In this document: piece after piece, positions 1 to 64,000 of the stretch
Layout of the letters: every line of letters starts with the position of its first letter
How positions within the stretch are numbered: the stretch's first letter is position 1
Origin: Comamonadaceae bacterium
GTDB taxonomy: Bacteria; Pseudomonadota; Gammaproteobacteria; Burkholderiales; Burkholderiaceae_C
Reading direction: 5' to 3'
Length of the DNA: 64,000 bases
Assembly: GCA_947454955.1 (NCBI GenBank)
Contig: CANGLW010000008.1
Span: 1 to 64,000, forward strand
Made by a program: the position numbers and the translations under genes
Notes under the pieces: generated by a model
What the model saw: the letters and a program-made list of their open reading frames with translations, nothing else
Database searches by the model: none
Told to the model about the DNA's origin: nothing

Positions 1-609
1 GACGGTGCAGTTGGTCTTCTTGATGGTGGCGGTGAGCTTGCGCAGGGCCTGGCTCATCAGGCGGGCTTGCAAGCCGGGCAGGGAGTCGCCCATCTCGCCT
101 TCAATTTCAGCCTTGGGGGTGAGTGCGGCCACCGAGTCCACCACCACCAGGTCCACCGCGCCGGAGCGCACCAGGCTGTCGACAATTTCCAGGGCTTGTT
201 CGCCGGTGTCGGGCTGGGAAATCAGCAAGTCGGGCAGGCTCACACCGAGCTTGGAGGCGTATTGCACGTCCAGCGCGTGCTCAGCGTCCACAAAGGCGCA
301 GGTGCCGCCGATTTTTTGCATCTCAGCAATCACTTGCAGGGTCAAGGTGGTTTTGCCTGAGGACTCAGGACCGTAAATTTCGATCACGCGGCCGCGGGGC
401 AGGCCGCCGACGCCCAGAGCGATGTCCAGGCCCAGCGAACCGGTGGAGACCACCTGGATGTCTTCAATCACCTCGCCCTCACCCAGGCGCATGATGGTGC
501 CCTTGCCGAACTGCTTTTCGATCTGCGCCAGCGCGGCTTGCAGGGCCTTGGCTTTTTCACCGTTGGCGGCGTTGGCGCCGGCGTTGTTGGGCTTGAATTG
601 GTTGTCCAT
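1..609 (-). CDS. recA: Recombinase RecA, N-terminal part (cut by window edge)
   Basis: RecA coats single-stranded DNA, drives strand exchange and triggers LexA self-cleavage in the SOS response. The 203 visible residues start MDNQFKPNN and include the helix leading to [12 protein letters not shown], Walker A GPESSGKT near residue 80, the FVDAEHALD segment, and Walker [11 protein letters not shown] followed by loop 1 (IEGEMGDS). The ATG at 609 has the upstream sequence AGGAGCCCCTC, a plausible ribosome site. The gene runs off the left edge, so about 140 C-terminal residues are missing. Two LexA-like boxes and a promoter lie just upstream. Confidence 0.97.
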
Positions 610-639
610 GAGGGGCTCCTAGGGTTGAGGTTTTATCCA

Positions 640-701
640 GTGTTTTTATCAACAGGCTGGATGCTTGAACAGTAGTTTAGCCACTTGTCTTGGGCTGTAA
701 A
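640..701 (-). promoter_or_regulatory. recA promoter with two tandem LexA-like boxes
   Basis: Read toward recA, TTTACA (696-701) and TAAACT (674-679) are 16 bp apart and form a plausible -35/-10 pair. Immediately downstream lie CTGG-N8-ACAG (657-672) and GTGT-N8-ACAG (640-655) in plus-strand terms. Each differs at one position from the LexA consensus CTGT-N8-ACAG of beta/gammaproteobacteria, and their centres are 17 bp apart. Both would cover the transcription start. The match is by eye. Confidence 0.6.
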
Positions 702-736
702 TAGATTTTTTAGTCAGTTTGCTTTACCATTTACAC

Positions 737-1339
737 ATGCCTTTGCTGACCCACACCCGGCTGCGCGCCAGCCCGAAAAACTCCCAACACCCCTCACAAC
801 AAACCCCCAGCCAAACCGCCCGCCAAGCCCCACGCACAAAGACGGCATCAAGCACCCCGGCCACCCCACCCACCCTGAGCGACGACCGTTGGCGCGCCTC
901 GCATCTGGGGCGTTGGCTGGGTCACGCCATGCGGCGCTTTGATGCGCGGGTGTTGGAGTTGATGGCGCACAACGAGAACGTCCCCCTGGCCCTGGCCAAC
1001 CTGGCCGCGCGCGAACAGGTGAGCGCCGCGCACGTGCACATCACCCGACATCTGGGGCTCAACGGCTCGCGCCTGACCGACTTGGCCGCGCAAGCCGGCA
1101 TGAGCAAACAGGCCATGGGCACCCTGGTGACCCAGTGCGAAGCGTGGGGACTTGTCAGACGCGAGGCCGACCCGCTGGATGCGCGTGCCAAGCGGGTGTG
1201 CTTCACCCCCGACGGGCTGGCGTGGCTCAGCGCCTTCCAAGTGGCCGTCAACCAGGCCGAGGACGAGCTCAAGGCCGCGGTGGGCGACGAGGTGGCCACG
1301 GTGATTGCCATTGGGCTGGAGGCCTATGCCAGCGCCTGA
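737..1339 (+). CDS. MarR-family winged-helix transcriptional regulator
   Basis: This 200-residue protein, divergent from recA, has a winged-helix DNA-binding domain over roughly residues 95-165. The recognition region reads LTDLAAQAGMSKQAMGTLV, followed by the wing with DARAKRVCFTPDG, typical of MarR regulators, which bind DNA as dimers and respond to small ligands. The first 50 residues are rich in Pro, Thr, Ser and Gln and may be disordered. I chose the ATG at 737; a TTG at 719 and an ATG at 929 are also in frame. No ligand or target can be named. Confidence 0.8.
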   Translation: MPLLTHTRLRASPKNSQHPSQQTPSQTARQAPRTKTASSTPATPPTLSDDRWRASHLGRWLGHAMRRFDARVLELMAHNENVPLALANLAAREQVSAAHVHITRHLGLNGSRLTDLAAQAGMSKQAMGTLVTQCEAWGLVRREADPLDARAKRVCFTPDGLAWLSAFQVAVNQAEDELKAAVGDEVATVIAIGLEAYASA

Positions 1340-1445
1340 ACGCCAGCCTAAAATGGCAGATAGACGAACGCACAGAGCGCTATAAACTTGCGAGCATTCC
1401 CCCAAGAGCTGACAAGAAGCCACTGAGAACAACGAGGAGACCGCC

Positions 1446-2120
1446 ATGCGAATTCTGATTGCCGAAGACGACCAGGTGCTGGCCGACGGCTTGCTGCGCA
1501 CCCTGCGCAACTCAGGCGCCGCGGTCGACCATGTGGCCACCGGCACCGAAGCCGATGCCGCGCTGATGACCAACAGCGAGTTGGACCTGCTCATCCTCGA
1601 CCTGGGCCTGCCACGCATGCACGGCCTGGAAGTGCTGAAAAAATTACGCGCACGCGGTGCCACGCTGCCGGTGCTCATCTTGACCGCAGCTGACAGCGTG
1701 GAAGAGCGCGTCAAAGGCCTGGACTACGGCGCCGACGACTACATGGCCAAACCCTTCAGCCTGCAAGAGCTCGAAGCACGTGTGCGCGCCTTGGTGCGTC
1801 GCGGCATGGGCGGGGTGAGCAGCAACATCCGCCACGGGCCGTTGATGTACGACCAGGCCGGGCGCGTGGCCACCATCGACGGCAAGATGGTGGAGTTGTC
1901 GGCGCGTGAATTAGGCTTGCTCGAGGTGCTGCTGCAGCGCTCAGGCCGCCTGGTCAGCAAAGACCAGTTGGTCGAGCGCCTGTGCGAGTGGGGCGAAGAG
2001 GTGAGCAACAACGCCATTGAGGTGTACATCCACCGGCTGCGCAAAAAGATCGAGAAGGGCCCCATCCGCATCGCCACCGTTCGCGGGCTGGGGTATTGCC
2101 TTGAAAAAATCCCCAATTGA
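1446..2120 (+). CDS. OmpR-family response regulator (TctD/QseB-like)
   Basis: This is a 224-residue two-component response regulator. The receiver domain has acidic residues in AEDD (7-9), the phosphoacceptor Asp52 in LILDLGLP, Thr80 and Lys102 in AKPF. The C-terminal half is an OmpR-type winged helix ending in TVRGLGYCL. The start ATG follows GAGGAGACCGCC. It lies 37 bp upstream of a sensor kinase and is surely its partner. The short TctD-like form next to a TctE-like kinase suggests control of carboxylate uptake or a similar function, but the stimulus is unknown. Confidence 0.93.
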   Translation: MRILIAEDDQVLADGLLRTLRNSGAAVDHVATGTEADAALMTNSELDLLILDLGLPRMHGLEVLKKLRARGATLPVLILTAADSVEERVKGLDYGADDYMAKPFSLQELEARVRALVRRGMGGVSSNIRHGPLMYDQAGRVATIDGKMVELSARELGLLEVLLQRSGRLVSKDQLVERLCEWGEEVSNNAIEVYIHRLRKKIEKGPIRIATVRGLGYCLEKIPN

Positions 2121-2125
2121 ACATG

Positions 2126-2156
2126 ACCCCCACGTTCGGCACTGACGTGCTCGCAC
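2126..2156. repeat. Fragment of a palindromic repeat, related to the copy inside topB
   Basis: CCCCCACGTTCGGCACTG and the following bases match the left half of the element at 7438-7512 with only a few substitutions. The fragment fills nearly all of the gap between the response regulator stop and the kinase start codon. Confidence 0.45.
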
Positions 2157-2157
2157 T

Positions 2158-3627
2158 GTGAAACTTTTCAAGCGCGAGCAGCGCTCGCTGTTTGGCGAGA
2201 TTTTGGATTGGATGCTCACGCCACTGCTCTTGCTGTGGCCGGTGAGCTTGGTGCTGACCTGGCTGGTGGCGCAAAACATCGCGGGCAAACCGTTTGACCG
2301 CGCGCTCGAATACAACGTCAACGCGTTGGCGCAATTGGTCACGGTCAGCAACCAGCGCGTCATCATCAACCTGCCGCTGCCTGCGCGCGAACTGCTGCGC
2401 GCCGATGACGCCGACACGGTGTACTACCAGGTGCTGGGCGCGGATGGCGAGTTTTTGAGCGGTGAGCGCGACTTCCCGATTCCATCCGACGAATTTGCCA
2501 AGCCCCCGGTGGGCGAGGTGGCGCTGCGCGACGACGAGTTCCACGGCGCGAACGTGAAGGTGGCCTACATGTGGGTGGCGCTCAACTTGCCCTCCACCGC
2601 CACCGGCGAGCGCGCCACCGCACTGGTGCAAGTGGCTGAAACGCTGGACAAACGCTCGCTCTTGGCGGCAGAAATCATCAAGGGTGTGATGCTGCCGCAG
2701 TTCGTCATCTTGCCTATGGCGGTGTTGCTGGTGTGGTTGGCACTGGTGCAGGCCATCAAGCCGCTGCACCGCTTGGAGGAGCGCATCCGCGCGCGCAAAC
2801 CTGACGACCTCAGCCCCCTGGATACCGAAGCGGTGCCGGTGGAGGTCTCGCCGTTGGTGTCCTCGGTGAATGATTTGCTCTCGCGCTTGACCGATTCCAT
2901 TGCCACGCAAAAACGTTTTTTAGCCGATGCGGCCCACCAGCTCAAAACCCCGCTGGCGGGCTTGCGCATGCAGGCAGATTTAGCGCAGCGCGAAGGCAGC
3001 AACACCGACGAGCTCAAGCAGTCGCTGCGGCAAATCGGGCGCTCGAGCATCCGCGCCACCCACACGGTGAACCAGCTGTTGGCACTGGCGCGTGCCGAGG
3101 GCGGCAGCAGCCAAATTCAGCAGCCCTGCGACCTGGCGCGCCTGACCATGGAGGTGGTGCAAGACGCGGTACCGCGCGCCCTGGACAAGCGCATCGACCT
3201 GGGCCTGGAGGGCGTGCAACAGGGCAGCCCGGATGTGAGCTTCACCGGCAACCCCACCCTGGTCAAAGAGCTGATTCGCAACCTGGTGGACAACGCGATC
3301 AACTACACCCCCTCCACGCCAGACCGGCCTGGCGTGATCACCGTGCGTGTGCTGGCCGACCCCTTCGGGCAAGTGGCGGTGCTGCAAGTGGAAGACAACG
3401 GCCCGGGCATTCCGCTGCCCGAGCGCGCGCTGGTGTTCCAGCCTTTTTACCGCTCGCTGGGGGTGGAGGCCGATGGCTCGGGCCTGGGCCTGCCCATCGT
3501 GCAAGAAATTGCGCAACAGCACCACGCCAGCGTGAGCGTGGACGACGCCAAACCCGGCCAACACCCGCCAGGGGCTTTGTTCACCGTGCGCTTTCAGGTC
3601 AAGCGCGGCGGGGCGATGCCGGTTTAA
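2158..3627 (+). CDS. Sensor histidine kinase, TctE-like
   Basis: This 489-residue membrane kinase is the partner of the upstream response regulator. An N-terminal membrane segment (about 20-40), a periplasmic sensor domain of the two-component sensor N-terminal type (about 45-170) and a second membrane segment (about 178-198) precede a HAMP-like linker. The phosphoacceptor is His260 in FLADAAHQLKTPL. The ATP-binding domain has the N box LIRNLVDNAINYTP, G1 VEDNGPGIP and G2 GSGLGLPIV. The GTG start at 2158 is the only good start before the first membrane segment. It sits at the edge of a repeat fragment, so the native start may have been altered. The gene ends 1 bp before a convergent gene. Confidence 0.93.
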   Translation: MKLFKREQRSLFGEILDWMLTPLLLLWPVSLVLTWLVAQNIAGKPFDRALEYNVNALAQLVTVSNQRVIINLPLPARELLRADDADTVYYQVLGADGEFLSGERDFPIPSDEFAKPPVGEVALRDDEFHGANVKVAYMWVALNLPSTATGERATALVQVAETLDKRSLLAAEIIKGVMLPQFVILPMAVLLVWLALVQAIKPLHRLEERIRARKPDDLSPLDTEAVPVEVSPLVSSVNDLLSRLTDSIATQKRFLADAAHQLKTPLAGLRMQADLAQREGSNTDELKQSLRQIGRSSIRATHTVNQLLALARAEGGSSQIQQPCDLARLTMEVVQDAVPRALDKRIDLGLEGVQQGSPDVSFTGNPTLVKELIRNLVDNAINYTPSTPDRPGVITVRVLADPFGQVAVLQVEDNGPGIPLPERALVFQPFYRSLGVEADGSGLGLPIVQEIAQQHHASVSVDDAKPGQHPPGALFTVRFQVKRGGAMPV

Positions 3628-3628
3628 C

Positions 3629-4387
3629 TCAGCGCTCGCAGCTTTGCCAACTTAGGCGTGGAGCCTCGGGTGTTGTCGATGATGCGGGCAAGCTCGTCAA
3701 GCTGGGCAACAGGGCATCGAGTTGCGTGCGCCCTACATCCCCCGTCCACACCGAGACCATGTGCCCCGCGCGTGAGCCGTGGTCGCGCAGCACGCGTGCG
3801 GTGCGTACGCCCCGTTGGCTCACATCGCTCAGGGCTTGCTGCGCCAACTCGGAGGTGTCAAAGCGCCCCAGGCTCAAGCCTTGGCCCCACTTGGGGTGCG
3901 TGACGGGCCGGGGGACTTCGCGAGCGTTCAATTTCAAAGCCTGCAGCTCAGTGAGTTTGCGTTCCAGCACCGCGGGGCTCGCATATGGCCCCATGAACAG
4001 CATCCAACGCTCGGGCTCATCCACTTGCTGGCTTTGCCAATAGGGCGCAGGGCTCAAGGCCTGCAAAGCTTGGTCCAGGCTGCTGTGGCTGGCCTGGTCC
4101 AGCGGGCCAATCTGCCAGCACGGCAAGGTGCGACTGGCTTCCTTCAACTCGGCGCGCGCGAGGTCTTCGGCACTCAGCAACGTGAGTTGGTCAGGCTGGA
4201 TTTGCTGCTGCACACGCCAGGGCTCAGATGAGGTGATTGGCGCAAAACCCCAGGGCCGCGCCCAGCCTTGCAGCCACACCAGCAGCAACACATTGGCCAG
4301 CAGCAGAACCAGCACGACCAGCTTTAACCAGCCTGGTGCGGCGCTGGCTCTGTCAGCTGTGTCGTTATGAGCTTGCGGTGCCGCCAT
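3629..4387 (-). CDS. Membrane-anchored protein with SPOR-like repeat region
   Basis: The protein has 252 residues, with one membrane segment near residues 20-43 (LKLVVLVLLLANVLLLVWLQ) and the rest probably periplasmic. The middle contains CWQIGPL, then WMLFMGPYASPAVLERKLTELQALKL and LSLGRFDTSELAQQALSDVSQRGVRTARVL. This pattern of two short alpha/beta units resembles SPOR domains, which bind denuded peptidoglycan. It lies directly downstream of birA on the same strand, 12 bp away. The precise role is unknown, and a SPOR assignment needs a profile search. Confidence 0.65.
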   Translation of the reverse strand: MAAPQAHNDTADRASAAPGWLKLVVLVLLLANVLLLVWLQGWARPWGFAPITSSEPWRVQQQIQPDQLTLLSAEDLARAELKEASRTLPCWQIGPLDQASHSSLDQALQALSPAPYWQSQQVDEPERWMLFMGPYASPAVLERKLTELQALKLNAREVPRPVTHPKWGQGLSLGRFDTSELAQQALSDVSQRGVRTARVLRDHGSRAGHMVSVWTGDVGRTQLDALLPSLTSLPASSTTPEAPRLSWQSCER

Positions 4388-4399
4388 GGCCGTGCGCCA

Positions 4400-5317
4400 T
4401 CAAGCTTGGGTGGTGCCGGGCTGCGTGGGGCGCACGCTCACCTCGGCGCTGTTCACGATCACCCAGCCAGCAGCGGTTTGCACACGCAAGGCGCCACCTG
4501 CGTCCACACCGCCGGCCACGCCTTGCGTGCCGTCGCTCAAAGTGACCTCGCGGCCAGCCAGCGCGTCGCGCGCGGCAAAAGCCGGGGCAAAGGGCGCAAA
4601 GCCGGAGGCCTCGAATCGTTTGAGGGTTTGCAGCAGGGGCACAGCCACGCGGCCCAGGGCCCCAGGCGCGTCGATGGCGGGCAACAGGGTTTGCAAGGCG
4701 GCAGGCGGCATGCTGAGATTTTGCGCTGTTGGCAGGGCGATGTTCAGGCCCACACCCACCACCACGTAGCGCGCGATCCCAGCCGGGGCATAGGGCCGGG
4801 TGCTGGCGTACTCGGCCTGCGCGGCCTCGCTGAGCGGCGTGGTTTCAATCAAGATGCCGCCCAGCTTGCAGTCGTTCACCCACAAATCGTTGGGCCACTT
4901 CAAGCGGATGTCGGCATGCAGGCTCAGCGCCAGGCTCACGCCCACCGCCAGTGACAGGCCCGACCAATCGGCCGCGGCCAAGGGCAGGCCGATGGAGAAG
5001 GTGAGTGAGGGCAATTTGGCGGGGTCTACTTTGCTGGGCTGGCCTGAGCAAGCGATTTCCTCAGCACTTTGGCCAGCGTCTGCGGATGCCTGCGCGGCGC
5101 CGCTGACCCAGCTGCGACCCAAACGGCCGCGACCTGCGGTTTGGCTTTGGGCCACCAACAGCACTGGCTCGGTGCGGTCTTGGCGGGCGCGGCGCATGAG
5201 CTCGCTGTTGGTGGAGTCGATCTCGGGCAGCACCTCCACCGTGAAACCGCTCAGCAAGGGGCTGGCAGCCTCCCAGATCGCCTCGGCGGGCCAACGCAAG
5301 GGGATAGGTGCGGTCAT
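4400..5317 (-). CDS. birA: Biotin--[acetyl-CoA-carboxylase] ligase
   Basis: It activates biotin to biotinyl-AMP and transfers it to the carrier protein of acetyl-CoA carboxylase. Visible motifs are DSTNSELMR, the adenylate-binding GRGRLGRSW, and KWPNDLWVNDCKLGGILIE, ending with the small C-terminal beta domain (LSDGTQGVAGGVDAGGALRV). There is no N-terminal helix-turn-helix, so it is a monofunctional ligase and not a repressor. Between GRSW and PSLTFSIGLPL there are about 30 extra Ala/Ser/Glu-rich residues, a loop insertion. I use the ATG at 5317, 15 bp after the SET gene stop; a TTG at 5326 is in frame. Confidence 0.93.
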   Translation of the reverse strand: MTAPIPLRWPAEAIWEAASPLLSGFTVEVLPEIDSTNSELMRRARQDRTEPVLLVAQSQTAGRGRLGRSWVSGAAQASADAGQSAEEIACSGQPSKVDPAKLPSLTFSIGLPLAAADWSGLSLAVGVSLALSLHADIRLKWPNDLWVNDCKLGGILIETTPLSEAAQAEYASTRPYAPAGIARYVVVGVGLNIALPTAQNLSMPPAALQTLLPAIDAPGALGRVAVPLLQTLKRFEASGFAPFAPAFAARDALAGREVTLSDGTQGVAGGVDAGGALRVQTAAGWVIVNSAEVSVRPTQPGTTQA

Positions 5318-5332
5318 GCGCAGCAAGCGCCC

Positions 5333-6004
5333 TCAGGCTTTTTCAGTCTTGGCTTTGGCTTTGTTTTTGGCCTTGACCTCAGGCTGCGCTGACTTCTTAG
5401 CAAGCTTCTTATCCGCCTTCTTGTCGGCTTTGTCGGCTTTCTTGGCCTTCACCGAGGTCTTGGCCTTGTCGGCCTTTTTGTCAGCTTTCTTGGCTTTGGT
5501 CTTGGTCTTAGCTTTGGACTTAGCCTTGGGCTTGGGATCCTTGGGCGACAGCAAGGTGCCGCGGCAATGGGCCGAGCCGCACCAGCAGGGGTACTCGGCC
5601 TTGAGGGCCTTGGTGTAGGGCTCGTCGATGATCAGGCCGTAGTCGTAATTGAGCTCAGTGCCAGCCGGGATGTTGCGCAGCGCTTTGATGAACACGCGCC
5701 CGTCTTGCTCGTCGGCTTCGCAGTTCGGGTCGCAGGAATGGTTGATCCAACGCGAGGAATTGCCACCGAACTTGGCGTCGATCACATGGTCTTCGTCAAT
5801 ATGGAAGTAAAACGTGTGGTTGGGGTCTTTCGGGTCGTGCGGGTGGCGGTCTTGCGCCTCTTGCCAGCTGATGACCTCGCCCACGTACTCGATGATGGTT
5901 TCACCCTCGGCAATGTCGGCCACGGCGAACACCCCGTTGCCATGCACACCAGAGCGGCGGGTTTGAATGCGGCGGGAAGCTGGGGTTTTTGTTTTTGGCG
6001 GCAC
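5333..6004 (-). CDS. SET-domain protein-lysine methyltransferase with Lys-rich tail
   Basis: The first 145 or so residues form a complete SET domain: RRSGVHGNGVFAVADIAEG, the AdoMet/active-site motif NHSCDPNCE, and LNYDYG. A post-SET zinc cluster CWCGSAHCRGT follows. The last 70 or so residues are almost only Lys, Ala, Asp and Thr (KAKKADKKADKAK type), like the tail of histone H1 or AlgP/Hc1 proteins. SET enzymes methylate lysines using S-adenosylmethionine; the tail may be DNA-binding or a self-methylation substrate (inference). I use the GTG at 6004, which gives 223 residues; a TTG at 6058 would add 18. The gene is divergent from topB and lies upstream of birA. Confidence 0.85.
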   Translation of the reverse strand: MPPKTKTPASRRIQTRRSGVHGNGVFAVADIAEGETIIEYVGEVISWQEAQDRHPHDPKDPNHTFYFHIDEDHVIDAKFGGNSSRWINHSCDPNCEADEQDGRVFIKALRNIPAGTELNYDYGLIIDEPYTKALKAEYPCWCGSAHCRGTLLSPKDPKPKAKSKAKTKTKAKKADKKADKAKTSVKAKKADKADKKADKKLAKKSAQPEVKAKNKAKAKTEKA

Positions 6005-6099
6005 GGCTGAAAATTTGATAAGGTGAACTCGTATGGGCGTGCGCGTGTGCGCGCTCAAGCGCGTGCGTGTGCACGTGCGCGAGAGAGGATTGTAGTCAG

Positions 6100-9000
6100 A
6101 TGAAAACCTTAGTCATTGCAGAGAAGCCTTCGGTGGCGCAAGACATCGTGCGCGCGCTCACGCCCACAGCGGGCAAGTTCGAGAAGCACGACGAGCATTT
6201 CGAGAGCGAGACCTATGTGGTCACCAGCGCGGTGGGCCACCTGGTGGAAATCCAGGCGCCCGAGGCTTTCGATGTGAAACGCGGCAAGTGGAGCTTTGCG
6301 CACCTGCCCGTCATCCCCCCGCACTTCGACTTGAAGCCGGTGGACAAAACCAAAACCCGCCTCAACGCGGTGGTCAAACTCGCCAAGCGCAAAGACATCG
6401 ACCAACTCGTCAACGCGTGTGACGCGGGGCGTGAAGGCGAATTGATCTTTCGCCTGATTGAACAGTACGCCGGCGGTGTCAAGCCCCTGGGCAAGCCCGT
6501 CTCGCGCCTGTGGCTGCAAAGCATGACGCCCCAGGCGATCCGCGACGGCTTTGGCAGCCTGCGCAGCGACGCGCAAATGCGCCCCCTGGCCGATGCCGCA
6601 CGCTGCCGCTCTGAGGCCGATTGGCTGGTGGGCATCAACGGCACGCGCGCCATGACCGCGTTCAATTCGCGCGATGGCGGCTTCTTTTTGACCACCGTGG
6701 GCCGGGTGCAAACACCCACGCTGTCGGTGGTGGTGGAACGTGAAGAAAAAATTCGCGCGTTTGTCAGCCGCGACTACTGGGAAATTCACGCCAGCTTCGC
6801 CGCGCAAGCCGGCGAGTACCCCGCCAAGTGGTTCGACCCAGAGTGGAAAAAACCCGCCCCCGGGCCAGACGGCGTGGTGGACGCTGAGCAAAAAGCCGAC
6901 CGCCTGTGGAACGAAGCCCAGGCCCGCGCCATTGCCGATGCCGTGCGCAACCAAAGCGCCACGGTGACGGAAGAGAGCAAGCCCACCACCCAGGCCAGCC
7001 CCCTGCTGTTTGACCTGACCAGCCTGCAGCGCGAGGCCAATGGCAAGTTTGGCTTCTCGGCCAAGACCACGCTGTCTTTGGCGCAAAGCCTGTACGAGCG
7101 CCACAAGGCCCTGACCTACCCCCGTACCGACTCGCGCGCCCTGCCCGAAGATTATTTGCCGGTGGTCAAGCAAACCTTTGAGATGCTGGCCGACTCCGGC
7201 ATGCGCCACTTGGCACCGCACGCGCTCACCGCGCTGAACAACAGCTACATCAAACCCACCAAGCGGGTGTTTGACAACAGCAAGGTCAGCGACCACTTTG
7301 CCATCATCCCCACCCTGCAAGCGCCCAGCGGCTTGAGCGAAGCCGAGCAAAAGCTGTACGACCTGGTGGTACGCCGCTTCATGGCGGTGTTTTTCCCCAG
7401 TGCTGAATACCAAGTCACCACCAGAGTGACACATGTGGCCCCCACGCTCGGCACTGGCGTGTCCTTGCTGCCCCCCGAGGGGGCCGCGCGCAGCTTGGGG
7501 CGGCCCGGCACTGCGCCGTCTTCAGCCGGCTACCATTTCAAGAGCGAAGGCAAGGTGCTGGTCAAGCCGGGTTGGCTGGCCATTTACGGCAAAGAAGCGG
7601 CCGACGAAGTGGCCGATGCCAAAGACGGCGACAAGGGCCAAAACCTGGTGGCGGTGCAGCCCGGCGAGCGGGTGAACAACACCGAAGTGAACCCCAAAGG
7701 CCTCAAGACCCGACCGCCAGCGCGCTACAGCGAGGCCACCTTGCTTGGCGCCATGGAGGGCGCGGGCAAATTGGTGGAAGACGACGAACTGCGCGAAGCC
7801 ATGCAAGAAAAAGGCTTGGGCACACCCGCCACGCGCTCAAGCATCATCGAGGGCTTGATTGCTGAGAAGTACATGCTGCGCGAAGGCCGTGAGTTGATCC
7901 CCACCGCCAAAGCGTTTCAGCTGATGACGCTGCTGCGCGGCCTGGGTGTGGAAGAGTTGTCCAAGCCTGAGCTGACCGGCGAGTGGGAATACAAACTCGC
8001 GCAGATGGAGCAGGGCAAACTCAAGCGCGAGACCTTCATGGCCGAGATCGCGGCGATGACCGAGCACATCGTCAAAAAAGCCAAAGAGTACGACCGCGAC
8101 ACCATCCCCGGCAACTACGCCACCCTGGCCACACCCTGCCCGAACTGCGGCGGCGTGGTCAAAGAAAACTACCGCCGCTACGGCTGCACCGGCAAAGCCG
8201 GAGCGGACGAAGGTTGCGGTTTTTCCTTTGGCAAGTCACCCGCGGGGCGCACCTTTGAGGTGGTGGAGGCTGAAACCTTCATCCGCGACAAACACATCGG
8301 CCCGCTCGATGGTTTCCGCTCCAAAGCCGGTTGGCCTTTTGTGGCCGAGATGGTGCTCAAATTCGACGACGAAACCAAGAACTTCAAACTCGAGTTTGAT
8401 TTTGGCGACGACAAGAACGACGAGACCGGCGAGCTGGTGGACTTCAGCGCGCAAACCACGCTGGGCAAGTGCCCCAAATGCGGCGAAGGCACGGTCAATG
8501 CCGCAGGCGGCATGGTCTTCGAGCACGGCAAAAACTATGTCTGCGACCACGCCGTGCCCACCCACGCACAAGCCACCCCGAGCTGCGATTTCAAGAGCGG
8601 GCAGATCATCTTGCAGCAACCCATTGAACGCGCGCAAATGGAAAAACTGCTGGCCACCGGCAAGACCGACATGCTGGAGAAATTTGTCTCCATGCGCACC
8701 CGCCGCGCCTTCAAAGCCATGCTGGCCTGGGACCCGGAAGCCGGCAAAGTGAACTTTGAATTTGCCCCAAGCAAATTCCCCCCACGCAAACCTGCTGCTA
8801 GCAAAACAGGAGCGGCAGGGCCTGCTGTAGCAAGGGGTGCAGCCAAAACAGCTTCTAAAACTGCGGCTAAGAAAGCCCCGGCTAAAAAAGCAGCTGCCAA
8901 GAAAACTGCAACACCTAAGGCGCCGCGCAAAGCCGCAGCCGGCTCTGCACCCAGCGCAGAATTGGCCGCGGTGATTGGCAACGAGCCGGTGGCACGCACC

Positions 9001-9168
9001 GAAGTCATCAAGAAAATTTGGGACTACATCAAGGCCAACGGCTTGCAAGACGCGACCAACAAACGCGCCATCAACGCCGACGCCAAACTTCTTCCCGTGT
9101 TCGGCAAAGCGCAAATCACCATGTTTGAGCTGGCCGGCATTGTGGGCAAACACCTGAGCAAATCATGA
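6100..9168 (+). CDS. topB: DNA topoisomerase III with C-terminal SWIB domain
   Basis: This 1022-residue type IA topoisomerase relaxes and decatenates DNA through a single-strand break. The TOPRIM domain begins KTLVIAEKPSVAQDIV and contains DAGREGELIF near residue 108. The catalytic tyrosine is Tyr340 in YPRTDSRAL. Zinc-finger-like motifs appear at about 680 (CPNCGGVV) and 790 (CPKCGEGT). After an Ala/Lys-rich linker (about 895-945) the last 75 residues (VARTEVIKKIWDYIKANGLQ, then INADAKLLPVFG) form a SWIB/MDM2 domain. Residues 447-471 are encoded by an in-frame palindromic repeat. The ATG at 6100 matches the family N-terminus. The stop overlaps slyD in ATGA. Confidence 0.96.
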   Translation: MKTLVIAEKPSVAQDIVRALTPTAGKFEKHDEHFESETYVVTSAVGHLVEIQAPEAFDVKRGKWSFAHLPVIPPHFDLKPVDKTKTRLNAVVKLAKRKDIDQLVNACDAGREGELIFRLIEQYAGGVKPLGKPVSRLWLQSMTPQAIRDGFGSLRSDAQMRPLADAARCRSEADWLVGINGTRAMTAFNSRDGGFFLTTVGRVQTPTLSVVVEREEKIRAFVSRDYWEIHASFAAQAGEYPAKWFDPEWKKPAPGPDGVVDAEQKADRLWNEAQARAIADAVRNQSATVTEESKPTTQASPLLFDLTSLQREANGKFGFSAKTTLSLAQSLYERHKALTYPRTDSRALPEDYLPVVKQTFEMLADSGMRHLAPHALTALNNSYIKPTKRVFDNSKVSDHFAIIPTLQAPSGLSEAEQKLYDLVVRRFMAVFFPSAEYQVTTRVTHVAPTLGTGVSLLPPEGAARSLGRPGTAPSSAGYHFKSEGKVLVKPGWLAIYGKEAADEVADAKDGDKGQNLVAVQPGERVNNTEVNPKGLKTRPPARYSEATLLGAMEGAGKLVEDDELREAMQEKGLGTPATRSSIIEGLIAEKYMLREGRELIPTAKAFQLMTLLRGLGVEELSKPELTGEWEYKLAQMEQGKLKRETFMAEIAAMTEHIVKKAKEYDRDTIPGNYATLATPCPNCGGVVKENYRRYGCTGKAGADEGCGFSFGKSPAGRTFEVVEAETFIRDKHIGPLDGFRSKAGWPFVAEMVLKFDDETKNFKLEFDFGDDKNDETGELVDFSAQTTLGKCPKCGEGTVNAAGGMVFEHGKNYVCDHAVPTHAQATPSCDFKSGQIILQQPIERAQMEKLLATGKTDMLEKFVSMRTRRAFKAMLAWDPEAGKVNFEFAPSKFPPRKPAASKTGAAGPAVARGAAKTASKTAAKKAPAKKAAAKKTATPKAPRKAAAGSAPSAELAAVIGNEPVARTEVIKKIWDYIKANGLQDATNKRAINADAKLLPVFGKAQITMFELAGIVGKHLSKS
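7438..7512. repeat. Palindromic repeat element inserted in frame in topB
   Basis: The block runs from CCCCCACGCTCGGCACTG through GCCCCCCGAGGGGGC to GCTTGGGGCGGCCCGGC. It has an inner CCCCC/GGGGG hairpin, outer arms CCCCACGC and GCTTGGGG, and GGCACTG at both ends. I recognise this general sequence as a dispersed intergenic repeat of Burkholderiales/Comamonadaceae genomes. Here it has no stop codon and adds about 25 residues (PTLGTGVSLLPPEGAARSLG and following) between topB segments THVA and AGYHFKSEGKV. Confidence 0.65.
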
Positions 9169-9641
9169 ACATCAGCAAAGACACGGTTGTCACCATCCAA
9201 TACAAAATCATCGACGCCACCGGCAAAACCTTAGACGCCAGCGACGAGCCCATGGCCTACCTGCACGGTGGCTACGACAACATCTTCCCCAAGGTTGAGG
9301 CTCTGCTCGAAGGCCAGACGGTAGGCTTTGCCACCACCATCGATTTGCCGGTTGAAGACGCCTTTGGCGCACGCGACGAGAGCCTGGTGCGCAGCATCCC
9401 CAAAACCGAATTTCCCCCCGGCGTGAAAGTGGGCGGCCAACTGCGCGGCCGCACCGAAGACGGGCGCGAAGCGGTGTTCACCGTGGTCAAAATCAAAGGC
9501 CCGCAGGTGCTGCTTGACGGCAACCACGCCCACGCAGGCAAAGCGATTCGCTTCAGCGTGCGGGTGATGGGCGTGCAAGCCGCTAGCGCCGAAGAAATCG
9601 CCCACGGCCACGCGCACGGCGCGCATGGGCACCACCACTGA
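9165..9641 (+). CDS. slyD: FKBP-type peptidyl-prolyl isomerase, SlyD type
   Basis: This 158-residue cytoplasmic proline isomerase and chaperone has the split FKBP fold. It starts VVTIQYKIIDATGKTLDAS, then MAYLHGGYDNIFPKVEALLEG, the insert-in-flap region and the second FKBP half ending FSVRVMGV. The tail HGHAHGAHGHHH is a metal-binding His-rich end, as in SlyD proteins that deliver nickel. It overlaps the topB stop by 4 bp (ATGA), so the two are translationally coupled. Confidence 0.93.
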   Translation: MNISKDTVVTIQYKIIDATGKTLDASDEPMAYLHGGYDNIFPKVEALLEGQTVGFATTIDLPVEDAFGARDESLVRSIPKTEFPPGVKVGGQLRGRTEDGREAVFTVVKIKGPQVLLDGNHAHAGKAIRFSVRVMGVQAASAEEIAHGHAHGAHGHHH

Positions 9642-9648
9642 TGTGTTG

Positions 9649-10332
9649 ATGCAACTCAACGCCGACTTCGCCCAACGCGTGGTGCTGCGCCCTGATGAGC
9701 GCAGCTGGCAGGCCTCACCCATGCCGGGTGTGGCGCGGCAAATGCTCGACCGCGTGGGCGACGAGGTGGCCCGCGCCACCTCGGTGGTGCGCTACGACAG
9801 CGGCTCGCAGTTTTCGCCACACATGCATGGCGGCGGCGAAGAAATTTTGGTGTTGGAGGGCGTGTTCACCGACGAGCAGGGCGACCACCCTGCCGGCACC
9901 TACCTGCGCAACCCACCTGGCACGCAGCACACGCCCAGCTCAGCCCCAGGTTGCACGCTGTTCGTGAAGCTTTGGCAATTTGCGCCGGGCGACACCGAGC
10001 CATGCCGCATCAACACCCACACCGAACCCTGGCGCCAAGGCTTGCGTCCTGGCCTGCAGGTGATGCCGCTGCACGAGTTCGATGGTGTGCACACCGCCTT
10101 GGTGCGCTGGGCGCCCCACACCACCTTCGCCACCCACACCCACCCGGGCGGCGAAGAAATTTTTGTGATTGACGGCGTGTTCCACGACGAGCACGGTGCC
10201 TACCCCGCCGGCAGCTGGCTGCGCAGCCCGCGCTGGAGCCAGCACACGCCCTACACGCAAGAAGAAGGCGCCCTCATTTACGTGAAGGTGGGGCACATGG
10301 GCGCCAATTTTTTAACGCCACCACCAGCCTGA
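9649..10332 (+). CDS. Double-cupin protein, ChrR-like
   Basis: Two cupin modules follow each other: FSPHMHGGGEEILVLEGVFTDE (about 55-75) and FATHTHPGGEEIFVIDGVF (about 165-185). Each has the H-x-H...E metal-binding pattern and a P-AG-(T/S)-(Y/W)-LR strand, as in the ChrR anti-sigma cupin domain. No anti-sigma zinc-binding helix region precedes them. The likely fold is a metal-binding cupin of unknown substrate. The ATG at 9649 starts 8 bp after slyD; an ATG at 9625 would overlap slyD by 17 bp. Probably the last gene of a topB-slyD-cupin operon. Confidence 0.8.
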   Translation: MQLNADFAQRVVLRPDERSWQASPMPGVARQMLDRVGDEVARATSVVRYDSGSQFSPHMHGGGEEILVLEGVFTDEQGDHPAGTYLRNPPGTQHTPSSAPGCTLFVKLWQFAPGDTEPCRINTHTEPWRQGLRPGLQVMPLHEFDGVHTALVRWAPHTTFATHTHPGGEEIFVIDGVFHDEHGAYPAGSWLRSPRWSQHTPYTQEEGALIYVKVGHMGANFLTPPPA

Positions 10333-10336
10333 AACT

Positions 10337-10374
10337 AAAAAAGCCTCTTCAGGCCAACACCCGAAGAGGCTTTT
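10337..10374. terminator. Bidirectional intrinsic terminator
   Basis: AAAAGCCTCTTC (10339-10350) and GAAGAGGCTTTT (10363-10374) form a perfect 12-bp stem with a 12-base loop. The A and T runs on either side let it work for the cupin gene (+) and the convergent gap gene (-). Confidence 0.88.
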
Positions 10375-10400
10375 GAACGACGCGCTTGAACGAGGCAAAT

Positions 10401-10417
10401 GCTACTGATTCAGTAGC
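10401..10417. repeat. Short inverted repeat GCTACTGA/TCAGTAGC
   Basis: This perfect 8-bp inverted repeat with a 1-base centre lies in the 52 bases between the terminator and the gap stop codon. It has the GCTA...TAGC ends shared by other short repeats in this window. Confidence 0.45.
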
Positions 10418-10426
10418 AACACAGCC

Positions 10427-11434
<1,008 letters not shown>

Positions 11435-11516
11435 TTAGAAAAACAAGATTGTGAAACTCTGGCCTGACGTGGCGCTTAAATCGGGTCGATATAAGCCACC
11501 TCAGGCACTTAAAAAC

Positions 11517-13598
11517 TCAGCGTTTACGCAGCACCGCACGCACGGTGTTAGCCACGTTATCGGGCGTGAAGCCGAAATGCTTGAACAGCACCGGCGCGGG
11601 GGCCGACTCGCCGTAGGTGTCGATGCCCACCACCGCGGCGCAGCCGTATTTCCACCAGCCGTCGGTCGAGCCCATTTCCACCGCCACGCGGGGCAACTTG
11701 GCGGGCAAGACCGCGGTTTTGTAAGCCACGGTTTGATGGTCAAAGGTGGTGGTTGACGGCATAGACACGACCCGTACAGCTATCTTTTGTGTAGCAAGCA
11801 ACTCCTGGGCCTTCAAAGCCAGCTGCACTTCCGAGCCGGTGGCGATGATGACGGCCTGCGCCGCTTTTTTCAGGCCCACATCGGCGGGCTCCGACAACAC
11901 ATACGCGCCGCGGCTGATGTCGCCCAGGTCGCGCTTGGGCGCGTAGGGCAGATTTTGGCGGCTCAGCAAGAGCGCGGTGGGCTTGTTTTTGTTTTGCAAA
12001 GCCACGGCCCAGGCCACGGTGGTCTCGGCTGTGTCGGCGGGGCGCCAAACGTCGAGGTTGGGAATCAAACGCAGGCTCGCGCCGTGCTCGATGGACTGGT
12101 GGGTGGGGCCGTCTTCGCCCAGGCCGATGGAGTCGTGGGTGAACACATGGATGACGCGCTGCTTCATGAGCGCCGCCATGCGGATGGCGTTGCGCGAGTA
12201 GTCGCTGAAGGTCAGGAAGGTGCCGCCGTAGGGGATGAAGCCGCCGTGCAGCGCCACGCCGTTCATGATGGCGGCCATGCCGAATTCGCGCACACCGTAG
12301 TTGATGTGGCGGCCAATACGGAAGCCCCCTTCGGTAGGCGTGCCTTCTTCGGTCTTCACCACCGCACCGTTCACATCCACACGCAGCGCAGGCGTGCTCT
12401 TGGTGTTGGTGAGGTTCGAGCCGGTCAAGTCAGCACTGCCGCCCAGCAACTCGGGCAGGGCCGCGGTGAAGGCTTCCAGCGCGAGTTGGCTGGCCTTGCG
12501 GCTGGCCACGGTCTCGGCTTTGGTGTGGGCGGCCACGGCAGCGTCCACCGCCACTTGCGCGAACTGCTTGGGCAAGTCGCCTGCCATGCGGCGCACAAAC
12601 TCAGCGGCCAGCTCGGGGTGGGCGGCTTTGTAAGCGGCAAACGCGGTGTTCCAGGTGGCTTCTTGTGCAGCACCTGCGGCGTGGCTGTTCCAGGCTTGGG
12701 CCACGTCAGCGGGAATGACGAAGGGCTCGTGCGCCCAGCCCAGGGCCTCGCGGGTGAGTTTGATTTCCTCGCCACCCAGGGGCTCGCCGTGGGCTTTGGC
12801 GGTGTTGGCGCGGTTGGGGCTGCCTTTGCCAATGGAGGTTTTGCACACAATCAGCGTGGGCTTGGTGGCCGAGGTTTTGGCCTTGGCAATGGCGGCTGAG
12901 ACTGCAGCGGCATCGTGGCCGTCGGCGCTCAAGACATTCCAGCCGTAGGCTTCGAAGCGGCGGGGGGTGTCGTCCACAAACCAGGGGGCCACTTGGCCGT
13001 CGATCGAGATGCCGTTGTCGTCGTACAAGGCCACGAGTTTGTTGAGCTTCCAGGCGCCAGCCAGGGCGCAGGCCTCGTGGCTGATGCCTTCCATCAGGCA
13101 GCCGTCGCCCAGGAACACATAGGTGTGGTGGTTCACCACGGCGTGGCCGGGGCGGTTGAACTCGGCGGCCAGCAGTTTTTCAGCCAGCGCCATGCCCACC
13201 GCGTTGGTGACGCCCTGACCCAGCGGGCCGGTGGTGGTTTCCACGCCTGGGGTCACGCCCACTTCGGGGTGACCCGCGGTTTTGGAGTGCAGCTGGCGGA
13301 AGTTTTTCAGCTCGGCCATGGGCAGGTTGTAGCCGCTCAGGTGCAAGAGCGCGTAAATGAGCATGGAGGCGTGGCCGTTGGAGAGCACAAAACGGTCGCG
13401 GTTGGCCCAGTGCGGGTTGCGCGGGTTGTGCTGCAGGTGGCCGGCCAGACCTGCGGTGCTCGGACCCCAGAGGGCCACGGCCATGTCGGCCATGCCCATA
13501 GGGGCGCCGGGGTGACCGGAGTTGGCCTGTTGCACAGCGTCCATGGCCAGGGCGCGGATGGCATTGGCCATGTCATGAACTGGGGGGGTATTGGCCAT
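11517..13598 (-). CDS. tkt: Transketolase
   Basis: The 693-residue thiamine-diphosphate enzyme transfers two-carbon units between sugar phosphates in the pentose phosphate or Calvin cycle. Motifs are [15 protein letters not shown], the ThDP-binding [18 protein letters not shown] followed by [10 protein letters not shown], and the pyrimidine-domain [14 protein letters not shown]. Length is normal. It starts 119 bp from the divergent murU gene. Near 11777-11797 the coding DNA contains a GCTA...TAGC repeat-like block. Confidence 0.97.
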
Positions 13599-13717
13599 GC
13601 GTCGACTCCGGGTGGGTGAAAACCCGCTATTTTAAGGGGCTCAGGCACGTGCTCAGCGCTGCGGTCTGTCACTTTCAGGATCAGCTGGCGGGCTTGGGCA
13701 TCGTCTAAAGTGGTGGG

Positions 13718-14533
13718 GTGAACGCTGCAACTTCTCCACACATCAGCGCTGTGATCTTGGCCGCCGGGCGCGGCGAGCGCATGCGCCCGCTGACCGATGC
13801 CACGCCCAAACCTTTGCTTTCAGTGCAAGGCCAACCCTTGCTGCGCTGGCATGTGGAGGCCTTGGCGCGCGCAGGCCACACGCAACTGCACATCAACACC
13901 GCGTGGTTGGGCGAGCAAATTCCAAGCTATTTTGGGCCACAGCCTACGTCGTTGTTGGGTATGCCGCTACAAATTTCATACTCGCATGAAGGTGTGGATT
14001 TTGGTGGCGCGCTGGAAACCGCTGGCGGTATTGCGCGCTTGTTGCCTCACCTGAGCGATGTATTTTGGGTGCTGGCCGGTGATGTGTACGTGCCTGGCTT
14101 CACTTTCCAACCAGACACAGTGGCTGCTTTTGCACAAAGCAACAAACTGGCGCATTTGTTTTTGGCGCCCAACCCAGCGCACAACCTCAAAGGCGACTTT
14201 GGCTTGGGGGCGTCCCAAACAGAGATTGGCAACGCCATCGGCGTTCAAGCCTGCCTGAACTTGCCCCCCGAGCACCCTGGACCGCGCTACACCTACAGCA
14301 CCATCGGCCTGTACAAACGCGCCTTGTTTGAGGCGCCTTGGTGCGACATCCCTGCGGGCAACCCGCAGGGCGTCAAAGCCGCTTTGGCACCGCTCTTGCG
14401 CCGCGCGATGGACGCGGGGCTGGTGAGTGCTGAGCTCTACACCGGCGCCTGGACCGATGTGGGCACGCCTGCGCGACTCGCGCAGCTCAACACACCCCAC
14501 GCTGACACAGCGAACACGCCCGAGAAACGCTAA
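13718..14533 (+). CDS. murU: Nucleotidyltransferase family protein, probable MurNAc-1-phosphate uridylyltransferase
   Basis: This 271-residue sugar-phosphate nucleotidyltransferase has the N-terminal nucleotide-binding motif AVILAAGRGERMRPLTD and KPLLSVQGQPLL. LAGDVYVPGF holds the metal-binding Asp. Size and C-terminal WTDVGTPARLAQLN match MurU, which makes UDP-MurNAc during peptidoglycan recycling. The kinase that would supply its substrate (amgK-like) is about 20 kb away, not adjacent as in Pseudomonas. It starts at GTG and is followed by pepP 9 bp later. Confidence 0.85.
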   Translation: MNAATSPHISAVILAAGRGERMRPLTDATPKPLLSVQGQPLLRWHVEALARAGHTQLHINTAWLGEQIPSYFGPQPTSLLGMPLQISYSHEGVDFGGALETAGGIARLLPHLSDVFWVLAGDVYVPGFTFQPDTVAAFAQSNKLAHLFLAPNPAHNLKGDFGLGASQTEIGNAIGVQACLNLPPEHPGPRYTYSTIGLYKRALFEAPWCDIPAGNPQGVKAALAPLLRRAMDAGLVSAELYTGAWTDVGTPARLAQLNTPHADTANTPEKR

Positions 14534-14542
14534 GCTCTGCCC

Positions 14543-15943
14543 ATGCAAGCCATCATCACGCCCCCAGCACATTTGTACGCCCAACGCCGCGCTGCCCTGG
14601 CCCGCCAACTCGGGGCCGATGGCATCGCGCTTTTGCCCACCGCGCCTGAGCGCGCGCGCAACCGCGACAGCGACTTCCCTTACCGGCACGACAGCTATTT
14701 TTATTACCTCACCGGCTTCACCGAGCCCAACGCTTGGCTGCTGATTGACGGACAGGGCCGCACCACGCTGCTGTGCCAACCCAAAGACCTGGAGCGCGAA
14801 ATTTGGGACGGCATCCGCCTCGGCCCCCAAGCTGCCCCGCAAGCGCTGGGTGTGGACCAAGCGTTTTCGGTGGACGACATCGACCAGCACCTGCCCAAGT
14901 TGCTGGAAAACCGCCGCACCGTGTGGTACCCCTTTGCCACGCACACCGGCCTGGAAACCCAGGTGGACGGCTGGCTGCACAAAGTGCGCGCCCGCGTGCG
15001 TTTTGGCGCGCAATGCCCCGACCGCCAGCAAGACCTGTGCGGCCTGTTGGACGAGATGCGCTTGGTCAAAGACGCGCACGAGCAAGCGGTGATGCGCCGC
15101 GCCGCGCACATCAGCGCGCGCGGCCATGTGCGTGCCATGCAGTTGAGCGCCCAACGTCTGCGCGAAGGCGCTGATGTGCGCGAGTACCACTTGGACGCCG
15201 AGCTGCTGCACGAGTTCCGCCTGCACGGCTCGCAGTTCAGCGCCTACAGCTCCATCGTGGCAGCCGGCACCAACGCTTGCGTGCTGCACTACCGAGCCGA
15301 TGCCGCGCCCATCCGCAGCGGCGACTTGGTGTTGATCGACGCAGGTTGCGAGCTCGATGGCTATGCCAGCGACATCACCCGCACCTTCCCGGCCAACGGG
15401 CGTTTCACCGGGCCGCAGCGCGCGCTCTACGACATCGTGCTGGCCAGCCAGGACGCGGCGGTGGCCGCCACCCAAGCCGGTGCGCGCTTCACCGACCCGC
15501 ACGAGGCCAGTGTGCAGGTGCTGGCCCAAGGCATGCTGGACGTGGGCCTGCTGGACAAAAACAAGGTGGGCACGCTCGATGATGTGATCGCCAACCGCAG
15601 CTACTTTGCGTTTTACATGCACCGCACCAGCCACTGGCTGGGGATGGACGTGCACGACTGCGGCAGCTACGTGGAACCTGGCGACACCAGCGTGACCGAG
15701 CGCACCGACCCGCTCTCGGGCGAGCTCATCAAAAACCGGCCCAGCCGGGTGCTCAAACCCGGCATGGTGCTCACCCTCGAACCCGGCATTTACGTGCGCC
15801 CGGGTGAAGGCGTGCCCGAGCAGTTTCACGGCATCGGCATCCGCATCGAAGACGATGCGATCGTGACCGAGACCGGTTGCGAGCTCATCACCCGCGATGT
15901 GCCGGTGAAGGCCGATGAGATTGAAGCCTTGATGCGGGCTTGA
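14543..15943 (+). CDS. pepP: Xaa-Pro aminopeptidase (aminopeptidase P)
   Basis: The 466-residue M24 metallopeptidase removes N-terminal residues that precede proline. The N-terminal creatinase-like domain is followed by the pita-bread catalytic domain. Metal ligands are visible in IDAGCELDGYASDITRTFP (two Asp), HRTSHWLGMDVHD (His), LTLEPGIYV (Glu) and IGIRIEDDAI (Glu). Length matches E. coli PepP. Its TGA overlaps the possible TTG start of the MOSC gene. Confidence 0.96.
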   Translation: MQAIITPPAHLYAQRRAALARQLGADGIALLPTAPERARNRDSDFPYRHDSYFYYLTGFTEPNAWLLIDGQGRTTLLCQPKDLEREIWDGIRLGPQAAPQALGVDQAFSVDDIDQHLPKLLENRRTVWYPFATHTGLETQVDGWLHKVRARVRFGAQCPDRQQDLCGLLDEMRLVKDAHEQAVMRRAAHISARGHVRAMQLSAQRLREGADVREYHLDAELLHEFRLHGSQFSAYSSIVAAGTNACVLHYRADAAPIRSGDLVLIDAGCELDGYASDITRTFPANGRFTGPQRALYDIVLASQDAAVAATQAGARFTDPHEASVQVLAQGMLDVGLLDKNKVGTLDDVIANRSYFAFYMHRTSHWLGMDVHDCGSYVEPGDTSVTERTDPLSGELIKNRPSRVLKPGMVLTLEPGIYVRPGEGVPEQFHGIGIRIEDDAIVTETGCELITRDVPVKADEIEALMRA

Positions 15944-15948
15944 GTGCT

Positions 15949-16524
15949 GTGCAACTTTTGAGCATCAACGTCGGCCAGGTGCGCAAGCTGCGTGTGGGCG
16001 AGCGCCAGCTCCCCAGCGCGATTGGCAAGCAAACCGTGTCTGGTGCCGTGGCCGTGGGCAAACTGGGTTTGAGCGGCGACACCCAGGCGGATGACAGCAT
16101 TCACGGTGGCTTGAGCAAAGCCGTGTACGCCTACCCTTTGGAGCATTACCCCTTCTGGCAGCAACTGCGCCGCGACCACGGCGTGAGCCTGTTCGACGAA
16201 GACCTGCCCCACGGCTTCATGGGCGAGAACCTGACCATCGCCGGCCTGTTGGAGCAAGAGGTGTGGGCCGGTGACGAATTGCACTTTCCCGACTGCGTGC
16301 TGCGCGTGACCGAGGCCCGTTCACCCTGCGGCAAGTTTGCCGCTGTGATGGCCTTTGCTGGCGCGCCCAAGGCCATGTTTGAGGGCAACACCTGTGGCTT
16401 TTATTTGGCGGTGGACGTGTCCGGCACCCTGCAAGCCGGGCAAAGCTTCACGCTCAAACCGGGTAGCCGCTCGGTGAGCATCGCCACCTCTTTGCAGGCC
16501 AAGCGTTACAAGCATGTGCGCTGA
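15949..16524 (+). CDS. MOSC domain-containing protein, YiiM type
   Basis: This protein of about 191 residues is built around a MOSC domain. It has GLSGDTQADDSIHGG (the D-x-x-HGG pattern), VYAYPLEHYPFW, GENLTIAGLLEQE and EARSPCGKFA with the conserved Cys. MOSC proteins of this kind handle molybdenum-cofactor-linked N-hydroxyl compound detoxification; the substrate here is not known. The GTG at 15949 gives the usual start (V)QLLSINVGQV; a TTG at 15940 overlaps the pepP stop. Confidence 0.88.
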   Translation: MQLLSINVGQVRKLRVGERQLPSAIGKQTVSGAVAVGKLGLSGDTQADDSIHGGLSKAVYAYPLEHYPFWQQLRRDHGVSLFDEDLPHGFMGENLTIAGLLEQEVWAGDELHFPDCVLRVTEARSPCGKFAAVMAFAGAPKAMFEGNTCGFYLAVDVSGTLQAGQSFTLKPGSRSVSIATSLQAKRYKHVR

Positions 16525-16612
16525 CAGCGGGAAGCGGAAAAGAGCCGATCTGCGCTGAATTAACCGCGAAGTACCGCACCAACATTTAAGCTCTATCAAT
16601 GGATTAGCAAGT

Positions 16613-16635
16613 TTCAATTGGTCGAATCAATTGAA
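16613..16635. promoter_or_regulatory. Perfect inverted repeat upstream of rubrerythrin
   Basis: TTCAATTG (16613-16620) and CAATTGAA (16628-16635) are perfect 8-bp arms around 7 bases. The palindrome lies 55 bp before the rubrerythrin ATG, where a regulator would bind. No known consensus (OxyR, Fur, IscR) fits clearly. Confidence 0.5.
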
Positions 16636-16690
16636 CATGCCTACCATTTGTCCTGTGTTGATCCATGTCATCTATTCACAGGAGTTCACC

Positions 16691-17170
<480 letters not shown>

Positions 17171-17226
17171 GGCGATTCAAGCTTGATGCGAGCTTGAGCC
17201 GCAAGGCTTGATGCCTTGCGAATTTA

Positions 17227-17276
17227 TTTTGCTACGTTATTCATAGCGCGCTGAGCTTGCTAAATAGGGCTCAGCC
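17227..17276. repeat. Dispersed repeat with GCTA...TAGC core (copy A)
   Basis: TTTTGCTACGTTATTCATAG followed by an AGCTTGC and AGGGCTCAG block aligns with the copy at 22441-22490. Both share TTTGCTA-G-TATT-ATAGCGC and a later AGCT...AGGGCT block. It occupies the gap between the rubrerythrin and rubredoxin genes. Confidence 0.55.
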
Positions 17277-17304
17277 GCTGATTTGATGTGAAAGAGTGAA
17301 CACC

Positions 17305-17469
17305 ATGAAAAGCTATATCTGCATTGTGTGCGGTTTTGTGTACGACGAAGCCGCGGGCCGCCCCGAAGACGGCATCGCACCCGGCACCTTATGGGCCGAC
17401 GTGCCCGAGAGCTGGACTTGCCCCGACTGCGGCGTGGCCAAGTCTGATTTTGAAATTGTGGAGGTTTGA
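17305..17469 (+). CDS. Rubredoxin
   Basis: The protein has 54 residues. The two iron-binding knuckles are [19 protein letters not shown] near the start and [12 protein letters not shown] near the end, with the conserved [14 protein letters not shown] between. It is a one-iron electron carrier between the downstream flavoprotein reductase and the upstream diiron protein. It starts after AGAGTGAACACC and ends 3 bp before the reductase ATG, so the two are surely co-transcribed. Confidence 0.95.
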
Positions 17470-17472
17470 ACC

Positions 17473-18633
17473 ATGAGCGCACTGTCCCCCATCGTCATCA
17501 TCGGCAGCGGCTTGGCGGGCTGGACGACGGTGCGCGAGTTTCGCAAGCTCGACAAAACCACCCCCATCGTGATGTTCACCGCCGACAACGGTGACTTCTA
17601 CGCCAAGCCCTCGCTGTCCAACGCTTTGAGCGACCAGCGCAGCCCCGCGCAATTGGTGACCACGCCGGCGGTAAAAATGGCCGAGACGCAAAACGTCACC
17701 CTGCACGCCCGCACCTCCGTGCGCAGCATCGACACCGCCGCCAAAACCGTCACCACCGACGCCGGTGTGACGCCCTACAGCCGCCTGGTGCTGGCCACCG
17801 GCGCGCAGCAAATCAAACTGCCCTTGCAAGGCAACGCTGTGGCTGAGGTGCTCAGCGTGAACTCGCTGGCCGACTTTGCGGTGTTTCATGAGCGCTTGTT
17901 AGGCGCCGCCGTTGATGCGCCCAAAAAGCACGTGCTCATCATGGGCGCGGGCTTGATTGGTTGCGAGTTCGCCAACGACCTGGCCGCCACGGGCCACCGC
18001 GTGAGCGTGGTGGACCTCAGCCCCCGCCCCCTGGCCGCCTTGCTGCCAAAGGACGCCAGCGAGCAACTGCAAGCGGCTTTGAGTGGCCTGGGCGTGCAAT
18101 GGCACTTTGGCACCAGCGTGCAAAGCATCGACCGCGAAGGCGCGGCGCTGCAGGTCACCCTGGCCAATGGCGACAAAGTGCAAGCCGACCTGGTGCTCAG
18201 CGCCGTGGGCTTGCGCGCTGACACCGCGCTGGCGCAAGCCGCGGGCATCGCCTGCGAGCGCGGTGTGCTGGCCAATGAACTGCTGCAAACCAATGTGGCC
18301 GATGTGTACAGCGTGGGCGACGGCACGGCTTACGCCAGCGCGCAGGGCCGCACCCTGCCGTATGTCATGCCCATCATGCAAGCCGCGCGCACGGTGGCGG
18401 GTGTGTTGGCCGGGCAGCCCAAACCCTTGGTGTTCCCGCTCATGCCGGTGGGCATCAAAACGCCCATCTACCCGCTGGTGGTGGCCTTGCCCGCACCCGG
18501 CACCCCGGGCGCCTGGGTGCTTGCCGAAGAGGGTGTGTGGCAGTTCAAAGATGGCGAGGTGCAGCGCGGCTTCGTGCTCTCAGGTCCGCAAACCAAGCGG
18601 CGTGCTGAGCAAGCGGGTTTGACGCAGGTTTGA
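17473..18633 (+). CDS. Rubredoxin--NAD(+) reductase, FAD-dependent
   Basis: The 386-residue pyridine nucleotide-disulfide oxidoreductase fold protein has the FAD motif PIVIIGSGLAGWTTVREFRK. A second dinucleotide motif, HVLIMGAGLIGCEFANDLA (about 155), binds NAD(P)H, and VYSVGDGTAYA is the C-terminal FAD contact. It has no CxxxxC redox pair, which fits reductases for rubredoxin. With its neighbours it forms an NAD(P)H to rubredoxin to rubrerythrin peroxide-reducing chain. The order and 3-bp spacing indicate an operon. Confidence 0.92.
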   Translation: MSALSPIVIIGSGLAGWTTVREFRKLDKTTPIVMFTADNGDFYAKPSLSNALSDQRSPAQLVTTPAVKMAETQNVTLHARTSVRSIDTAAKTVTTDAGVTPYSRLVLATGAQQIKLPLQGNAVAEVLSVNSLADFAVFHERLLGAAVDAPKKHVLIMGAGLIGCEFANDLAATGHRVSVVDLSPRPLAALLPKDASEQLQAALSGLGVQWHFGTSVQSIDREGAALQVTLANGDKVQADLVLSAVGLRADTALAQAAGIACERGVLANELLQTNVADVYSVGDGTAYASAQGRTLPYVMPIMQAARTVAGVLAGQPKPLVFPLMPVGIKTPIYPLVVALPAPGTPGAWVLAEEGVWQFKDGEVQRGFVLSGPQTKRRAEQAGLTQV

Positions 18634-18645
18634 GCCAACTTTGAG

Positions 18646-18670
18646 AGCCCAGCGATTGAGCCGCTGGGCT
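18646..18670 (+). terminator. Probable terminator after rubredoxin reductase
   Basis: AGCCCAGCG (18646-18654) pairs with CGCTGGGCT (18662-18670) over a 7-base loop, 13 bp after the stop codon. The following T-run is weak (TCACTAAT), so strength is uncertain. Confidence 0.5.
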
Positions 18671-18695
18671 TCACTAATCATCATTCGGTTCGGGC

Positions 18696-18715
18696 TGACT
18701 TAACCATTTAAGTCA
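18696..18715. promoter_or_regulatory. Palindrome upstream of maeB
   Basis: TGACTTAACCATTTAAGTCA has perfect 8-bp arms and a 4-bp centre, about 110 bp before the maeB ATG. It lies upstream of a possible -10 (TACAAT, 18748-18753). It is a candidate operator; no regulator is identifiable. Confidence 0.4.
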
Positions 18716-18822
18716 TGAATGAGGGGTGTAGCGCAACATCCAAGACCTACAATGCCCACACAAGCTGACAAGCTCGGTGCGAGCGCAGACATCCCGCCTG
18801 CGCGCCGGCCCAGGAGATCCGA

Positions 18823-21126
18823 ATGTCCACAGACGACCAAGAACAAAAGCGTGCGCAGTTGCGCAAAGCCGCGCTGGAATACCACCAGCTCCCCACCCCC
18901 GGCAAGATCGAGATCGCAGCGACCAAGCAGCTGATCAACCAGCGCGACTTGGCGCTGGCCTACTCTCCCGGCGTGGCCGCACCTTGCGAAGAAATCGTCA
19001 AAGACCCCAACAACGCCTTCAAGTACACCAGCCGCGGCAACCTGGTGGCCGTGATCACCAACGGCACCGCGGTGCTGGGCCTGGGTGACATCGGCCCGCT
19101 GGCAGCCAAGCCGGTGATGGAAGGTAAGGGCGTGCTGTTCAAGAAGTTCGCGGGCATCGATGTGTTTGACATCGAGATCAACGAAAAGCACGACCTGGAC
19201 AAATTGGTTGACATCATCGCCGCGCTGGAGCCCACCTTCGGGGGCATCAACCTCGAAGACATCAAGGCGCCCGATTGCTTCTACATCGAGCGCAAGCTGC
19301 GCGAGCGCATGAAGATCCCGGTCTTCCACGACGACCAACACGGCACCGCGATTGTGGTGGCCGCCGGTTTGATCAACGGCTTGAAGGTGGTGGGCAAAGA
19401 CCTGAAACACGTCAAGCTCGTGACCTCGGGCGCCGGTGCTGCGGCTTTGGCCTGCCTGGGCCTGTTGGTGAAGATGGGCATGCCGCGCGAAAACATTTTC
19501 GTGACCGATCTGGCCGGTGTGGTTTATGAGGGCCGCACCGAGCTGATGGACGACGATAAGCGCCAGTTCATGCAAAAAACCAGCGCGCGCACCCTGAGCG
19601 AGGTGATTGAAGGCGCTGATATTTTCCTGGGCCTCTCGGCCGGTGGTGTGCTCAAGCAAGACATGGTCAAGCGCATGGCGCCCAAGCCCATCATCTTCGC
19701 GTTGGCCAACCCCAACCCCGAGATCAACCCCGAAGACGTCAAAGCCGTGCGCGACGACGCCATCATGGCCACAGGCCGTACCGACTACCCCAACCAGGTC
19801 AACAACGTCCTGTGCTTCCCCTACATCTTCCGCGGCGCACTCGACGCTGGGGCTTCGACCATCACCGATGAGATGGAAATTGCCGCGGTGTACGCCATGG
19901 CCGAGCTGGCCCAGGCTGAGCAAAGCGATGTGGTGGCTGCGGCCTATGCCGGTGAAAAACTGGCCTTTGGCCCCGAGTACCTGATCCCCAAGCCGTTTGA
20001 CCCGCGCTTGATGATCAAGATCGCGCCGGCCGTGGCGCAAGCTGCCGTGGACAGCGGTGTGGCCCAGCGCCCCATCAAAGACATGGACGCCTACCGCGAG
20101 CAGCTGCAAAGCTTTGTCTACGCCTCAGGCACCATGATGAAGCCGATCTACACCGCGGCCAAGAAGGGCTTGAAAAAGCGCGTGGCCTACGCCGAAGGTG
20201 AAGACGAGCGCGTGCTGCGCGCCACCCAAATTGTGGTGGACGAGGGCCTGGCCCGCCCCACACTGATTGGCCGCCCCGCAGTCATTGCGCAGCGCGTCGA
20301 GAAATTCGGCCTGCGCTTGCGCGAAGGGCAAGACTACGATGTGGTCAACGTTGAGCACGACGAGCGTTACCGCGACTTCTGGCAGTCCTACCACCGCCTG
20401 ACCGAACGCAAAGGCGTGACGGTGGAGATCGCCAAAATTGAAATGCGCCGCCGCCTCTCGCTCATTGGCACCATGCTGCTGAGCAAAGGCTATGTGGACG
20501 GCTTGATTTGCGGCACCTGGGGCAACAACCAGCACCACCTGCAGTACGTCGAGCAAGTGCTGGGCAAGCGCGCCGGCGTGCATGTGTTTGCCGCCATGAA
20601 CGGCCTGCTGCTGCCTGACCGTCAGGTCTTCCTGGTCGACACCCACGTGAACTACGACCCCAGCGCGCTGGAGCTTGCCGAGATCACCATCATGGCCGCG
20701 CAAGAGATGGTGCGCTTTGGCGTCAAGCCCAAAGCTGCGCTCTTGTCGCACTCCAACTTCGGCACCAGCAACGAGCCCAGCGCCATCAAAATGCGCGAGG
20801 CCCTGGCCCTGCTGCGCGAGAAAGCGCCTTGGCTGGAAGTGGACGGCGAGATGCACGGCGACCTGGCCTTGGACGCCACGGCCCGCGCCAAAATCATGCC
20901 GGCCAGCACCTTGAATGGCTCGGCCAACCTGCTGGTGTTCCCCAACATGGACGCGGCCAACATCGCTTACAACCTGCTCAAGACCGCTGCGGGTGGCAAC
21001 ATCGCGGTGGGACCGATCTTGTTGGGTGCCGCCAAGCCGGTGCATATCCTTACCCCCAGTGCGACTGTTCGCCGTATCGTGAACATGACCGCACTCACCG
21101 TGGCCGACGCTAACGCGGCTCGCTAA
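18823..21126 (+). CDS. maeB: NADP-dependent malic enzyme with phosphotransacetylase-like domain
   Basis: This 767-residue hybrid converts malate to pyruvate, CO2 and NADPH. The N-terminal 430 residues are the malic enzyme: [32 protein letters not shown], and the dinucleotide site [20 protein letters not shown]. From about 440 on lies the phosphate acetyl/butyryltransferase-like domain typical of MaeB, usually regulatory by acetyl-CoA. Length matches the family. GGAGATCCGA precedes the ATG. It is a single gene with its own terminator. Confidence 0.96.
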
Positions 21127-21179
21127 GACTTTCGGCGAGGGTTAGTGCCCACTTCACTCTCGCCGAGTCTGTTTTTTTT
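21127..21179 (+). terminator. Intrinsic terminator after maeB
   Basis: GACT..CGGCGAG (21127-21139) pairs with CTCGCCGAGTC (21159-21169), followed by TGTTTTTTTT. It begins at the base after the maeB stop. Confidence 0.85.
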
Positions 21180-21257
21180 AGCATTTAGTCTGCTTATTTC
21201 TTAAGCAAGCACTTGCCTTTTTATTTCAAATCTGCGACACTCTTTACCTTGATATTT

Positions 21258-21284
21258 CGGGTTAACCCGTAGGTTCTTTATAAC
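21258..21284 (+). promoter_or_regulatory. Palindrome CGGGTTAACCCG and possible -10 before the RNase gene
   Basis: The perfect 12-bp palindrome (21258-21269) lies where a -35 would be for TATAAC (21279-21284). No canonical -35 is present, so an activator or repressor site is suspected. The region from 21180 to 21307 otherwise holds AT-rich sequence only. Confidence 0.4.
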
Positions 21285-21307
21285 TCTGGGTGTGTGACTT
21301 TTTTGTC

Positions 21308-21697
21308 ATGTGGAAACTCCGGCATGTCAAGCTGTTTCTGGCCAGTCTCGTACTGGCCGTGTTTTGCACCGGTTTGGTGCATTCACGCGAAGCCATCGAG
21401 GCTGCGCAGGCCACAACAGTTCAGGTAGCCGAGCTACCGCGACAGGCACAGGACACGTACCGTTTGATTCCCTCAGGCGGCCCGTTTCCTTATGAGAAAG
21501 ATGGCACGGTGTTCGGCAACCGCGAGCGACAGCTCCCGGCTCAGCCCCGCGGTTATTACCGCGAGTACACCGTCACCACACCGGGTGAGCGGAACCGAGG
21601 GACACGGCGCATTGTGTGCGGCGGGCCTGCCAAGGCGCCCGAGGTTTGTTTTTACACGGCCGATCACTACGCGAGTTTTCGCAAGATCGTGCCCTGA
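21308..21697 (+). CDS. Secreted guanyl-specific ribonuclease, barnase / RNase Sa family
   Basis: The 129-residue protein has a signal peptide (MWKLRHVKLFLASLVLAVF then CTGLVHS). The mature part follows the N1/T1 microbial RNase pattern: YRLIPSGGPFPYEKDGTVFG, NRERQLPAQPRGYYREYTV, RGTRRIVCGG and CFYTADHYASFRKI. Catalytic Glu (in YREYTV), Arg (in TRRIV) and His (in ADHYASF) are all kept. Two Cys near the end could form a disulphide. It should cut RNA after G outside the cytoplasm. The ATG at 21308 starts the signal peptide. A barstar-type gene follows 34 bp later. Confidence 0.85.
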   Translation: MWKLRHVKLFLASLVLAVFCTGLVHSREAIEAAQATTVQVAELPRQAQDTYRLIPSGGPFPYEKDGTVFGNRERQLPAQPRGYYREYTVTTPGERNRGTRRIVCGGPAKAPEVCFYTADHYASFRKIVP

Positions 21698-21731
21698 GCT
21701 TGTTGGTTTGATTTTTTGAAAGATAACGGGG

Positions 21732-22319
21732 ATGGACATGCCACTTCGTAACGTTAGAAGCAACATCGTTCAGTCGATCCGCGCCTTCCGGGTGCAGGAT
21801 CTGCAGGACGCCGCCCAAAGCCTGGGCCACCACTTCTTGTATGCCAACTTGGCCAACGCACAGTCCAAGCAGGACGTGCTTGAGCTCATCGGTCAGCAGT
21901 TCATGCTGGCGGTGAACGTGGGCAAGAACTTTGACGCCTTGTACGACGTCATCACCGACCCGCTTCACAAGTCGGGCCCCCAGCCTGGCTTCATCGCCGT
22001 GTTGGAACACATCCCGGCCAACGCCAAGTTTGACAAAGAAGCACGCGAGCAACTGCTCGACATCTTCCGCGACGCTGCCGACTACTGGAGCGACCGCAAG
22101 ATTCCTTTCCGCTGCTTCTACTCTTTCTCGGTGGCGCGCGCTGCCAGCGGCCAAGCCGAAGGCGCCCCAGTGCCCGAAGGTGTGGCCCTGACCGCGGCTG
22201 AAGAGGTGACCGAAGAAGCCGGCGAAAAAATGCCGACCGACAAACTCCTGGACGTCTCGCCCCTGGCCCTGCGCATGAGCAGCCCGTTCAATGCGGGTTA
22301 CTGGTTGTCGGCAGCCTGA
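21732..22319 (+). CDS. Barstar-family ribonuclease inhibitor, extended
   Basis: The protein has 195 residues. Residues about 35-125 resemble barstar: KQDVLELIGQQFMLAV, then GKNFDALYDVITDP, matching the barstar helix that plugs the RNase active site with two Asp retained. GFIAVLEHIPA and the helix before FRCFYSFSV follow. Barstars are usually about 90 residues; here an N-terminal 30 and a C-terminal 65 (Glu/Ala-rich, ending MSSPFNAGYWLSAA) are extra. It should neutralise the neighbouring RNase in the cytoplasm before export. The ATG follows AACGGGG. Confidence 0.8.
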   Translation: MDMPLRNVRSNIVQSIRAFRVQDLQDAAQSLGHHFLYANLANAQSKQDVLELIGQQFMLAVNVGKNFDALYDVITDPLHKSGPQPGFIAVLEHIPANAKFDKEAREQLLDIFRDAADYWSDRKIPFRCFYSFSVARAASGQAEGAPVPEGVALTAAEEVTEEAGEKMPTDKLLDVSPLALRMSSPFNAGYWLSAA

Positions 22320-22334
22320 TACGGCTTGATGTTC

Positions 22335-22367
22335 AAAAAAAAGCGAGCCCCAGGGCTCGTTTTTTTT
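22335..22367 (+). terminator. Intrinsic terminator after the barstar gene
   Basis: CGAGCCC (22344-22350) and GGGCTCG (22353-22359) form a tight hairpin with A8 before and T8 after, so it could work in both directions. Confidence 0.9.
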
Positions 22368-22440
22368 CGTCCGCTGCATCCTGCTTCAGAACTCAGTTGC
22401 GCAGTTTGAGCGATAACTCGCCAAACCCATCCAGCATCTA

Positions 22441-22490
22441 TTTGCTATGCTATTGATAGCGCAAGCACCAAGCTCTGCAGGGCTTAGGCG
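22441..22490. repeat. Dispersed repeat with GCTA...TAGC core (copy B)
   Basis: TTTGCTATGCTATTGATAGC plus a CAAGCTCTGCAGGGCTTAGG block aligns with the copy at 17227-17276. It overlaps the last codons and stop of uraD (22484-22486). Confidence 0.55.
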
Positions 22491-22993
22491 CCCACCAAGT
22501 CTGCCAAGCGGAATGCGCCTATCTTGTAGATCTGCTGCAAACACTCGCGTCGCTCATCGTCCACTGAGTTGTTCAGTCGCTGTTCAAACAGCGCGATGAT
22601 GCTGTGCCGGTTGTGCCCGCGCACCGCGACGATGAAGGGGAAACCGAACTTCGCGTTGTAGGCATCGTTCAAGGCGTGCAGCTTGGCAAACTCCTCGGCG
22701 CTGCACAGGTTCAGGCCCGCGCCACTTTGCTCGCGGGTGGACTCTTCGGTCAGCTCGCCACGCACCGCGGCCTTGCCAGCGAGCTCCGGGTGGGCGCGGA
22801 TGAGCTTGAGTTGCGCGTCCAACCCTTCGTCTTCAATGGCTTGCACCATGGCCGCGTGCAGGGCTTGCACGTTGGCAAAGGGACGCTTGGGCGCCACGCG
22901 CTGTGCCACCCAGGGCGAGTGTTCAAAAATACCACCGAGCACCGCCACAAATTGCTCGGTGCTGGCCTTGTTGAGGTCTGCCAGGTTACTCAT
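22484..22993 (-). CDS. uraD: 2-oxo-4-hydroxy-4-carboxy-5-ureidoimidazoline (OHCU) decarboxylase
   Basis: This 169-residue enzyme makes S-(+)-allantoin from OHCU, the third step of urate breakdown. Visible are FEHSPWVAQRVAPKRPF, RAHPELAGKAAV (with the catalytic His) and FGFPFIVAVRGHNRHSII. The length is standard. The ATG at 22993 overlaps the puuE stop (ATGA), so it is translationally coupled to puuE. It is the last gene of the gntR-permease-puuE-uraD strand. Confidence 0.94.
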   Translation of the reverse strand: MSNLADLNKASTEQFVAVLGGIFEHSPWVAQRVAPKRPFANVQALHAAMVQAIEDEGLDAQLKLIRAHPELAGKAAVRGELTEESTREQSGAGLNLCSAEEFAKLHALNDAYNAKFGFPFIVAVRGHNRHSIIALFEQRLNNSVDDERRECLQQIYKIGAFRLADLVGA

Positions 22994-23931
22994 GCAGCGG
23001 CTCCATAGGGGTGGGTGGCTTGCCAGTGGCGGGCAATGTCGACGCGGCGGCACACCCACACTTGCTCGTGCTGCGCCACGTAATCCAAAAAGCGTTGGAA
23101 CGCGGCAAAGCGCCCGGGGCGGCCGAGCAGTCGGCAGTGCATGCCCACCGACATCATCTTGGGCCGGTTCAAACCCTTGGGGTCGCCTTCGGCGTACAGC
23201 ACATCAAACGTGTCTTTGAGGTACTGGTAAAAATGCTCGCCGGTGTTGAAGCCCTGCGGCGTGGCAAAGCGCATGTCGTTGGCGTCCAGCGTGTAAGGCA
23301 CCACCAGGTGCGGCACCGTGCGGTCACCCGTGGCCACCTCGGTCCAAAACGGCAGGTCGTCGCCGTAGTAGTCCGAGTCATACAGCAAGCCACCGTTTTC
23401 TACCACCAAGCGGCGGGTGTTGGGCGAATCACGCCCGGTGTACCAACCCAGAGGCGTGCTGCCGGTGAGCTGCTTGATGATGGCCAAGCCCTGCTGCAAG
23501 TGCGCGCGCTCGGTGGCCTCGTCAATGTTTTGGTAGTGGATCCAACGCAAGCCATGGCAGGCAATCTCGTGGCCCAGGTCCACAAAGGCTTGCGTCAAAT
23601 CCGGGTGGCGCTGCAAAGCCATGGCCACACCGAAGATGGTGAGCGGCCAGCCGCGCCGCTCGAACTCGCGCAGCAAGCGCCACACCCCAGCACGTGAGCC
23701 GTACTCGTAGATGGACTCCATTGACAAGTGACGATCCGGGTAAGAGGCCGCGCCCACAATTTCAGACAAAAACTGCTCCGAGCCACCGTCGCCGTGCAGC
23801 ACGCAGTTCTCCCCGCCCTCCTCGTAATTGAGCACAAACTGCACCGCGATGCGCGCGCCGCCCGGCCAGCGGGCGTGGGGCACGTCGCGGCCGTAGCCGA
23901 TCAAGTCACGGGGGTAGGCGGGGGTTGTCAT
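22990..23931 (-). CDS. puuE: Allantoinase, polysaccharide-deacetylase type
   Basis: This 313-residue enzyme hydrolyses allantoin to allantoate. It is the PuuE class, related to polysaccharide deacetylases and unrelated to AllB. Motifs include VPHARWPGGARIAVQFVLNYEEG, YEYGSRAGVWRLLREFERRG, HEIACHGLRWIHY and GWYTGRDSPNTRRL. Starting at MTTPAYPRDLIGYG (23931) places it 4 bp after the permease stop. Confidence 0.95.
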   Translation of the reverse strand: MTTPAYPRDLIGYGRDVPHARWPGGARIAVQFVLNYEEGGENCVLHGDGGSEQFLSEIVGAASYPDRHLSMESIYEYGSRAGVWRLLREFERRGWPLTIFGVAMALQRHPDLTQAFVDLGHEIACHGLRWIHYQNIDEATERAHLQQGLAIIKQLTGSTPLGWYTGRDSPNTRRLVVENGGLLYDSDYYGDDLPFWTEVATGDRTVPHLVVPYTLDANDMRFATPQGFNTGEHFYQYLKDTFDVLYAEGDPKGLNRPKMMSVGMHCRLLGRPGRFAAFQRFLDYVAQHEQVWVCRRVDIARHWQATHPYGAAA

Positions 23932-23935
23932 GGGG

Positions 23936-25477
23936 TCACTCGGCTCCGTGGGTGTTGGCAGCACTGTCACGTGCGGCTTCTTCGTCAGACTTTAGGCCGT
24001 TGAAGAACAAATTGAGCAGCACCGCAGCCAACGAGGCCAGAAGGATGCCGCTTTCAATCAGGGGGTGCAGGCCGTGCGGGAACCACTGCAGGTAGCGCGG
24101 TGCAATCAGCGGGATCATGCCGATGCCGATCGAGATGGCCACGATGAACAGATTGTTGCGGTTGTTCTTGTAGTCCACCGAGCCCAGGATACGGATGCCC
24201 GTGGCGGCCACCATGCCGAACATCACCAAGCCAGCGCCGCCCAGCACAAAGGTGGGCAAGGACTCGACCAACGCAGCCATCTTGGGCAGCAAGCCCAACA
24301 ACAACAGGATGACACCGGCGGCCACGCACACAAAGCGGCTGCGCACACCGGTCACGCCCACCAAACCCACGTTTTGCGAGAAGCTGGTGTAGGGGAAGGT
24401 GTTGAAAATGCCGCCAATCAAAGTGCCCAAACCGTCCACGCGCAGGCCGGCCGAGAGTTGCTTTTGGTTGATTTTCTTGCCAGTCAAATCAGAGACGGCC
24501 AAGAACATGCCGGTGGACTCGATCATCACCACGATCATCACCAGCGTCATGGTCAGGATCAGGATGGGGTCGAACACCGGGGTGGCGATTTCAAAGGGCA
24601 GGACCAGATCGAACCAACTGGCCTTGGCCACTTTGTCGAAATTCATATAGCCCATCACTGTGGCGATCACACCGCCCACCACAATGCCCAACAGCACCGA
24701 GATGTTGGCAACAAAGCCGCGGGCGTACTTGGCGATCAGCATGATCGAGAACAACGACACGGCAGCGATCGCGATGTGCGGCAGCTGGGCGTATTTGGGG
24801 TTGGGCGTGGTCGCCACCAGCGCCAAGCCAGGTGGAATGGCCGGCACCGTGGTGGCTGCCGATGCAGCTGCGGCAGCGCCAGCGTCGGCGGCTTGTTGGA
24901 CGGTCGCGCCGGCCATGGCCTTGATCGAGGCCAGCCACTGCGCGTGCTCGGGGCTGACGATCTGCGGCGCTGTCGGGCCCGCAGGCACACCAAAGATCCA
25001 GTTGATGCCCACGCGCATCAGGCTGATGCCAATCACCGCGATGATGGTCCCGGTCACCACCGGCGGAAAGAAGCGCAACATGCGGCTGACCACGGGGGCC
25101 AGCAGCATGGAAATGATCCCTGCGCCGATGATGGCCCCGAAGATCAGCCCCGCGCCTTCCACACCCGGTGTGGCATTGGCCATGGACACCATGGGCGCCA
25201 CGGCAGCAAAGGTCACGCCCATCATGACGGGCAGCTTGATACCGAACCATTGGGTCGCACCAAAGGACTGGATCAGGGTAACCAGACCGCAGCAGAACAG
25301 GTCTGCCTGGATCAGCATGGTCACTTGCTCGGGCGAGAGCTTGAGCGCGCGGCCAATGATCAGGGGCACGGCCACCGCGCCGGCATACATCACCAGCACG
25401 TGCTGCAGGCCCAAGGCGGTTAAGCGCCCAGCGGGTAGTTTTTCGTCCACCGGGTGGACTGTGGTTGATAAGCTCAT
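23936..25477 (-). CDS. NCS2-family purine (urate/xanthine) permease
   Basis: The 513-residue membrane transporter has about 14 hydrophobic segments. Family signatures are LGLQHVLVMYAGAVAVPLII, the GVTFAAVAP region and the NCS2 motif area ESTGMFLAVSDLTGKK, followed by GGIFNTFPYTSFSQNVGLVG. An Ala-rich loop (about 195-215) is longer than usual. Its position between a ureide regulator and allantoinase indicates urate or xanthine import. The gene starts 36 bp after gntR on the same strand. Confidence 0.93.
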   Translation of the reverse strand: MSLSTTVHPVDEKLPAGRLTALGLQHVLVMYAGAVAVPLIIGRALKLSPEQVTMLIQADLFCCGLVTLIQSFGATQWFGIKLPVMMGVTFAAVAPMVSMANATPGVEGAGLIFGAIIGAGIISMLLAPVVSRMLRFFPPVVTGTIIAVIGISLMRVGINWIFGVPAGPTAPQIVSPEHAQWLASIKAMAGATVQQAADAGAAAAASAATTVPAIPPGLALVATTPNPKYAQLPHIAIAAVSLFSIMLIAKYARGFVANISVLLGIVVGGVIATVMGYMNFDKVAKASWFDLVLPFEIATPVFDPILILTMTLVMIVVMIESTGMFLAVSDLTGKKINQKQLSAGLRVDGLGTLIGGIFNTFPYTSFSQNVGLVGVTGVRSRFVCVAAGVILLLLGLLPKMAALVESLPTFVLGGAGLVMFGMVAATGIRILGSVDYKNNRNNLFIVAISIGIGMIPLIAPRYLQWFPHGLHPLIESGILLASLAAVLLNLFFNGLKSDEEAARDSAANTHGAE

Positions 25478-25513
25478 GGAAGTCTCCTCTTGTTGTCGTG
25501 GGTGTCAGAAATC

Positions 25514-26182
25514 TCAGGACCGAACCAGGGCGCTGCGTAAATCGAAGCGCCCCTCATCGGGCAGGGTGGCACGGTGCGCACAGCCCGCGAGGTGCGTGGC
25601 CATGCTCTTCAAGGCCGCCGCTTTGTTGCCAGCAGCCAGTTGCTCGATGATCTCGAGGTGATCATCGAAAGAACACACGTTTTGTCCGGGCGCCTCCACG
25701 CTGGCAATGAGCAGCGTGGTGCGCGAGACCAGGCGGCGCAGCATGTCCATCAGCAAGCCGTTGCCCGAGAGCTTGGCCAGGGCCAAATGGAAGTCGGCCG
25801 AGAGACGGATCCAGCTGGCGCGGTCGCCGCTTTGCCAGGCCTCGCGCTCACGTGCGACCATCTCGCGCAGGCCCGTCAGGTCTTGGTCTGAAGCGGTTTG
25901 CGCCACTTTCTGTATCACCAGGCGCTCGAGCGACTGGCGCAGCTCGAACATCTCGTTGGCTTCTTGGGGCGTGGGGTTGGCAATGAAAGCGCCGCGGTTG
26001 GGCGAGAGCTCCACCAGGCCGTCAGCGGCCAATTGGGCGAGCACCTTGCGCACGTTGTGGCGCGCCAAACCATAGATGTCGCACAGCACTTGCTCGGTGA
26101 GTTTGGTTTGCGGGGGCAAGCGATGCTCCATGACAGCGTCATAGATATCGGCATACATCTTGCCTTCGTCTTTCTCACTCAC
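25514..26182 (-). CDS. GntR-family (FCD domain) transcriptional regulator of the ureide genes
   Basis: This 222-residue FadR-type regulator has an N-terminal winged helix (LTEQVLCDIYGLARHNVRKV, then LAQLAADGLVELSPNRGAF) and an all-helical FCD ligand domain (EANEMFELRQSLERLVIQ; RLSADFHLALAKLSGN; FDDHLEIIEQLAAGN). The GTG at 26182 has AAGGA 7 bases upstream; a TTG at 26227 is also in frame. It is divergent from uraH. TTGTnnACAA palindromes in the shared promoter are its likely binding sites, overlapping its own promoter, which implies autoregulation. Confidence 0.88.
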   Translation of the reverse strand: MSEKDEGKMYADIYDAVMEHRLPPQTKLTEQVLCDIYGLARHNVRKVLAQLAADGLVELSPNRGAFIANPTPQEANEMFELRQSLERLVIQKVAQTASDQDLTGLREMVAREREAWQSGDRASWIRLSADFHLALAKLSGNGLLMDMLRRLVSRTTLLIASVEAPGQNVCSFDDHLEIIEQLAAGNKAAALKSMATHLAGCAHRATLPDEGRFDLRSALVRS

Positions 26183-26255
26183 GCGCAGATCCTTGTTGGT
26201 GATCCGGCTTGGTGCACCGCGCCTCAAAGCAGCACACCCGGCCAGCGGGTTTTAC

Positions 26256-26317
26256 TTGACGCGATTATGGTGAAGTCTCTATGATTGTCAACAATTTATC
26301 TGTATCGTGTTAACAAT
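26256..26317. promoter_or_regulatory. Divergent promoters with two TTGTnnACAA-type operators
   Basis: Toward uraH: TTGACG (26256-26261), 18 bp, TATGAT (26280-26285). Toward gntR: TTGACA (26286-26291, minus strand), 16 bp, CATAAT (26264-26269). Operator 1, ATTGTCAACAAT (26284-26295), overlaps the uraH -10 and the gntR -35. Operator 2, TGTTAACA (26309-26316), is centred 23 bp away. Binding would shut both directions. The pattern TTGTnnACAA is compatible with FCD-type GntR sites. Confidence 0.75.
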
Positions 26318-26349
26318 CGCGACATCAGGCGTCGCAAGAAAGTCAATTC

Positions 26350-26703
26350 ATGGGCAAACTAACCACGCACGTTCTCGACACATCACAGGGAAAACCCGGA
26401 CACGGCGTGGCCATCCGGCTTTTTAAAATTGTTGACAATTCGCGTCAGCAACTGGCGGCCACCGCCACCAACAGCGACGGCCGTTGCGACCAGCCGCTGC
26501 TCGAAGGTGCGGCCTTAACCGCTGGTGTGTACGAGTTGGATTTTTCGGTGGGCGAGTACTTTGAGCGCATGGGTGTGGCCACCGCCAAACCCGCGTTCCT
26601 CGATGTGGTCACCCTGCGCTTTGGTGTGGCTGATGCGCAAGCGCATTACCATGTGCCCTTGGTGGTCACGCCTTGGAGCTATTCCACTTACCGCGGATCT
26701 TGA
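26350..26703 (+). CDS. uraH: 5-hydroxyisourate hydrolase (transthyretin-like)
   Basis: This 117-residue enzyme hydrolyses 5-hydroxyisourate to OHCU, the second step of urate degradation. Hallmarks are the N-terminal THVLDTSQGKPGHGVAIRLF, NSDGRCDQPL, and the C-terminal tetrapeptide YRGS. Catalytic His in THVLD and HYHVPLV are present. It is the first gene of the rightward uraH-puuD-alc-allA operon. Its own coding sequence contains a third operator-like palindrome. Confidence 0.96.
   Translation: MGKLTTHVLDTSQGKPGHGVAIRLFKIVDNSRQQLAATATNSDGRCDQPLLEGAALTAGVYELDFSVGEYFERMGVATAKPAFLDVVTLRFGVADAQAHYHVPLVVTPWSYSTYRGS
26427..26440. promoter_or_regulatory. Intragenic operator-like palindrome in uraH
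   Basis: AATTGTTGACAATT lies 77 bases into uraH. Its core is the exact reverse complement of operator 1 (ATTGTCAACAAT). It is centred about 121 bp from operator 2 and could support a repression loop. Confidence 0.6.
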
Positions 26704-26791
26704 TTTCACTGCCGCAGCGGTCCTGCCCATTGGGGCGCGGCATTAACCTCCCTTCGCAGCCCCGCCGTGGCGAAGGAAATTTCCGGATGCA

Positions 26792-27976
26792 ATGATGGAA
26801 ACCTTCCTTCCCTATGTACTTGACTGGGCCAACCTGCTGCTGCGTTGGCTGCACGTGATCGTGGCGATCGCCTGGATTGGCGCCTCGTTCTACTTCGTTT
26901 GGCTCGACAACAGCCTACACCCCCCCAAAGACGCGGCCCTGCAAGCACAGGGCGTGAACGGCGAGTTGTGGGCGGTGCACGGTGGCGGTTTTTACAACCC
27001 GCAAAAATACATGGTCGCCCCCCGGCATCTGCCCGAGCAGCTGCACTGGTTTTACTGGGAGGCCTACGCCACCTGGCTCTCGGGCTTTGCGCTGTTTTGC
27101 GTGCTCTACCTCTTCAACGCCAAAACCTTTTTGGTCGACCCGCAGGTGCTCAACATCACACCGGGCACGGCCGTCGGTCTGGCCCTGGGCTTTTTGGCCG
27201 TGGGCTGGTTGGTGTACGACACCCTGTGCCGCGTGCTGGCCAAACAAGCTGAACGGGTGCTGGGCCTGCTGATCGTGGCGTATGTGGTGCTGGCCAGTTA
27301 TGTGGCCTGCCATGTGTTTTCGGGGCGCGCGGCGTTTCTCATCATCGGCGCCATGCTGGCCACCAGCATGAGTGCGAACGTGTTTGTCTGGATCATCCCC
27401 GGCCAACGCAAAGTGATTGCCTCGATGAAAGCCGGCGAAGAGCCCGACCCCATCCACGGCCAACGCGGCAAGCAGCGCAGCGTGCACAACACCTATTTCA
27501 CCCTGCCGGTGTTGTTTGCCATGATGTCCAACCACTACAGCATGACCTACACCCACGCCCACAACTGGCTGGTGTTGGTGCTCATCATGGTGGCTGGCGT
27601 GTTGATTCGCCAGTTCTTTGTGCTGCGCCACAAAGGCGTGGTGAACTGGTCCTTCCCCATCGCCGCAGTGGCGGTGCTCACCGCTGTGGCCGTGTGGATT
27701 GCGCCCACCCCCGCACCGGTGCAAGCCAACAGCGGCCCAGCCCCCGTGCTGGCCGATGTGATGCCCATCATCGAACAGCGCTGCGTGATGTGCCACAACG
27801 CGCAACTGGCCAGCAAAAACGTGCGCTTGGACAGCCCTGAGGCAGTGCAGAAACAAGCCGCGCTGATCCATCAGCAAGCGGTGGTCACGCGCATCATGCC
27901 CATGAACAACGCCACGGGCATCACCGAAGCCGAACGCACCACCCTGGCCCGCTGGTTTGAAGCCGGCGCCCGATAA
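26792..27976 (+). CDS. puuD: Membrane urate hydroxylase with cytochrome c domain
   Basis: The 394-residue integral membrane urate oxidase (PuuD class) converts urate to 5-hydroxyisourate. It has about eight membrane segments: the first carries LRWLHVIVAIAWIGASFYFV, and the middle has PGQRKVIASMKAGEEPDP. The last 85 residues form a c-type cytochrome with the haem motif CVMCH (near residue 330) and a distal Met in RIMPMNNATG. Electrons therefore probably go to the respiratory chain and not directly to oxygen. It replaces a soluble uricase. The start is ATG 26792 or the next ATG. Confidence 0.94.
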   Translation: MMETFLPYVLDWANLLLRWLHVIVAIAWIGASFYFVWLDNSLHPPKDAALQAQGVNGELWAVHGGGFYNPQKYMVAPRHLPEQLHWFYWEAYATWLSGFALFCVLYLFNAKTFLVDPQVLNITPGTAVGLALGFLAVGWLVYDTLCRVLAKQAERVLGLLIVAYVVLASYVACHVFSGRAAFLIIGAMLATSMSANVFVWIIPGQRKVIASMKAGEEPDPIHGQRGKQRSVHNTYFTLPVLFAMMSNHYSMTYTHAHNWLVLVLIMVAGVLIRQFFVLRHKGVVNWSFPIAAVAVLTAVAVWIAPTPAPVQANSGPAPVLADVMPIIEQRCVMCHNAQLASKNVRLDSPEAVQKQAALIHQQAVVTRIMPMNNATGITEAERTTLARWFEAGAR

Positions 27977-27997
27977 CTATTTTTCAGAGCAAACACC

Positions 27998-29005
27998 ATG
28001 GCCCTCATTCAACTCGACCCCAACGCCCCTGAATTCACCCAGCGCTACATGAACCTGGCCGACCCGCGCCTGGGCGCTGAAGCGATTGCCTGCACCGACG
28101 ATTTCTTCGCGCCCATGAACCGCATGCTCACCCCTGAGCCCGCGCAGTTCATTCCCGGCAAGTACGACGACCACGGCAAGTGGATGGACGGCTGGGAAAG
28201 CCGCCGCAAACGCGTCAACGGCCACGACCACTGCGTGGTCAAGCTCGCACGCCGCGGCGTCATCCACGGCGTGGACCTCGACACCTCGCACTTCACTGGC
28301 AACTTCCCGCCTGCAGCCTCCATGGAAGGCTGCGACTGCGCCGGCACGCCCGATGACAGCACGGTGTGGACGCCCATCCTGGCCTCAGTCAACCTGCAGG
28401 GCAACCAGCACCACTACCACGCCATCGGCAGCGACCAGCCATTCACCCACATTCGCCTGCACATCTACCCCGATGGCGGCATTGCCCGCTTGCGCATTTA
28501 CGGCCAGCCTCAGCGTGACTGGTCCACAGCCTCGCGCAACGAGTTGTTTGACCTGGCCAGCGTGGAAAACGGTGGTTATGTGGTGGCCACCAACAACCAG
28601 CACTTTGGCTTGGCCAGCAACATGCTCATGCCCGGGCGTGGTGTGAACATGGGCGACGGTTGGGAAACCCGCCGCCGCCGCGAACCCGGCAACGACTGGT
28701 GCGTGATTGCCCTGGGCCAGCCTGGCGTGATTGAAAAAATCGAGGTCGACACCTGCCACTTCAAAGGCAACTACCCCGACCGCTGCTCCATCCAAGCCGC
28801 GTTCGTGCAGGGCGGCACCGACAGCTCGCTCATCACCCAAAGCATGTTCTGGCCGGTGTTGCTGCCCGAGCAAAAACTCAACATGGACTTGCAGCATTAC
28901 TTCGCTGCAGAGATTGCCAAGCTCGGCCCCATCAGCCACATCCGCTACAACATGCACCCCGACGGCGGCACCTCGCGCCTGCGTCTGTGGGGCCGATTGG
29001 CCTGA
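27998..29005 (+). CDS. alc: Allantoicase
   Basis: This 335-residue enzyme splits allantoate to ureidoglycolate and urea. It consists of two homologous jelly-roll halves: [19 protein letters not shown] with [20 protein letters not shown], and [19 protein letters not shown] with [16 protein letters not shown]. Length is normal. It lies 21 bp after puuD and overlaps no other gene. Ureidoglycolate is passed to AllA, encoded next. Confidence 0.96.
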
Positions 29006-29034
29006 TGTTTAGCTTGATGTCTTCAGGAGTTGAG

Positions 29035-29553
29035 ATGCCCACTTTGAACATTGAACGCTTGAGCCGCGACGCCTTCGCCCCCTTCGGTGAAGTCATCGCG
29101 CTTGAAGGCGCCAAGCACTACCCGATCAACAGCGGCACCACCGAGCGCTTCCACGCCCTGGCCGCAGTAGACGCTGCCACCCAAGGTGGCACGCCCTACA
29201 TCAGCTTGTTTCGCGGGCAGGCGCGCGCACTGCCTTTGCCCATCACCATCATGGAGCGCCACCCGCTGGGCAGCCAAGCCTTTGTGCCGCTCACGCAAAA
29301 CACGGCCGACGAATACCTGGTGGTGGTCGCGCCCCCTGGCGAATTTGATGCGGGCAAGCTGCGCGCTTTTCTGGCGCGTGGGTTTGAGGGCGTGAGTTAC
29401 GCCAAAGGCGTGTGGCACCACCCCCTGATTGCCCTGCACAAAACCAGCGACTTTGTGGTGGTGGACCGCTTGGGTGAAGGCGCGAACTGCGATGAGATTG
29501 AGCTGGACGGCTCGCTGGTGCTGGACGCGTCAGCGCTTCAAGCCGCGGCGTGA
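29035..29553 (+). CDS. allA: Ureidoglycolate lyase
   Basis: This 172-residue enzyme releases urea and glyoxylate from ureidoglycolate, ending the pathway. It has the cupin-like AllA features [42 protein letters not shown] and [10 protein letters not shown]. The ATG at 29035 follows TCAGGAGTTGAG, a strong ribosome site; the longer frame from 28987 would overlap alc. It is the last gene of the uraH operon, followed by a terminator. Confidence 0.95.
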
Positions 29554-29590
29554 AACGTGGTGAGGCCTCAGAAGCCTCACCACCGTTTCT
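29554..29590. terminator. Terminator hairpin between convergent allA and rsmA
   Basis: TGGTGAGGC and GCCTCACCA form a perfect 9-bp stem with a 7-base loop, extended by AAACG and CCGTTT. It directly follows the allA stop and can serve both genes. Confidence 0.75.
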
Positions 29591-29602
29591 CATTCGGCGC
29601 GG

Positions 29603-30358
29603 CTAGATCTGCGCCAAGGCCACGTACTCGTGCACCGGCACTTCTTCGGCACGGCGCTGTAAATCAAAGGGCAGATCGATGCCCTGCGCTTCCATCCAAC
29701 GGCCCAGGGTGTGGCGCAAGATTTTGCGGCGCTGGCTGAAGGCCACTTGCACCAGCTCTTGCAAGCGCGTCACATCGAGCTGCGGGGGTGCCGCCAGCGG
29801 CACCATGCGCACCACGGCGCTGTCCACGCGCGGGGGCGGGTCGAAACTCTCGGGCGGCACGAACAGCACGTTCTCCATGGCGTAACGCCACTGCAGCATC
29901 ACACTCAAGCGGCCGTAGTCGCTGGTGGCGGGCTGGGCCACCATCCGGTCGATCACCTCTTTTTGCAACATAAAGTGCTGGTCTTGCACCACCGCCACGT
30001 GCTCGAGCAAATGAAACAAAATCGGCGTGGAGATGTTGTAGGGCAAGTTGCCCACCACTCTTAATTTTATAGCGCCCAAGTCTTGTGCCAGCCGGGTGAA
30101 ATCCACTTTAAGCACATCAGACTCGATGACCTTGAGCTGCACATGGCTGCGCAGTTTGGCGGCCAAATCGCGGTCGAGCTCAATCACATTCAAGTGGCCC
30201 AGGCGCTCCACCAGGGGCTGGGTGAGCGCGGCCAGGCCCGGGCCGATCTCCACCATCGGGTCGCCGGGCTGCGGCGCGATGGCCTGCACGATGGCGTCGA
30301 TGATGCCGTGGTCAGACAGGAAGTGCTGACCGAAGCGTTTGCGCGGGATGTGTTTCAA
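29603..30358 (-). CDS. rsmA: 16S rRNA adenine-1518/1519 dimethyltransferase
   Basis: The 251-residue KsgA/RsmA enzyme dimethylates two adenines in the 3' hairpin of 16S rRNA during small-subunit maturation. It has [17 protein letters not shown], the SAM motif [14 protein letters not shown] and the catalytic [10 protein letters not shown]. Length is slightly short but complete. It lies downstream of surA and lptD, as in many proteobacteria, but without pdxA in between. Confidence 0.96.
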
Positions 30359-30400
30359 AACGTGGGGCGGTCCGGCAACGAGTGGCTCAAAGGACGTGGC

Positions 30401-31771
30401 TCAGGGTGTGGCCTGTGGGGGCTCGCGCAGCTCCACATAGGCTTTGGCACGCACCTCTTGCGCCCAAATGGCATACACCTCGTCGATTTTTTTCTCGCGC
30501 AACAGGTTGCGCACCTGTTCTCGTTGCTCGCGCTCGCTGATGGCCGCGTTGCGGCGCTCGAGCAGCTGAATCAAATGCACACCAAAACGTGAGATGAGCG
30601 GCTCGCTGATTTGGCCAGGCGCCAAGCGGTTGAGCACCTCTTCAAACTCAGGCACAAACTGCCCCGGGTTGGCCCAACCCAAATCGCCACCCGCAGACGC
30701 GCTGGCGTCTTGCGAGTTCTCTTTGGCCAAGGTCACAAAGTCGGTCTGGCCGGCGTTGATGCGGCGGCGGAAATCGTTGAGCTTGTCGCGCGCCATGCCT
30801 TCGGTCATTTGCGCGCTGGTGCGCAACAAAATATGGCGGGCACGCTGCTGCACCACGGTGGCGGCAGGCAGGCCTTCGCGGCGCTGCTCCACCAACTTCA
30901 ACACATGAAAACCAGCCCCGGAGCGCACAGGCCCGGCCACCTCACCCACCGCGGTGGTTTGCAGCGCTTCGACAAACAAAGGCGGGTAACGCTCAGGGCT
31001 GCGCAGGCCGAGTTGACCGCCGTTGTTGCGATCAGCCGAGTTGGACACCTCGCGCGCTAAAGCTGCAAAGTCTTCGCCGCTCTTGGCACGGGCCAGCACC
31101 CAGTTGGCGCGCACGCGCAAATCGTCAATTTTTTTCTCGTCCGCATCGTCAGGCACCGCCACCAAAATTTGCGCGATGTTGATGAGCTGCGGGCTGTTTT
31201 GGGTTTGCTCCTGCAGGTACTGGTCCACCTCCAGGTCGCTCACCCGCGCGCGCGGCTCCATGTCGCGTTCACGCAAGCGGGTGATGAGCAATTGCTCGCG
31301 CAACTGCTCGCGAAATTGTTTGAGCTCCATGCCGTCTGCAGCAATGCGCTGGTGCAGCTGCGCCACGGTGAGTTGGTTTTGGCGCGCCACCGATTGCTCG
31401 GCCTGGTCCACCACCGCATCGTCCACCCGCACCCCGGTGTCACGCGCGAGTTGCAGCTGCGCTTTGTCGCTGACCATGCGCTCGAGCACCTGGCGCGCCA
31501 GGTCCACCGCATCGGGCGCGGGGCGGCGTTGGGCTGCGAACTGCTGCAGCACGCGGCGCAGCTCCACGCTCACCTGGTGGTTGGTGATGGGCTCGTTGTT
31601 GACCACCGCCACGATGAAGTCGGCCGCACGTTGCGCGTCGCTGGGCGGCGGTGCGGTGGCGGGCATCTCGGGGCCGATGTTGCGCGAGAGGCGCAAGCCC
31701 TGCGCAGCCAGCTGTGGGCTGGTCAGGGTGGCAAGGACGGCCAGGGTGAGGGCCAAAACAGGTGATTGCAT
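30401..31771 (-). CDS. surA: Periplasmic chaperone / peptidyl-prolyl isomerase SurA
   Basis: The 456-residue chaperone for outer-membrane proteins begins with a signal peptide (MQSPVLALTLAVLATLTSP, then QLAAQG). An N-terminal SurA domain (DFIVAVVNNEPITNHQV) is followed by two parvulin domains: INIAQILVAVPDDAD to RSGAGFHVLKLVEQ, and ARHILLRTSAQMTEG to FGVHLIQLLERR. ATG 31771 is 5 bp after the lptD stop; a TTG at 31780 is rejected. Its client LptD is encoded immediately upstream, a functionally meaningful pairing. Confidence 0.95.
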   Translation of the reverse strand: MQSPVLALTLAVLATLTSPQLAAQGLRLSRNIGPEMPATAPPPSDAQRAADFIVAVVNNEPITNHQVSVELRRVLQQFAAQRRPAPDAVDLARQVLERMVSDKAQLQLARDTGVRVDDAVVDQAEQSVARQNQLTVAQLHQRIAADGMELKQFREQLREQLLITRLRERDMEPRARVSDLEVDQYLQEQTQNSPQLINIAQILVAVPDDADEKKIDDLRVRANWVLARAKSGEDFAALAREVSNSADRNNGGQLGLRSPERYPPLFVEALQTTAVGEVAGPVRSGAGFHVLKLVEQRREGLPAATVVQQRARHILLRTSAQMTEGMARDKLNDFRRRINAGQTDFVTLAKENSQDASASAGGDLGWANPGQFVPEFEEVLNRLAPGQISEPLISRFGVHLIQLLERRNAAISEREQREQVRNLLREKKIDEVYAIWAQEVRAKAYVELREPPQATP

Positions 31772-31776
31772 AAGCC

Positions 31777-34263
31777 TCAATCGTAATTGCTGAACCGACT
31801 CGGGGCGGAGGTGGTCTCACGCAGGGTCTGGTAACGGGGAATGTTGGTCTTGAGGGTGGACAGCGGATCGATGCCCAAGCGCGAGAAACCGACAAACTCC
31901 AATTGGAACATCAGACGCTGGTTGCTGGTGACCAGGCCGGTGGAGAGCTTTTCCACCACCACGCGCCCAAGCCAGCACCCTGCATCGTACTCAAAGCCCA
32001 CGATCGAGTCGACCAATTTGGCCTCGGCCAGGCTGTAGTTCATGCGGCCCACGCTGTACCAGCGGTCAGCGCCCAGGCCGCGGCCCGAACCGCCCGCATC
32101 CGGCGGCTCGGCCGACCACGGCGCGGACAGCGGCCACTGCCAGCCCACGTCGACCAGCTCGCTGGTGTCGCGCTGGAAACGGTAGGCCATGTTCACCACG
32201 CGGTAGTTGCCCGGGTGGTAACGCGCGCCCACGGTGGAGCGCACCGACTGCTGGGTGGTGGGGTTGTACTGCACCAGCGAGTCCAGCACCCAGCGGTTAT
32301 CAAGGTTCACACCGGCGCCCAGCAAGATGTCGCTGATGCCTGAGGGCGAGTACGCGCCGTTGGGCAGCGTGACGCGCTGGTCTTCCAAACGAAAGCGCTG
32401 CGCCACAGCCAGGCGCACTTGCTCGGCCCCGGTGCGCGGGTCGAGGAAACGGGTGGTCACGCCGGTGGTCAGCAGGTTGTTATCCGAAATACGGTCGTGG
32501 CCGACGAAGGCGTTGTCGGTGTAAATGCTGGCGAAGTTGAAGTCGCTCAGGCCCGAGTCGTAATTGGGCAGATAGCTTTGGTTCCGGTAGGGCGTGTAGG
32601 TGTAATAGGCCCGCGGCTCCAGGGTTTGGGTGAGGTCGCGGCCGAAATAGTTGGCCGAGCGCTCGAACACCAAACCACTGTCCAGGCTGAAGGTGGGCAC
32701 CGAGCGGCTGGCCGTCATGTCGCCGGTGGAGATCGGCATGTCAAACTGGTAGCTGGTGGTGTGCAGCTGCACCTTGGGTGTGACAAAACCAAAGGCGCTC
32801 ACCATCGGGCGGCTGAGCTGCGCCAGCATGAAGCTGCGCTGGCCGTTGGTTTGCCCGGTGAGGGTGCGGTCGGAATAAAACTGGGTGTAGTCGCCGTCCA
32901 CCGACATGTCAAACCCGTTCACATCCAACTTACCAAAACGACCGGCGAGCTGCGGCAAGCGGTCGTAAGGCGGCACGATGGGGGAGGTCGGGTCTTGCAG
33001 GGTTTGCCACTTGAGGGTGCGCAGGGTGGCGCTGTAGTCGCCACGCGCCCAGGTCAGCAGCGCGTCGCTGGGCAGCAAACGCTGGGTGAGCGAGGTGCCT
33101 GCGCGAGGGAAATCGCGCCAGTAATTGTCATCACTCACCCGGTTCAAGTTGAGGTTGAGCCCCAGGTTGCCCACACCGTCGATGCCGGTGGCAATCGTGC
33201 CCAGGTGCTGGTAAGAGCCGCCCCAGCGGTCGGTGCCGCTGAGCAAATCACCGGGCATGTAGTTCGCGCGGAACTTGCCGTTGTAGGTGGGCTCGAGATA
33301 GCGGAACTCGGCGCCCAAATCCAAGCCGCGCTTGCTCATCAAGGTGGGGTAGAGCGTCAAGTCGCGGTTGGGGGCGATGTCGAAATAGTAGGGCGCGGTG
33401 ACCTGCGTGCCGCTGATGCTGTCCACCCCGAAGGTGGGGGCGAGCGCGCCGGACTTGCGCTTCTCGCTCATGGAAAAGCCCAGGCTGGAGATGTTCAAAA
33501 AAGGCACGCCCTGAAAGCTCAGTTGCGCGTCTTCGGCCACCCCCACCTCGTCTTCACCGTCGATGCGCAAGGTGACGGCGCGCATCATCCATTCGGGCAT
33601 CCAACTCGGGCCGGGTTTTCGCTCACAGGTGGTGAAGGTGGCGTTGCGGATGACAGCGCGTTTGTCATCGATGAAATCCACACGGGTGGCTTGGCCGTGG
33701 GCGTTGTTGCTCAGAAATTGATAGCTGGGCTGGGTGAAGAAGCCCTCAAAGGCGTCCACCTTGAGCTCCATGGCCGGGCCTTCGAACACATTGCCCGCGC
33801 GGTTGATGCGCACATGCCCCTGGGCCTTGGCCAGGTCGTCGGGCTGGTAGTAGTCCAACTTGTCGGCGCGGATGGTGGTGTCGCCCCGGCGCAGCAACAC
33901 CGAGCCGGTGATGAGCATGTCCAAGTCCGGGCGGCCGGTGAGCAGATCGCCGTACAAAAATGTGGGCAGGGCGCGGCGCTGCTCGTCCGAAATTTTCTCG
34001 TTCAAGCGTGAGGTGCTGCGCAGGCGGATGGGGGAGTCTGGCGCAGCAGCTGTGGGCGCAGGGCGCGAGGATTCAGTGCGCGTGGCTTCGGTCAGCATGC
34101 CGGTGTTGCCAGGTACTGGCTGCGCCCACACCGAGACGCTCATCAAGCCCATCAACCACACACCGCCCTGCCAAGGCCTTGGCCATCTGGCGTGCCGCAC
34201 CGTGGCCCATGCACCTGAACGGGGCAAGACCCGGTTCAAGAACTCCGGCATAGCAGGGGGCAT
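31777..34263 (-). CDS. lptD: LPS-assembly outer membrane protein LptD
   Basis: This protein of about 828 residues inserts lipopolysaccharide into the outer leaflet, with LptE. The N-terminal part after the signal-like segment (WLMGLMSVSVWAQ) is an OstA/LptA-like beta-jelly roll (MLITGSVLLRRGDTTIRADK, then DYYQPDDLAKAQGHVRI). The rest is a 26-strand barrel with SMSEKRKSGALAPTFG and many aromatic-ended strands, and two Cys in C-terminal YDAGCW. ATG 34263 and ATG 34251 are both possible starts. It is divergent from the amgK-like gene. Confidence 0.95.
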   Translation of the reverse strand: MPPAMPEFLNRVLPRSGAWATVRHARWPRPWQGGVWLMGLMSVSVWAQPVPGNTGMLTEATRTESSRPAPTAAAPDSPIRLRSTSRLNEKISDEQRRALPTFLYGDLLTGRPDLDMLITGSVLLRRGDTTIRADKLDYYQPDDLAKAQGHVRINRAGNVFEGPAMELKVDAFEGFFTQPSYQFLSNNAHGQATRVDFIDDKRAVIRNATFTTCERKPGPSWMPEWMMRAVTLRIDGEDEVGVAEDAQLSFQGVPFLNISSLGFSMSEKRKSGALAPTFGVDSISGTQVTAPYYFDIAPNRDLTLYPTLMSKRGLDLGAEFRYLEPTYNGKFRANYMPGDLLSGTDRWGGSYQHLGTIATGIDGVGNLGLNLNLNRVSDDNYWRDFPRAGTSLTQRLLPSDALLTWARGDYSATLRTLKWQTLQDPTSPIVPPYDRLPQLAGRFGKLDVNGFDMSVDGDYTQFYSDRTLTGQTNGQRSFMLAQLSRPMVSAFGFVTPKVQLHTTSYQFDMPISTGDMTASRSVPTFSLDSGLVFERSANYFGRDLTQTLEPRAYYTYTPYRNQSYLPNYDSGLSDFNFASIYTDNAFVGHDRISDNNLLTTGVTTRFLDPRTGAEQVRLAVAQRFRLEDQRVTLPNGAYSPSGISDILLGAGVNLDNRWVLDSLVQYNPTTQQSVRSTVGARYHPGNYRVVNMAYRFQRDTSELVDVGWQWPLSAPWSAEPPDAGGSGRGLGADRWYSVGRMNYSLAEAKLVDSIVGFEYDAGCWLGRVVVEKLSTGLVTSNQRLMFQLEFVGFSRLGIDPLSTLKTNIPRYQTLRETTSAPSRFSNYD

Positions 34264-34307
34264 CAGGGCAAGTTTCACGGTGGCAGCTTTGTAGAATGGA
34301 ATTATCC

Positions 34308-35411
34308 ATGACACCCACCTCTGCCCCCGCCCAGGTCACCTGGGCCGACCCCCAGCGCAAAGCCGCGTTTGACGCTTGGTTGACCACCATCAGCGGCCCC
34401 CATCATCTGAGCGTGCCCAGCCTGCGCCTGGCCTCGGCAGATGCGAGCTTTCGCCGTTACCTGCGCATAGATGCGACACACGGCACGCGCATCATCATGG
34501 ACGCGCCGCCTGAGAAGGAAAACTGCCAGCCCTTTGTGCAGGTGGCAAAGTTGATGCAAGCCGCCGGTTTGCGCGCGCCCGAGGTGCTGGCCTGGGACGA
34601 GGCGCAGGGCTTCATGCTGCTGACCGACCTGGGCAGCCACACCATGATGCAGGCCATGAAACAAGCCGGCACCCTGGAGACCTTCGCGCCCAACCTGCCC
34701 CTGTACCTGCAGGCGGTGGACGCGCTGATTGCTTGGCAACTGGCATCCAAGCCGGGTGTGCTGCCCGCTTACGACGAAGCGCTGTTGCGCCGTGAACTCG
34801 CGCTGTTTCCCGACTGGCACATCGCCCAGCACCGCGGCATCACCTTGTCGGAGACGCAACGCACCACCTTGGATGCCGCGTTTGACCGCATCGTGGCGGA
34901 GAACTTGCGCTGGCCGTCCGTCTACGTTCATCGCGACTTCATGCCTAGAAATTTGATGATGGGTGGTCCAGCGTCTGGTGATGCCTCCACGCTCGGCTCA
35001 GCCTTAGGCGTCCTCGATTTCCAAGACGCGGTCTACGGCCCCATCACTTACGACATCGCCAGCCTGATGCGCGATGCGTTTTTGACCTGGGACGAGGAGC
35101 ATGTGCTCGATGTGACCATCCGCTACTGGCAGCAAGCGCGCAAGGCGGGGCTGCCGGTGGGTGATGACTTTGGCGAGTTTTACAAAGGCGTGGAGTGGAT
35201 GGGTCTGCAGCGCCACTTGAAGGTAGCAGGCATTTTTGCGCGCTTGACGCTGCGTGACGGTAAGCCGCAGTACCTGGCCGATGCACCGCGCTTCATCGCT
35301 TACATCCGCGCGACGTGCAGCCGCTACATTGAGCTCAAACCTTTGCTGCGTTTGGTCGAAGAGATCGAAGGCATCAAACCACCCGAGGTGTTTGCGTTTG
35401 GGCGCAGTTAA
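34308..35411 (+). CDS. amgK: Aminoglycoside-phosphotransferase-like sugar kinase, probable MurNAc/GlcNAc kinase
   Basis: This 367-residue kinase has the choline/aminoglycoside kinase fold. The catalytic loop is VYVHRDFMPRNLMM (H-x-D....N) and the metal-binding Asp is in GVLDFQDAVYGP. It is divergent from lptD, exactly where amgK lies in Pseudomonas, so it probably makes MurNAc-1-phosphate for MurU in the peptidoglycan recycling shortcut that leads to fosfomycin tolerance. The partner murU is at 13.7 kb. I use ATG 34308. Confidence 0.85.
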   Translation: MTPTSAPAQVTWADPQRKAAFDAWLTTISGPHHLSVPSLRLASADASFRRYLRIDATHGTRIIMDAPPEKENCQPFVQVAKLMQAAGLRAPEVLAWDEAQGFMLLTDLGSHTMMQAMKQAGTLETFAPNLPLYLQAVDALIAWQLASKPGVLPAYDEALLRRELALFPDWHIAQHRGITLSETQRTTLDAAFDRIVAENLRWPSVYVHRDFMPRNLMMGGPASGDASTLGSALGVLDFQDAVYGPITYDIASLMRDAFLTWDEEHVLDVTIRYWQQARKAGLPVGDDFGEFYKGVEWMGLQRHLKVAGIFARLTLRDGKPQYLADAPRFIAYIRATCSRYIELKPLLRLVEEIEGIKPPEVFAFGRS

Positions 35412-35465
35412 GCCCGGTAAGCCTTGTCCTCCATCACCTCAAAGCTCCTGAATTCATAGCACCAC

Positions 35466-36200
35466 ATGCCACGTTTTTATTGCCCGCTTCCCCTGCAGGT
35501 CGGCCTTGAGCTCAACCTGCCTTCGGGTGCAGCGCGCCATGTGCAGGTGCTGCGGTTCCAGCCCGGCGACACGCTCACGCTTTTCAACCACGGCCCGGGT
35601 GTGGACAGCGCGGGCGGTGAGTTTGAAGCCACCGTCACCCACATGGGCCGCAGCGAGGTGGGCGTGCGCATCACCTCGCACCATGCGGTAGAGCGCGAAG
35701 TATCACGGCGCGTGCACATTGCCTTGGGCATGCCTGCGAACGAGCGCATGGACTGGCTGGTGGAAAAAGCCACCGAGCTGGGCATGGCCAGCTTGCAACC
35801 GCTGGCCACCGAGCGCACGGTGATCAAACTCAGCGGCGAACGGGCCGAGAAAAAACAAGCCCACTGGCAAAGCGTGGCGGTGGCAGCATGCGAACAATGC
35901 GGTGGCAACCGCGTGCCGCCGGTGCATCCAGTTCAAAAACTCGAGGCTTGGTTGGCACAACCTCGCAGCGGCTTGAAGCTGCTGCTCTCGCTCCAAACAG
36001 GTAGCCAGCCTCTGAGTTATCTGCTATCAAACCAAGAGCAAGACATCACCTTTCTGGCTGGTCCTGAGGGCGGTTTGAGCCCACAAGAAGAGGCTGCAGC
36101 CCTCGCAGCAGGCTTTGTGCCGGTGACTTTGGGGCCGCGTGTGCTGCGATCAGAAACCGCGCCCTTGGCCGCCCTGGCTGTGTTGGCGGCCTTGTCTTAA
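35466..36200 (+). CDS. rsmE: 16S rRNA uracil-1498 N3-methyltransferase
   Basis: The 244-residue SPOUT methyltransferase begins MPRFYCPLPLQVGLELNLPS and has the RNA-binding N-terminal domain with HVQVLRFQPGDTLTLFN. The SPOUT knot contains ITFLAGPEGGLSPQEEAAA and LGPRVLRSETAPLAALAVL. Length is usual. The coding DNA at 36021-36039 contains a repeat-like CTGCTATCAAACCAAGAGC. It ends 1 bp before the convergent SulP gene. Confidence 0.95.
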   Translation: MPRFYCPLPLQVGLELNLPSGAARHVQVLRFQPGDTLTLFNHGPGVDSAGGEFEATVTHMGRSEVGVRITSHHAVEREVSRRVHIALGMPANERMDWLVEKATELGMASLQPLATERTVIKLSGERAEKKQAHWQSVAVAACEQCGGNRVPPVHPVQKLEAWLAQPRSGLKLLLSLQTGSQPLSYLLSNQEQDITFLAGPEGGLSPQEEAAALAAGFVPVTLGPRVLRSETAPLAALAVLAALS

Positions 36201-36201
36201 T

Positions 36202-37860
36202 TCAGGTCAAGGCCTTCATGGCCTCGAGCATCTCGGCATCGGTGCGGTAGAGCCGCAAATCATCAGCCGGCAACAGTTCACCCGCGCGTTTGAGCGCCGT
36301 TTCTACCGGCAGCTTGATGCCACTGATGTGCAGCACCACACCGCGCGCATGCAGTTGCGCCCTCAGCTGTGCGAACACCTCCACCCCGGTCACATCAATA
36401 CGGTTGATGGGCTGGGCCAGCAGCACCACGTGCTGCAGCTGCGGGTGCGCCAGCAAGTGTTCGCTGAGCTTGCGCTCGAACGCGCTGGCAGCGGCAAAGT
36501 CCAACTCAGCATCCATGCGCAGCGCGTAGGTGTGCGGCGCCAAAGGCGGCAAGTGCCACAGGTGGCGATCGCGCAGCGAGCCGTCCGGGTGCAGGCCCAC
36601 CTCGATGATGCGCGGGTGCAAATGGTTGTGCAAAAAATGCGACAAACCCATCACCACACCAGCCAGCACGCCCCAGTAAATGCGCGGTGCGGTCAGCAGG
36701 GTGATGACAAAGGTCACCCCGGCGGTGGCCGCCTCGACCCGCTGAATGCGCCACAGCCGCACAAACGCTTGCGGGCGCAGCAAACCCGCCACGGCCATCA
36801 CCACCACGGCCGACAGCACCGCGCGTGGCACGTCATACAGCGCCTCGGTCATCAGCAACGTTGTGCCCACCAAAACCGCGGTGATCACCGCAGCCCAGCC
36901 CGTGCGCGCCCCGGCCGCCAAGTACACCGCCGAGCGCGAAAACGACGCGCTGGTGGCAAAGCTGCCGCACAAAGCCGAGGCCAGCTTGGCCAGGCCTTGG
37001 CCCATCAAATCTTGGTTGTCATCCCAGCGTTTGCCCTCGCGCTGGTTTTCGGTGCGCGCGCTCGAGGCAGTTTCTAAAAAGCTCACCAACGCAATCACCA
37101 TGGCGGGCACCAAGAGGCTGCTCAAGGTCTCGTAGCCCGGCCACATGGGCAGTTGCAGGGCAGGCAGGCCCGCCGGCAATTGGCCAATGACCTCGCCACC
37201 GCGCGCAGCAAACCCCGTGAAGTGGCTCACCACCGCAGCCCCCACCACCACCAGCATGATGAGCGGCCAGCGCGGCGCCCAAAGTTTGCCCGCCCACAAA
37301 ACGAGCAAGCTCAGCACCCCGTAGCCCAGGGCGGCCGCGTCAAAGTGTCCTTGCTCGGGGCCACTGACAAAGCCAGACAAGCCCTGCGGCAAGCCCAACA
37401 AAGCGCCGAGCTGCGAGGCGATGATGAGCAAGGCCGCAGCCTGGGTGAAACCCGTCATCACCGGTGAGCTGATGAGGTTGAGCAACCAGCCGTAAGCCCC
37501 TGCGCCCAGCGTGAACTGCAACACACCCGAGAGCAGCGCGAGCCACACAGCAAGTTGCACCCACAACACACTGCCCGGCTCGGCCATACCGGTGAGCGAG
37601 GCGCTGATGAGCAAACACGTCAGCGCCGTGGGGCCGACCGACAAGCGCGTGGAGCCGCCCCACATCACACCCACCAAGGCGGGCAACACCGCCGCGTACA
37701 GCCCGGTGACCACTGGCATGCCCGCCAAGGCCGCGTAAGCCACCGACTGCGGCACCATCAGCAAGGTCACCGTCAAGCCCGCCAACAGTTCTTGGCGCCA
37801 CAGCGCGGCATGGGGGCGGGGCCACTTCAAAAACGGCAAGAGGTGCTGCAAGCGAGGCAT
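36202..37860 (-). CDS. SulP-family inorganic anion transporter with STAS domain
   Basis: The 552-residue inner-membrane transporter has about 10-12 membrane segments, including the SulP signature region LLMVPQSVAYAALAGMPVVT, then GLYAAVLPALVGVMWGGSTRLSVGPTAL. Residues from about 430 form a cytoplasmic STAS domain (VVLLAQPINRIDVTGVEVFA). Substrates of such proteins are sulphate, bicarbonate or dicarboxylates; no choice can be made here. I use ATG 37860 (MPRLQHLLPFLKW); longer frames run into the promoter of the divergent MFS gene. Confidence 0.9.
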   Translation of the reverse strand: MPRLQHLLPFLKWPRPHAALWRQELLAGLTVTLLMVPQSVAYAALAGMPVVTGLYAAVLPALVGVMWGGSTRLSVGPTALTCLLISASLTGMAEPGSVLWVQLAVWLALLSGVLQFTLGAGAYGWLLNLISSPVMTGFTQAAALLIIASQLGALLGLPQGLSGFVSGPEQGHFDAAALGYGVLSLLVLWAGKLWAPRWPLIMLVVVGAAVVSHFTGFAARGGEVIGQLPAGLPALQLPMWPGYETLSSLLVPAMVIALVSFLETASSARTENQREGKRWDDNQDLMGQGLAKLASALCGSFATSASFSRSAVYLAAGARTGWAAVITAVLVGTTLLMTEALYDVPRAVLSAVVVMAVAGLLRPQAFVRLWRIQRVEAATAGVTFVITLLTAPRIYWGVLAGVVMGLSHFLHNHLHPRIIEVGLHPDGSLRDRHLWHLPPLAPHTYALRMDAELDFAAASAFERKLSEHLLAHPQLQHVVLLAQPINRIDVTGVEVFAQLRAQLHARGVVLHISGIKLPVETALKRAGELLPADDLRLYRTDAEMLEAMKALT

Positions 37861-38002
37861 GGCCACCATTGTGCACGTGGGTCTGAGCCCATCAACCGTA
37901 CAAGCCCTGTCGACCTGGTGACTGGCCGATGAACGCCAGGGCGCACAATAGATCACCCACCCACCATCAGACCCACCACAACGGCGCACAACGCTACCCC
38001 CT

Positions 38003-39175
38003 ATGAACGCTAACCTTTGGTTGCTGGCCGTTTGCCAAGGCCTGTTTCTCACCAACAACGTGGTGTTCATCGCCATCAACGGGCTGGTGGGCTTGAGCCT
38101 GGCACCCGCGCCCTGGATGGCCACGCTGCCGGTGATGGGCTATGTGGTGGGCGGTGCCTTGAGCACCTCGCTGGTGGCGCGCAGCCAATCGCGCTGGGGC
38201 CGTCAGGTGTCGTTTCAACTGGGGCTGGCTGTGGCGGTGTTCTCCGCACTCTTGTGCGCCTTGGCCGTGTGGCTCGGGCAGTTTTGGCTCTTGGTGTTGG
38301 CCACCTTCATCGCCGGTTATTACAGTGCCAACGGGCAGCTGTACCGCTTTGCGGCAGCGGAATTGGCCACCGCGGCCGCGCGTGAAAAAGCGATTTCTTT
38401 GGTGCTGGCCGGCGGCCTGATTGGCGCGATTGCTGGCCCCAACCTGGCCAAGTTCACCCGCACGGCCATGGCGGTGCCTTTCATGGGCGCTTACCTGGCC
38501 TTGGCCGTGGTTGCATGCTTGGCCATGCTGCTCATGGCGCGCATTCGTTTTGCACCGCCGCCTCCCTTCAAACCCAACAGCGCACAGGGCCGCAGCGTGT
38601 GGGTGCTGATGGGCCAGCCCGCGTTTTTGGTGGCCATGTTCGCGGCTGCACTGGGCTATGGGGTGATGAACCTGCTCATGGCTGCCACACCCTTGGCCAT
38701 GCAGGTCTGTGGCTTTGGTTTTGACGACGCGGCCTTTGTGCTGGAGTGGCATGTGATTGGCATGTTCGCGCCGGGCTTTTTCACCGGCCACCTCATCAAG
38801 CGTTTTGGCACGCTGACCATCATGGGTGCGGGTGTGCTGCTCAACGCGGTGTGCATCGCGCTGGCCCTGAGTGGTGTGGGCCTGCACCAGTTTGTGGGGG
38901 CGCTGTTTTTGCTGGGCGTGGGCTGGAACTTTTTGTTCACCGGCAGCACCACGCTGGCCCTGGGCACTTACCGCCCTGAAGACAAAGACCGTGCGCAAGG
39001 CGCTATCAATTTTGCAGTGTTCGGGGTGATGGCCATGAGCTCCTTGGCCTCGGGCGCACTGGTCACCAGCCACGGTTGGCACTGGCTCAATGTGGGCTCC
39101 ATCGTGCCGGTGGCGCTCACCGGCATCTTGCTGTTGTGGCTGACCTTCAAAGCAGCCGCCAAGCCCGCGGCTTAA
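38003..39175 (+). CDS. Major facilitator superfamily transporter
   Basis: The 390-residue protein has about 12 predicted membrane segments. It has the loop 2-3 MFS-like motif (VARSQSRWGRQVSF), a cytoplasmic central loop (RIRFAPPPPFKPNSAQGRS), and the second-half repeat GHLIKRFGTLTIMGAGVLL. The substrate is unknown. It is divergent from the SulP gene and convergent with the M20 peptidase, so probably transcribed alone. Confidence 0.85.
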   Translation: MNANLWLLAVCQGLFLTNNVVFIAINGLVGLSLAPAPWMATLPVMGYVVGGALSTSLVARSQSRWGRQVSFQLGLAVAVFSALLCALAVWLGQFWLLVLATFIAGYYSANGQLYRFAAAELATAAAREKAISLVLAGGLIGAIAGPNLAKFTRTAMAVPFMGAYLALAVVACLAMLLMARIRFAPPPPFKPNSAQGRSVWVLMGQPAFLVAMFAAALGYGVMNLLMAATPLAMQVCGFGFDDAAFVLEWHVIGMFAPGFFTGHLIKRFGTLTIMGAGVLLNAVCIALALSGVGLHQFVGALFLLGVGWNFLFTGSTTLALGTYRPEDKDRAQGAINFAVFGVMAMSSLASGALVTSHGWHWLNVGSIVPVALTGILLLWLTFKAAAKPAA

Positions 39176-39203
39176 AAACTGATGCTGGCATTCAGCCCGG
39201 TGT

Positions 39204-40757
39204 TCAGGCTGGCATCTGGGCGATGACCTGCGCTACCGCGGCCGTCAGGCGCTTGGCGTAAGACACGTGCAAAAATTCGTTGGGTCCATGCGCGTTGCTC
39301 TTGGGGCCGAGCACGCCGCACACCATCATTTGCGCCTTGGGAAACCCTTGCGAGAGCATGTTCATCAGCGGAATGGTGCCGCCCTGGCCGATGTAACCCA
39401 CACCCGCACCAAAGTGCGCGGTTGATGCGTCATTGAGCGCGCGCTCAAACCAGGGCGCGGTCTCGGGCGCGTTCCAGCCGGTGGCCCCACCGCCACCCTC
39501 AAAAGTCACGCGGGCTTGGTAGGGCGCGTTGTCTTCCAGCAATTGTTTCAGCTCCTGCACCGCCTTGGCAGCGTCCACCAAGGGGGGCAGGCGCAAGGAA
39601 AGTTTGAAAGCGGTGTAGGGCCGCAGCACATTGCCCGCGTTGCCCAAATCGGGCAGGCCTTCAGCGCCGGTCACGCTCAGCGTGGGCACCCAGGTGCGGT
39701 TGAGCAGGGCTTGCAGCGGGTCGGTGGTGGTGGGCAGCGCGAACGCGGTGGCGCCGCCGCAGTCGTAGTGCGCCCAGGGAAAACGTTTGTAGAGTTCGTC
39801 GCCCAAAATCGCGGCGGTGGCTTGCGCTTGCTTCAAGCGCTCGGGCGGCACCTCGCAATGAAAACTGGCAGGCAGCAAGCGGCCGGTGGCGCTGTCTTCC
39901 AGGCGGTCAAGCACCTGGCGCATGATGCGAAAACTCGAGGGCACCAGGCCACTGGCATCACCCGAGTGCACGCCCTCGGTCAGCACCTGCACCTTGAGCG
40001 TGCCGCCGGCCATGCCGCGCAAGCTGGTGGTGAGCCACAGCTGCTCGTAGTTGCCCGCGCCACTGTCTAAGCAAATCACCAGGCCCACATCGCCCAGGCG
40101 AGTTTTGAGCGCGTCGACATAGGGCAGCAAGTCGTAAGAGCCCGATTCTTCGCAAGTCTCGATCAAACCCACGATGCGCGGGTGCGCCACACCTTGTGCT
40201 TGCAGGGCCTGGATGGCCGCGATGCTGGCGTACACCGCGTAACCGTCGTCCGCACCGCCGCGGCCGTACAACTTGCCGTCCTCGTACTTGGGCGTCCAGG
40301 GGCCCAGGTCGTTGCGCCAGCCGGTGAACTCGGGCTGCTTGTCCAGGTGACCGTACATCAGCACGGTTTGCTGAGATGTGGTTGTGGTTTTTGCTTCTGT
40401 TTTTGTAGCGTCACCTTGTTGCTGCGCCTGGCCTGGTGCCTGGTTTTCTTGAGAAGCACCAGAACTCGCCGGCACCTCGAAAAACAACACCGGTGTGCGG
40501 CCATCCAGGCGTATGACCTCGAGCTTCAAGCCACGCACTTTTTGCGCCTCCACCCAAGCCGCGGCGTTGCGCATCACGGTGTCGATGTAGCCGTGCGCGG
40601 CCCAGTCTTTGTCGAACCCCGGCGACTTGGCGGGAATGGCGATGTAGTCGGAAATCTGGCGCACGATGTCGCCGTCCCACTGCGCGCTCACCTGCGCGAG
40701 TACTTGGGCGGCGTCCAGGGAGCCGGCGGGCATTTCTTTGTGCAATGGGGCGTTCAT
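39204..40757 (-). CDS. M20-family metallopeptidase
   Basis: This 517-residue zinc peptidase has TVLMYGHLDKQPEF (metal His and Asp), GRGGADDGYAVYAS (bridging Asp), and IETCEESGSYDLLPY (catalytic Glu pair). It is of the dipeptidase/carnosinase-like subfamily. Before MYGHLDKQ there is a 30-residue Gln/Ala/Thr-rich insertion (SSGASQENQAPGQAQQQG and following), encoded by locally AT-richer DNA containing a GCTA...AGC repeat-like block. The exact substrate is unknown. Confidence 0.9.
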   Translation of the reverse strand: MNAPLHKEMPAGSLDAAQVLAQVSAQWDGDIVRQISDYIAIPAKSPGFDKDWAAHGYIDTVMRNAAAWVEAQKVRGLKLEVIRLDGRTPVLFFEVPASSGASQENQAPGQAQQQGDATKTEAKTTTTSQQTVLMYGHLDKQPEFTGWRNDLGPWTPKYEDGKLYGRGGADDGYAVYASIAAIQALQAQGVAHPRIVGLIETCEESGSYDLLPYVDALKTRLGDVGLVICLDSGAGNYEQLWLTTSLRGMAGGTLKVQVLTEGVHSGDASGLVPSSFRIMRQVLDRLEDSATGRLLPASFHCEVPPERLKQAQATAAILGDELYKRFPWAHYDCGGATAFALPTTTDPLQALLNRTWVPTLSVTGAEGLPDLGNAGNVLRPYTAFKLSLRLPPLVDAAKAVQELKQLLEDNAPYQARVTFEGGGGATGWNAPETAPWFERALNDASTAHFGAGVGYIGQGGTIPLMNMLSQGFPKAQMMVCGVLGPKSNAHGPNEFLHVSYAKRLTAAVAQVIAQMPA

Positions 40758-40790
40758 GGGCGAGCTTTCACGTGTGGTCGATCCACATTG

Positions 40791-41393
40791 TCAGCCAGCC
40801 GCGTCCTCGGTGTCCAGCCAATGCAATTGGCCCTGCCCGCCGTCAAGCATGCGCGCTTTCAAAGACGCCGCGGACGCTTCGACCAATTGCCAGCGCAAGG
40901 TCACCACATCGCCGTGCTTGGCTGAGAGCAATTCAGCACCTACCGCTTGTGCTTCGCGCCGCGCCCAACCTTCCAACGCGTAGGGCACGGTGCAGGTGAG
41001 AGTAGTGAAGCGTTGCACCGCCACTTTGTCAGCGCTCAACAGGGCTTGCGCCACCGCATCGGTGTAGGCGCGCACCAGGCCGCCCGCACCCAATTTGACG
41101 CCACCGAAATAACGCACCACGGTGGCCAACACGCCTTCAAGCTGCTGATGCCGCAAAACCTCCATCATGGGCCGCCCGGCGGTGCCACCGGGCTCACCGT
41201 CGTCATGCGCGGCCGATTGACCACCGGCCATCAACGCCCAGCAGACATGCGCGGCACCGGGGTGCTGCGCGCGCAAATCAGCCACGATGCGCAGGGCTGC
41301 CGCACGGTCGGGCACGGACTGCACGCAGCCCAAAAACCGGCTTTTCTTGATGAGCAGCTCGGCGTGCACCGGCTCGCGCAGGCTGTAGGGCAT
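40791..41393 (-). CDS. YigZ/IMPACT family protein
   Basis: The 200-residue protein has the UPF0029/IMPACT N-terminal domain: IKKSRFLGCVQSVPDRAA, HVCWALMAGGQSAAHDDGEPGGTAGRPM and ATVVRYFGGVKLGAGGLVRAY. The smaller C-terminal DUF1949-type domain follows. The molecular role in bacteria is unclear; the eukaryotic relative regulates translation through GCN1. It lies between M20 peptidase and hydrolase genes on the same strand. Confidence 0.92.
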   Translation of the reverse strand: MPYSLREPVHAELLIKKSRFLGCVQSVPDRAAALRIVADLRAQHPGAAHVCWALMAGGQSAAHDDGEPGGTAGRPMMEVLRHQQLEGVLATVVRYFGGVKLGAGGLVRAYTDAVAQALLSADKVAVQRFTTLTCTVPYALEGWARREAQAVGAELLSAKHGDVVTLRWQLVEASAASLKARMLDGGQGQLHWLDTEDAAG

Positions 41394-41416
41394 CGCGGCT
41401 CAGGCCACCGTCAAAC

Positions 41417-42310
41417 TCATGCGTGCTTGGCCAAGAAGCGCAGCACCGCCTCGCTCACCGCTTGCGGGTTTTCGCGCTGCGGGAAGTGGCCCAAGCCTGC
41501 CAACAATTCGCGCTCATACGGGCCGCTGAAAAACGCCTCTTTACCCGCTGAGGTTTCGGGCAAGCTCACGCCATCAGCAGCGCCGTGCAACATCAGCGTG
41601 GGCACCGCCAACACAGGCGCGGGGTTGAGCGCCGCGTCATCGGCCACATAGGCCGGGTCATCGGGCGCGTGGCCCCAGCGGTGGCAGTAGGAGTGCAGGG
41701 TGACCTCGGGCCAATCGGGGTTGTCAAAGGCCTGGGCGGTGGCTTCGAATTCTTCGGGGGTGTACCAGCCTGCGGGCGACCAGGTGTCCCACATGATCTT
41801 GGCAAAGTCTTTGCCTTGCGCGCGCACCGTGGCCTGACCGCGCGGCGTGGCCATGAACCAGTGGTACCAGTAGTTGCGCACCTGCGCCATGCTCAAGGTC
41901 TGGTTGGGGTTGTTGGTGCCGTAACCCACCGAGATCAGCACCAAGTGGCTGGCGATGCCGTGGGCCAAACCGCAAGCGTTGGCCGCGGCGCGTGCGCCCC
42001 AGTCGTGGCCCACCAAGACCGGTTTGTCCAGCTTCATGGCGTGCACAAAGTCGATCAAATCGCGCCCCAGGCTGGCTAACTGTCCGGTGCGCGGTGTGGC
42101 CTCGTTCAAAAACGTGGTGGGCGAAAAGCCACGCAGCGCGGGGGCAATCACCCGGTAACCAGCGGCCACCAAGGCAGGGGCCACCTGCGCCCAGCAACGC
42201 GGGCTGTCGGGCCAGCCGTGAATGAGCACGATGGTGCGGTCTTGTTGAGGCGCTTGGGGCAACCATTCCTGGTAGCCCACGCGCAGCGTGGGGGTGTTGA
42301 TGAATTGCAT
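41417..42310 (-). CDS. Alpha/beta hydrolase, epoxide hydrolase-like
   Basis: This 297-residue hydrolase has the oxyanion HGWPDSPRCWAQVA, nucleophile elbow VLVGHDWGARAA with Asp as the nucleophile, acid region MLHGAADGVSLPE, and catalytic His in LAGLGHFPQRENP. An Asp nucleophile and HGWPDS are typical of soluble epoxide hydrolases and haloalkane dehalogenases; the substrate is open. ATG 42310 (MQFINTPTLRVGYQEW) is used; the 42 residues upstream in the same frame are rejected. Confidence 0.88.
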   Translation of the reverse strand: MQFINTPTLRVGYQEWLPQAPQQDRTIVLIHGWPDSPRCWAQVAPALVAAGYRVIAPALRGFSPTTFLNEATPRTGQLASLGRDLIDFVHAMKLDKPVLVGHDWGARAAANACGLAHGIASHLVLISVGYGTNNPNQTLSMAQVRNYWYHWFMATPRGQATVRAQGKDFAKIMWDTWSPAGWYTPEEFEATAQAFDNPDWPEVTLHSYCHRWGHAPDDPAYVADDAALNPAPVLAVPTLMLHGAADGVSLPETSAGKEAFFSGPYERELLAGLGHFPQRENPQAVSEAVLRFLAKHA

Positions 42311-42465
42311 GTGCGCAGTGTGCCACCGTGGCGTACATCGCTCCAGCACGAGGGCGCTGGTTTTGACGCGCAGGTGACGTTGCGCTGCCCAAGAAACGTC
42401 AACCGCAGGACGCCACTTCAACAGCCGGTTCGGCATGGGTGAAAATCAAGCTTTTGAGGAAGACC

Positions 42466-43470
42466 ATGACCGACCCCACCCTCTCACGCCGCGCCCTCAT
42501 GGGTGCCGCGGCTGCAGCGCTGGTGAGCGCAAGCCCTGTGAGCTTGGCTGCCAAGTCCACCTTGCTGCGCGTCTCCACACCAGCGGTGGCCGATGACTGG
42601 CACGCCAAGATGTGGACGGTCCTCAAAGAGCAGCTCGACAAACAAGCTGCGGGCCAGTTTGAGGTGCAGATCAACCTCAACGGCAGCTTGTTCAAGCAAG
42701 GCGCTGAAGCCGTGGCCCTGGCGCGTGGCAACCTGGAGCTGGCCAGCATCTCGGCCTTTGACATCGCCAAGGTGGTGCCCGCGTTCTCGCTGTTCACCGC
42801 GGGTTACATGCTGCGCGACCCGGCCCACCTCATGGCCGTATTAGGCGGGCCGATAGGTGCTGAGCTGTACAAAGAGGTGAGCGCGAAGATGGACATCACC
42901 GTGCTCTCGCCCCTGTACCTGGGCACGCGCGAGCTCAACCTGCGGCAAAAACGCGAGGTGAAAACCCCGGCCGATTTGAAGGGTCTGAAGTTGCGCATGC
43001 CCTCCACCAAAGAGTGGCTGTTTTTGGGCAACGCCCTGGGCGCCACCGCCACGCCCCTGGCCTTTGGCGAGGTGTACCTGGGCCTGAAAACCGGCACGAT
43101 CGACGCACAAGACAACCCGCTGCCCACCACCAAGAGCGCGAAGTTTTACGAGGTCACTCAGCAAATCACGCTCACCCATCATTTGGTGGACAGCCTCTTC
43201 ATCGTGGTCTCCAACAAACTGTGGAACAGCCTGGACGCGGCTGGGCAGCAACAACTCAAAAACGCAGCCGTGGCTGCGGCCAACTACAACAACACGCAAC
43301 GCATCACTGACGAAAAAAACCTCTTGGCTTATTTCGAGTCGCAAGGGATGCGTGTGACCGCGCCTGATGTAGCGCCCTTCCGCACGGCCGTGCAAGCCGC
43401 TTATGCGGGCTCCGACATGGCCAAGCAGTGGCCCGCCGGCTTGGCCGAGCGCGTGGCGGCGGTGCGCTGA
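42466..43470 (+). CDS. TRAP transporter substrate-binding protein, DctP family
   Basis: The 334-residue periplasmic receptor has a Tat-type signal: SRRALMGAAAAALVSASPVS before the cleavage site. The DctP fold shows LRVSTPAVADDWHAKMW, KGLKLRMPSTKEW, and GLKTGTIDAQDNPLPTTKSA, the last being the substrate-binding helix region. The conserved Arg for carboxylate binding is in LKLRMP. The ligand is probably an organic acid; it cannot be named. ATG 42466 follows TTGAGGAAGACC. First gene of a dctPQM operon. Confidence 0.93.
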   Translation: MTDPTLSRRALMGAAAAALVSASPVSLAAKSTLLRVSTPAVADDWHAKMWTVLKEQLDKQAAGQFEVQINLNGSLFKQGAEAVALARGNLELASISAFDIAKVVPAFSLFTAGYMLRDPAHLMAVLGGPIGAELYKEVSAKMDITVLSPLYLGTRELNLRQKREVKTPADLKGLKLRMPSTKEWLFLGNALGATATPLAFGEVYLGLKTGTIDAQDNPLPTTKSAKFYEVTQQITLTHHLVDSLFIVVSNKLWNSLDAAGQQQLKNAAVAAANYNNTQRITDEKNLLAYFESQGMRVTAPDVAPFRTAVQAAYAGSDMAKQWPAGLAERVAAVR

Positions 43471-43471
43471 C

Positions 43472-43969
43472 ATGCCCGCTTGGCGACAGCGTTTGACACG
43501 GGTGTGCGAAGCGCTGGGCGTGTTGCTGTTCGCTTTGTTGTTCGGGGTGTTCGTGGTGCAGGTGATCGCGCGCTTGGTGTGGGGCCAACCCCTGACCTGG
43601 ACGGACGAGGCTGCGGTGATCCTCTACACCTGGTTGGTGCTGTGGGGCACCACCGCGATTTGCAAACCGCGTGAACATGTGGCCTTTGATATCTTGTTCC
43701 AACAGCGCCCCGGCTTGCAACGCTGGGTCTTGTGCGTGGCATGCGCAGGGGTGGGGGGCTTGCTGCTGTGGGCGCTGCCCGGTTCGCTGGACTTCATTGC
43801 CTTCATGCGCCGCGAAAGCACCCCGGTGATGGGCTGGCCGCTGCACTGGGTGTACGCGCCGTTTGCGCTCATGCTCGCGGTGGTGGGCTTGGCTTATCTG
43901 TGGCGCGCACTGCGTTTGCTGGGCAAGCACTGGCGGCAGGTCGTGGCTGAATTTGAGGCGCGACCATGA
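43472..43969 (+). CDS. TRAP transporter small permease, DctQ family
   Basis: The 165-residue membrane protein has four hydrophobic segments and motif FVVQVIARLVWGQPLTWTDEA, typical of DctQ. It pairs with DctM to form the symporter. The ATG begins 1 bp after the receptor stop; its end overlaps the large permease in ATGA, so all three are translated together. Confidence 0.92.
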   Translation: MPAWRQRLTRVCEALGVLLFALLFGVFVVQVIARLVWGQPLTWTDEAAVILYTWLVLWGTTAICKPREHVAFDILFQQRPGLQRWVLCVACAGVGGLLLWALPGSLDFIAFMRRESTPVMGWPLHWVYAPFALMLAVVGLAYLWRALRLLGKHWRQVVAEFEARP

Positions 43970-45264
43970 GCACCGGTTTGTGGGTGCTTGCCGGTGTGCT
44001 GGTGACTTTGCTTTTGCTGCGCGCGCCGATTGGCTTGGCGATGTTGGGCGGGGGCATTGCTTACCTGGGTGTGACCGGACAAGACATGGGCTTGGCCGCC
44101 GAACAGGTGCTGGGCGGCCTGATGGGCGGCTATGTGCTGCTGGCCGTGCCGCTGTTTATTTTTGCGGCCAATTTGATGAACGCCGGCACGGTGAGCGAGC
44201 GCTTGTTTGCACTCTCGCACCTGCTGGTGGGGCGCTGGCGCGGCGGGCTGGCGCAGGTGGACATTTTGGTGAGCGTGATTTTTTCCGGCATGAGCGGCAG
44301 CGCGATCGCCGATGCCGCAGGACCGGGCTTGGTCACCCTCAAACAAATGCTGGCCAAGCCGCACTACACCCCGGGCTTTGCGGGTGCGGTGGTGGTGGCC
44401 AGTGCCACCATTGGCCCCATCATCCCGCCGTCCATTCCCATGGTGATTTACGCGCTGGTCTCAGGCACCTCGGTGGGCGCTTTGTTTTTGGGTGGCGTGG
44501 TGCCCGGCCTCTTGATGGCGGGCCTGTTGATGTTGGGGGTGCACATCATCGCCACGCGCCGCCAAATTCCCCTAGAGCCCTCTGTGCCAAAAGCGCAGCG
44601 CGCCGGCATGTTGTGGCGCGGCTTGCTGCCTTTGAGTTTGCCCGTCGTTTTGTTGGGCGGCATTTACAGCGGTGCTTTCACCCCCACCGAAGCAGCTGCG
44701 GTCGCGGCACTTCATGCACTTTTGCTGGCCTGGTTTTACAAAGCTTTGAGCCCGAGAATTCTTTACGCTGTGATGCTCGAGACCGTGCGTGCCAGCACGG
44801 TGGTCACCCTGATCATCGCCGCGGCGTATCTGATGAATTACGCCTTGACCGCCGAGGGCATGCCCGCGCAACTCGCGAACTGGGTGATGGGTTTGCAGCT
44901 TGCCCCTTGGCAGTTTTTGCTGCTGGTCAACGCCCTGTTTTTGGCGCTGGGTTGTTTCTTGGATGTGTCAGTGATGCTGCTGGTCATCGTGCCCATGCTG
45001 GTGCCTGCGGCACGCGCTTTGGGCATTGACCTGGTGCACTTCGGTGTGGTGGCGGTGGTCAACATGATGATCGGCATGGTGCACCCGCCCTTTGGCATGC
45101 TGCTGTTCGTCACCAACGCCCTGAGCGGCATTGCCGTGCGCGACATGGTGCGCGAGGGCTGGTTGTTTTTGGTGATGCTGCTGGTGGCTCTGGCCCTCAT
45201 CACCTTTGTGCCCAGCCTGGTGCTGTGGCTGCCCCAAAGCATGGGTTATGTGACGGGCGGTTGA
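43966..45264 (+). CDS. TRAP transporter large permease, DctM family
   Basis: The 432-residue polytopic protein has about 12-13 membrane segments and family motifs: PLFIFAANLMNAGTVSERLF, SGMSGSAIADAAGPG, ATIGPIIPPSIPMVIYAL, GAFTPTEAAAVAAL and MIGMVHPPFGMLLFV. It uses a sodium or proton gradient to import the ligand delivered by the receptor. Complete length. Confidence 0.95.
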   Translation: MSTGLWVLAGVLVTLLLLRAPIGLAMLGGGIAYLGVTGQDMGLAAEQVLGGLMGGYVLLAVPLFIFAANLMNAGTVSERLFALSHLLVGRWRGGLAQVDILVSVIFSGMSGSAIADAAGPGLVTLKQMLAKPHYTPGFAGAVVVASATIGPIIPPSIPMVIYALVSGTSVGALFLGGVVPGLLMAGLLMLGVHIIATRRQIPLEPSVPKAQRAGMLWRGLLPLSLPVVLLGGIYSGAFTPTEAAAVAALHALLLAWFYKALSPRILYAVMLETVRASTVVTLIIAAAYLMNYALTAEGMPAQLANWVMGLQLAPWQFLLLVNALFLALGCFLDVSVMLLVIVPMLVPAARALGIDLVHFGVVAVVNMMIGMVHPPFGMLLFVTNALSGIAVRDMVREGWLFLVMLLVALALITFVPSLVLWLPQSMGYVTGG

Positions 45265-45298
45265 TTCATTCAACGCCAAAAAACTCAGCGCAGAAAAT

Positions 45299-45880
45299 TT
45301 ACCGCGAGAACTTCAGCACCGTGGTGCTGGCGAACAAGTTAGGCGCCAAGGTCACGCGCTGGCCACGGTGCACACCAAAACTCTCCAGCACCTGCAGGCC
45401 GTTGCGCTGCGCCAAATCCAGCAGGTCCACATGGGTGCCCACACGGATGTTGGGTGTGTCGTACCACTGGTAGGGCAGGCGTTTGGTCACCGGCATGCGG
45501 CCGAGCAACACGCTCAAGCGGTTGGGCCAATGCGCAAAGTTAGGAAACGCCACAATGCCCACACGCCCCACACGCGCGGTTTCGCGCAGCACCACCTCGG
45601 CGTTGCGCAGGTGTTGCAGGGTGTCGCTTTGCAGCACCACGTCAAAACTTTGGTCTTCGAACATGTCCAGCCCCTCGTCGAGGTTGAGCTGAATCACATT
45701 CACACCGCGCTGCACACAGGCTAGCACATTGGCATCATCAAGCTCCACACCGTAACCGGTGCAGCCGCGGGTGGCTTGCAGGTGCGCGAGCATGGCGCCG
45801 TTGCCGCAACCCAAATCCAAGACGCGCGAGCCCGGTGGCACCAACTGCGCCAGCACTTTCATGGTGAGGTCATCGGTCAT
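45299..45880 (-). CDS. metW: Methionine biosynthesis protein MetW
   Basis: This 193-residue methyltransferase-fold protein is co-expressed with metX and in some species is needed for full MetX activity. It has the SAM-like motif [33 protein letters not shown], and [20 protein letters not shown]. It overlaps the metX stop by 4 bp. Both lie behind the SAM-II-like riboswitch. Confidence 0.95.
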
Positions 45881-47022
45881 AAGCCCACCCCAATTTTGCT
45901 CTCAAAATAAGAGCGCACCAGCGCCAAATAGCGGGGGTCGTCCAGCAAAAAGGCATCATGGCCGTGCGGCGCGTCAATCTCGGCGTAGCTCACCTCGCGG
46001 CGGTTGTCCACCAGGGCTTTGACGATCTCGCGGCTGCGCGCGGGGCTGAAGCGCCAGTCGGTGGTGAAGCTCACCAGCAAAAACTTGGACTGGGTGTGCG
46101 CCAACGCGCGGGTGAGGTTGCCACCATGCGCGCGGGCCGGGTCGAAATAATCCAGCGCGCGGGTGATGAGCAAATAGGTGTTGGCGTCAAAGTACTCGCT
46201 GAACTTGTCGCCCTGGTAGCGCAGGTAGCTCTCGATCTCAAATTCCACATCTTGTGTGGAAAATTTGTAGTCGCGCTCGGCCTGGGTGGAGGTGACCGCA
46301 TCGCGCAGCTTGCGACCAAACTTGTCATTCATCACATCATCACTGAGGTAGGTGATGTGGCCGATCATGCGGGCTATGCGCAGACCGCGCTTGGGCACCA
46401 CGCCGTGCGCGTAAAAGTGGCCGTTGTGAAAGTCGGGGTCGGTCACGATGGCGCGGCGCGCCACCTCGTTAAACGCGATGTTCTCGGCGTTCAAGTTGGG
46501 CGCACTGGCCACCACCACCGCGTGCTTGACGCGCTGCGGGTATTGCAGCGTCCAACTCAAGGTTTGCATGCCGCCCAAGCTGCCGCCCATCACCGCGGCC
46601 AGGGTGTCGATGCCTAAAGCATCGAGCAAACGCGCTTGCGCGTTGACCCAGTCTTCCACCGTGACCACCGGGAAATCGGCGCCATAGACCTGGCCGGTGT
46701 CGGGGTGGGTGTGCATGGGGCCGGTCGAGCCAAAGCACGAGCCCAGGTTGTTCACCCCAATCACGAAAAATTTGTTGGTGTCCACCGGCTTGCCCGGGCC
46801 AATCATGTTGTCCCACCAGCCTTCGCTTTTGGGTTGGCCCTCGTACACGCCAGCCACATGGTGCGAGGCGTTGAGGGCGTGGCAAATCAGCACTGCGTTG
46901 GACTTGGCTGCGTTGAGGGTGCCGTAGGTCTCGTAGCTCAGGTGGTAGTCGCGGATCGACGCACCGCTTTGCAGGGGCAAAGCAGCGTCAAAGTGCATCG
47001 ACTGTGGGTGAGCGATCAACAT
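45877..47022 (-). CDS. metX: Homoserine O-acetyltransferase/O-succinyltransferase MetX
   Basis: The 381-residue alpha/beta-hydrolase-fold acyltransferase activates homoserine at the start of methionine synthesis. It has [28 protein letters not shown], nucleophile Ser in [14 protein letters not shown], and [10 protein letters not shown] (catalytic His). Whether acetyl- or succinyl-CoA is used cannot be told. ATG 47022 ([15 protein letters not shown]) has GGAG upstream. The in-frame extension to 47364 passes through a riboswitch and terminator and is not coding. Confidence 0.95.
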
Positions 47023-47040
47023 CGCGGCAAGCAACTCCAA

Positions 47041-47077
47041 AAAACAAAAACCCGGCTCAGCAAAAGCAGGGCCGGGT
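47041..47077 (-). terminator. Intrinsic terminator in the metX leader
   Basis: On the minus strand, CCCGGC (47071-47076) and GCCGGG (47051-47056) enclose a loop, followed by TTTTTGTTTT. It sits between the aptamer and the metX start and should be an attenuator. Confidence 0.8.
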
Positions 47078-47089
47078 ATCGCAGGGAGA

Positions 47090-47180
47090 CACTTGCCGTC
47101 TTTAGCTGAACTTCGAGGCATGCAAGCCCGCAAAGGCTCGACCCCGGCGCCCGCAATCTGGTTCAAATCGGCGCATGCCC
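47090..47180 (-). ncRNA. SAM-II-like riboswitch (SAM alpha aptamer) of metX
   Basis: Reading the minus strand from 47180: GCGCC-GATTTGAACC-AGATTGC-GGGCGC closes helix P1 (47170-47174 with 47147-47151). The downstream AGCTAAAGACGG (47095-47107) is the conserved 3' pseudoknot strand of SAM-II RNAs that control metX/metA. The arrangement GATTT-AACC-ATTGC and GCTAAA match the class well. The stretch between GGCGC and GCTAAA carries an extra GC-rich hairpin. SAM binding should block metX-metW expression through the adjacent terminator. A possible -10 TATACT is at 47183-47188. Confidence 0.78.
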
Positions 47181-47295
47181 TGAGTATAAAACGAAGTGCC
47201 CCAGTGGCTTGAGGCTTTTTAGCGTCGCCCACAAACAGTGCGCAAACCCTCAGCACCAGCGTCAGGCCGCCCCAAAAAGCGGCAGCCCATAGAAT

Positions 47296-47313
47296 TTGGC
47301 GTGAAAATTGCTT
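47296..47313 (+). promoter_or_regulatory. Sigma-54-type promoter of amtB
   Basis: TTGGCGTGAAAATTGCTT has GG and GC separated by exactly 10 bases as in TGGCACG-N4-TTGCA. It lies 72 bp before the amtB ATG, and ammonium transporters are typically under NtrC/RpoN control. Confidence 0.7.
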
Positions 47314-47317
47314 AGTT

Positions 47318-47354
47318 TTGGTGCAAATCCATTTTTTCGCTGTTTTTGCACCAA
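47318..47354. repeat. Perfect inverted repeat in the amtB leader
   Basis: TTGGTGCAAA (47318-47327) and TTTGCACCAA (47345-47354) are perfect 10-bp arms around a 17-bp AT-rich centre. The arms contain GGTGCA and TGCACC, the half-sites of NtrC boxes, but in reversed order. It may be an operator or an RNA hairpin. Confidence 0.55.
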
Positions 47355-47384
47355 TAACAGGCATTTTTACTCAAAGAGGTTCAC

Positions 47385-48587
47385 ATGGAAGCACTAAAAC
47401 AGGGCGCAGACACCCTGTTCATCCTCCTCGGCGCCATCATGGTTCTGGCCATGCACGCCGGTTTCGCGTTTCTGGAGCTCGGCACCGTGCGCCGCAAAAA
47501 CCAGGTCAATGCGCTGGTCAAGATCCTGGTGGACTTCTCGGTCTCCACGGTGGTGTACTTCTTGGTGGGCTACAGCGTGGCATATGGCACCAACTTCCTC
47601 ATCGGTGCGGAGCAACTCGCCGCGAAAAACGGTTACGAGCTGGTGAAGTTCTTCTTCCTGCTGACCTTCGCCGCGGCCATCCCGGCCATCATCTCGGGTG
47701 GCATTGCCGAGCGCGCGCGCTTCTGGCCCCAGCTCTTGGCCACCGCGTTGGTGGTGGGCGTGGTTTACCCCTTCTTTGAGGGCATTGCCTGGAACCAACA
47801 CTTCGGCATCCAAGCCTGGATCAAAGAGCTCACCGGCGATGAATTCCACGACTTTGCCGGCAGCGTGGTGGTGCACGCGGTGGGCGGCTGGATTGCCCTG
47901 CCTGCCGTGCTGCTGCTGGGCGCGCGCTACAACCGTTACCGCAAAGACGGCGCGATCTCGGCCCACCCGCCTTCGAGCATCCCCTTCCTGGCGCTGGGCG
48001 CCTGGATTTTGATCGTGGGCTGGTTCGGCTTTAACGTGATGAGCGCGCAGATGCTGGACAAAATCTCGGGCCTGGTGGCGGTCAACTCGCTCATGGCCAT
48101 GGTGGGCGGCACCTTGGTGGCCTTGCTCATGGGCAAGAACGACCCGGGCTTTGTGCACAACGGCCCCCTGGCCGGCCTGGTGGCGGTGTGCGCCGGCTCT
48201 GACCTGATGCACCCCCTGGGCGCGCTGGTGGTGGGCGGTGTGGCCGGCGCCATTTTTGTGGTCATGTTCACCCTGACCCAAAACAAATGGAAGGTTGACG
48301 ACGTGCTGGGCGTATGGCCCCTACACGGCCTGTGTGGCACCTGGGGTGGTATTGCCGCAGGTATTTTCGGCACGCAAGCCATGGGCGGCCTGGGTGGCAT
48401 CAACCTCACAGCGCAGCTCATCGGCACCGCCATGGGTGTGGCCTGGGCTTTGGTGGGTGGTTTGGCGGTGTACGGAACCCTCAAGGTCACCATGGGTTTA
48501 CGCCTGAGCCAAGAGGAAGAATTTGACGGCGCAGACCTGGCGATTCACAACATCAGCGCCACCCCTGAGCGCGAGGTGAACTGGTAA
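47385..48587 (+). CDS. amtB: Ammonium transporter
   Basis: This 400-residue Amt channel conducts ammonia/ammonium. It has 11 predicted membrane segments, with MVLAMHAGFAFLELGTVRRKN, VVHAVGGWIALPAVLLLGAR, the pore His pair region DVLGVWPLHGLCGTWGG, and the C-terminal tail ending TPEREVNW. It lacks an obvious cleaved signal peptide. No glnK lies next to it, which is unusual; PII control would have to come from elsewhere. AAGAGGTTCAC precedes the ATG. Confidence 0.95.
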   Translation: MEALKQGADTLFILLGAIMVLAMHAGFAFLELGTVRRKNQVNALVKILVDFSVSTVVYFLVGYSVAYGTNFLIGAEQLAAKNGYELVKFFFLLTFAAAIPAIISGGIAERARFWPQLLATALVVGVVYPFFEGIAWNQHFGIQAWIKELTGDEFHDFAGSVVVHAVGGWIALPAVLLLGARYNRYRKDGAISAHPPSSIPFLALGAWILIVGWFGFNVMSAQMLDKISGLVAVNSLMAMVGGTLVALLMGKNDPGFVHNGPLAGLVAVCAGSDLMHPLGALVVGGVAGAIFVVMFTLTQNKWKVDDVLGVWPLHGLCGTWGGIAAGIFGTQAMGGLGGINLTAQLIGTAMGVAWALVGGLAVYGTLKVTMGLRLSQEEEFDGADLAIHNISATPEREVNW

Positions 48588-48605
48588 ACCCAGCCCCACC
48601 CCCAG

Positions 48606-48636
48606 CACACGCCCGCTGTTGCGGGCGTTGTTTTTT
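48606..48636 (+). terminator. Intrinsic terminator after amtB
   Basis: ACGCCCGC (48609-48616) and GCGGGCGT (48621-48628) with a TGTT loop, followed by TGTTTTTT. Confidence 0.9.
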
Positions 48637-48801
48637 CCACTTTTTGCAGTGTTTTTGCCCAGAAACCCTTTGTTTGCTTGATATTTGGCTATGCTTTTTG
48701 CATATCTAGCGCATAATGGGTCAGCTGTTTTTTTCAGCAGCTTATTTGGTTTGCGGTGTTTCAGTCGGTTTCGCGTCTTGAGAATTCTTCATTGGTTTGT
48801 T

Positions 48802-48851
48802 GATTGCGGCTCTGTGACCCATCGCTTTTTGAGTCTTTTTAGGAGTCCCGC
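48802..48851 (+). promoter_or_regulatory. Leader of RRM gene 1, conserved with gene 2
   Basis: GATTGCGG (48802), GTGACC, and CCATCGCTT...TTTGA.T.TTTTT.AGGAGTCC (48819-48848) recur before the second RRM gene (49491-49569). The AGGAG is the ribosome site. The 48640-48800 interval is AT-rich and likely holds the promoter, but no clear -35/-10 pair was found. Confidence 0.5.
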
Positions 48852-49274
48852 ATGGGCAACAAACTTTACGTGGGCAACCTGCCCTACGCATTCCGCGACA
48901 ACGACCTGCAACAGGCATTCAGCCAGTACGGCACGGTTTCCAGCGCCAAAGTCATGATGGAACGTGACACCGGCCGTTCCAAAGGCTTCGGCTTTGTGGA
49001 AATGGGCGACGACGCACAAGCACAAGCAGCGATTGCCGGCATGAATGGCCAGCAATTCGGCGGCCGTGGCCTGGTGGTCAACGAAGCCCGTCCCATGGAA
49101 CCCCGTCCTCCCCGCACCGGCGGCTACGGCGGCGGTGGTGGTGGCTACGGTGGTGGTGGCGGCGGCGGTTACGGCGGTGGCCGTGAAGGCGGCGGTGGCG
49201 GCTACGGTGGTGGCGGTGGCCGTCGCGAAGGCGGCGGTGGTGGCTACGGCGGCGGTGGCCGTGGTGGTTACTGA
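48852..49274 (+). CDS. Glycine-rich RNA-binding protein with one RRM domain (1)
   Basis: The protein has 140 residues. The RRM carries RNP2 KLYVGNLPYAF and RNP1 SKGFGFVEM; the last 45 residues are Gly/Tyr/Arg repeats (GGYGGGGGG type), an RGG-like tail. Such bacterial RNPs are like cyanobacterial Rbp and plant glycine-rich cold-induced proteins and probably bind mRNA as cold or stress chaperones (inference). It is a close paralogue of the next gene. Confidence 0.93.
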   Translation: MGNKLYVGNLPYAFRDNDLQQAFSQYGTVSSAKVMMERDTGRSKGFGFVEMGDDAQAQAAIAGMNGQQFGGRGLVVNEARPMEPRPPRTGGYGGGGGGYGGGGGGGYGGGREGGGGGYGGGGGRREGGGGGYGGGGRGGY

Positions 49275-49305
49275 TCTGCCCTGACCGGCACGATCACTCA
49301 CCTGA

Positions 49306-49333
49306 TCAACAAAAGGGTCCTTGTGGCCCTTTT
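49306..49333 (+). terminator. Intrinsic terminator after RRM gene 1
   Basis: AAAAGGG (49308-49314) and CCCTTTT (49324-49330) flank CC/GG pairs, followed by a T run. From 49334 to 49490 no gene or clear motif was seen. Confidence 0.85.
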
Positions 49334-49490
49334 TTCATGCCTGCGCCAAACCGCGTGACACACCACGCTTGCATGACGCGCATCAAGCTCTGTTGCGATC
49401 CTGCCAACAACTAGGCATCACTCCCACTTGTTGAGCAGCGATTTCTGTGGCAAAAAGCGATTGTCTTGCGGCCACAAGCTGCGAGCGACG

Positions 49491-49574
49491 GATTGCGGTG
49501 ACCTGTCGATTTCGAAGCTACTTAGCGTTTGAGGGACTCCATCGCTTGTTTGATGTTTTTCAGGAGTCCTTTGC
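49491..49574 (+). promoter_or_regulatory. Leader of RRM gene 2, conserved with gene 1
   Basis: GATTGCGG (49491-49498), GTGACC, and CCATCGCTTGTTTGATGT with TTTTTCAGGAGTCC (49539-49569) match the leader of the first RRM gene. Conservation outside the codons suggests a duplicated regulatory leader. Confidence 0.5.
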
Positions 49575-50195
49575 ATGGGCAACAAACTCTACGTAGGCAA
49601 TTTGCCTTACACGGTGCGTGACAACGACCTGCAGCAGGCGTTCAGCCAGTTCGGTACGGTCAGCAGCGCCAAGGTGATGATGGAACGCGACACCGGCCGC
49701 TCTAAAGGCTTTGGCTTTGTGGAAATGGGCGATGATGCCCAAGCCCAAGCCGCCATTACCGGCATGCACGGCCAGGACCTCAATGGCCGCAACCTGGTGG
49801 TCAACGAAGCCCGCCCCATGGAGCCCCGCCCACCGCGCACCGGTGGGTACGGTGGTGGTGGCGGCGGCTATGGCGGGGGAGGCGGTTATGGTGGCGGGCG
49901 TCGTGAAGGCGGCGGCGGTTACGGTGGGGGGGGTGGAGGTGGCTACGGCGGTGGCGGCGGTTATGCGGGCCAACGCGAAGGTGGTTACGCCAGCCCACGT
50001 GATGGCGGCGGTGGCTATGGTGGTGGCGAGCGTCAAGACCGCGGTTATGGTGACCGTGGTGACCGCGGAGATCGTGGCGACAGAGGCGATCGAGGGGACC
50101 GCCAGGACCGCAGCTATGGCGACGGTCAGGACGGTGGTTTTCGCAGCCCCTACGGCAACCCGCGCGGCGGCGGGGGTGGACGTCGCGGTTACTGA
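49575..50195 (+). CDS. Glycine-rich RNA-binding protein with one RRM domain (2)
   Basis: The protein has 206 residues. Its RRM (KLYVGNLPYTVRDNDLQQAF; SKGFGFVEMGDDAQAQAAI) is nearly identical to that of the previous gene. The tail is much longer: Gly/Tyr repeats, then an Arg/Asp run (DRGDRGDRGDRGDRGDR type, about 160-180), then GGGRRGY. Charged RGD/RGG tails may promote RNA binding and condensation. It probably arose by tandem duplication including the leader, then tail expansion. Confidence 0.93.
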   Translation: MGNKLYVGNLPYTVRDNDLQQAFSQFGTVSSAKVMMERDTGRSKGFGFVEMGDDAQAQAAITGMHGQDLNGRNLVVNEARPMEPRPPRTGGYGGGGGGYGGGGGYGGGRREGGGGYGGGGGGGYGGGGGYAGQREGGYASPRDGGGGYGGGERQDRGYGDRGDRGDRGDRGDRGDRQDRSYGDGQDGGFRSPYGNPRGGGGGRRGY

Positions 50196-50217
50196 AGAGG
50201 ACTAACCCCTTCAACAC

Positions 50218-50250
50218 AAAGCCCCTGACGGCATCGTCTGGGGCTTTTTT
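50218..50250. terminator. Intrinsic terminator between RRM gene 2 and sbtB
   Basis: AAAGCCCC (50218-50225) and GGGGCTTT (50240-50247) with T6; serves the RRM gene and may also serve the convergent sbtB. Confidence 0.85.
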
Positions 50251-50259
50251 CATGGGGGC

Positions 50260-50562
50260 CTAAAACTTTTCGGGCCGCAGCACCTGCACATCGGCGAAGA
50301 ACAGCGTCAAGCCGTAATGCGGGGCGTAAGTGGCCAGCACATGGCGGGCGATCTGGTCGGCCACCTGGGCCTCGCAAATCACTTTCATCTCGATGGTGCG
50401 GTCGGCCTCCCAGTGGCCTTCGCGGGTGGCGTATTCGCTGCCGCCCCGCACATCGTGCACGGTGTAGCCATGCGCGCCGGCGGCGCGCACATCGGCCACC
50501 AAACGTTTTTCCAGCGCGGCCTCGGCAATGATGACCAGCAGTTGTCGGGGGTGTTTGTTCAT
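50260..50562 (-). CDS. sbtB: PII-like protein SbtB
   Basis: About 100 residues from ATG 50562: MNKHPRQLLVIIAEAALEKR, then a PII-type ferredoxin-like fold with a basic/acidic T-loop (HDVRGGSEYATREGHWEADR) and MKVICEAQVADQIARHVLAT. It overlaps the sbtA stop by 4 bp. SbtB proteins bind adenine nucleotides (cAMP, ADP/AMP) and regulate the SbtA bicarbonate transporter, known mainly from cyanobacteria. An ATG at 50571 is possible. Confidence 0.85.
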   Translation of the reverse strand: MNKHPRQLLVIIAEAALEKRLVADVRAAGAHGYTVHDVRGGSEYATREGHWEADRTIEMKVICEAQVADQIARHVLATYAPHYGLTLFFADVQVLRPEKF

Positions 50563-51497
50563 GGCATCCATCGTTGCACCATCTCAAAGTACAGGGGAAT
50601 GCCCAGCACGATGTTGAAAGGAAACGTCACGCCCAAAGCGGCGGTGATCGACAAACCCGCATTGGCCTGAGGCACCGCGATGCGCATGGCCGTGGGTGCT
50701 GCAATGTAACTCGCGCTGGCCGCCAGCGTGGCCATGATGGTCACACCGCCTTGGCTCAAGCCCATGAGCGCACCCGCCAAGGCGCCCAGCACCGCCAAGC
50801 CCATCGGGGCGATGAGCGCGAAGGCCACCAGCTTCACACCATGCTGGCGCAAATCGCCCAGGCGTGCACCGGCCACCAAACCGAGCTCCAACAGAAACAA
50901 GGCCAGCACGCCTTTGAAGGGGTCGATGAACACGTTTTTGATGGACGCGGTGCCCGCCTCGCCCATGAAGGCGCCTATGAGCAAACCACCCACCAGCAAG
51001 AGCACCGACTTGCCCAAAAACACATCGTGCGCGAGTTCGCGCCAGTTCAGGGCCGAGGCTTCACGCAAGCCGCGACGCGCCAGCCAAATGCCGGCGATCA
51101 AACCGGGGGCTTCCATCAGCGCCACCCACAAGGCTGCATGGCTTTCCACCGGCACACCGCGCTTTTGCAAAAAACTGTTGGCCACTGCAAAGGTCACCAC
51201 GCTGACCGAGCCGTAGTGCGCGGCCAAGGCAGCGCTGTCCACCGCGCTCAAGCCCAAGCGGCGCAACACCGGCACCAACAAAAAGGGAATGGCAAAACCC
51301 AGGCTCAAGCACACCGCCACCTGAGGCGCGAGGTCGAGCAAGGACTGCTTGCTCATCTCGATGCCGCCCTTCAAGCCGATGGCCAGCAGCAGGTAAATGG
51401 AGAGGGTTTCGTAAAGCGCCTCGGGCAGCCGCAAATCGCTTTTGAAGCATTTGGCCGCCACACCCAGCACGAAGAAGAGCACCACCACATCCAACAT
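50559..51497 (-). CDS. sbtA: Sodium-dependent bicarbonate transporter SbtA
   Basis: The 312-residue membrane protein has about 10 membrane segments and SbtA (DUF897) motifs: SDLRLPEALYETLSIYLLLA, GLKGGIEM, AAHYGSVSVVTFAVA, GVTIMATLAASASYIAAPTA and ALGVTFPFNIVLGIPLY. It imports bicarbonate with sodium. With SbtB it forms a regulated pair. The gene starts 44 bp downstream of lptC in the same direction. Confidence 0.9.
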   Translation of the reverse strand: MLDVVVLFFVLGVAAKCFKSDLRLPEALYETLSIYLLLAIGLKGGIEMSKQSLLDLAPQVAVCLSLGFAIPFLLVPVLRRLGLSAVDSAALAAHYGSVSVVTFAVANSFLQKRGVPVESHAALWVALMEAPGLIAGIWLARRGLREASALNWRELAHDVFLGKSVLLLVGGLLIGAFMGEAGTASIKNVFIDPFKGVLALFLLELGLVAGARLGDLRQHGVKLVAFALIAPMGLAVLGALAGALMGLSQGGVTIMATLAASASYIAAPTAMRIAVPQANAGLSITAALGVTFPFNIVLGIPLYFEMVQRWMP

Positions 51498-51541
51498 GCA
51501 ACCATGATGCTGGAAAACGATAAAGCCGATGGTTTGTGGGT

Positions 51542-52201
51542 TTAAGGCTTTTTGGGTTTGGTGTCCGCCTTCTCAGGCTTGGGCACCAGGGTGCCGCGCA
51601 CCCGGCCTTGCAAGGCCATGACCGAGGTCACGTTGTCAAAGTCCAGGGTGTCGGCGGTGAACACATCTTGGCCGCGTTGCAGGTCCACTGGTTTGTGCGA
51701 TTTGACGCGCTCGGTGTCCAAAAACGCGTGCAAAAACTCGCCCTTGAACTGCATGCGTGGCACGGTTTCACCACCGTCTTCACGCGCCTCACGCACCACC
51801 AGCGCGTTGCCGATGAGCTGCACTTCTGATGAGTCACTGTTGGTCACCGCCAGGTTGGCGCTGGCCACCGTCACATGACCACGGTCGTTGACCGAGCGGA
51901 TGCGGACGTTATCGATTTCCAGGGTGTCGGTGTCGGGATAGTGGCGCGCGGTTTGGCCGGTGATGTCGCTCTTCAAACGGCCTGTGGCGTCATACGTTTT
52001 CAAGCCGAAGTTGCCCACCACATAGTCGGCCTCGTGGCGTTTGGGTTTTTCAGGCGCGGGCGGCTCAAACACCGGGGTGCTGCGCACCAACCAGTAGGTG
52101 CCCAAGGCCAGCACGCCCATGAGCGCCATGGGCAGGTACAGGGTGAGGCGCTCCAAGGTGGCGCGCCACAAGCGCAGAGCCAAAGCCAAGCCAGGGTTCA
52201 C
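51542..52201 (-). CDS. lptC: LPS export protein LptC
   Basis: This 219-residue bitopic protein bridges the LptBFG extractor and LptA. After a membrane anchor (RLTLYLPMALMGVLALGTY, near residues 20-38) the periplasmic LptC domain contains DYVVGNFGLKTYDATGRL, YPDTDTLEI and PRMQFKGEFLHAFLD. The GTG start overlaps the kdsC stop in GTGA. lptA and lptB do not follow as expected. Confidence 0.93.
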   Translation of the reverse strand: MNPGLALALRLWRATLERLTLYLPMALMGVLALGTYWLVRSTPVFEPPAPEKPKRHEADYVVGNFGLKTYDATGRLKSDITGQTARHYPDTDTLEIDNVRIRSVNDRGHVTVASANLAVTNSDSSEVQLIGNALVVREAREDGGETVPRMQFKGEFLHAFLDTERVKSHKPVDLQRGQDVFTADTLDFDNVTSVMALQGRVRGTLVPKPEKADTKPKKP

Positions 52202-52746
52202 GCCTGGGTCTCTTTGAACAAGCGCGCGTAGTGGCCACCGGCCACCAGCAGCAGGTCGCAAAACTCACGCGCTGCGCCATGACCACCGGCCGCTGAAGTG
52301 ACGTGGTGTGCCAAGGCGCGCGCCTCGGCGTGGCCGTGTGGCGGTGCGCATGCCAAGGCGGCGCGTTGCATCACCGGCAAATCGGGCCAGTCATCGCCCA
52401 TGGCCGCAGCTTGTGCCCAACTCAAACCGAGTTGGCTCAGCATCGCTTGCGCCGCGGGTAATTTGTCTTCGGTGCCAAACACCGCATGTTCAATGCCCAA
52501 GGCTTTCAAACGCACACGCAGGGGTGCGGAGTCGCGCCCGGTGATGACCACCGGGGTGATGCCCGCGCGCGCGAGCAACTTCAAACCATGGCCGTCCAGG
52601 GTAGAAAAGCGCTTGATGGTTTCGCCCGCTTCGGTGAAGTACAAACCACCATCGGTGAGCACGCCATCCACATCAAAAAACGCCACGCGCACGTCTTGGG
52701 CGCGCAGCAGCAGTTCGGGGGCGAAATTCAAAGCGGGTGTGGTCAT
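52198..52746 (-). CDS. kdsC: 3-deoxy-D-manno-octulosonate 8-phosphate phosphatase KdsC
   Basis: The 182-residue HAD phosphatase of Kdo synthesis has VAFFDVDGVLTDGGLY (nucleophile Asp), ITGRDSAPL, and the acidic motif MGDDWPDLPVM. Length is typical. The ATG at 52746 overlaps the kdsD stop by 1 bp. Confidence 0.95.
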   Translation of the reverse strand: MTTPALNFAPELLLRAQDVRVAFFDVDGVLTDGGLYFTEAGETIKRFSTLDGHGLKLLARAGITPVVITGRDSAPLRVRLKALGIEHAVFGTEDKLPAAQAMLSQLGLSWAQAAAMGDDWPDLPVMQRAALACAPPHGHAEARALAHHVTSAAGGHGAAREFCDLLLVAGGHYARLFKETQA

Positions 52747-53759
52747 CAGATCACCTTGGCGCGCATCAGGTCGTTGCTGTTGAGCGCGCCGCACAGCTTG
52801 CCTTGCGCGTCCACCACCAACACGCTGGTGATGCGGCGCACCTCCATGAGTTCGGCCGCGTCCACCGCCAAAGCATCGGCACTGATGGTGGTGGGCTTGG
52901 GGTGCATGAGTTGCTCGGCCGTGCCCTGGCGCAGGTCCACGCCTTTTTCCAGCAGGCGACGCAAGTCGCCGTCGGTGAAGATGCCCAGCACGTGGTCGTT
53001 CGCATCCACCACCGCGGTGGCGCCCAGGCCCTTGGCGCTCATCTCACGCATGAGTTCGCTCAAGCCGGCGTTCACGCCCACGCGCGGCACATCGGCGCCG
53101 CTGCGCATCACATCGCTCACATGGGTGAGCAACTTGCGCCCCAACGACCCGCCGGGGTGCGAGCGGGCAAAGTCTTCCGCTTTGAAGCCGCGTGCGTCCA
53201 ACAAGGCCACAGCCAATGCATCTCCCAGTGCTAACTGGGTGGTGGTACTGGCGGTGGGCGCCAAATTCAAAGGGCAGGCCTCTTGGGCCACGCTGGTGTC
53301 CAACACCACCTCGGCATGGCGCGCCAGGCTGGACTGCAGGCCACCGGTCATGGCAATCAGGGGCACGCCCAGGCGCTTGATGACCGGCAGGATGTCGGTG
53401 AGCTCTTGCGACTCGCCGCTGTTGGAAATCGCCAGCACCGCATCGGCCTCGGTGATCATGCCCAGGTCGCCGTGGCTGGCTTCGGCCGGGTGCACAAACA
53501 TGGCCGGTGTGCCGGTGGAGGCCAGGGTGGCTGCCATCTTGCGCCCGATGTGCCCGCTCTTGCCCATGCCCATGACCACCACGCGGCCACGCACCGTGAG
53601 CAGGCGCTGCACCGCGCGGCCAAAGGGTTCGCGCACGCTGCTGCCCAGGCGCTCGCCCAGGGCCGCAACGGCTGCGGCTTCGATCTCGCAAGTCTGCCGG
53701 GCCAGGGCCACGGCCTTGTCGGCATCAAAAGGCACAGAGGTGGTGATGGCTTGCGTCAT
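52746..53759 (-). CDS. kdsD: D-arabinose-5-phosphate isomerase KdsD
   Basis: The 337-residue enzyme makes arabinose-5-phosphate from ribulose-5-phosphate for Kdo. A SIS domain (VVVMGMGKSGHIGRKMAATL; EASHGDLGMI; ISNSGESQEL) is followed by two CBS domains ending near LVVDAQGKLCGALNSNDLM. First gene of kdsD-kdsC-lptC-sbtA-sbtB; divergent from the KefB-like gene. Confidence 0.95.
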   Translation of the reverse strand: MTQAITTSVPFDADKAVALARQTCEIEAAAVAALGERLGSSVREPFGRAVQRLLTVRGRVVVMGMGKSGHIGRKMAATLASTGTPAMFVHPAEASHGDLGMITEADAVLAISNSGESQELTDILPVIKRLGVPLIAMTGGLQSSLARHAEVVLDTSVAQEACPLNLAPTASTTTQLALGDALAVALLDARGFKAEDFARSHPGGSLGRKLLTHVSDVMRSGADVPRVGVNAGLSELMREMSAKGLGATAVVDANDHVLGIFTDGDLRRLLEKGVDLRQGTAEQLMHPKPTTISADALAVDAAELMEVRRITSVLVVDAQGKLCGALNSNDLMRAKVI

Positions 53760-53799
53760 GGATCAATTCTATCGAGCCCACCCTTGTTAGGATGCAACC

Positions 53800-55773
53800 A
53801 TGACCGCCTTGGACTTGACCCTCATCTATTTGCTGGCCGCTGTGCTGGGGGTGGTGGTCTGTCGCACCTTCAAATTGCCGCCCATGCTGGGCTACCTGGC
53901 CGTGGGCGTGGTGATCGGCCCCAACGCACTGGCCCTGGCGCAAAACTCGGAAGGCATGCGCCACTTGGCCGAGTTCGGCGTGGTGTTTTTGATGTTCGTG
54001 ATCGGGCTGGAGTTCAACCTGCCCAAGCTGCGTGCCATGCGCCGCCATGTGTTTGCACTGGGTGGTTTGCAGGTGCTGCTGACCATGGGCGTGGTGACCT
54101 TGGGCTCGGTCGCCTTGAGCATGGTCTTACCGCAGTTCTGGCCCATGACCTGGCAAACCGCGTTGGCTCTCTCGGGCGCACTCACCATGAGCAGCACTGC
54201 GATCGTGGTCAAGCTCATGGCCGAGCGGCTGGAGTTGGAGAGCGAACACGGCAAGCGTGTGATGGGCGTGCTCTTGTTCCAGGACCTGGCGGTGGTGCCG
54301 CTCTTGATTTTGATACCCGCCCTGGGCGCGCAAGGCGAGTCGTTGGTGAACGCCATGGGCATGGCTTTGCTCAAAGGCGCTTTGCTCATCACCGTGCTCT
54401 TGGTGGGTGGGCAATGGGTCATGCGCTATTGGCTCAACGTGGTGGCGCGACGCAAAAGCGAAGAGCTGTTTGTGCTCAATGTGCTGCTCATCACCCTAGG
54501 CCTGGCGTGGATGACGGAGATGGCCGGTTTGAGTTTGGAACTCGGCGCGTTCATTGCCGGCATGCTGATTTCCGAGACGCCTTACAAGCAGCAGGTGGAG
54601 GGCGACATCCGCGCGTTTCACGATGTGTTGCTGGGCTTGTTTTTCATCAGCATCGGCATGATGCTGGACTGGCGCCTGGTGCTGCAGCGTTGGGAGTTGG
54701 TGCTGCTCTTGCTCACCGTGCCGCTGCTGTTCAAGGCTGCGCTGATCACCTTGATTTCGCGCGGCCTAGGCGCAGCCATGGGGGTGTCGGTGCGCACCGG
54801 TTTGTATTTGGCGCAAGCGGGTGAGTTTGGTTTTGTGTTGCTGGCCCTGGCGCAAAAAAGCCACTTGATTGAGCCCGAACTCATCAACCCGATTTTGGCG
54901 AGCATGGTGCTGTCGATGATGGCCACACCTTTCATCATCGAACACGCCAACAGCCTGGTGATGAAGCTCGTGGCCAGTGAGTGGTTGCAGCAATCGCTGC
55001 AGATGACCAGCATCGCGCGCAAGGCCATCAACACCAAACAGCACGTCATCATTTGCGGCTTCGGGCGTTGCGGCCAGAACCTGGCGCGCATGCTGGATCT
55101 GGAGCACATCCCCTACATCGCGCTGGACCTTGACCCCGACCGCGTGGCCCAAGCCTCGGCCGCGGGCGAGTCGGTGGTGTTTGGTGATGCGGCGCGTGCC
55201 CAAGCCTTGATGGCCGCGGGCTTGTCGCGCGCCAGTGCCGTGGTGCTGACCTACCTGGATGGGCCGGGCGCTTTGAAGGTGCTGCACACCATCCGCGAAC
55301 AAGCGCCGCACATCCCGGTGATTGTGCGCACCCAAGACGACCACGACCTGGAAAAGCTGCAGCGCGCGGGCGCGACCGAGGTGGTGCCTGAAGCGATTGA
55401 AGGCTCACTCATGTTGGCCAGCCACGCCCTGGCTTTGGTGGGGGTGCCCATGCGCCGGGTGATCCGCATCGTGCAAGAGCAACGCGATGCGCGCTACAAC
55501 CTGCTGCGTGGTTATTTCCACGGGGCCGACGACAGCACCAGCGATGATGGCGAGCAAGAACATTTGCGCAGCATCACCTTGAGCGAAGGGCTGGATGCGC
55601 CGCTGTCTGTGTGGCGTGCGAAACTGCGCGATGTGCGGGTGGTGCAGGTGCGGCAAAGCAACGGCAGCTTGTTACGCCCCGATGACAACCCGGTGCTGGG
55701 CAACGGCGACACCCTGGTGCTCAGCGGCACGCCGCAAGCCCTGGCATTGGCTGAAGAACAACTCTTGCGTTAA
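53800..55773 (+). CDS. CPA2 cation:proton antiporter with RCK domains (KefB-like)
   Basis: The protein has 657 residues. The first 380 or so form a Na+/H+ exchanger-type transporter with about 12 membrane segments (LDLTLIYLLAAVLGVVVCRT; GLEFNLPKLRAM; LALSGALTMSSTAIVVKLMA). A TrkA-N domain with nucleotide site HVIICGFGRCGQNLARML follows (about 410), then TrkA-C at the end (LRPDDNPVLGNGDTLVLSGT). Probably potassium efflux in exchange for protons. Whether glutathione gates it is unknown. Confidence 0.92.
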   Translation: MTALDLTLIYLLAAVLGVVVCRTFKLPPMLGYLAVGVVIGPNALALAQNSEGMRHLAEFGVVFLMFVIGLEFNLPKLRAMRRHVFALGGLQVLLTMGVVTLGSVALSMVLPQFWPMTWQTALALSGALTMSSTAIVVKLMAERLELESEHGKRVMGVLLFQDLAVVPLLILIPALGAQGESLVNAMGMALLKGALLITVLLVGGQWVMRYWLNVVARRKSEELFVLNVLLITLGLAWMTEMAGLSLELGAFIAGMLISETPYKQQVEGDIRAFHDVLLGLFFISIGMMLDWRLVLQRWELVLLLLTVPLLFKAALITLISRGLGAAMGVSVRTGLYLAQAGEFGFVLLALAQKSHLIEPELINPILASMVLSMMATPFIIEHANSLVMKLVASEWLQQSLQMTSIARKAINTKQHVIICGFGRCGQNLARMLDLEHIPYIALDLDPDRVAQASAAGESVVFGDAARAQALMAAGLSRASAVVLTYLDGPGALKVLHTIREQAPHIPVIVRTQDDHDLEKLQRAGATEVVPEAIEGSLMLASHALALVGVPMRRVIRIVQEQRDARYNLLRGYFHGADDSTSDDGEQEHLRSITLSEGLDAPLSVWRAKLRDVRVVQVRQSNGSLLRPDDNPVLGNGDTLVLSGTPQALALAEEQLLR

Positions 55774-55782
55774 GGAGCCCCC

Positions 55783-56337
55783 ATGCTCAACCCCAAAGTC
55801 AGCGAGTACATCCGCCAACACATCCGCACCGTGGCCGATTGGCCCGCACCCGGCGTGCAGTTCCGCGACATCACACCGCTCTTGCAAGACCCCAAGGTGT
55901 TTCGCGTGATTGTGGACACGCTGGTGCACCGCTACCTGGACAGCGAGCTCAAGCCCGATGTGGTGGCGGCGTTGGATGCGCGCGGTTTCATTTTGGGCTC
56001 GGTGCTGGCGTATGAACTGGGCGTGGGCTTTGTGCCGGTACGCAAAAAAGGCAAGCTGCCTTTCACCACGGTGGAAGAAACCTACGCGCTGGAATACGGC
56101 AGCGCCACCGTGCAGCTGCACACCGATGCGGTCAAACCCGGGCAACGCGTGCTTTTGGTGGATGATTTGATTGCCACCGGTGGCACCCTCATGGCAGGCA
56201 AAAACCTACTTGAGAAACTCGGCGCTCAGATCGTGGAGGCCTGCGCGATTGTGGACTTGCCCGACTTAGGCGGCTCTGAAAAATTGCGCGCTGCGGGCTT
56301 GAAAATATTCAGCCTGGTGAGCTTTGAGGGGCATTGA
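55783..56337 (+). CDS. apt: Adenine phosphoribosyltransferase
   Basis: The 184-residue enzyme salvages adenine to AMP using PRPP. It has [27 protein letters not shown], and the PRPP-binding loop [18 protein letters not shown]. It begins 9 bp after the antiporter, so may be co-transcribed. Its stop codon lies inside a terminator hairpin. Confidence 0.96.
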
Positions 56338-56351
56338 ATTTTGAATGCCCC
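56328..56351. terminator. Hairpin between convergent apt and glpK
   Basis: GGGGCATT (56328-56335) and AATGCCCC (56344-56351) with an AT loop containing TTTTG. Outer AGCT/AGCT pairs extend it. It overlaps the apt TGA (56335-56337). Confidence 0.65.
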
Positions 56352-56357
56352 AGAGCT

Positions 56358-57839
56358 TCACGTCGCGCGAGCTTGACGCACCGCGCGCTCCCAACGGTCC
56401 ATGCGCTCTTGCGCTTGCTCGGTGGGCAAGGTGGGGTAGAAGGTGCGGTCCACCCGCCACTGCGCGCTGAGCTCGTCCGTGCTGCTGTACACACCGGCGT
56501 GCAAGCCAGCCAGGTACGCGGCTCCCAGCGCTGTGGTCTCGATGACCGCGGGACGCACCACCGGAATACCCAGCAGATCGGCCTGCACTTGCATGAGCAA
56601 GTCGTTCACACACGCGCCGCCATCGACCCGCAACTCGGTGACCGCCACCGCCGCATCGCGGTTCATGCTTTGCAAGAGGGCCGCGCTTTGAAACGCGATG
56701 CTCTCCAGGGCCGCACGCGCGATGTGCGCCACCGTGGTGCCGCGGGTCAGGCCGACGATCGCGCCGCGCGCTTGCGCGTCCCAGTAGGGCGCGCCCAAAC
56801 CAGTGAAAGCCGGCACGAACATCACGCCACCTGCATCAGGCACGGTGTGGGCCAAGCCCTCGACTTCAGCGCTGCTGGAAATCGCGCGCAGACCATCGCG
56901 CAACCACTGCACCACCGCCCCGCCGATGAACACACTGCCCTCTAAAGCGTACTGCGGCTTGTTGCTGAGTTGCGCGGCTGAAGTGGTGATCAAGCCGTTG
57001 TGGCTGCTTTGAAATTCTGCGCCGGTGTGCATGAGCATGAAGCAGCCGGTGCCATAGGTGTTCTTGGCCATGCCGCTTTGAAAACACGCTTGGCCAAACA
57101 ACGCGCTTTGCTGGTCACCGGCCACGCCGCCGATGGGGATGGGGCCGCCGAGCCACTGTGCATCGGTGCGGCCAAAGTCAGCGCTGGAGGGCAAGACCTG
57201 CGGCATGAGCGAAGGCGGGATGTTCAAGAGGCCCAGCAGCTCATCGTCCCAGGTGTTGGTGTGGATGTTGAACAGCATGGTGCGCGCGGCATTGCTCACA
57301 TCGGTCACATGCGAGCGGCCGTTGGTGAGTTTGAACATCAACCAGCTGTCCACCGTGCCAAAGGCCAGTTCGCCGCGCTGCGCCTGCTCACGCGCGCCTG
57401 GCACGTTGTCCAAGATCCACTGCAGTTTGGTGCCGGAGAAATACGCGTCGATCAGCAAACCGGTTTTGCTTTGCACCAAAGCTTCATGGCCTTGTTCACG
57501 CAGTTGCGCGCACAAAATTTCAGAGCGGCGGTCTTGCCAAACGATGGCCGGGTGGATAGGCTCGCCGGTTTGACGGCGCCACACCACCGTGGTCTCACGC
57601 TGGTTGGTGATGCCCATGCTGATGATGTCTGAGGCACTGAGATGCGCTTGCGCCAAGGCGTCTTGTGCGGTGGCCAATTGCGTGGCCCAAATTTCTTGCG
57701 GGTCGTGCTCCACCCAACCCGGGCGCGGGTAAATCTGACGAAACTCACGCTGGGCCATGGCCACGATCTGGCCCAAGGTGTCAAACACAATGCTGCGCGA
57801 GCTTGAGGTGCCTTGGTCCAGAGCGAGCAGGTAGCCCAT
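56358..57839 (-). CDS. glpK: Glycerol kinase
   Basis: The 493-residue FGGY kinase phosphorylates glycerol to glycerol-3-phosphate. It has [16 protein letters not shown] at the start, [16 protein letters not shown], and the ATP-site [20 protein letters not shown], then [14 protein letters not shown]. Length is normal. It lies 1 bp downstream of mnmE on the same strand; no glpF or glpD is nearby. Confidence 0.96.
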
Positions 57840-57840
57840 G

Positions 57841-59247
57841 TCACTTCCCGATGCAGAACTTCGAAAAAATCACACCCAACAAATCGTCGGAGGTGAACTC
57901 ACCGGTGATCTCGTTGAGCGCTTCTTGCGACAAACGCAACTCTTCGGCCAACAAGTCCAGGTGTTGGTCTTTCGCGGCCAAGTGTGCCGCTGCGTTGTCC
58001 ACATGTTGATCCACCCGCTTGAGCGCTTGCACATGCCGTTCGCGCGCCATGTACACACCTTCAGCCGCAGACTGCCAGCCCGCCAAACTCAACAGACGTT
58101 GACGCAGATCGTCCAGGCCAGTGCCTTGTTTGGCGGAGAGATAGATCGCTTCCGGTTGCTGTGTCAGTTGTGGTGACGCTTGCTTTGATTCGGGCGCAGC
58201 ATCGACCTTGTTGTACACATCCACCACCGGCACGCGCGCGGGCAACTGTTGTTGCAGCGTGTGTGCGATGTCTTGGTCAGCGGTTTGATAGTCGGGATCT
58301 GAGCAGCGGGTGAGGTCGTGCAAAAACAGCACCGCATCGGCCTGTGCAATTTCTTGCCATGCGCGTGCGATGCCAATTTTTTCCACCTCGTCTGCGCTGT
58401 CGCGCAAGCCAGCGGTGTCGATGATGTGCAGGGGCACGCCTTCAATTTGGATGGTCTGCGTGACCTTGTCGCGCGTCGTGCCAGCAATCGGCGTGACGAT
58501 GGCCAACTCAGCACCGGCCAAGGCATTGAGCAGCGAGCTTTTGCCGGCGTTGGGCTGGCCCGCAATCACCACCTTGATGCCTTCACGCAAGAGCGCGCCT
58601 TGTTGGGCGTTGCGCATCACGGCAGCCAACTGTTGCTCTAATTTTGATAGCTGACCTGCGGCATCTGCCTTGGCTAAGAAGTCAATTTCTTCTTCAGGAA
58701 AATCCAACGTGGCCTCCACCAGCATGCGCAGATGGATGAGCCCGTCGCGCAGCCCATGGATGTCTCGCGAGAAATCGCCTGCCATGGAGCGCGTGGCGCT
58801 GCGTGCAGCGGCTTCGGTGCTGGCGTCAATCAAATCGGCAATCGCTTCGGCTTGTGCGAGGTCGATTTTGTCGTTCAAAAACGCGCGCTCGGTGAACTCG
58901 CCGGGTTGGGCCACACGCAAACCGGGCAGGGCGTCTTGTGCGGCTTCCAAGCAGCGCGCCAAGAGCATTTGCAAAACGACGGGCCCGCCGTGCGCCTGAA
59001 GTTCGAGCACGTCCTCACCCGTGAAAGAGTGCGGCGCGGGAAAGTAGATGGCCAGCCCTTGGTCAAGCGCTGAGCCGTCGGCCGCTTTGAACGGCAGGTA
59101 GGTGGCGACTCGTGGGTTAAGCGCTTTGCCACACAGCGCATCAATCAGCCCACCCAAACCACGACCCGACACCCGCACCATGCCCACCGCCCCACGCCCA
59201 GGCGCCGTGGCAATCGCAACTATCGGTTCCTGTTGGCGGGCAAGCAT
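57841..59247 (-). CDS. mnmE: tRNA modification GTPase MnmE
   Basis: The 468-residue GTPase, with MnmG, modifies U34 of certain tRNAs. The N-terminal tetrahydrofolate-binding domain ([20 protein letters not shown]) is followed by a helical domain with an inserted G domain: [16 protein letters not shown] (G1), GTTRDKV (G2), DTAGLRD (G3). It ends in the redox-active FCIGK motif. The DNA at 58633-58653 contains a GCTATCAAAATTAGAGC repeat-like block. It lies downstream of yidC. Confidence 0.97.
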
Positions 59248-59288
59248 GCGGTGATTGTGCCCCGAAGTGACCCCAGATCAGAGACACC

Positions 59289-59362
59289 GCAGATCCGGCT
59301 TCGCCGGTCTGCTGGTGTCGCCCCCCTTCAAAGGGGGGAGGCGCCAAAGGCGCCTCGGGGGG
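59289..59362. repeat. Triple-hairpin palindromic repeat between yidC and mnmE
   Basis: Three hairpins in a row: GCAGA-CCGGC/GCCGG-TCTGC (59289-59312), CCCCCCTT/AAGGGGGG (59321-59338), and GGCGCC-AAA-GGCGCC (59340-59354), then TCGGGGGG up to the yidC stop. CCCCCC could also pair with the last GGGGGG, giving alternative folds. It looks like a REP-type element common in this bacterial family; it may attenuate or protect the yidC transcript. Confidence 0.65.
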
Positions 59363-61066
59363 TTATTTAAATTTCGGCAAGTTGAACTGCGGCGGCACAC
59401 CCATGCGCACATTGATGATCCACTGCTGTGCGATCGACAAGATGTTGTTGGTGATCCAGTACAGCACCAGGCCGGCCGGGAAGAAGAAGAACATCACGCT
59501 GAACATCAGCGGCATGATCCACATCATCTTGGCTTGCATGGGGTCGGGTGGCGCGGGGTTGAGCGCGGTTTGCAGCAAGGTGGTCAGGGTCATGACCAGG
59601 GGCAAGATGAAATAAGGGTCAGCGGCCGAGAGGTCAGAGATCCACAGCATCCAAGGCGCGTTGCGCATTTCCACGCTGGACAGCAGCACCCAATACAGCG
59701 CGATGAACACCGGAATTTGGATGGCAATGGGCAAGCAACCACCCATGGGGTTGACCTTCTCCTCACGGTAGATTTTCATCATCTCCATTTGCATCTGCTG
59801 CGGGTTGCTCTTGAGGCGTTCGCGCATTTCCATGATGCGGGGGTTGATGGCCTTCATCTTGGCCATGCTGGCGTAAGCCTTGGCGTTGAGCCAGTAAAAC
59901 GCAATTTTCAGCAGCAGCACCAAGGCCACAATCGCCCAGCCCCAGTTTTGGATGTAGCCATACAACTGGTCAAGCAACCAATACAAAGGCTTGGCCAAAA
60001 TGGTCAGCCAACCGTAGTCTTTGACCAGCTCCAGGCCGGGGGCCAAGGTTTCAAGAATTTTTTCTTCCTGTGGGCCGACAAACAAGCGGCTGTCCACCAC
60101 TTTGCTGGTGCCGGTGGCCAGGTCACCCAGTTGGGTGATCATGCCCGCGGCGTACAGGTTGGTGTCGACCTTGCGCAAGAAGTTTTCACGGGCCACGCCT
60201 TTGTCCAACAACCAGGCGCTGGCGAAGTAGTGCTGCACCATGGCCACGTAGCCGTTGTCGGCTTGCTTGTCGACCTCGAACTTGTTTTTCTCGATGTCGG
60301 CAAACTCCACCTTTTGGTACTTCTTGGCTTCGGTATAGACCGCAGGGCCGGTGAAGGTGGAATAGAACGAGGACTCGCCAGCGGGCTTGTTACCGTCGCG
60401 CACCAGCTGTTGGTAAAGCTGGGGTTGCACCACCGCGCCGCTGTTGTTGCTGACCTCGTGCTTCACAGCCAAGGTGTAGTCGCCGCGCTTGAGGGTGTAG
60501 GTTTTCACCAGCTTCACGCCGTTGGTCACGGGCGACTCAAATTTCAGGGTGAGCTCGTTCACGCCATCTTTGAGTTCTTTGTCGCCAGTGAAAGCCATCA
60601 CGGTTTTGTGGGTAGGCAGTGCTGTGCCGGTGGCAATCAGGCCGGTTTGGGCCAGGTACACGCGCTCTTTGCTGTCGTCGAGCAAGACAAAGGGCTTGGC
60701 TTTGTCGTTCAGGTCGGCGTGCTTGAGAAACTCGGTGCGCACCAGTGAGCCGCCTTCGGTGTCAAAGGTGAGCTTGAGCACGTCGGTGGTGACCACCAGG
60801 CGCTCGCCTTGTGCGGCGGGGGCCGTTGTGGGCACCGCAGCTGACGAAGCGCCAGCGTTGGTTGAGTTGGTTGCAGCAGGCACGGCATTGGCGGCAGGGT
60901 TGGGCACGGCGGCGTCTTTGGCGGCACCCGCTGCGGCTTTGTCCACCTGAACCGGTTTGGGGAAGAAGGTGGGGGCGTGACCGTTGTAGACCTGCCATTG
61001 GTCCCACAGCAGCACCATGGAAAAGCCAAAAATCACCCACAGAATGGTGCGGCGGATATCGTTCAT
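59363..61066 (-). CDS. yidC: Membrane protein insertase YidC
   Basis: The 567-residue Oxa1-type insertase has TM1 at residues 5-25 (RTILWVIFGFSMVLLWDQW), a large periplasmic beta domain (about 90-340), and the conserved five-segment core (about 360-540) with LLKIAFYWLNAKAYASMAKM, then MNPM-like GGCLPIAIQIPVFIALYWVL. The ATG overlaps the yidD stop by 4 bp. Complete. Confidence 0.97.
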   Translation of the reverse strand: MNDIRRTILWVIFGFSMVLLWDQWQVYNGHAPTFFPKPVQVDKAAAGAAKDAAVPNPAANAVPAATNSTNAGASSAAVPTTAPAAQGERLVVTTDVLKLTFDTEGGSLVRTEFLKHADLNDKAKPFVLLDDSKERVYLAQTGLIATGTALPTHKTVMAFTGDKELKDGVNELTLKFESPVTNGVKLVKTYTLKRGDYTLAVKHEVSNNSGAVVQPQLYQQLVRDGNKPAGESSFYSTFTGPAVYTEAKKYQKVEFADIEKNKFEVDKQADNGYVAMVQHYFASAWLLDKGVARENFLRKVDTNLYAAGMITQLGDLATGTSKVVDSRLFVGPQEEKILETLAPGLELVKDYGWLTILAKPLYWLLDQLYGYIQNWGWAIVALVLLLKIAFYWLNAKAYASMAKMKAINPRIMEMRERLKSNPQQMQMEMMKIYREEKVNPMGGCLPIAIQIPVFIALYWVLLSSVEMRNAPWMLWISDLSAADPYFILPLVMTLTTLLQTALNPAPPDPMQAKMMWIMPLMFSVMFFFFPAGLVLYWITNNILSIAQQWIINVRMGVPPQFNLPKFK

Positions 61067-61335
61067 GTCGTCTTCTTCAAGGTAGAGGGGAACAGGCGTT
61101 CAAACAAAGAGGCGTGGGCGCGTGCCGCAGGCACCGGGTCGCAACCCCCGGCGCACGCCGGGTGGCAGCGCGCCAGGCGGCGCAAGGTCAGGTAAGAGCC
61201 CGCAAACGCGCCGTGCTCTTGCAAGGCACCCAAAGCGTACACCGAACAGGTGGGCTCAAAACGGCAGGCCGACCCCAACCAGGGGCTCAACAGCAAGCGA
61301 TAGGCGCGCACCAGACCCAACAAAAGGTGTTTCAT
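61063..61335 (-). CDS. yidD: Membrane protein insertion efficiency factor YidD
   Basis: 90 residues: LGLVRAYRLLLSPWLGSACR, then FEPTCSVYALGALQEHGAF and HPACAGGCDPVP, with the conserved Cys residues of YidD. It helps YidC-dependent insertion. ATG 61335 overlaps the rnpA stop; its own end overlaps yidC. Confidence 0.95.
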   Translation of the reverse strand: MKHLLLGLVRAYRLLLSPWLGSACRFEPTCSVYALGALQEHGAFAGSYLTLRRLARCHPACAGGCDPVPAARAHASLFERLFPSTLKKTT

Positions 61336-61721
61336 GCGCGAGCGCCCTGGGTGATTTCGAACAGCTGGTGCATTTCTGTGCGCACCGCTAATTTCAAGGC
61401 GTCTGAACTGGCACTCACAAAGCGCTTGGCATCGAAACCCTGACGCAAACGCACCACATAAGCGGCTTGCGGCAGGGCAAACCCGGCCGCAACGGCATAA
61501 ACCTGACGCTTGATGAGGTGGCGAGTCACGGAACGCTTGGCCCAACGTTTAGGCAGCATGGCGCCCACCCAGACGTTTTTTTCACGAAACAGCGGGGTGA
61601 GCGGGGGGGGCGAAACAGGATCAGCCAAGGCGCAGCGGTGCATCACAAAGTGTGCTGTCTTGGCCACGGTTGACCCGGCCAAGACGGCTTGGAACTGTGC
61701 CCGTGTTCGGAGATGCAGCAC
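61332..61721 (-). CDS. rnpA: Ribonuclease P protein component
   Basis: The 129-residue basic protein subunit of RNase P starts LHLRTRAQFQAVLAGSTVAK and contains the RNR-like segment KRWAKRSVTRHLIKRQVYA. A short acidic/proline-rich loop (DPVSPPPLTPLFREKN) lies in the middle. GTG 61721 is used as start, 52 bp after rpmH. Confidence 0.93.
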   Translation of the reverse strand: MLHLRTRAQFQAVLAGSTVAKTAHFVMHRCALADPVSPPPLTPLFREKNVWVGAMLPKRWAKRSVTRHLIKRQVYAVAAGFALPQAAYVVRLRQGFDAKRFVSASSDALKLAVRTEMHQLFEITQGARA

Positions 61722-61772
61722 GCGTTGGGCTCAGGCAGCCCGGCCTTGAGGGGCCAGAGTGGGCAGCCGGAA

Positions 61773-61907
61773 TTAGACGGCCAGACGCTTGCGGCCCTTG
61801 GCGCGACGTGCGTTGATCACAGCACGGCCACCGCGGGTTTTCATGCGCACCAGGAAACCATGGGTACGGGCGCGGCGGATTTTGGAAGGTTGGTAAGTGC
61901 GTTTCAT
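61773..61907 (-). CDS. rpmH: 50S ribosomal protein L34
   Basis: 44 residues, [44 protein letters not shown]. It is identical in form to bacterial L34. It is the first gene of the rpmH-rnpA-yidD-yidC-mnmE-glpK strand and is divergent from dnaA. Confidence 0.98.
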
Positions 61908-61934
61908 GTTGCTCTTCTATCAGGGAAACCCAGG

Positions 61935-61963
61935 ATTATCACAAATTTTCTCAATCCTGACAA
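61935..61963 (-). promoter_or_regulatory. rpmH promoter
   Basis: On the minus strand TTGTCA (61958-61963), 17 bp, GATAAT (61935-61940), 28 bp before the rpmH ATG. Both hexamers are one mismatch from consensus. Confidence 0.75.
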
Positions 61964-62020
61964 TGCTTTGCCCACATCACTTGAACTTTAAGGGGGTTGT
62001 GGGGGCACCACACCCGCCGG

Positions 62021-62078
62021 TGTGGATATGCTCTTGATAAATTAGAATATGACCATGCGTCCAGAACAACTATCCACA
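62021..62078. promoter_or_regulatory. Two DnaA-box-like sites before dnaA
   Basis: TGTGGATAT (62021-62029, minus orientation) and CTATCCACA (62070-62078) each differ at one base from TTATCCACA. They flank AT-rich TTGATAAATTAGAATAT and may be autoregulatory. A possible -10 TAGAAT is at 62043-62048. Confidence 0.6.
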
Positions 62079-62095
62079 GACCCCCAAGCGCCGAC

Positions 62096-63505
62096 ATGAC
62101 CGAGGGAACCCCAGCACAGCATCTAGGCACCGGTGGCGACGCAGGCGAACAACTCTGGCAAAGCTGCGTCGAGCAGTTGGCCCAAGAACTCCCCGAGCAA
62201 CAGTTCAGCACATGGATCAAACCCTTGGCCGCACAGGTGGCCGAGGACCTGAGCAAGGTCACGATTTTCGTGGCCAACCGCTTCAAAATGGACTGGGTGC
62301 GTGCCCAATACAGCCAGCGCATTGCCACCCTGCTAGAGAAGATTTACGGCCAGAAAATCCAGGTTGAGTTAGTGCTCACTCAGCGTGATAACACCGTCAA
62401 ACCTAAAGACTTTACGTCGCCTGCGGACATGTCCAGCCTGGACGAGATGCCCGATGTGGTGGAAGACAAATCCGGCGGGATCAGCAAAAACCGGCTCAAC
62501 GCCGCCCTGAACTTCAACACCCTGGTCGAAGGGAGTGCCAACCGCATGGCCCGCGCTGCCGCCCTGCATGTGGCGGGCTCGCCCGGCCAGCTTTACAACC
62601 CGCTGTTCATCTACGGCGGGGTGGGCTTGGGCAAGACGCACCTGATGCACGCGGTGGGCAACAAGCTGCTCTCGGACCAGCCGCAAGCCAAAGTTCTCTA
62701 CATCCATGCGGAGCAGTTCGTCACTGATGTGGTTAAGGCCTACCAGCGCAAAACTTTTGACGATTTCAAAGACAAATACCATTCCCTGGATTTGCTGCTG
62801 ATCGACGATGTGCAGTTCTTTGCCAACAAAGAACGCACCCAAGAAGAGTTTTTCAACGCCTTTGAAGCGCTGCTGGCCAAAAAGTCACACATCGTGATGA
62901 CCAGCGACACCTACCCCAAGGGTTTGAGCGACATCCACGAGCGTTTGGTCTCGCGCTTTGACTCGGGTTTGACGGTGGCCATTGAGCCACCCGAACTGGA
63001 AATGCGGGTGGCCATCCTGATCAACAAAGCGCAGGCAGAGGGCAGCACCATGCCCGAAGAGGTGGCCTTTTTTGTCGCCAAAAACGTGCGTTCCAACGTG
63101 CGTGAGTTGGAAGGTGCGCTGCGCAAAATTTTGGCGTATTCGCGCTTCAACCAAAAAGAAATTTCCATCCAGCTCGCCCGTGAAGCACTGCGTGACTTGC
63201 TCTCCATCCAAAACCGACAAATTTCGGTGGAGAACATCCAAAAAACAGTGGCGGACTATTACAAGATCAAGGTCGCTGACATGTACAGCAAGAAGCGCCC
63301 GGCCAGCATTGCCCGGCCGCGCCAAATTGCCATGTACCTGGCCAAAGAACTCACCCAAAAAAGCCTGCCTGAAATTGGCGAGCTGTTTGGCGGACGCGAC
63401 CACACCACGGTGCTGCACGCGGTCCGCAAAATTTCTGGCGAGCGTCAGCAGCACACCGAGCTCAACCAGCAGCTGCACGTGCTGGAACAAACCCTCAAAG
63501 GATGA
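62096..63505 (+). CDS. dnaA: Chromosomal replication initiator DnaA
   Basis: 469 residues. Domain I ([20 protein letters not shown]) is followed by a linker, then the AAA+ domain with [20 protein letters not shown] (Walker A) and [10 protein letters not shown] (Walker B). Domain IV carries [20 protein letters not shown], then [14 protein letters not shown], the DnaA-box-binding helix-turn-helix signature. ATG 62096 gives a normal N-terminus; a GTG at 61997 is rejected. Confidence 0.98.
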
Positions 63506-63742
63506 GCTGTGGCCTGTCTAACAAAGCTGTTGATAAAAAAAGGACAAGTGGGTACTTATCCACAAGCCCTGGGCCTTTTGGCGAGTTATTCATGTTGGGC
63601 AGAAGCGCTCCAAGGAACTCACACACAGGGTTTGGGGTTTGCTAAAGCCTTGATAAAACAAGAGAAAATGGCGCTATTCACAGCTTAAGCGCTTGCTTAC
63701 TACTACTACTAATTTGATATAGAAGAATTAAGGAAGAGATAC
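63506..63742. other. Probable origin of replication (oriC) between dnaA and dnaN
   Basis: A perfect DnaA box TTATCCACA lies at 63556-63564. CTATTCACA (63674-63682) is a second, weaker box, followed after the GC-containing GCTTAAGCGCTTG by CTTACTACTACTACTAATTT (63696-63715). That stretch reads as 3'-GAT-5' repeats on the lower strand, the DnaA-trio of basal unwinding elements. The rest is AT-rich (TTGATAAAAAAAGG, TTGATAAAACAAG). Confidence 0.7.
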
Positions 63743-64000
63743 ATGATCGTCCTCAAAGCCACGCAAGCCAAGTTTTTGGGTCTGTTGCAATCCGTTGCCG
63801 GTATCGTCGAACGACGTCATACCCTGCCCATCCTGGCCAATGTACTGATGCGCAAGACCGCAGCAGGTCTGCAGCTCACCACCAGCGATTTGGAAATTCA
63901 AATCCGCACCACCCAAAGTTTTGATGGTGATGCAGGTGACTTCACCACCACAGTGGGCGCACGCAAACTCATCGACATCCTGCGCACCATGCCGGGTGAC
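63743..64000 (+). CDS. dnaN: DNA polymerase III beta sliding clamp, N-terminal part
   Basis: The 86 visible residues, MIVLKATQAKFLGLLQSVAG, IVERRHTLPILANVLMR, TTSDLEIQIRTTQ and ARKLIDILRTMP, are the first clamp domain. AAGGAAGAGATAC precedes the ATG. The gene is cut by the right edge. Confidence 0.97.
   Translation, partial: MIVLKATQAKFLGLLQSVAGIVERRHTLPILANVLMRKTAAGLQLTTSDLEIQIRTTQSFDGDAGDFTTTVGARKLIDILRTMPGD

Follow-up and report, generated by a model that had tools for sequence, protein, structure and literature searches.

Riboswitches of the SAM-II class (Rfam SAM_alpha, RF00521) were originally described as RNAs with one stem and one pseudoknot and with putative terminators in many members, and the passages of that description concerned with distribution give a few occurrences outside the alpha-proteobacteria, such as that of Bordetella bronchiseptica in a figure legend (Corbino et al. 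2005, PMC1273637). Terminator-coupled SAM-II RNAs in beta-proteobacteria were already noted in 2007, their mechanism being described in the relevant part of that year's survey as not yet experimentally established (PMC2258182). For an alpha-proteobacterial member, the SAM-II riboswitch of Sinorhizobium meliloti metZ, the section of the source that treats it predicts that SAM binding favours a Rho-independent terminator (PMC9373788). A beta-proteobacterial element named metXZ was described separately, upstream of metXW and in 10 of the 11 Comamonadaceae genomes of Table 1, with a possible pseudoknot formed by regions 1/4 and 2/6 and a terminator downstream; the passages on this element do not term it SAM-II, propose an antiterminator other than ours and give Rhizobiales and Rhodobacterales as the only orders with SAM_alpha (Leyn et al. 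2014, PMC4239095). A further variant, SAM-II long loops (RF01726), is tabulated as occurring in Bacteroidetes and in marine samples (Weinberg et al. 2010, PMC2864571).

Here, we analyse the leader of metX in a 64,000-nt stretch of Comamonadaceae DNA (the window). Like the SAM-II RNAs of the original description, as far as its passages on structure and genomic context go, this leader has a single stem P1, pseudoknot strands and the motifs GATTTG, TTGC and GCTAAA, and it lies upstream of a methionine gene with a terminator downstream, as in many members (PMC1273637). It differs from them in carrying a hairpin (P3) in L3, a weak and variable P2a, and a score far under the Rfam cut-off. We propose, with a probability of roughly 80%, that it is a SAM-II-class riboswitch that shuts off metXW by transcription termination when S-adenosylmethionine (SAM) is plentiful. 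Like the metXZ element, it is a metXW leader with pseudoknot strands and then a terminator, and from this comparison by description with the published passages (PMC4239095) we infer that the two are the same element. The likeness to RF01726, compared by name and table entry (PMC2864571), is that of a SAM-II variant with a longer loop. A search of the open-licence PMC literature found no paper joining metXZ to SAM-II or describing P3, which leaves absence in print unproven; what appears new is a likely antitermination mechanism, in which the terminator can pair with the aptamer's 3′ pseudoknot strand.

Architecture of the metX leader

The SAM-II-type core (P1, GATTTG, ATTGC and GCTAAAG), the inserted hairpin and an intrinsic terminator together occupy 47174–47039 of the minus strand. 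Read 5′ to 3′ from 47174 to 47020 on that strand, the order is P1 GCGCC, GATTTG, AACCAGATTGC, G and P1′ GGCGC, followed by a 33-nt hairpin, AAGTTCA, GCTAAAGACGG, a spacer, the terminator (ACCCGGC...GCCGGGT, TTTTTGTTTTTT) and the ATG of metX. The features are as follows.

47183..47188, minus strand: candidate −10 element TATACT, 8 nt 5′ of P1, with no good −35
47170..47174, minus strand: P1 5′ strand GCGCC, read in sequence
47164..47169, minus strand: L1 motif GATTTG, invariant in alignments A1 and A2
47153..47157, minus strand: P2 5′ strand ATTGC; TTGC invariant in A1 and A2, preceding base A or C
47147..47151, minus strand: P1 3′ strand GGCGC, read in sequence
47114..47146, minus strand: P3, inserted hairpin adjoining P1, with outer 6 bp, a 3-nt bulge, inner 7 bp and a 4-nt loop
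47107..47113, minus strand: L3 tail AAGTTCA, 7 nt, the last 5 nt shared with the antiterminator strand
47101..47106, minus strand: P2 3′ strand GCTAAA (GCTAAAG, 47106–47100), doubling as the predicted antiterminator strand
47055..47066, minus strand: CTTTTGCTGAGC within the terminator, partner of aptamer GTTCAGC(T)AAAG (antiterminator) in the computed fold of the transcript cut at 47053
47039..47077, minus strand: intrinsic terminator, stem ACCCGGC/GCCGGGT within 47077–47050, T-run 47050–47039
45877..47022, minus strand: metX, homoserine O-acyltransferase of the MetX_succinyl type (NCBIfam MetX_succinyl, 654.6 bits, cut-off 560)
45299..45880, minus strand: metW, overlapping the end of metX (TIGR02081, 232.4 bits, cut-off 189.5)

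These elements agree with the original prediction, made from the window alone: its P1 GCGCC/GGCGC, GATTTGAACC (which begins at 47169 on the minus strand, inside P1), ATTGC and GCTAAAG were each found on the minus strand, its extra hairpin between P1 and GCTAAA lies at 47146–47114, its strong terminator between aptamer and gene at 47077–47039, and metX (45877..47022) and then metW follow the leader.

The program-made list of open reading frames runs metX through the leader to 47364; conservation of the leader favours a start at 47022. Divergent and upstream lies an ammonium-transporter-like gene (307.8 bits, below the TIGR00836 cut-off of 343.3). TATACT also stands 5′ of P1 in several relatives, for example L008, L040, L055 and L058, and a sigma-70 scan at the leader returned no full promoter. 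Farther along the window, 48852–49274 and 49575–50195 of the plus strand are neighbouring genes with near-identical N-terminal halves and glycine-rich tails, which we take to encode short RNA-binding-type proteins.

Conservation and class assignment

The pattern GATTTG..TTGC..GCTAAA occurs once in the 64 kb and finds a match in 2 of 100 dinucleotide shuffles; a tighter core pattern occurs once in the entire 2.78-Mb genome and not at all in the reversed control. Conservation argues against chance better than such shuffle counts do. Among the 80 metX loci examined, the best 80 of 583 relatives in the genome collection, 71 carry the core upstream of metX. Two of the other nine are contig ends (L046 and L078), and seven (L024, L026, L033, L044, L061, L069 and L073) have no core in the stretch examined; these core-less loci need four changes in the MetX tree, so that the riboswitch was lost repeatedly or metX moved behind another promoter. 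L1 reads AATTTG or GATTTC in 8 of the 71 leaders and GAATTTG in one. A model built from 21 distinct long (hairpin-bearing) forms, the window's included (R2), matches 262 of 299 genomes of the GTDB family at E ≤ 1 × 10−4. A pattern search within the genus found 7 of 26 genomes, missing the window's own under a gap limit of 45 where the window needs 46.

At gathering thresholds, the window has no match to any Rfam family, and no SAM-II was found in the 20 relatives scanned (20 of the 80 metX loci, of short and long form). The original prediction had counted a SAM_alpha covariance score below threshold, combined with the absence of a SAM-dependent change, against itself; the first of the two was found, SAM_alpha giving 13.3 bits against a cut-off of 36 and aligning only positions 11–41 of 79, which places the leader below the score for the curated RF00521 family as it stands. 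The same model returned no matches in the window's own genome. We attribute the low score in part to the inserted hairpin, since all 23 hairpin-free Burkholderiales leaders used here exceed the cut-off. The insert does not explain the score fully, because short Comamonadaceae forms without it also fall under the cut-off where tested (L005, L022, L029, L041, L051, L068 and L080). SAM_alpha exceeds its cut-off in 26 of 150 Burkholderiales genomes and matches 80 of the 150 at E ≤ 0.05, compared with 2 of 14 control genomes at E ≤ 0.05 and none over the cut-off; SAM-II is thus common in Burkholderiales, contrary to the earlier remark that the class is best known outside the betaproteobacteria.

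The 23 Burkholderiales leaders over the cut-off share near-identical P1, GATTTG, TTGCGGGCGC and GCTAAAG, with an L3 of 12–15 nt. From these 23, leaving out the window and all of L001–L080, we built a model (R1) and searched with it the window and 95 of 133 loci, including 15 of the 20 loci from outside the window's class (L088–L107). R1 scores the window at 28.5 bits (a rough E value of 1.1 × 10−5 in 564 kb), aligning it over model positions 1–30 of 56 only, stopping at the insert, with nothing beyond P1. It matches 71 of 71 core-bearing metX loci, 20 long forms among them (7 of the 20 over the full model), and, over the full model, all 15 SAM_alpha matches tested from classes other than the window's; five weak extra matches, of at most 14 bits, are taken as noise. 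Because R1 links the window with SAM_alpha matches of other classes, it supports homology to accepted members, whose P1 in those other classes is of the GTGG/CCAC type rather than GCGCC/GGCGC.

The ligand sites named in the relevant part of a structural source, U10, U11, A20, U21, U22, U46, A47 and A49 (PMC11508383), have counterparts, in our mapping, in GAUUU, AUUGC and GCUAAA, each of which the window contains. GATTTG, TTGC and GCTAAA are invariant in the 21 distinct long forms of A2, where the base preceding TTGC is A, or C in six; the invariance of the P2 core means that covariation cannot support P2, and the two pairs of P2a form in only 59.5% of A2 cells. P1 is 100% paired in all 21 and co-changes in relatives (GTGCC/GGCAC in L147 and L148; GCGCT/AGCGC in L047), with a G-U pair in L127 (GCGCT/GGCGC). 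By its features, the window leader would thus be a P3-bearing structural variant of the SAM-II class beyond Rfam's present model. SAM-II is also the best-supported reading of the sequence, as originally predicted, given the near-identical core in 23 leaders over the cut-off and the R1 match to the window, and the leader is predicted to bind SAM.

Other Rfam candidates were set aside. The highest score for SAM-II long loops (RF01726) among 26 genomes of the genus was 20.5 bits against a cut-off of 44, with no match in the window's own genome at E ≤ 1. Sub-threshold matches to rnk_pseudo (25.5 bits, cut-off 55) and SorY (13.6 bits, cut-off 111) fall on the terminator, and Chlorobi-1, Bp2_287 and WLE3 lie far under their cut-offs at the leader, at 11.8–12.7 bits.

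Several related RNAs were seen alongside. One Burkholderiales locus carries two tandem SAM-II-like cores (L127, 1516 and 1679), the second with its own possible hairpin (GGTGGTTCAGCCGCC) in L3. AATTTG in place of GATTTG accompanies GCTAAAC in place of GCTAAAG in six of six leaders (L008, L058, L062, L067, L072 and L074), GCTAAAC occurring in 3 of the other 65 core-bearing metX leaders, a co-occurrence that hints at a contact between those positions. Of the 20 scanned loci, five (L010, L017, L022, L029 and L068) have a yybP-ykoY manganese riboswitch (RF00080) some 0.7–1.7 kb upstream of metX. The window's own genome holds two SAH riboswitches over the Rfam cut-off (L134 and L135, on contigs C13 and C4), which raises the possibility of distinct RNA sensors for SAH and SAM.

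The inserted hairpin P3

L3 crosses P1 in the SAM-II pseudoknot. Among the 71 metX leaders it measures 12–16 nt in 51 and 25–40 nt in 20, the window having 40. All 34 distinct long L3s fold into a hairpin that begins 0 nt (30) or 1 nt (4) after P1 and ends 6–10 nt before GCTAAA, at exactly 7 nt in 24 of the 34. The criterion behind this count was fixed after the sequences had been inspected and also admits 609 of 6,800 shuffles. The search that supplied 15 of the 34 used a P3-bearing model, which biases those 15 but not the remaining 19, among them the window's. Twenty extra leaders, hand-picked from P3-model matches mostly by length, lean toward P3, with L144 and L155 lacking the hairpin and L146 left unparsed by the pattern.

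P3 is under pairing constraint. Across 11 distinct arm sets (the arms of L010 placed by hand and L030 left out), 62 of 66 pairs are kept, compared with a permuted mean of 51.6 and with 0 of 10,000 permutations as high. In A2, 90.5% of the P3 cells are paired, and 18 cells are changed on both sides, against 5.4 in shuffles over all helices (0 of 500 as high), all 18 of them falling in P3. Two-sided changes affect 5 of 6 P3 pairs, a number not unusual alone, since 80 of 500 shuffles reach five over the whole structure. Downstream of P3, the tail is similar to the 3′ half of a short L3, suggesting that P3 is stacked on P1 and takes the place of the 5′ half of the loop.

The long form needs six changes on the MetX tree, at least two of them forced by starred branches; this is a quick tree in which 30 of the 78 inner branches are open. 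Either P3 has undergone repeated gain or loss, or the tree is too weak. We tentatively raise the possibility, which we hold to be rather doubtful, that beta-proteobacterial SAM-II aptamers repeatedly gained P3 as a functional module, stacked on P1 and reducing L3 to a short strand of almost constant length, in which the shorter L3 would set the speed of P2 closure, the aptamer racing an antiterminator that uses the same strand.

A predicted termination switch

Of the 71 core-bearing metX leaders, 64 have a T-run preceded by a hairpin of −12 kcal/mol or better, and some of the seven misses (L004 and L054) look like detector limits; the terminator of L064 looks degenerate by eye. The window terminator is plain by eye and in computed folds; a simple scan for loops of 3–8 nt did not report it, because its loop, if inner pairs are disregarded, spans 14 nt. 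Short forms mostly have TTTAGC or TTTGGC in the terminator loop, complementary to GCTAAA, whereas the nearer relatives of the window have AGCTGA(A) or a similar sequence there, complementary to (T)TCAGCT.

This match between aptamer and terminator was scored as a duplex of the aptamer strand with the terminator hairpin, the control being dinucleotide shuffles of the hairpin's central part (nearly the whole hairpin in the window). The window duplex reaches −14.0 kcal/mol against a shuffled mean of −7.7, with 0 of 100 shuffles as low. For the 46 short forms the mean energy is −9.8 kcal/mol, compared with −5.9 for shuffles (31 of the 46 individually at or below 0.05); the corresponding means are −10.2 and −6.6 for 18 long forms (7 of 18) and −10.6 and −7.5 for six long forms of the genus (1 of 6). 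Cognate pairs average −10.18 against −8.71 for permuted terminators across 54 distinct leaders, with 0 of 20,000 permutations as low, counts that are not probabilities because the leaders are related; for the window's aptamer strand, 3 of the 54 terminators, its own included, score equal or better. Among the 40 leaders with the loop motif TTT[AG]GC, the nucleotide following GCTAAA pairs with the one preceding the motif in 38, including the three without G after GCTAAA; on the other side, the nucleotide preceding GCTAAA and the one following [AG]GC do not pair in 28 of the 40. An initial complementarity test, whose region ended before the 3′ side of the loop, found no excess of run length in metX leaders. 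The region behind the energies above was widened after the sequences had been inspected; even in it, the longest contiguous run in the window is 5 bp (p = 0.76), short because a U-U mismatch splits the helix.

Folding calculations, whose energies leave out the pseudoknot and SAM, are consistent with a switch. The window transcript cut at 47053, before the 3′ arm of the terminator is complete, has a minimum free energy of −49.5 kcal/mol with the antiterminator formed and P1 and P3 intact, and the full-length leader folds at −51.3 kcal/mol with the terminator formed; the overall stability of the leader is unremarkable (z = −1.06). Six nucleotides short of the complete hairpin, 40 of the 44 distinct short leaders and 20 of the 21 distinct long ones have the core in the antiterminator (P > 0.5). 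Mean antiterminator probabilities at the incomplete hairpin are 0.91 (short) and 0.94 (long), compared with 0.57 and 0.61 for foreign hairpins, and fall to 0.13 and 0.12 once the hairpin is complete; the window gives 0.74 incomplete, 0.43 complete and 0.51 with foreign hairpins.

In 21 more distant leaders, from the order Burkholderiales, cognate and foreign hairpins give the same value (0.54 both), with the core in the antiterminator in 11. In 8 of these 21 the terminator instead complements the P2 5′ strand (at or below 0.05), compared with 0 of 46 short, 0 of 18 long and 0 of 6 genus leaders. In L109, L113, L114 and L121, unlike in Comamonadaceae, the AAGCTGA of the terminator 3′ arm complements TCAGCTT of the P2 5′ strand. 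Terminator wiring may therefore differ between lineages.

In our model, when SAM is low, GUUCAGCUAAAG would pair with CUUUUGCUGAGC while polymerase passes the terminator loop, occupying bases of both terminator arms, so that transcription would continue. With SAM present, GCUAAA would be held in P2 around the ligand, blocking the antiterminator, whereupon the terminator would close and RNA synthesis would stop. P3 is probably stacked on P1, leaving L3 as a 7-nt strand that could still cross P1. Given the complementarity between the terminator and the 3′ pseudoknot strand, SAM would withdraw the very strand that forms the antiterminator; both antitermination and the role of P3 are thus put forward as predictions.

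Two other wirings of the same aptamer were weighed. The GC-rich 3′ region of P1 (GGGCGC) might itself be the antiterminator, pairing with a terminator arm as speculated for the metXZ element, for which the passages of Leyn et al. on mechanism suggest that GC-rich regions 3 and 4 contact one terminator stem (PMC4239095); in the window, GCCGGG spanning the P1/P3 boundary could indeed pair with the terminator CCCGGC. We think this unlikely, because in the truncated window transcript P1 and P3 stay closed and GUUCAGCUAAAG is used in place of the GC-rich region, and the complementarity of the P2 3′ strand exceeds shuffles and permutations. It is highly improbable that the aptamer acts on translation by hiding the ribosome site, with the terminator independent of it. 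That arrangement has a parallel in S. meliloti metA, where, according to the section on that gene, the SAM-II riboswitch acts at the level of translation and the downstream terminator is a separate element (PMC9373788), but in the window the terminator stands between P2 and the start codon, which are 78 nt apart, no ribosome site touches GCTAAAG, and aptamer strand and terminator are matched to each other when cognate and permuted partners are compared.

A further alternative concerns the ligand: the RNA would be of SAM-II ancestry, with P3 having altered or abolished binding, and would now act as a plain attenuator or other sensor. The insert does sit in L3, and Rfam does not accept the window's form. 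The invariance of GATTTG, TTGC and GCTAAA in 21 of 21 distinct long forms speaks against such a change, however, and the pairing constraint on P3 fits a working RNA upstream of metX, making this account improbable. A SAM-responsive terminator remains our preferred reading, and transcription, the level of control originally predicted, appears best supported by a terminator that precedes metX and matches its own aptamer strand.

The analysis joins two separately described things, the beta-proteobacterial metXZ element and the SAM-II class, and identifies a P3-bearing form that the current Rfam model overlooks. It also supplies a concrete, base-by-base switching model for terminator-coupled SAM-II. 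The leaders without a hairpin and those with short and long P3 form a natural series for studying how L3 controls the folding of a very small pseudoknot riboswitch; if the modular reading of P3 is true, the hairpin would be a kinetic tuning device in a minimal pseudoknot riboswitch.
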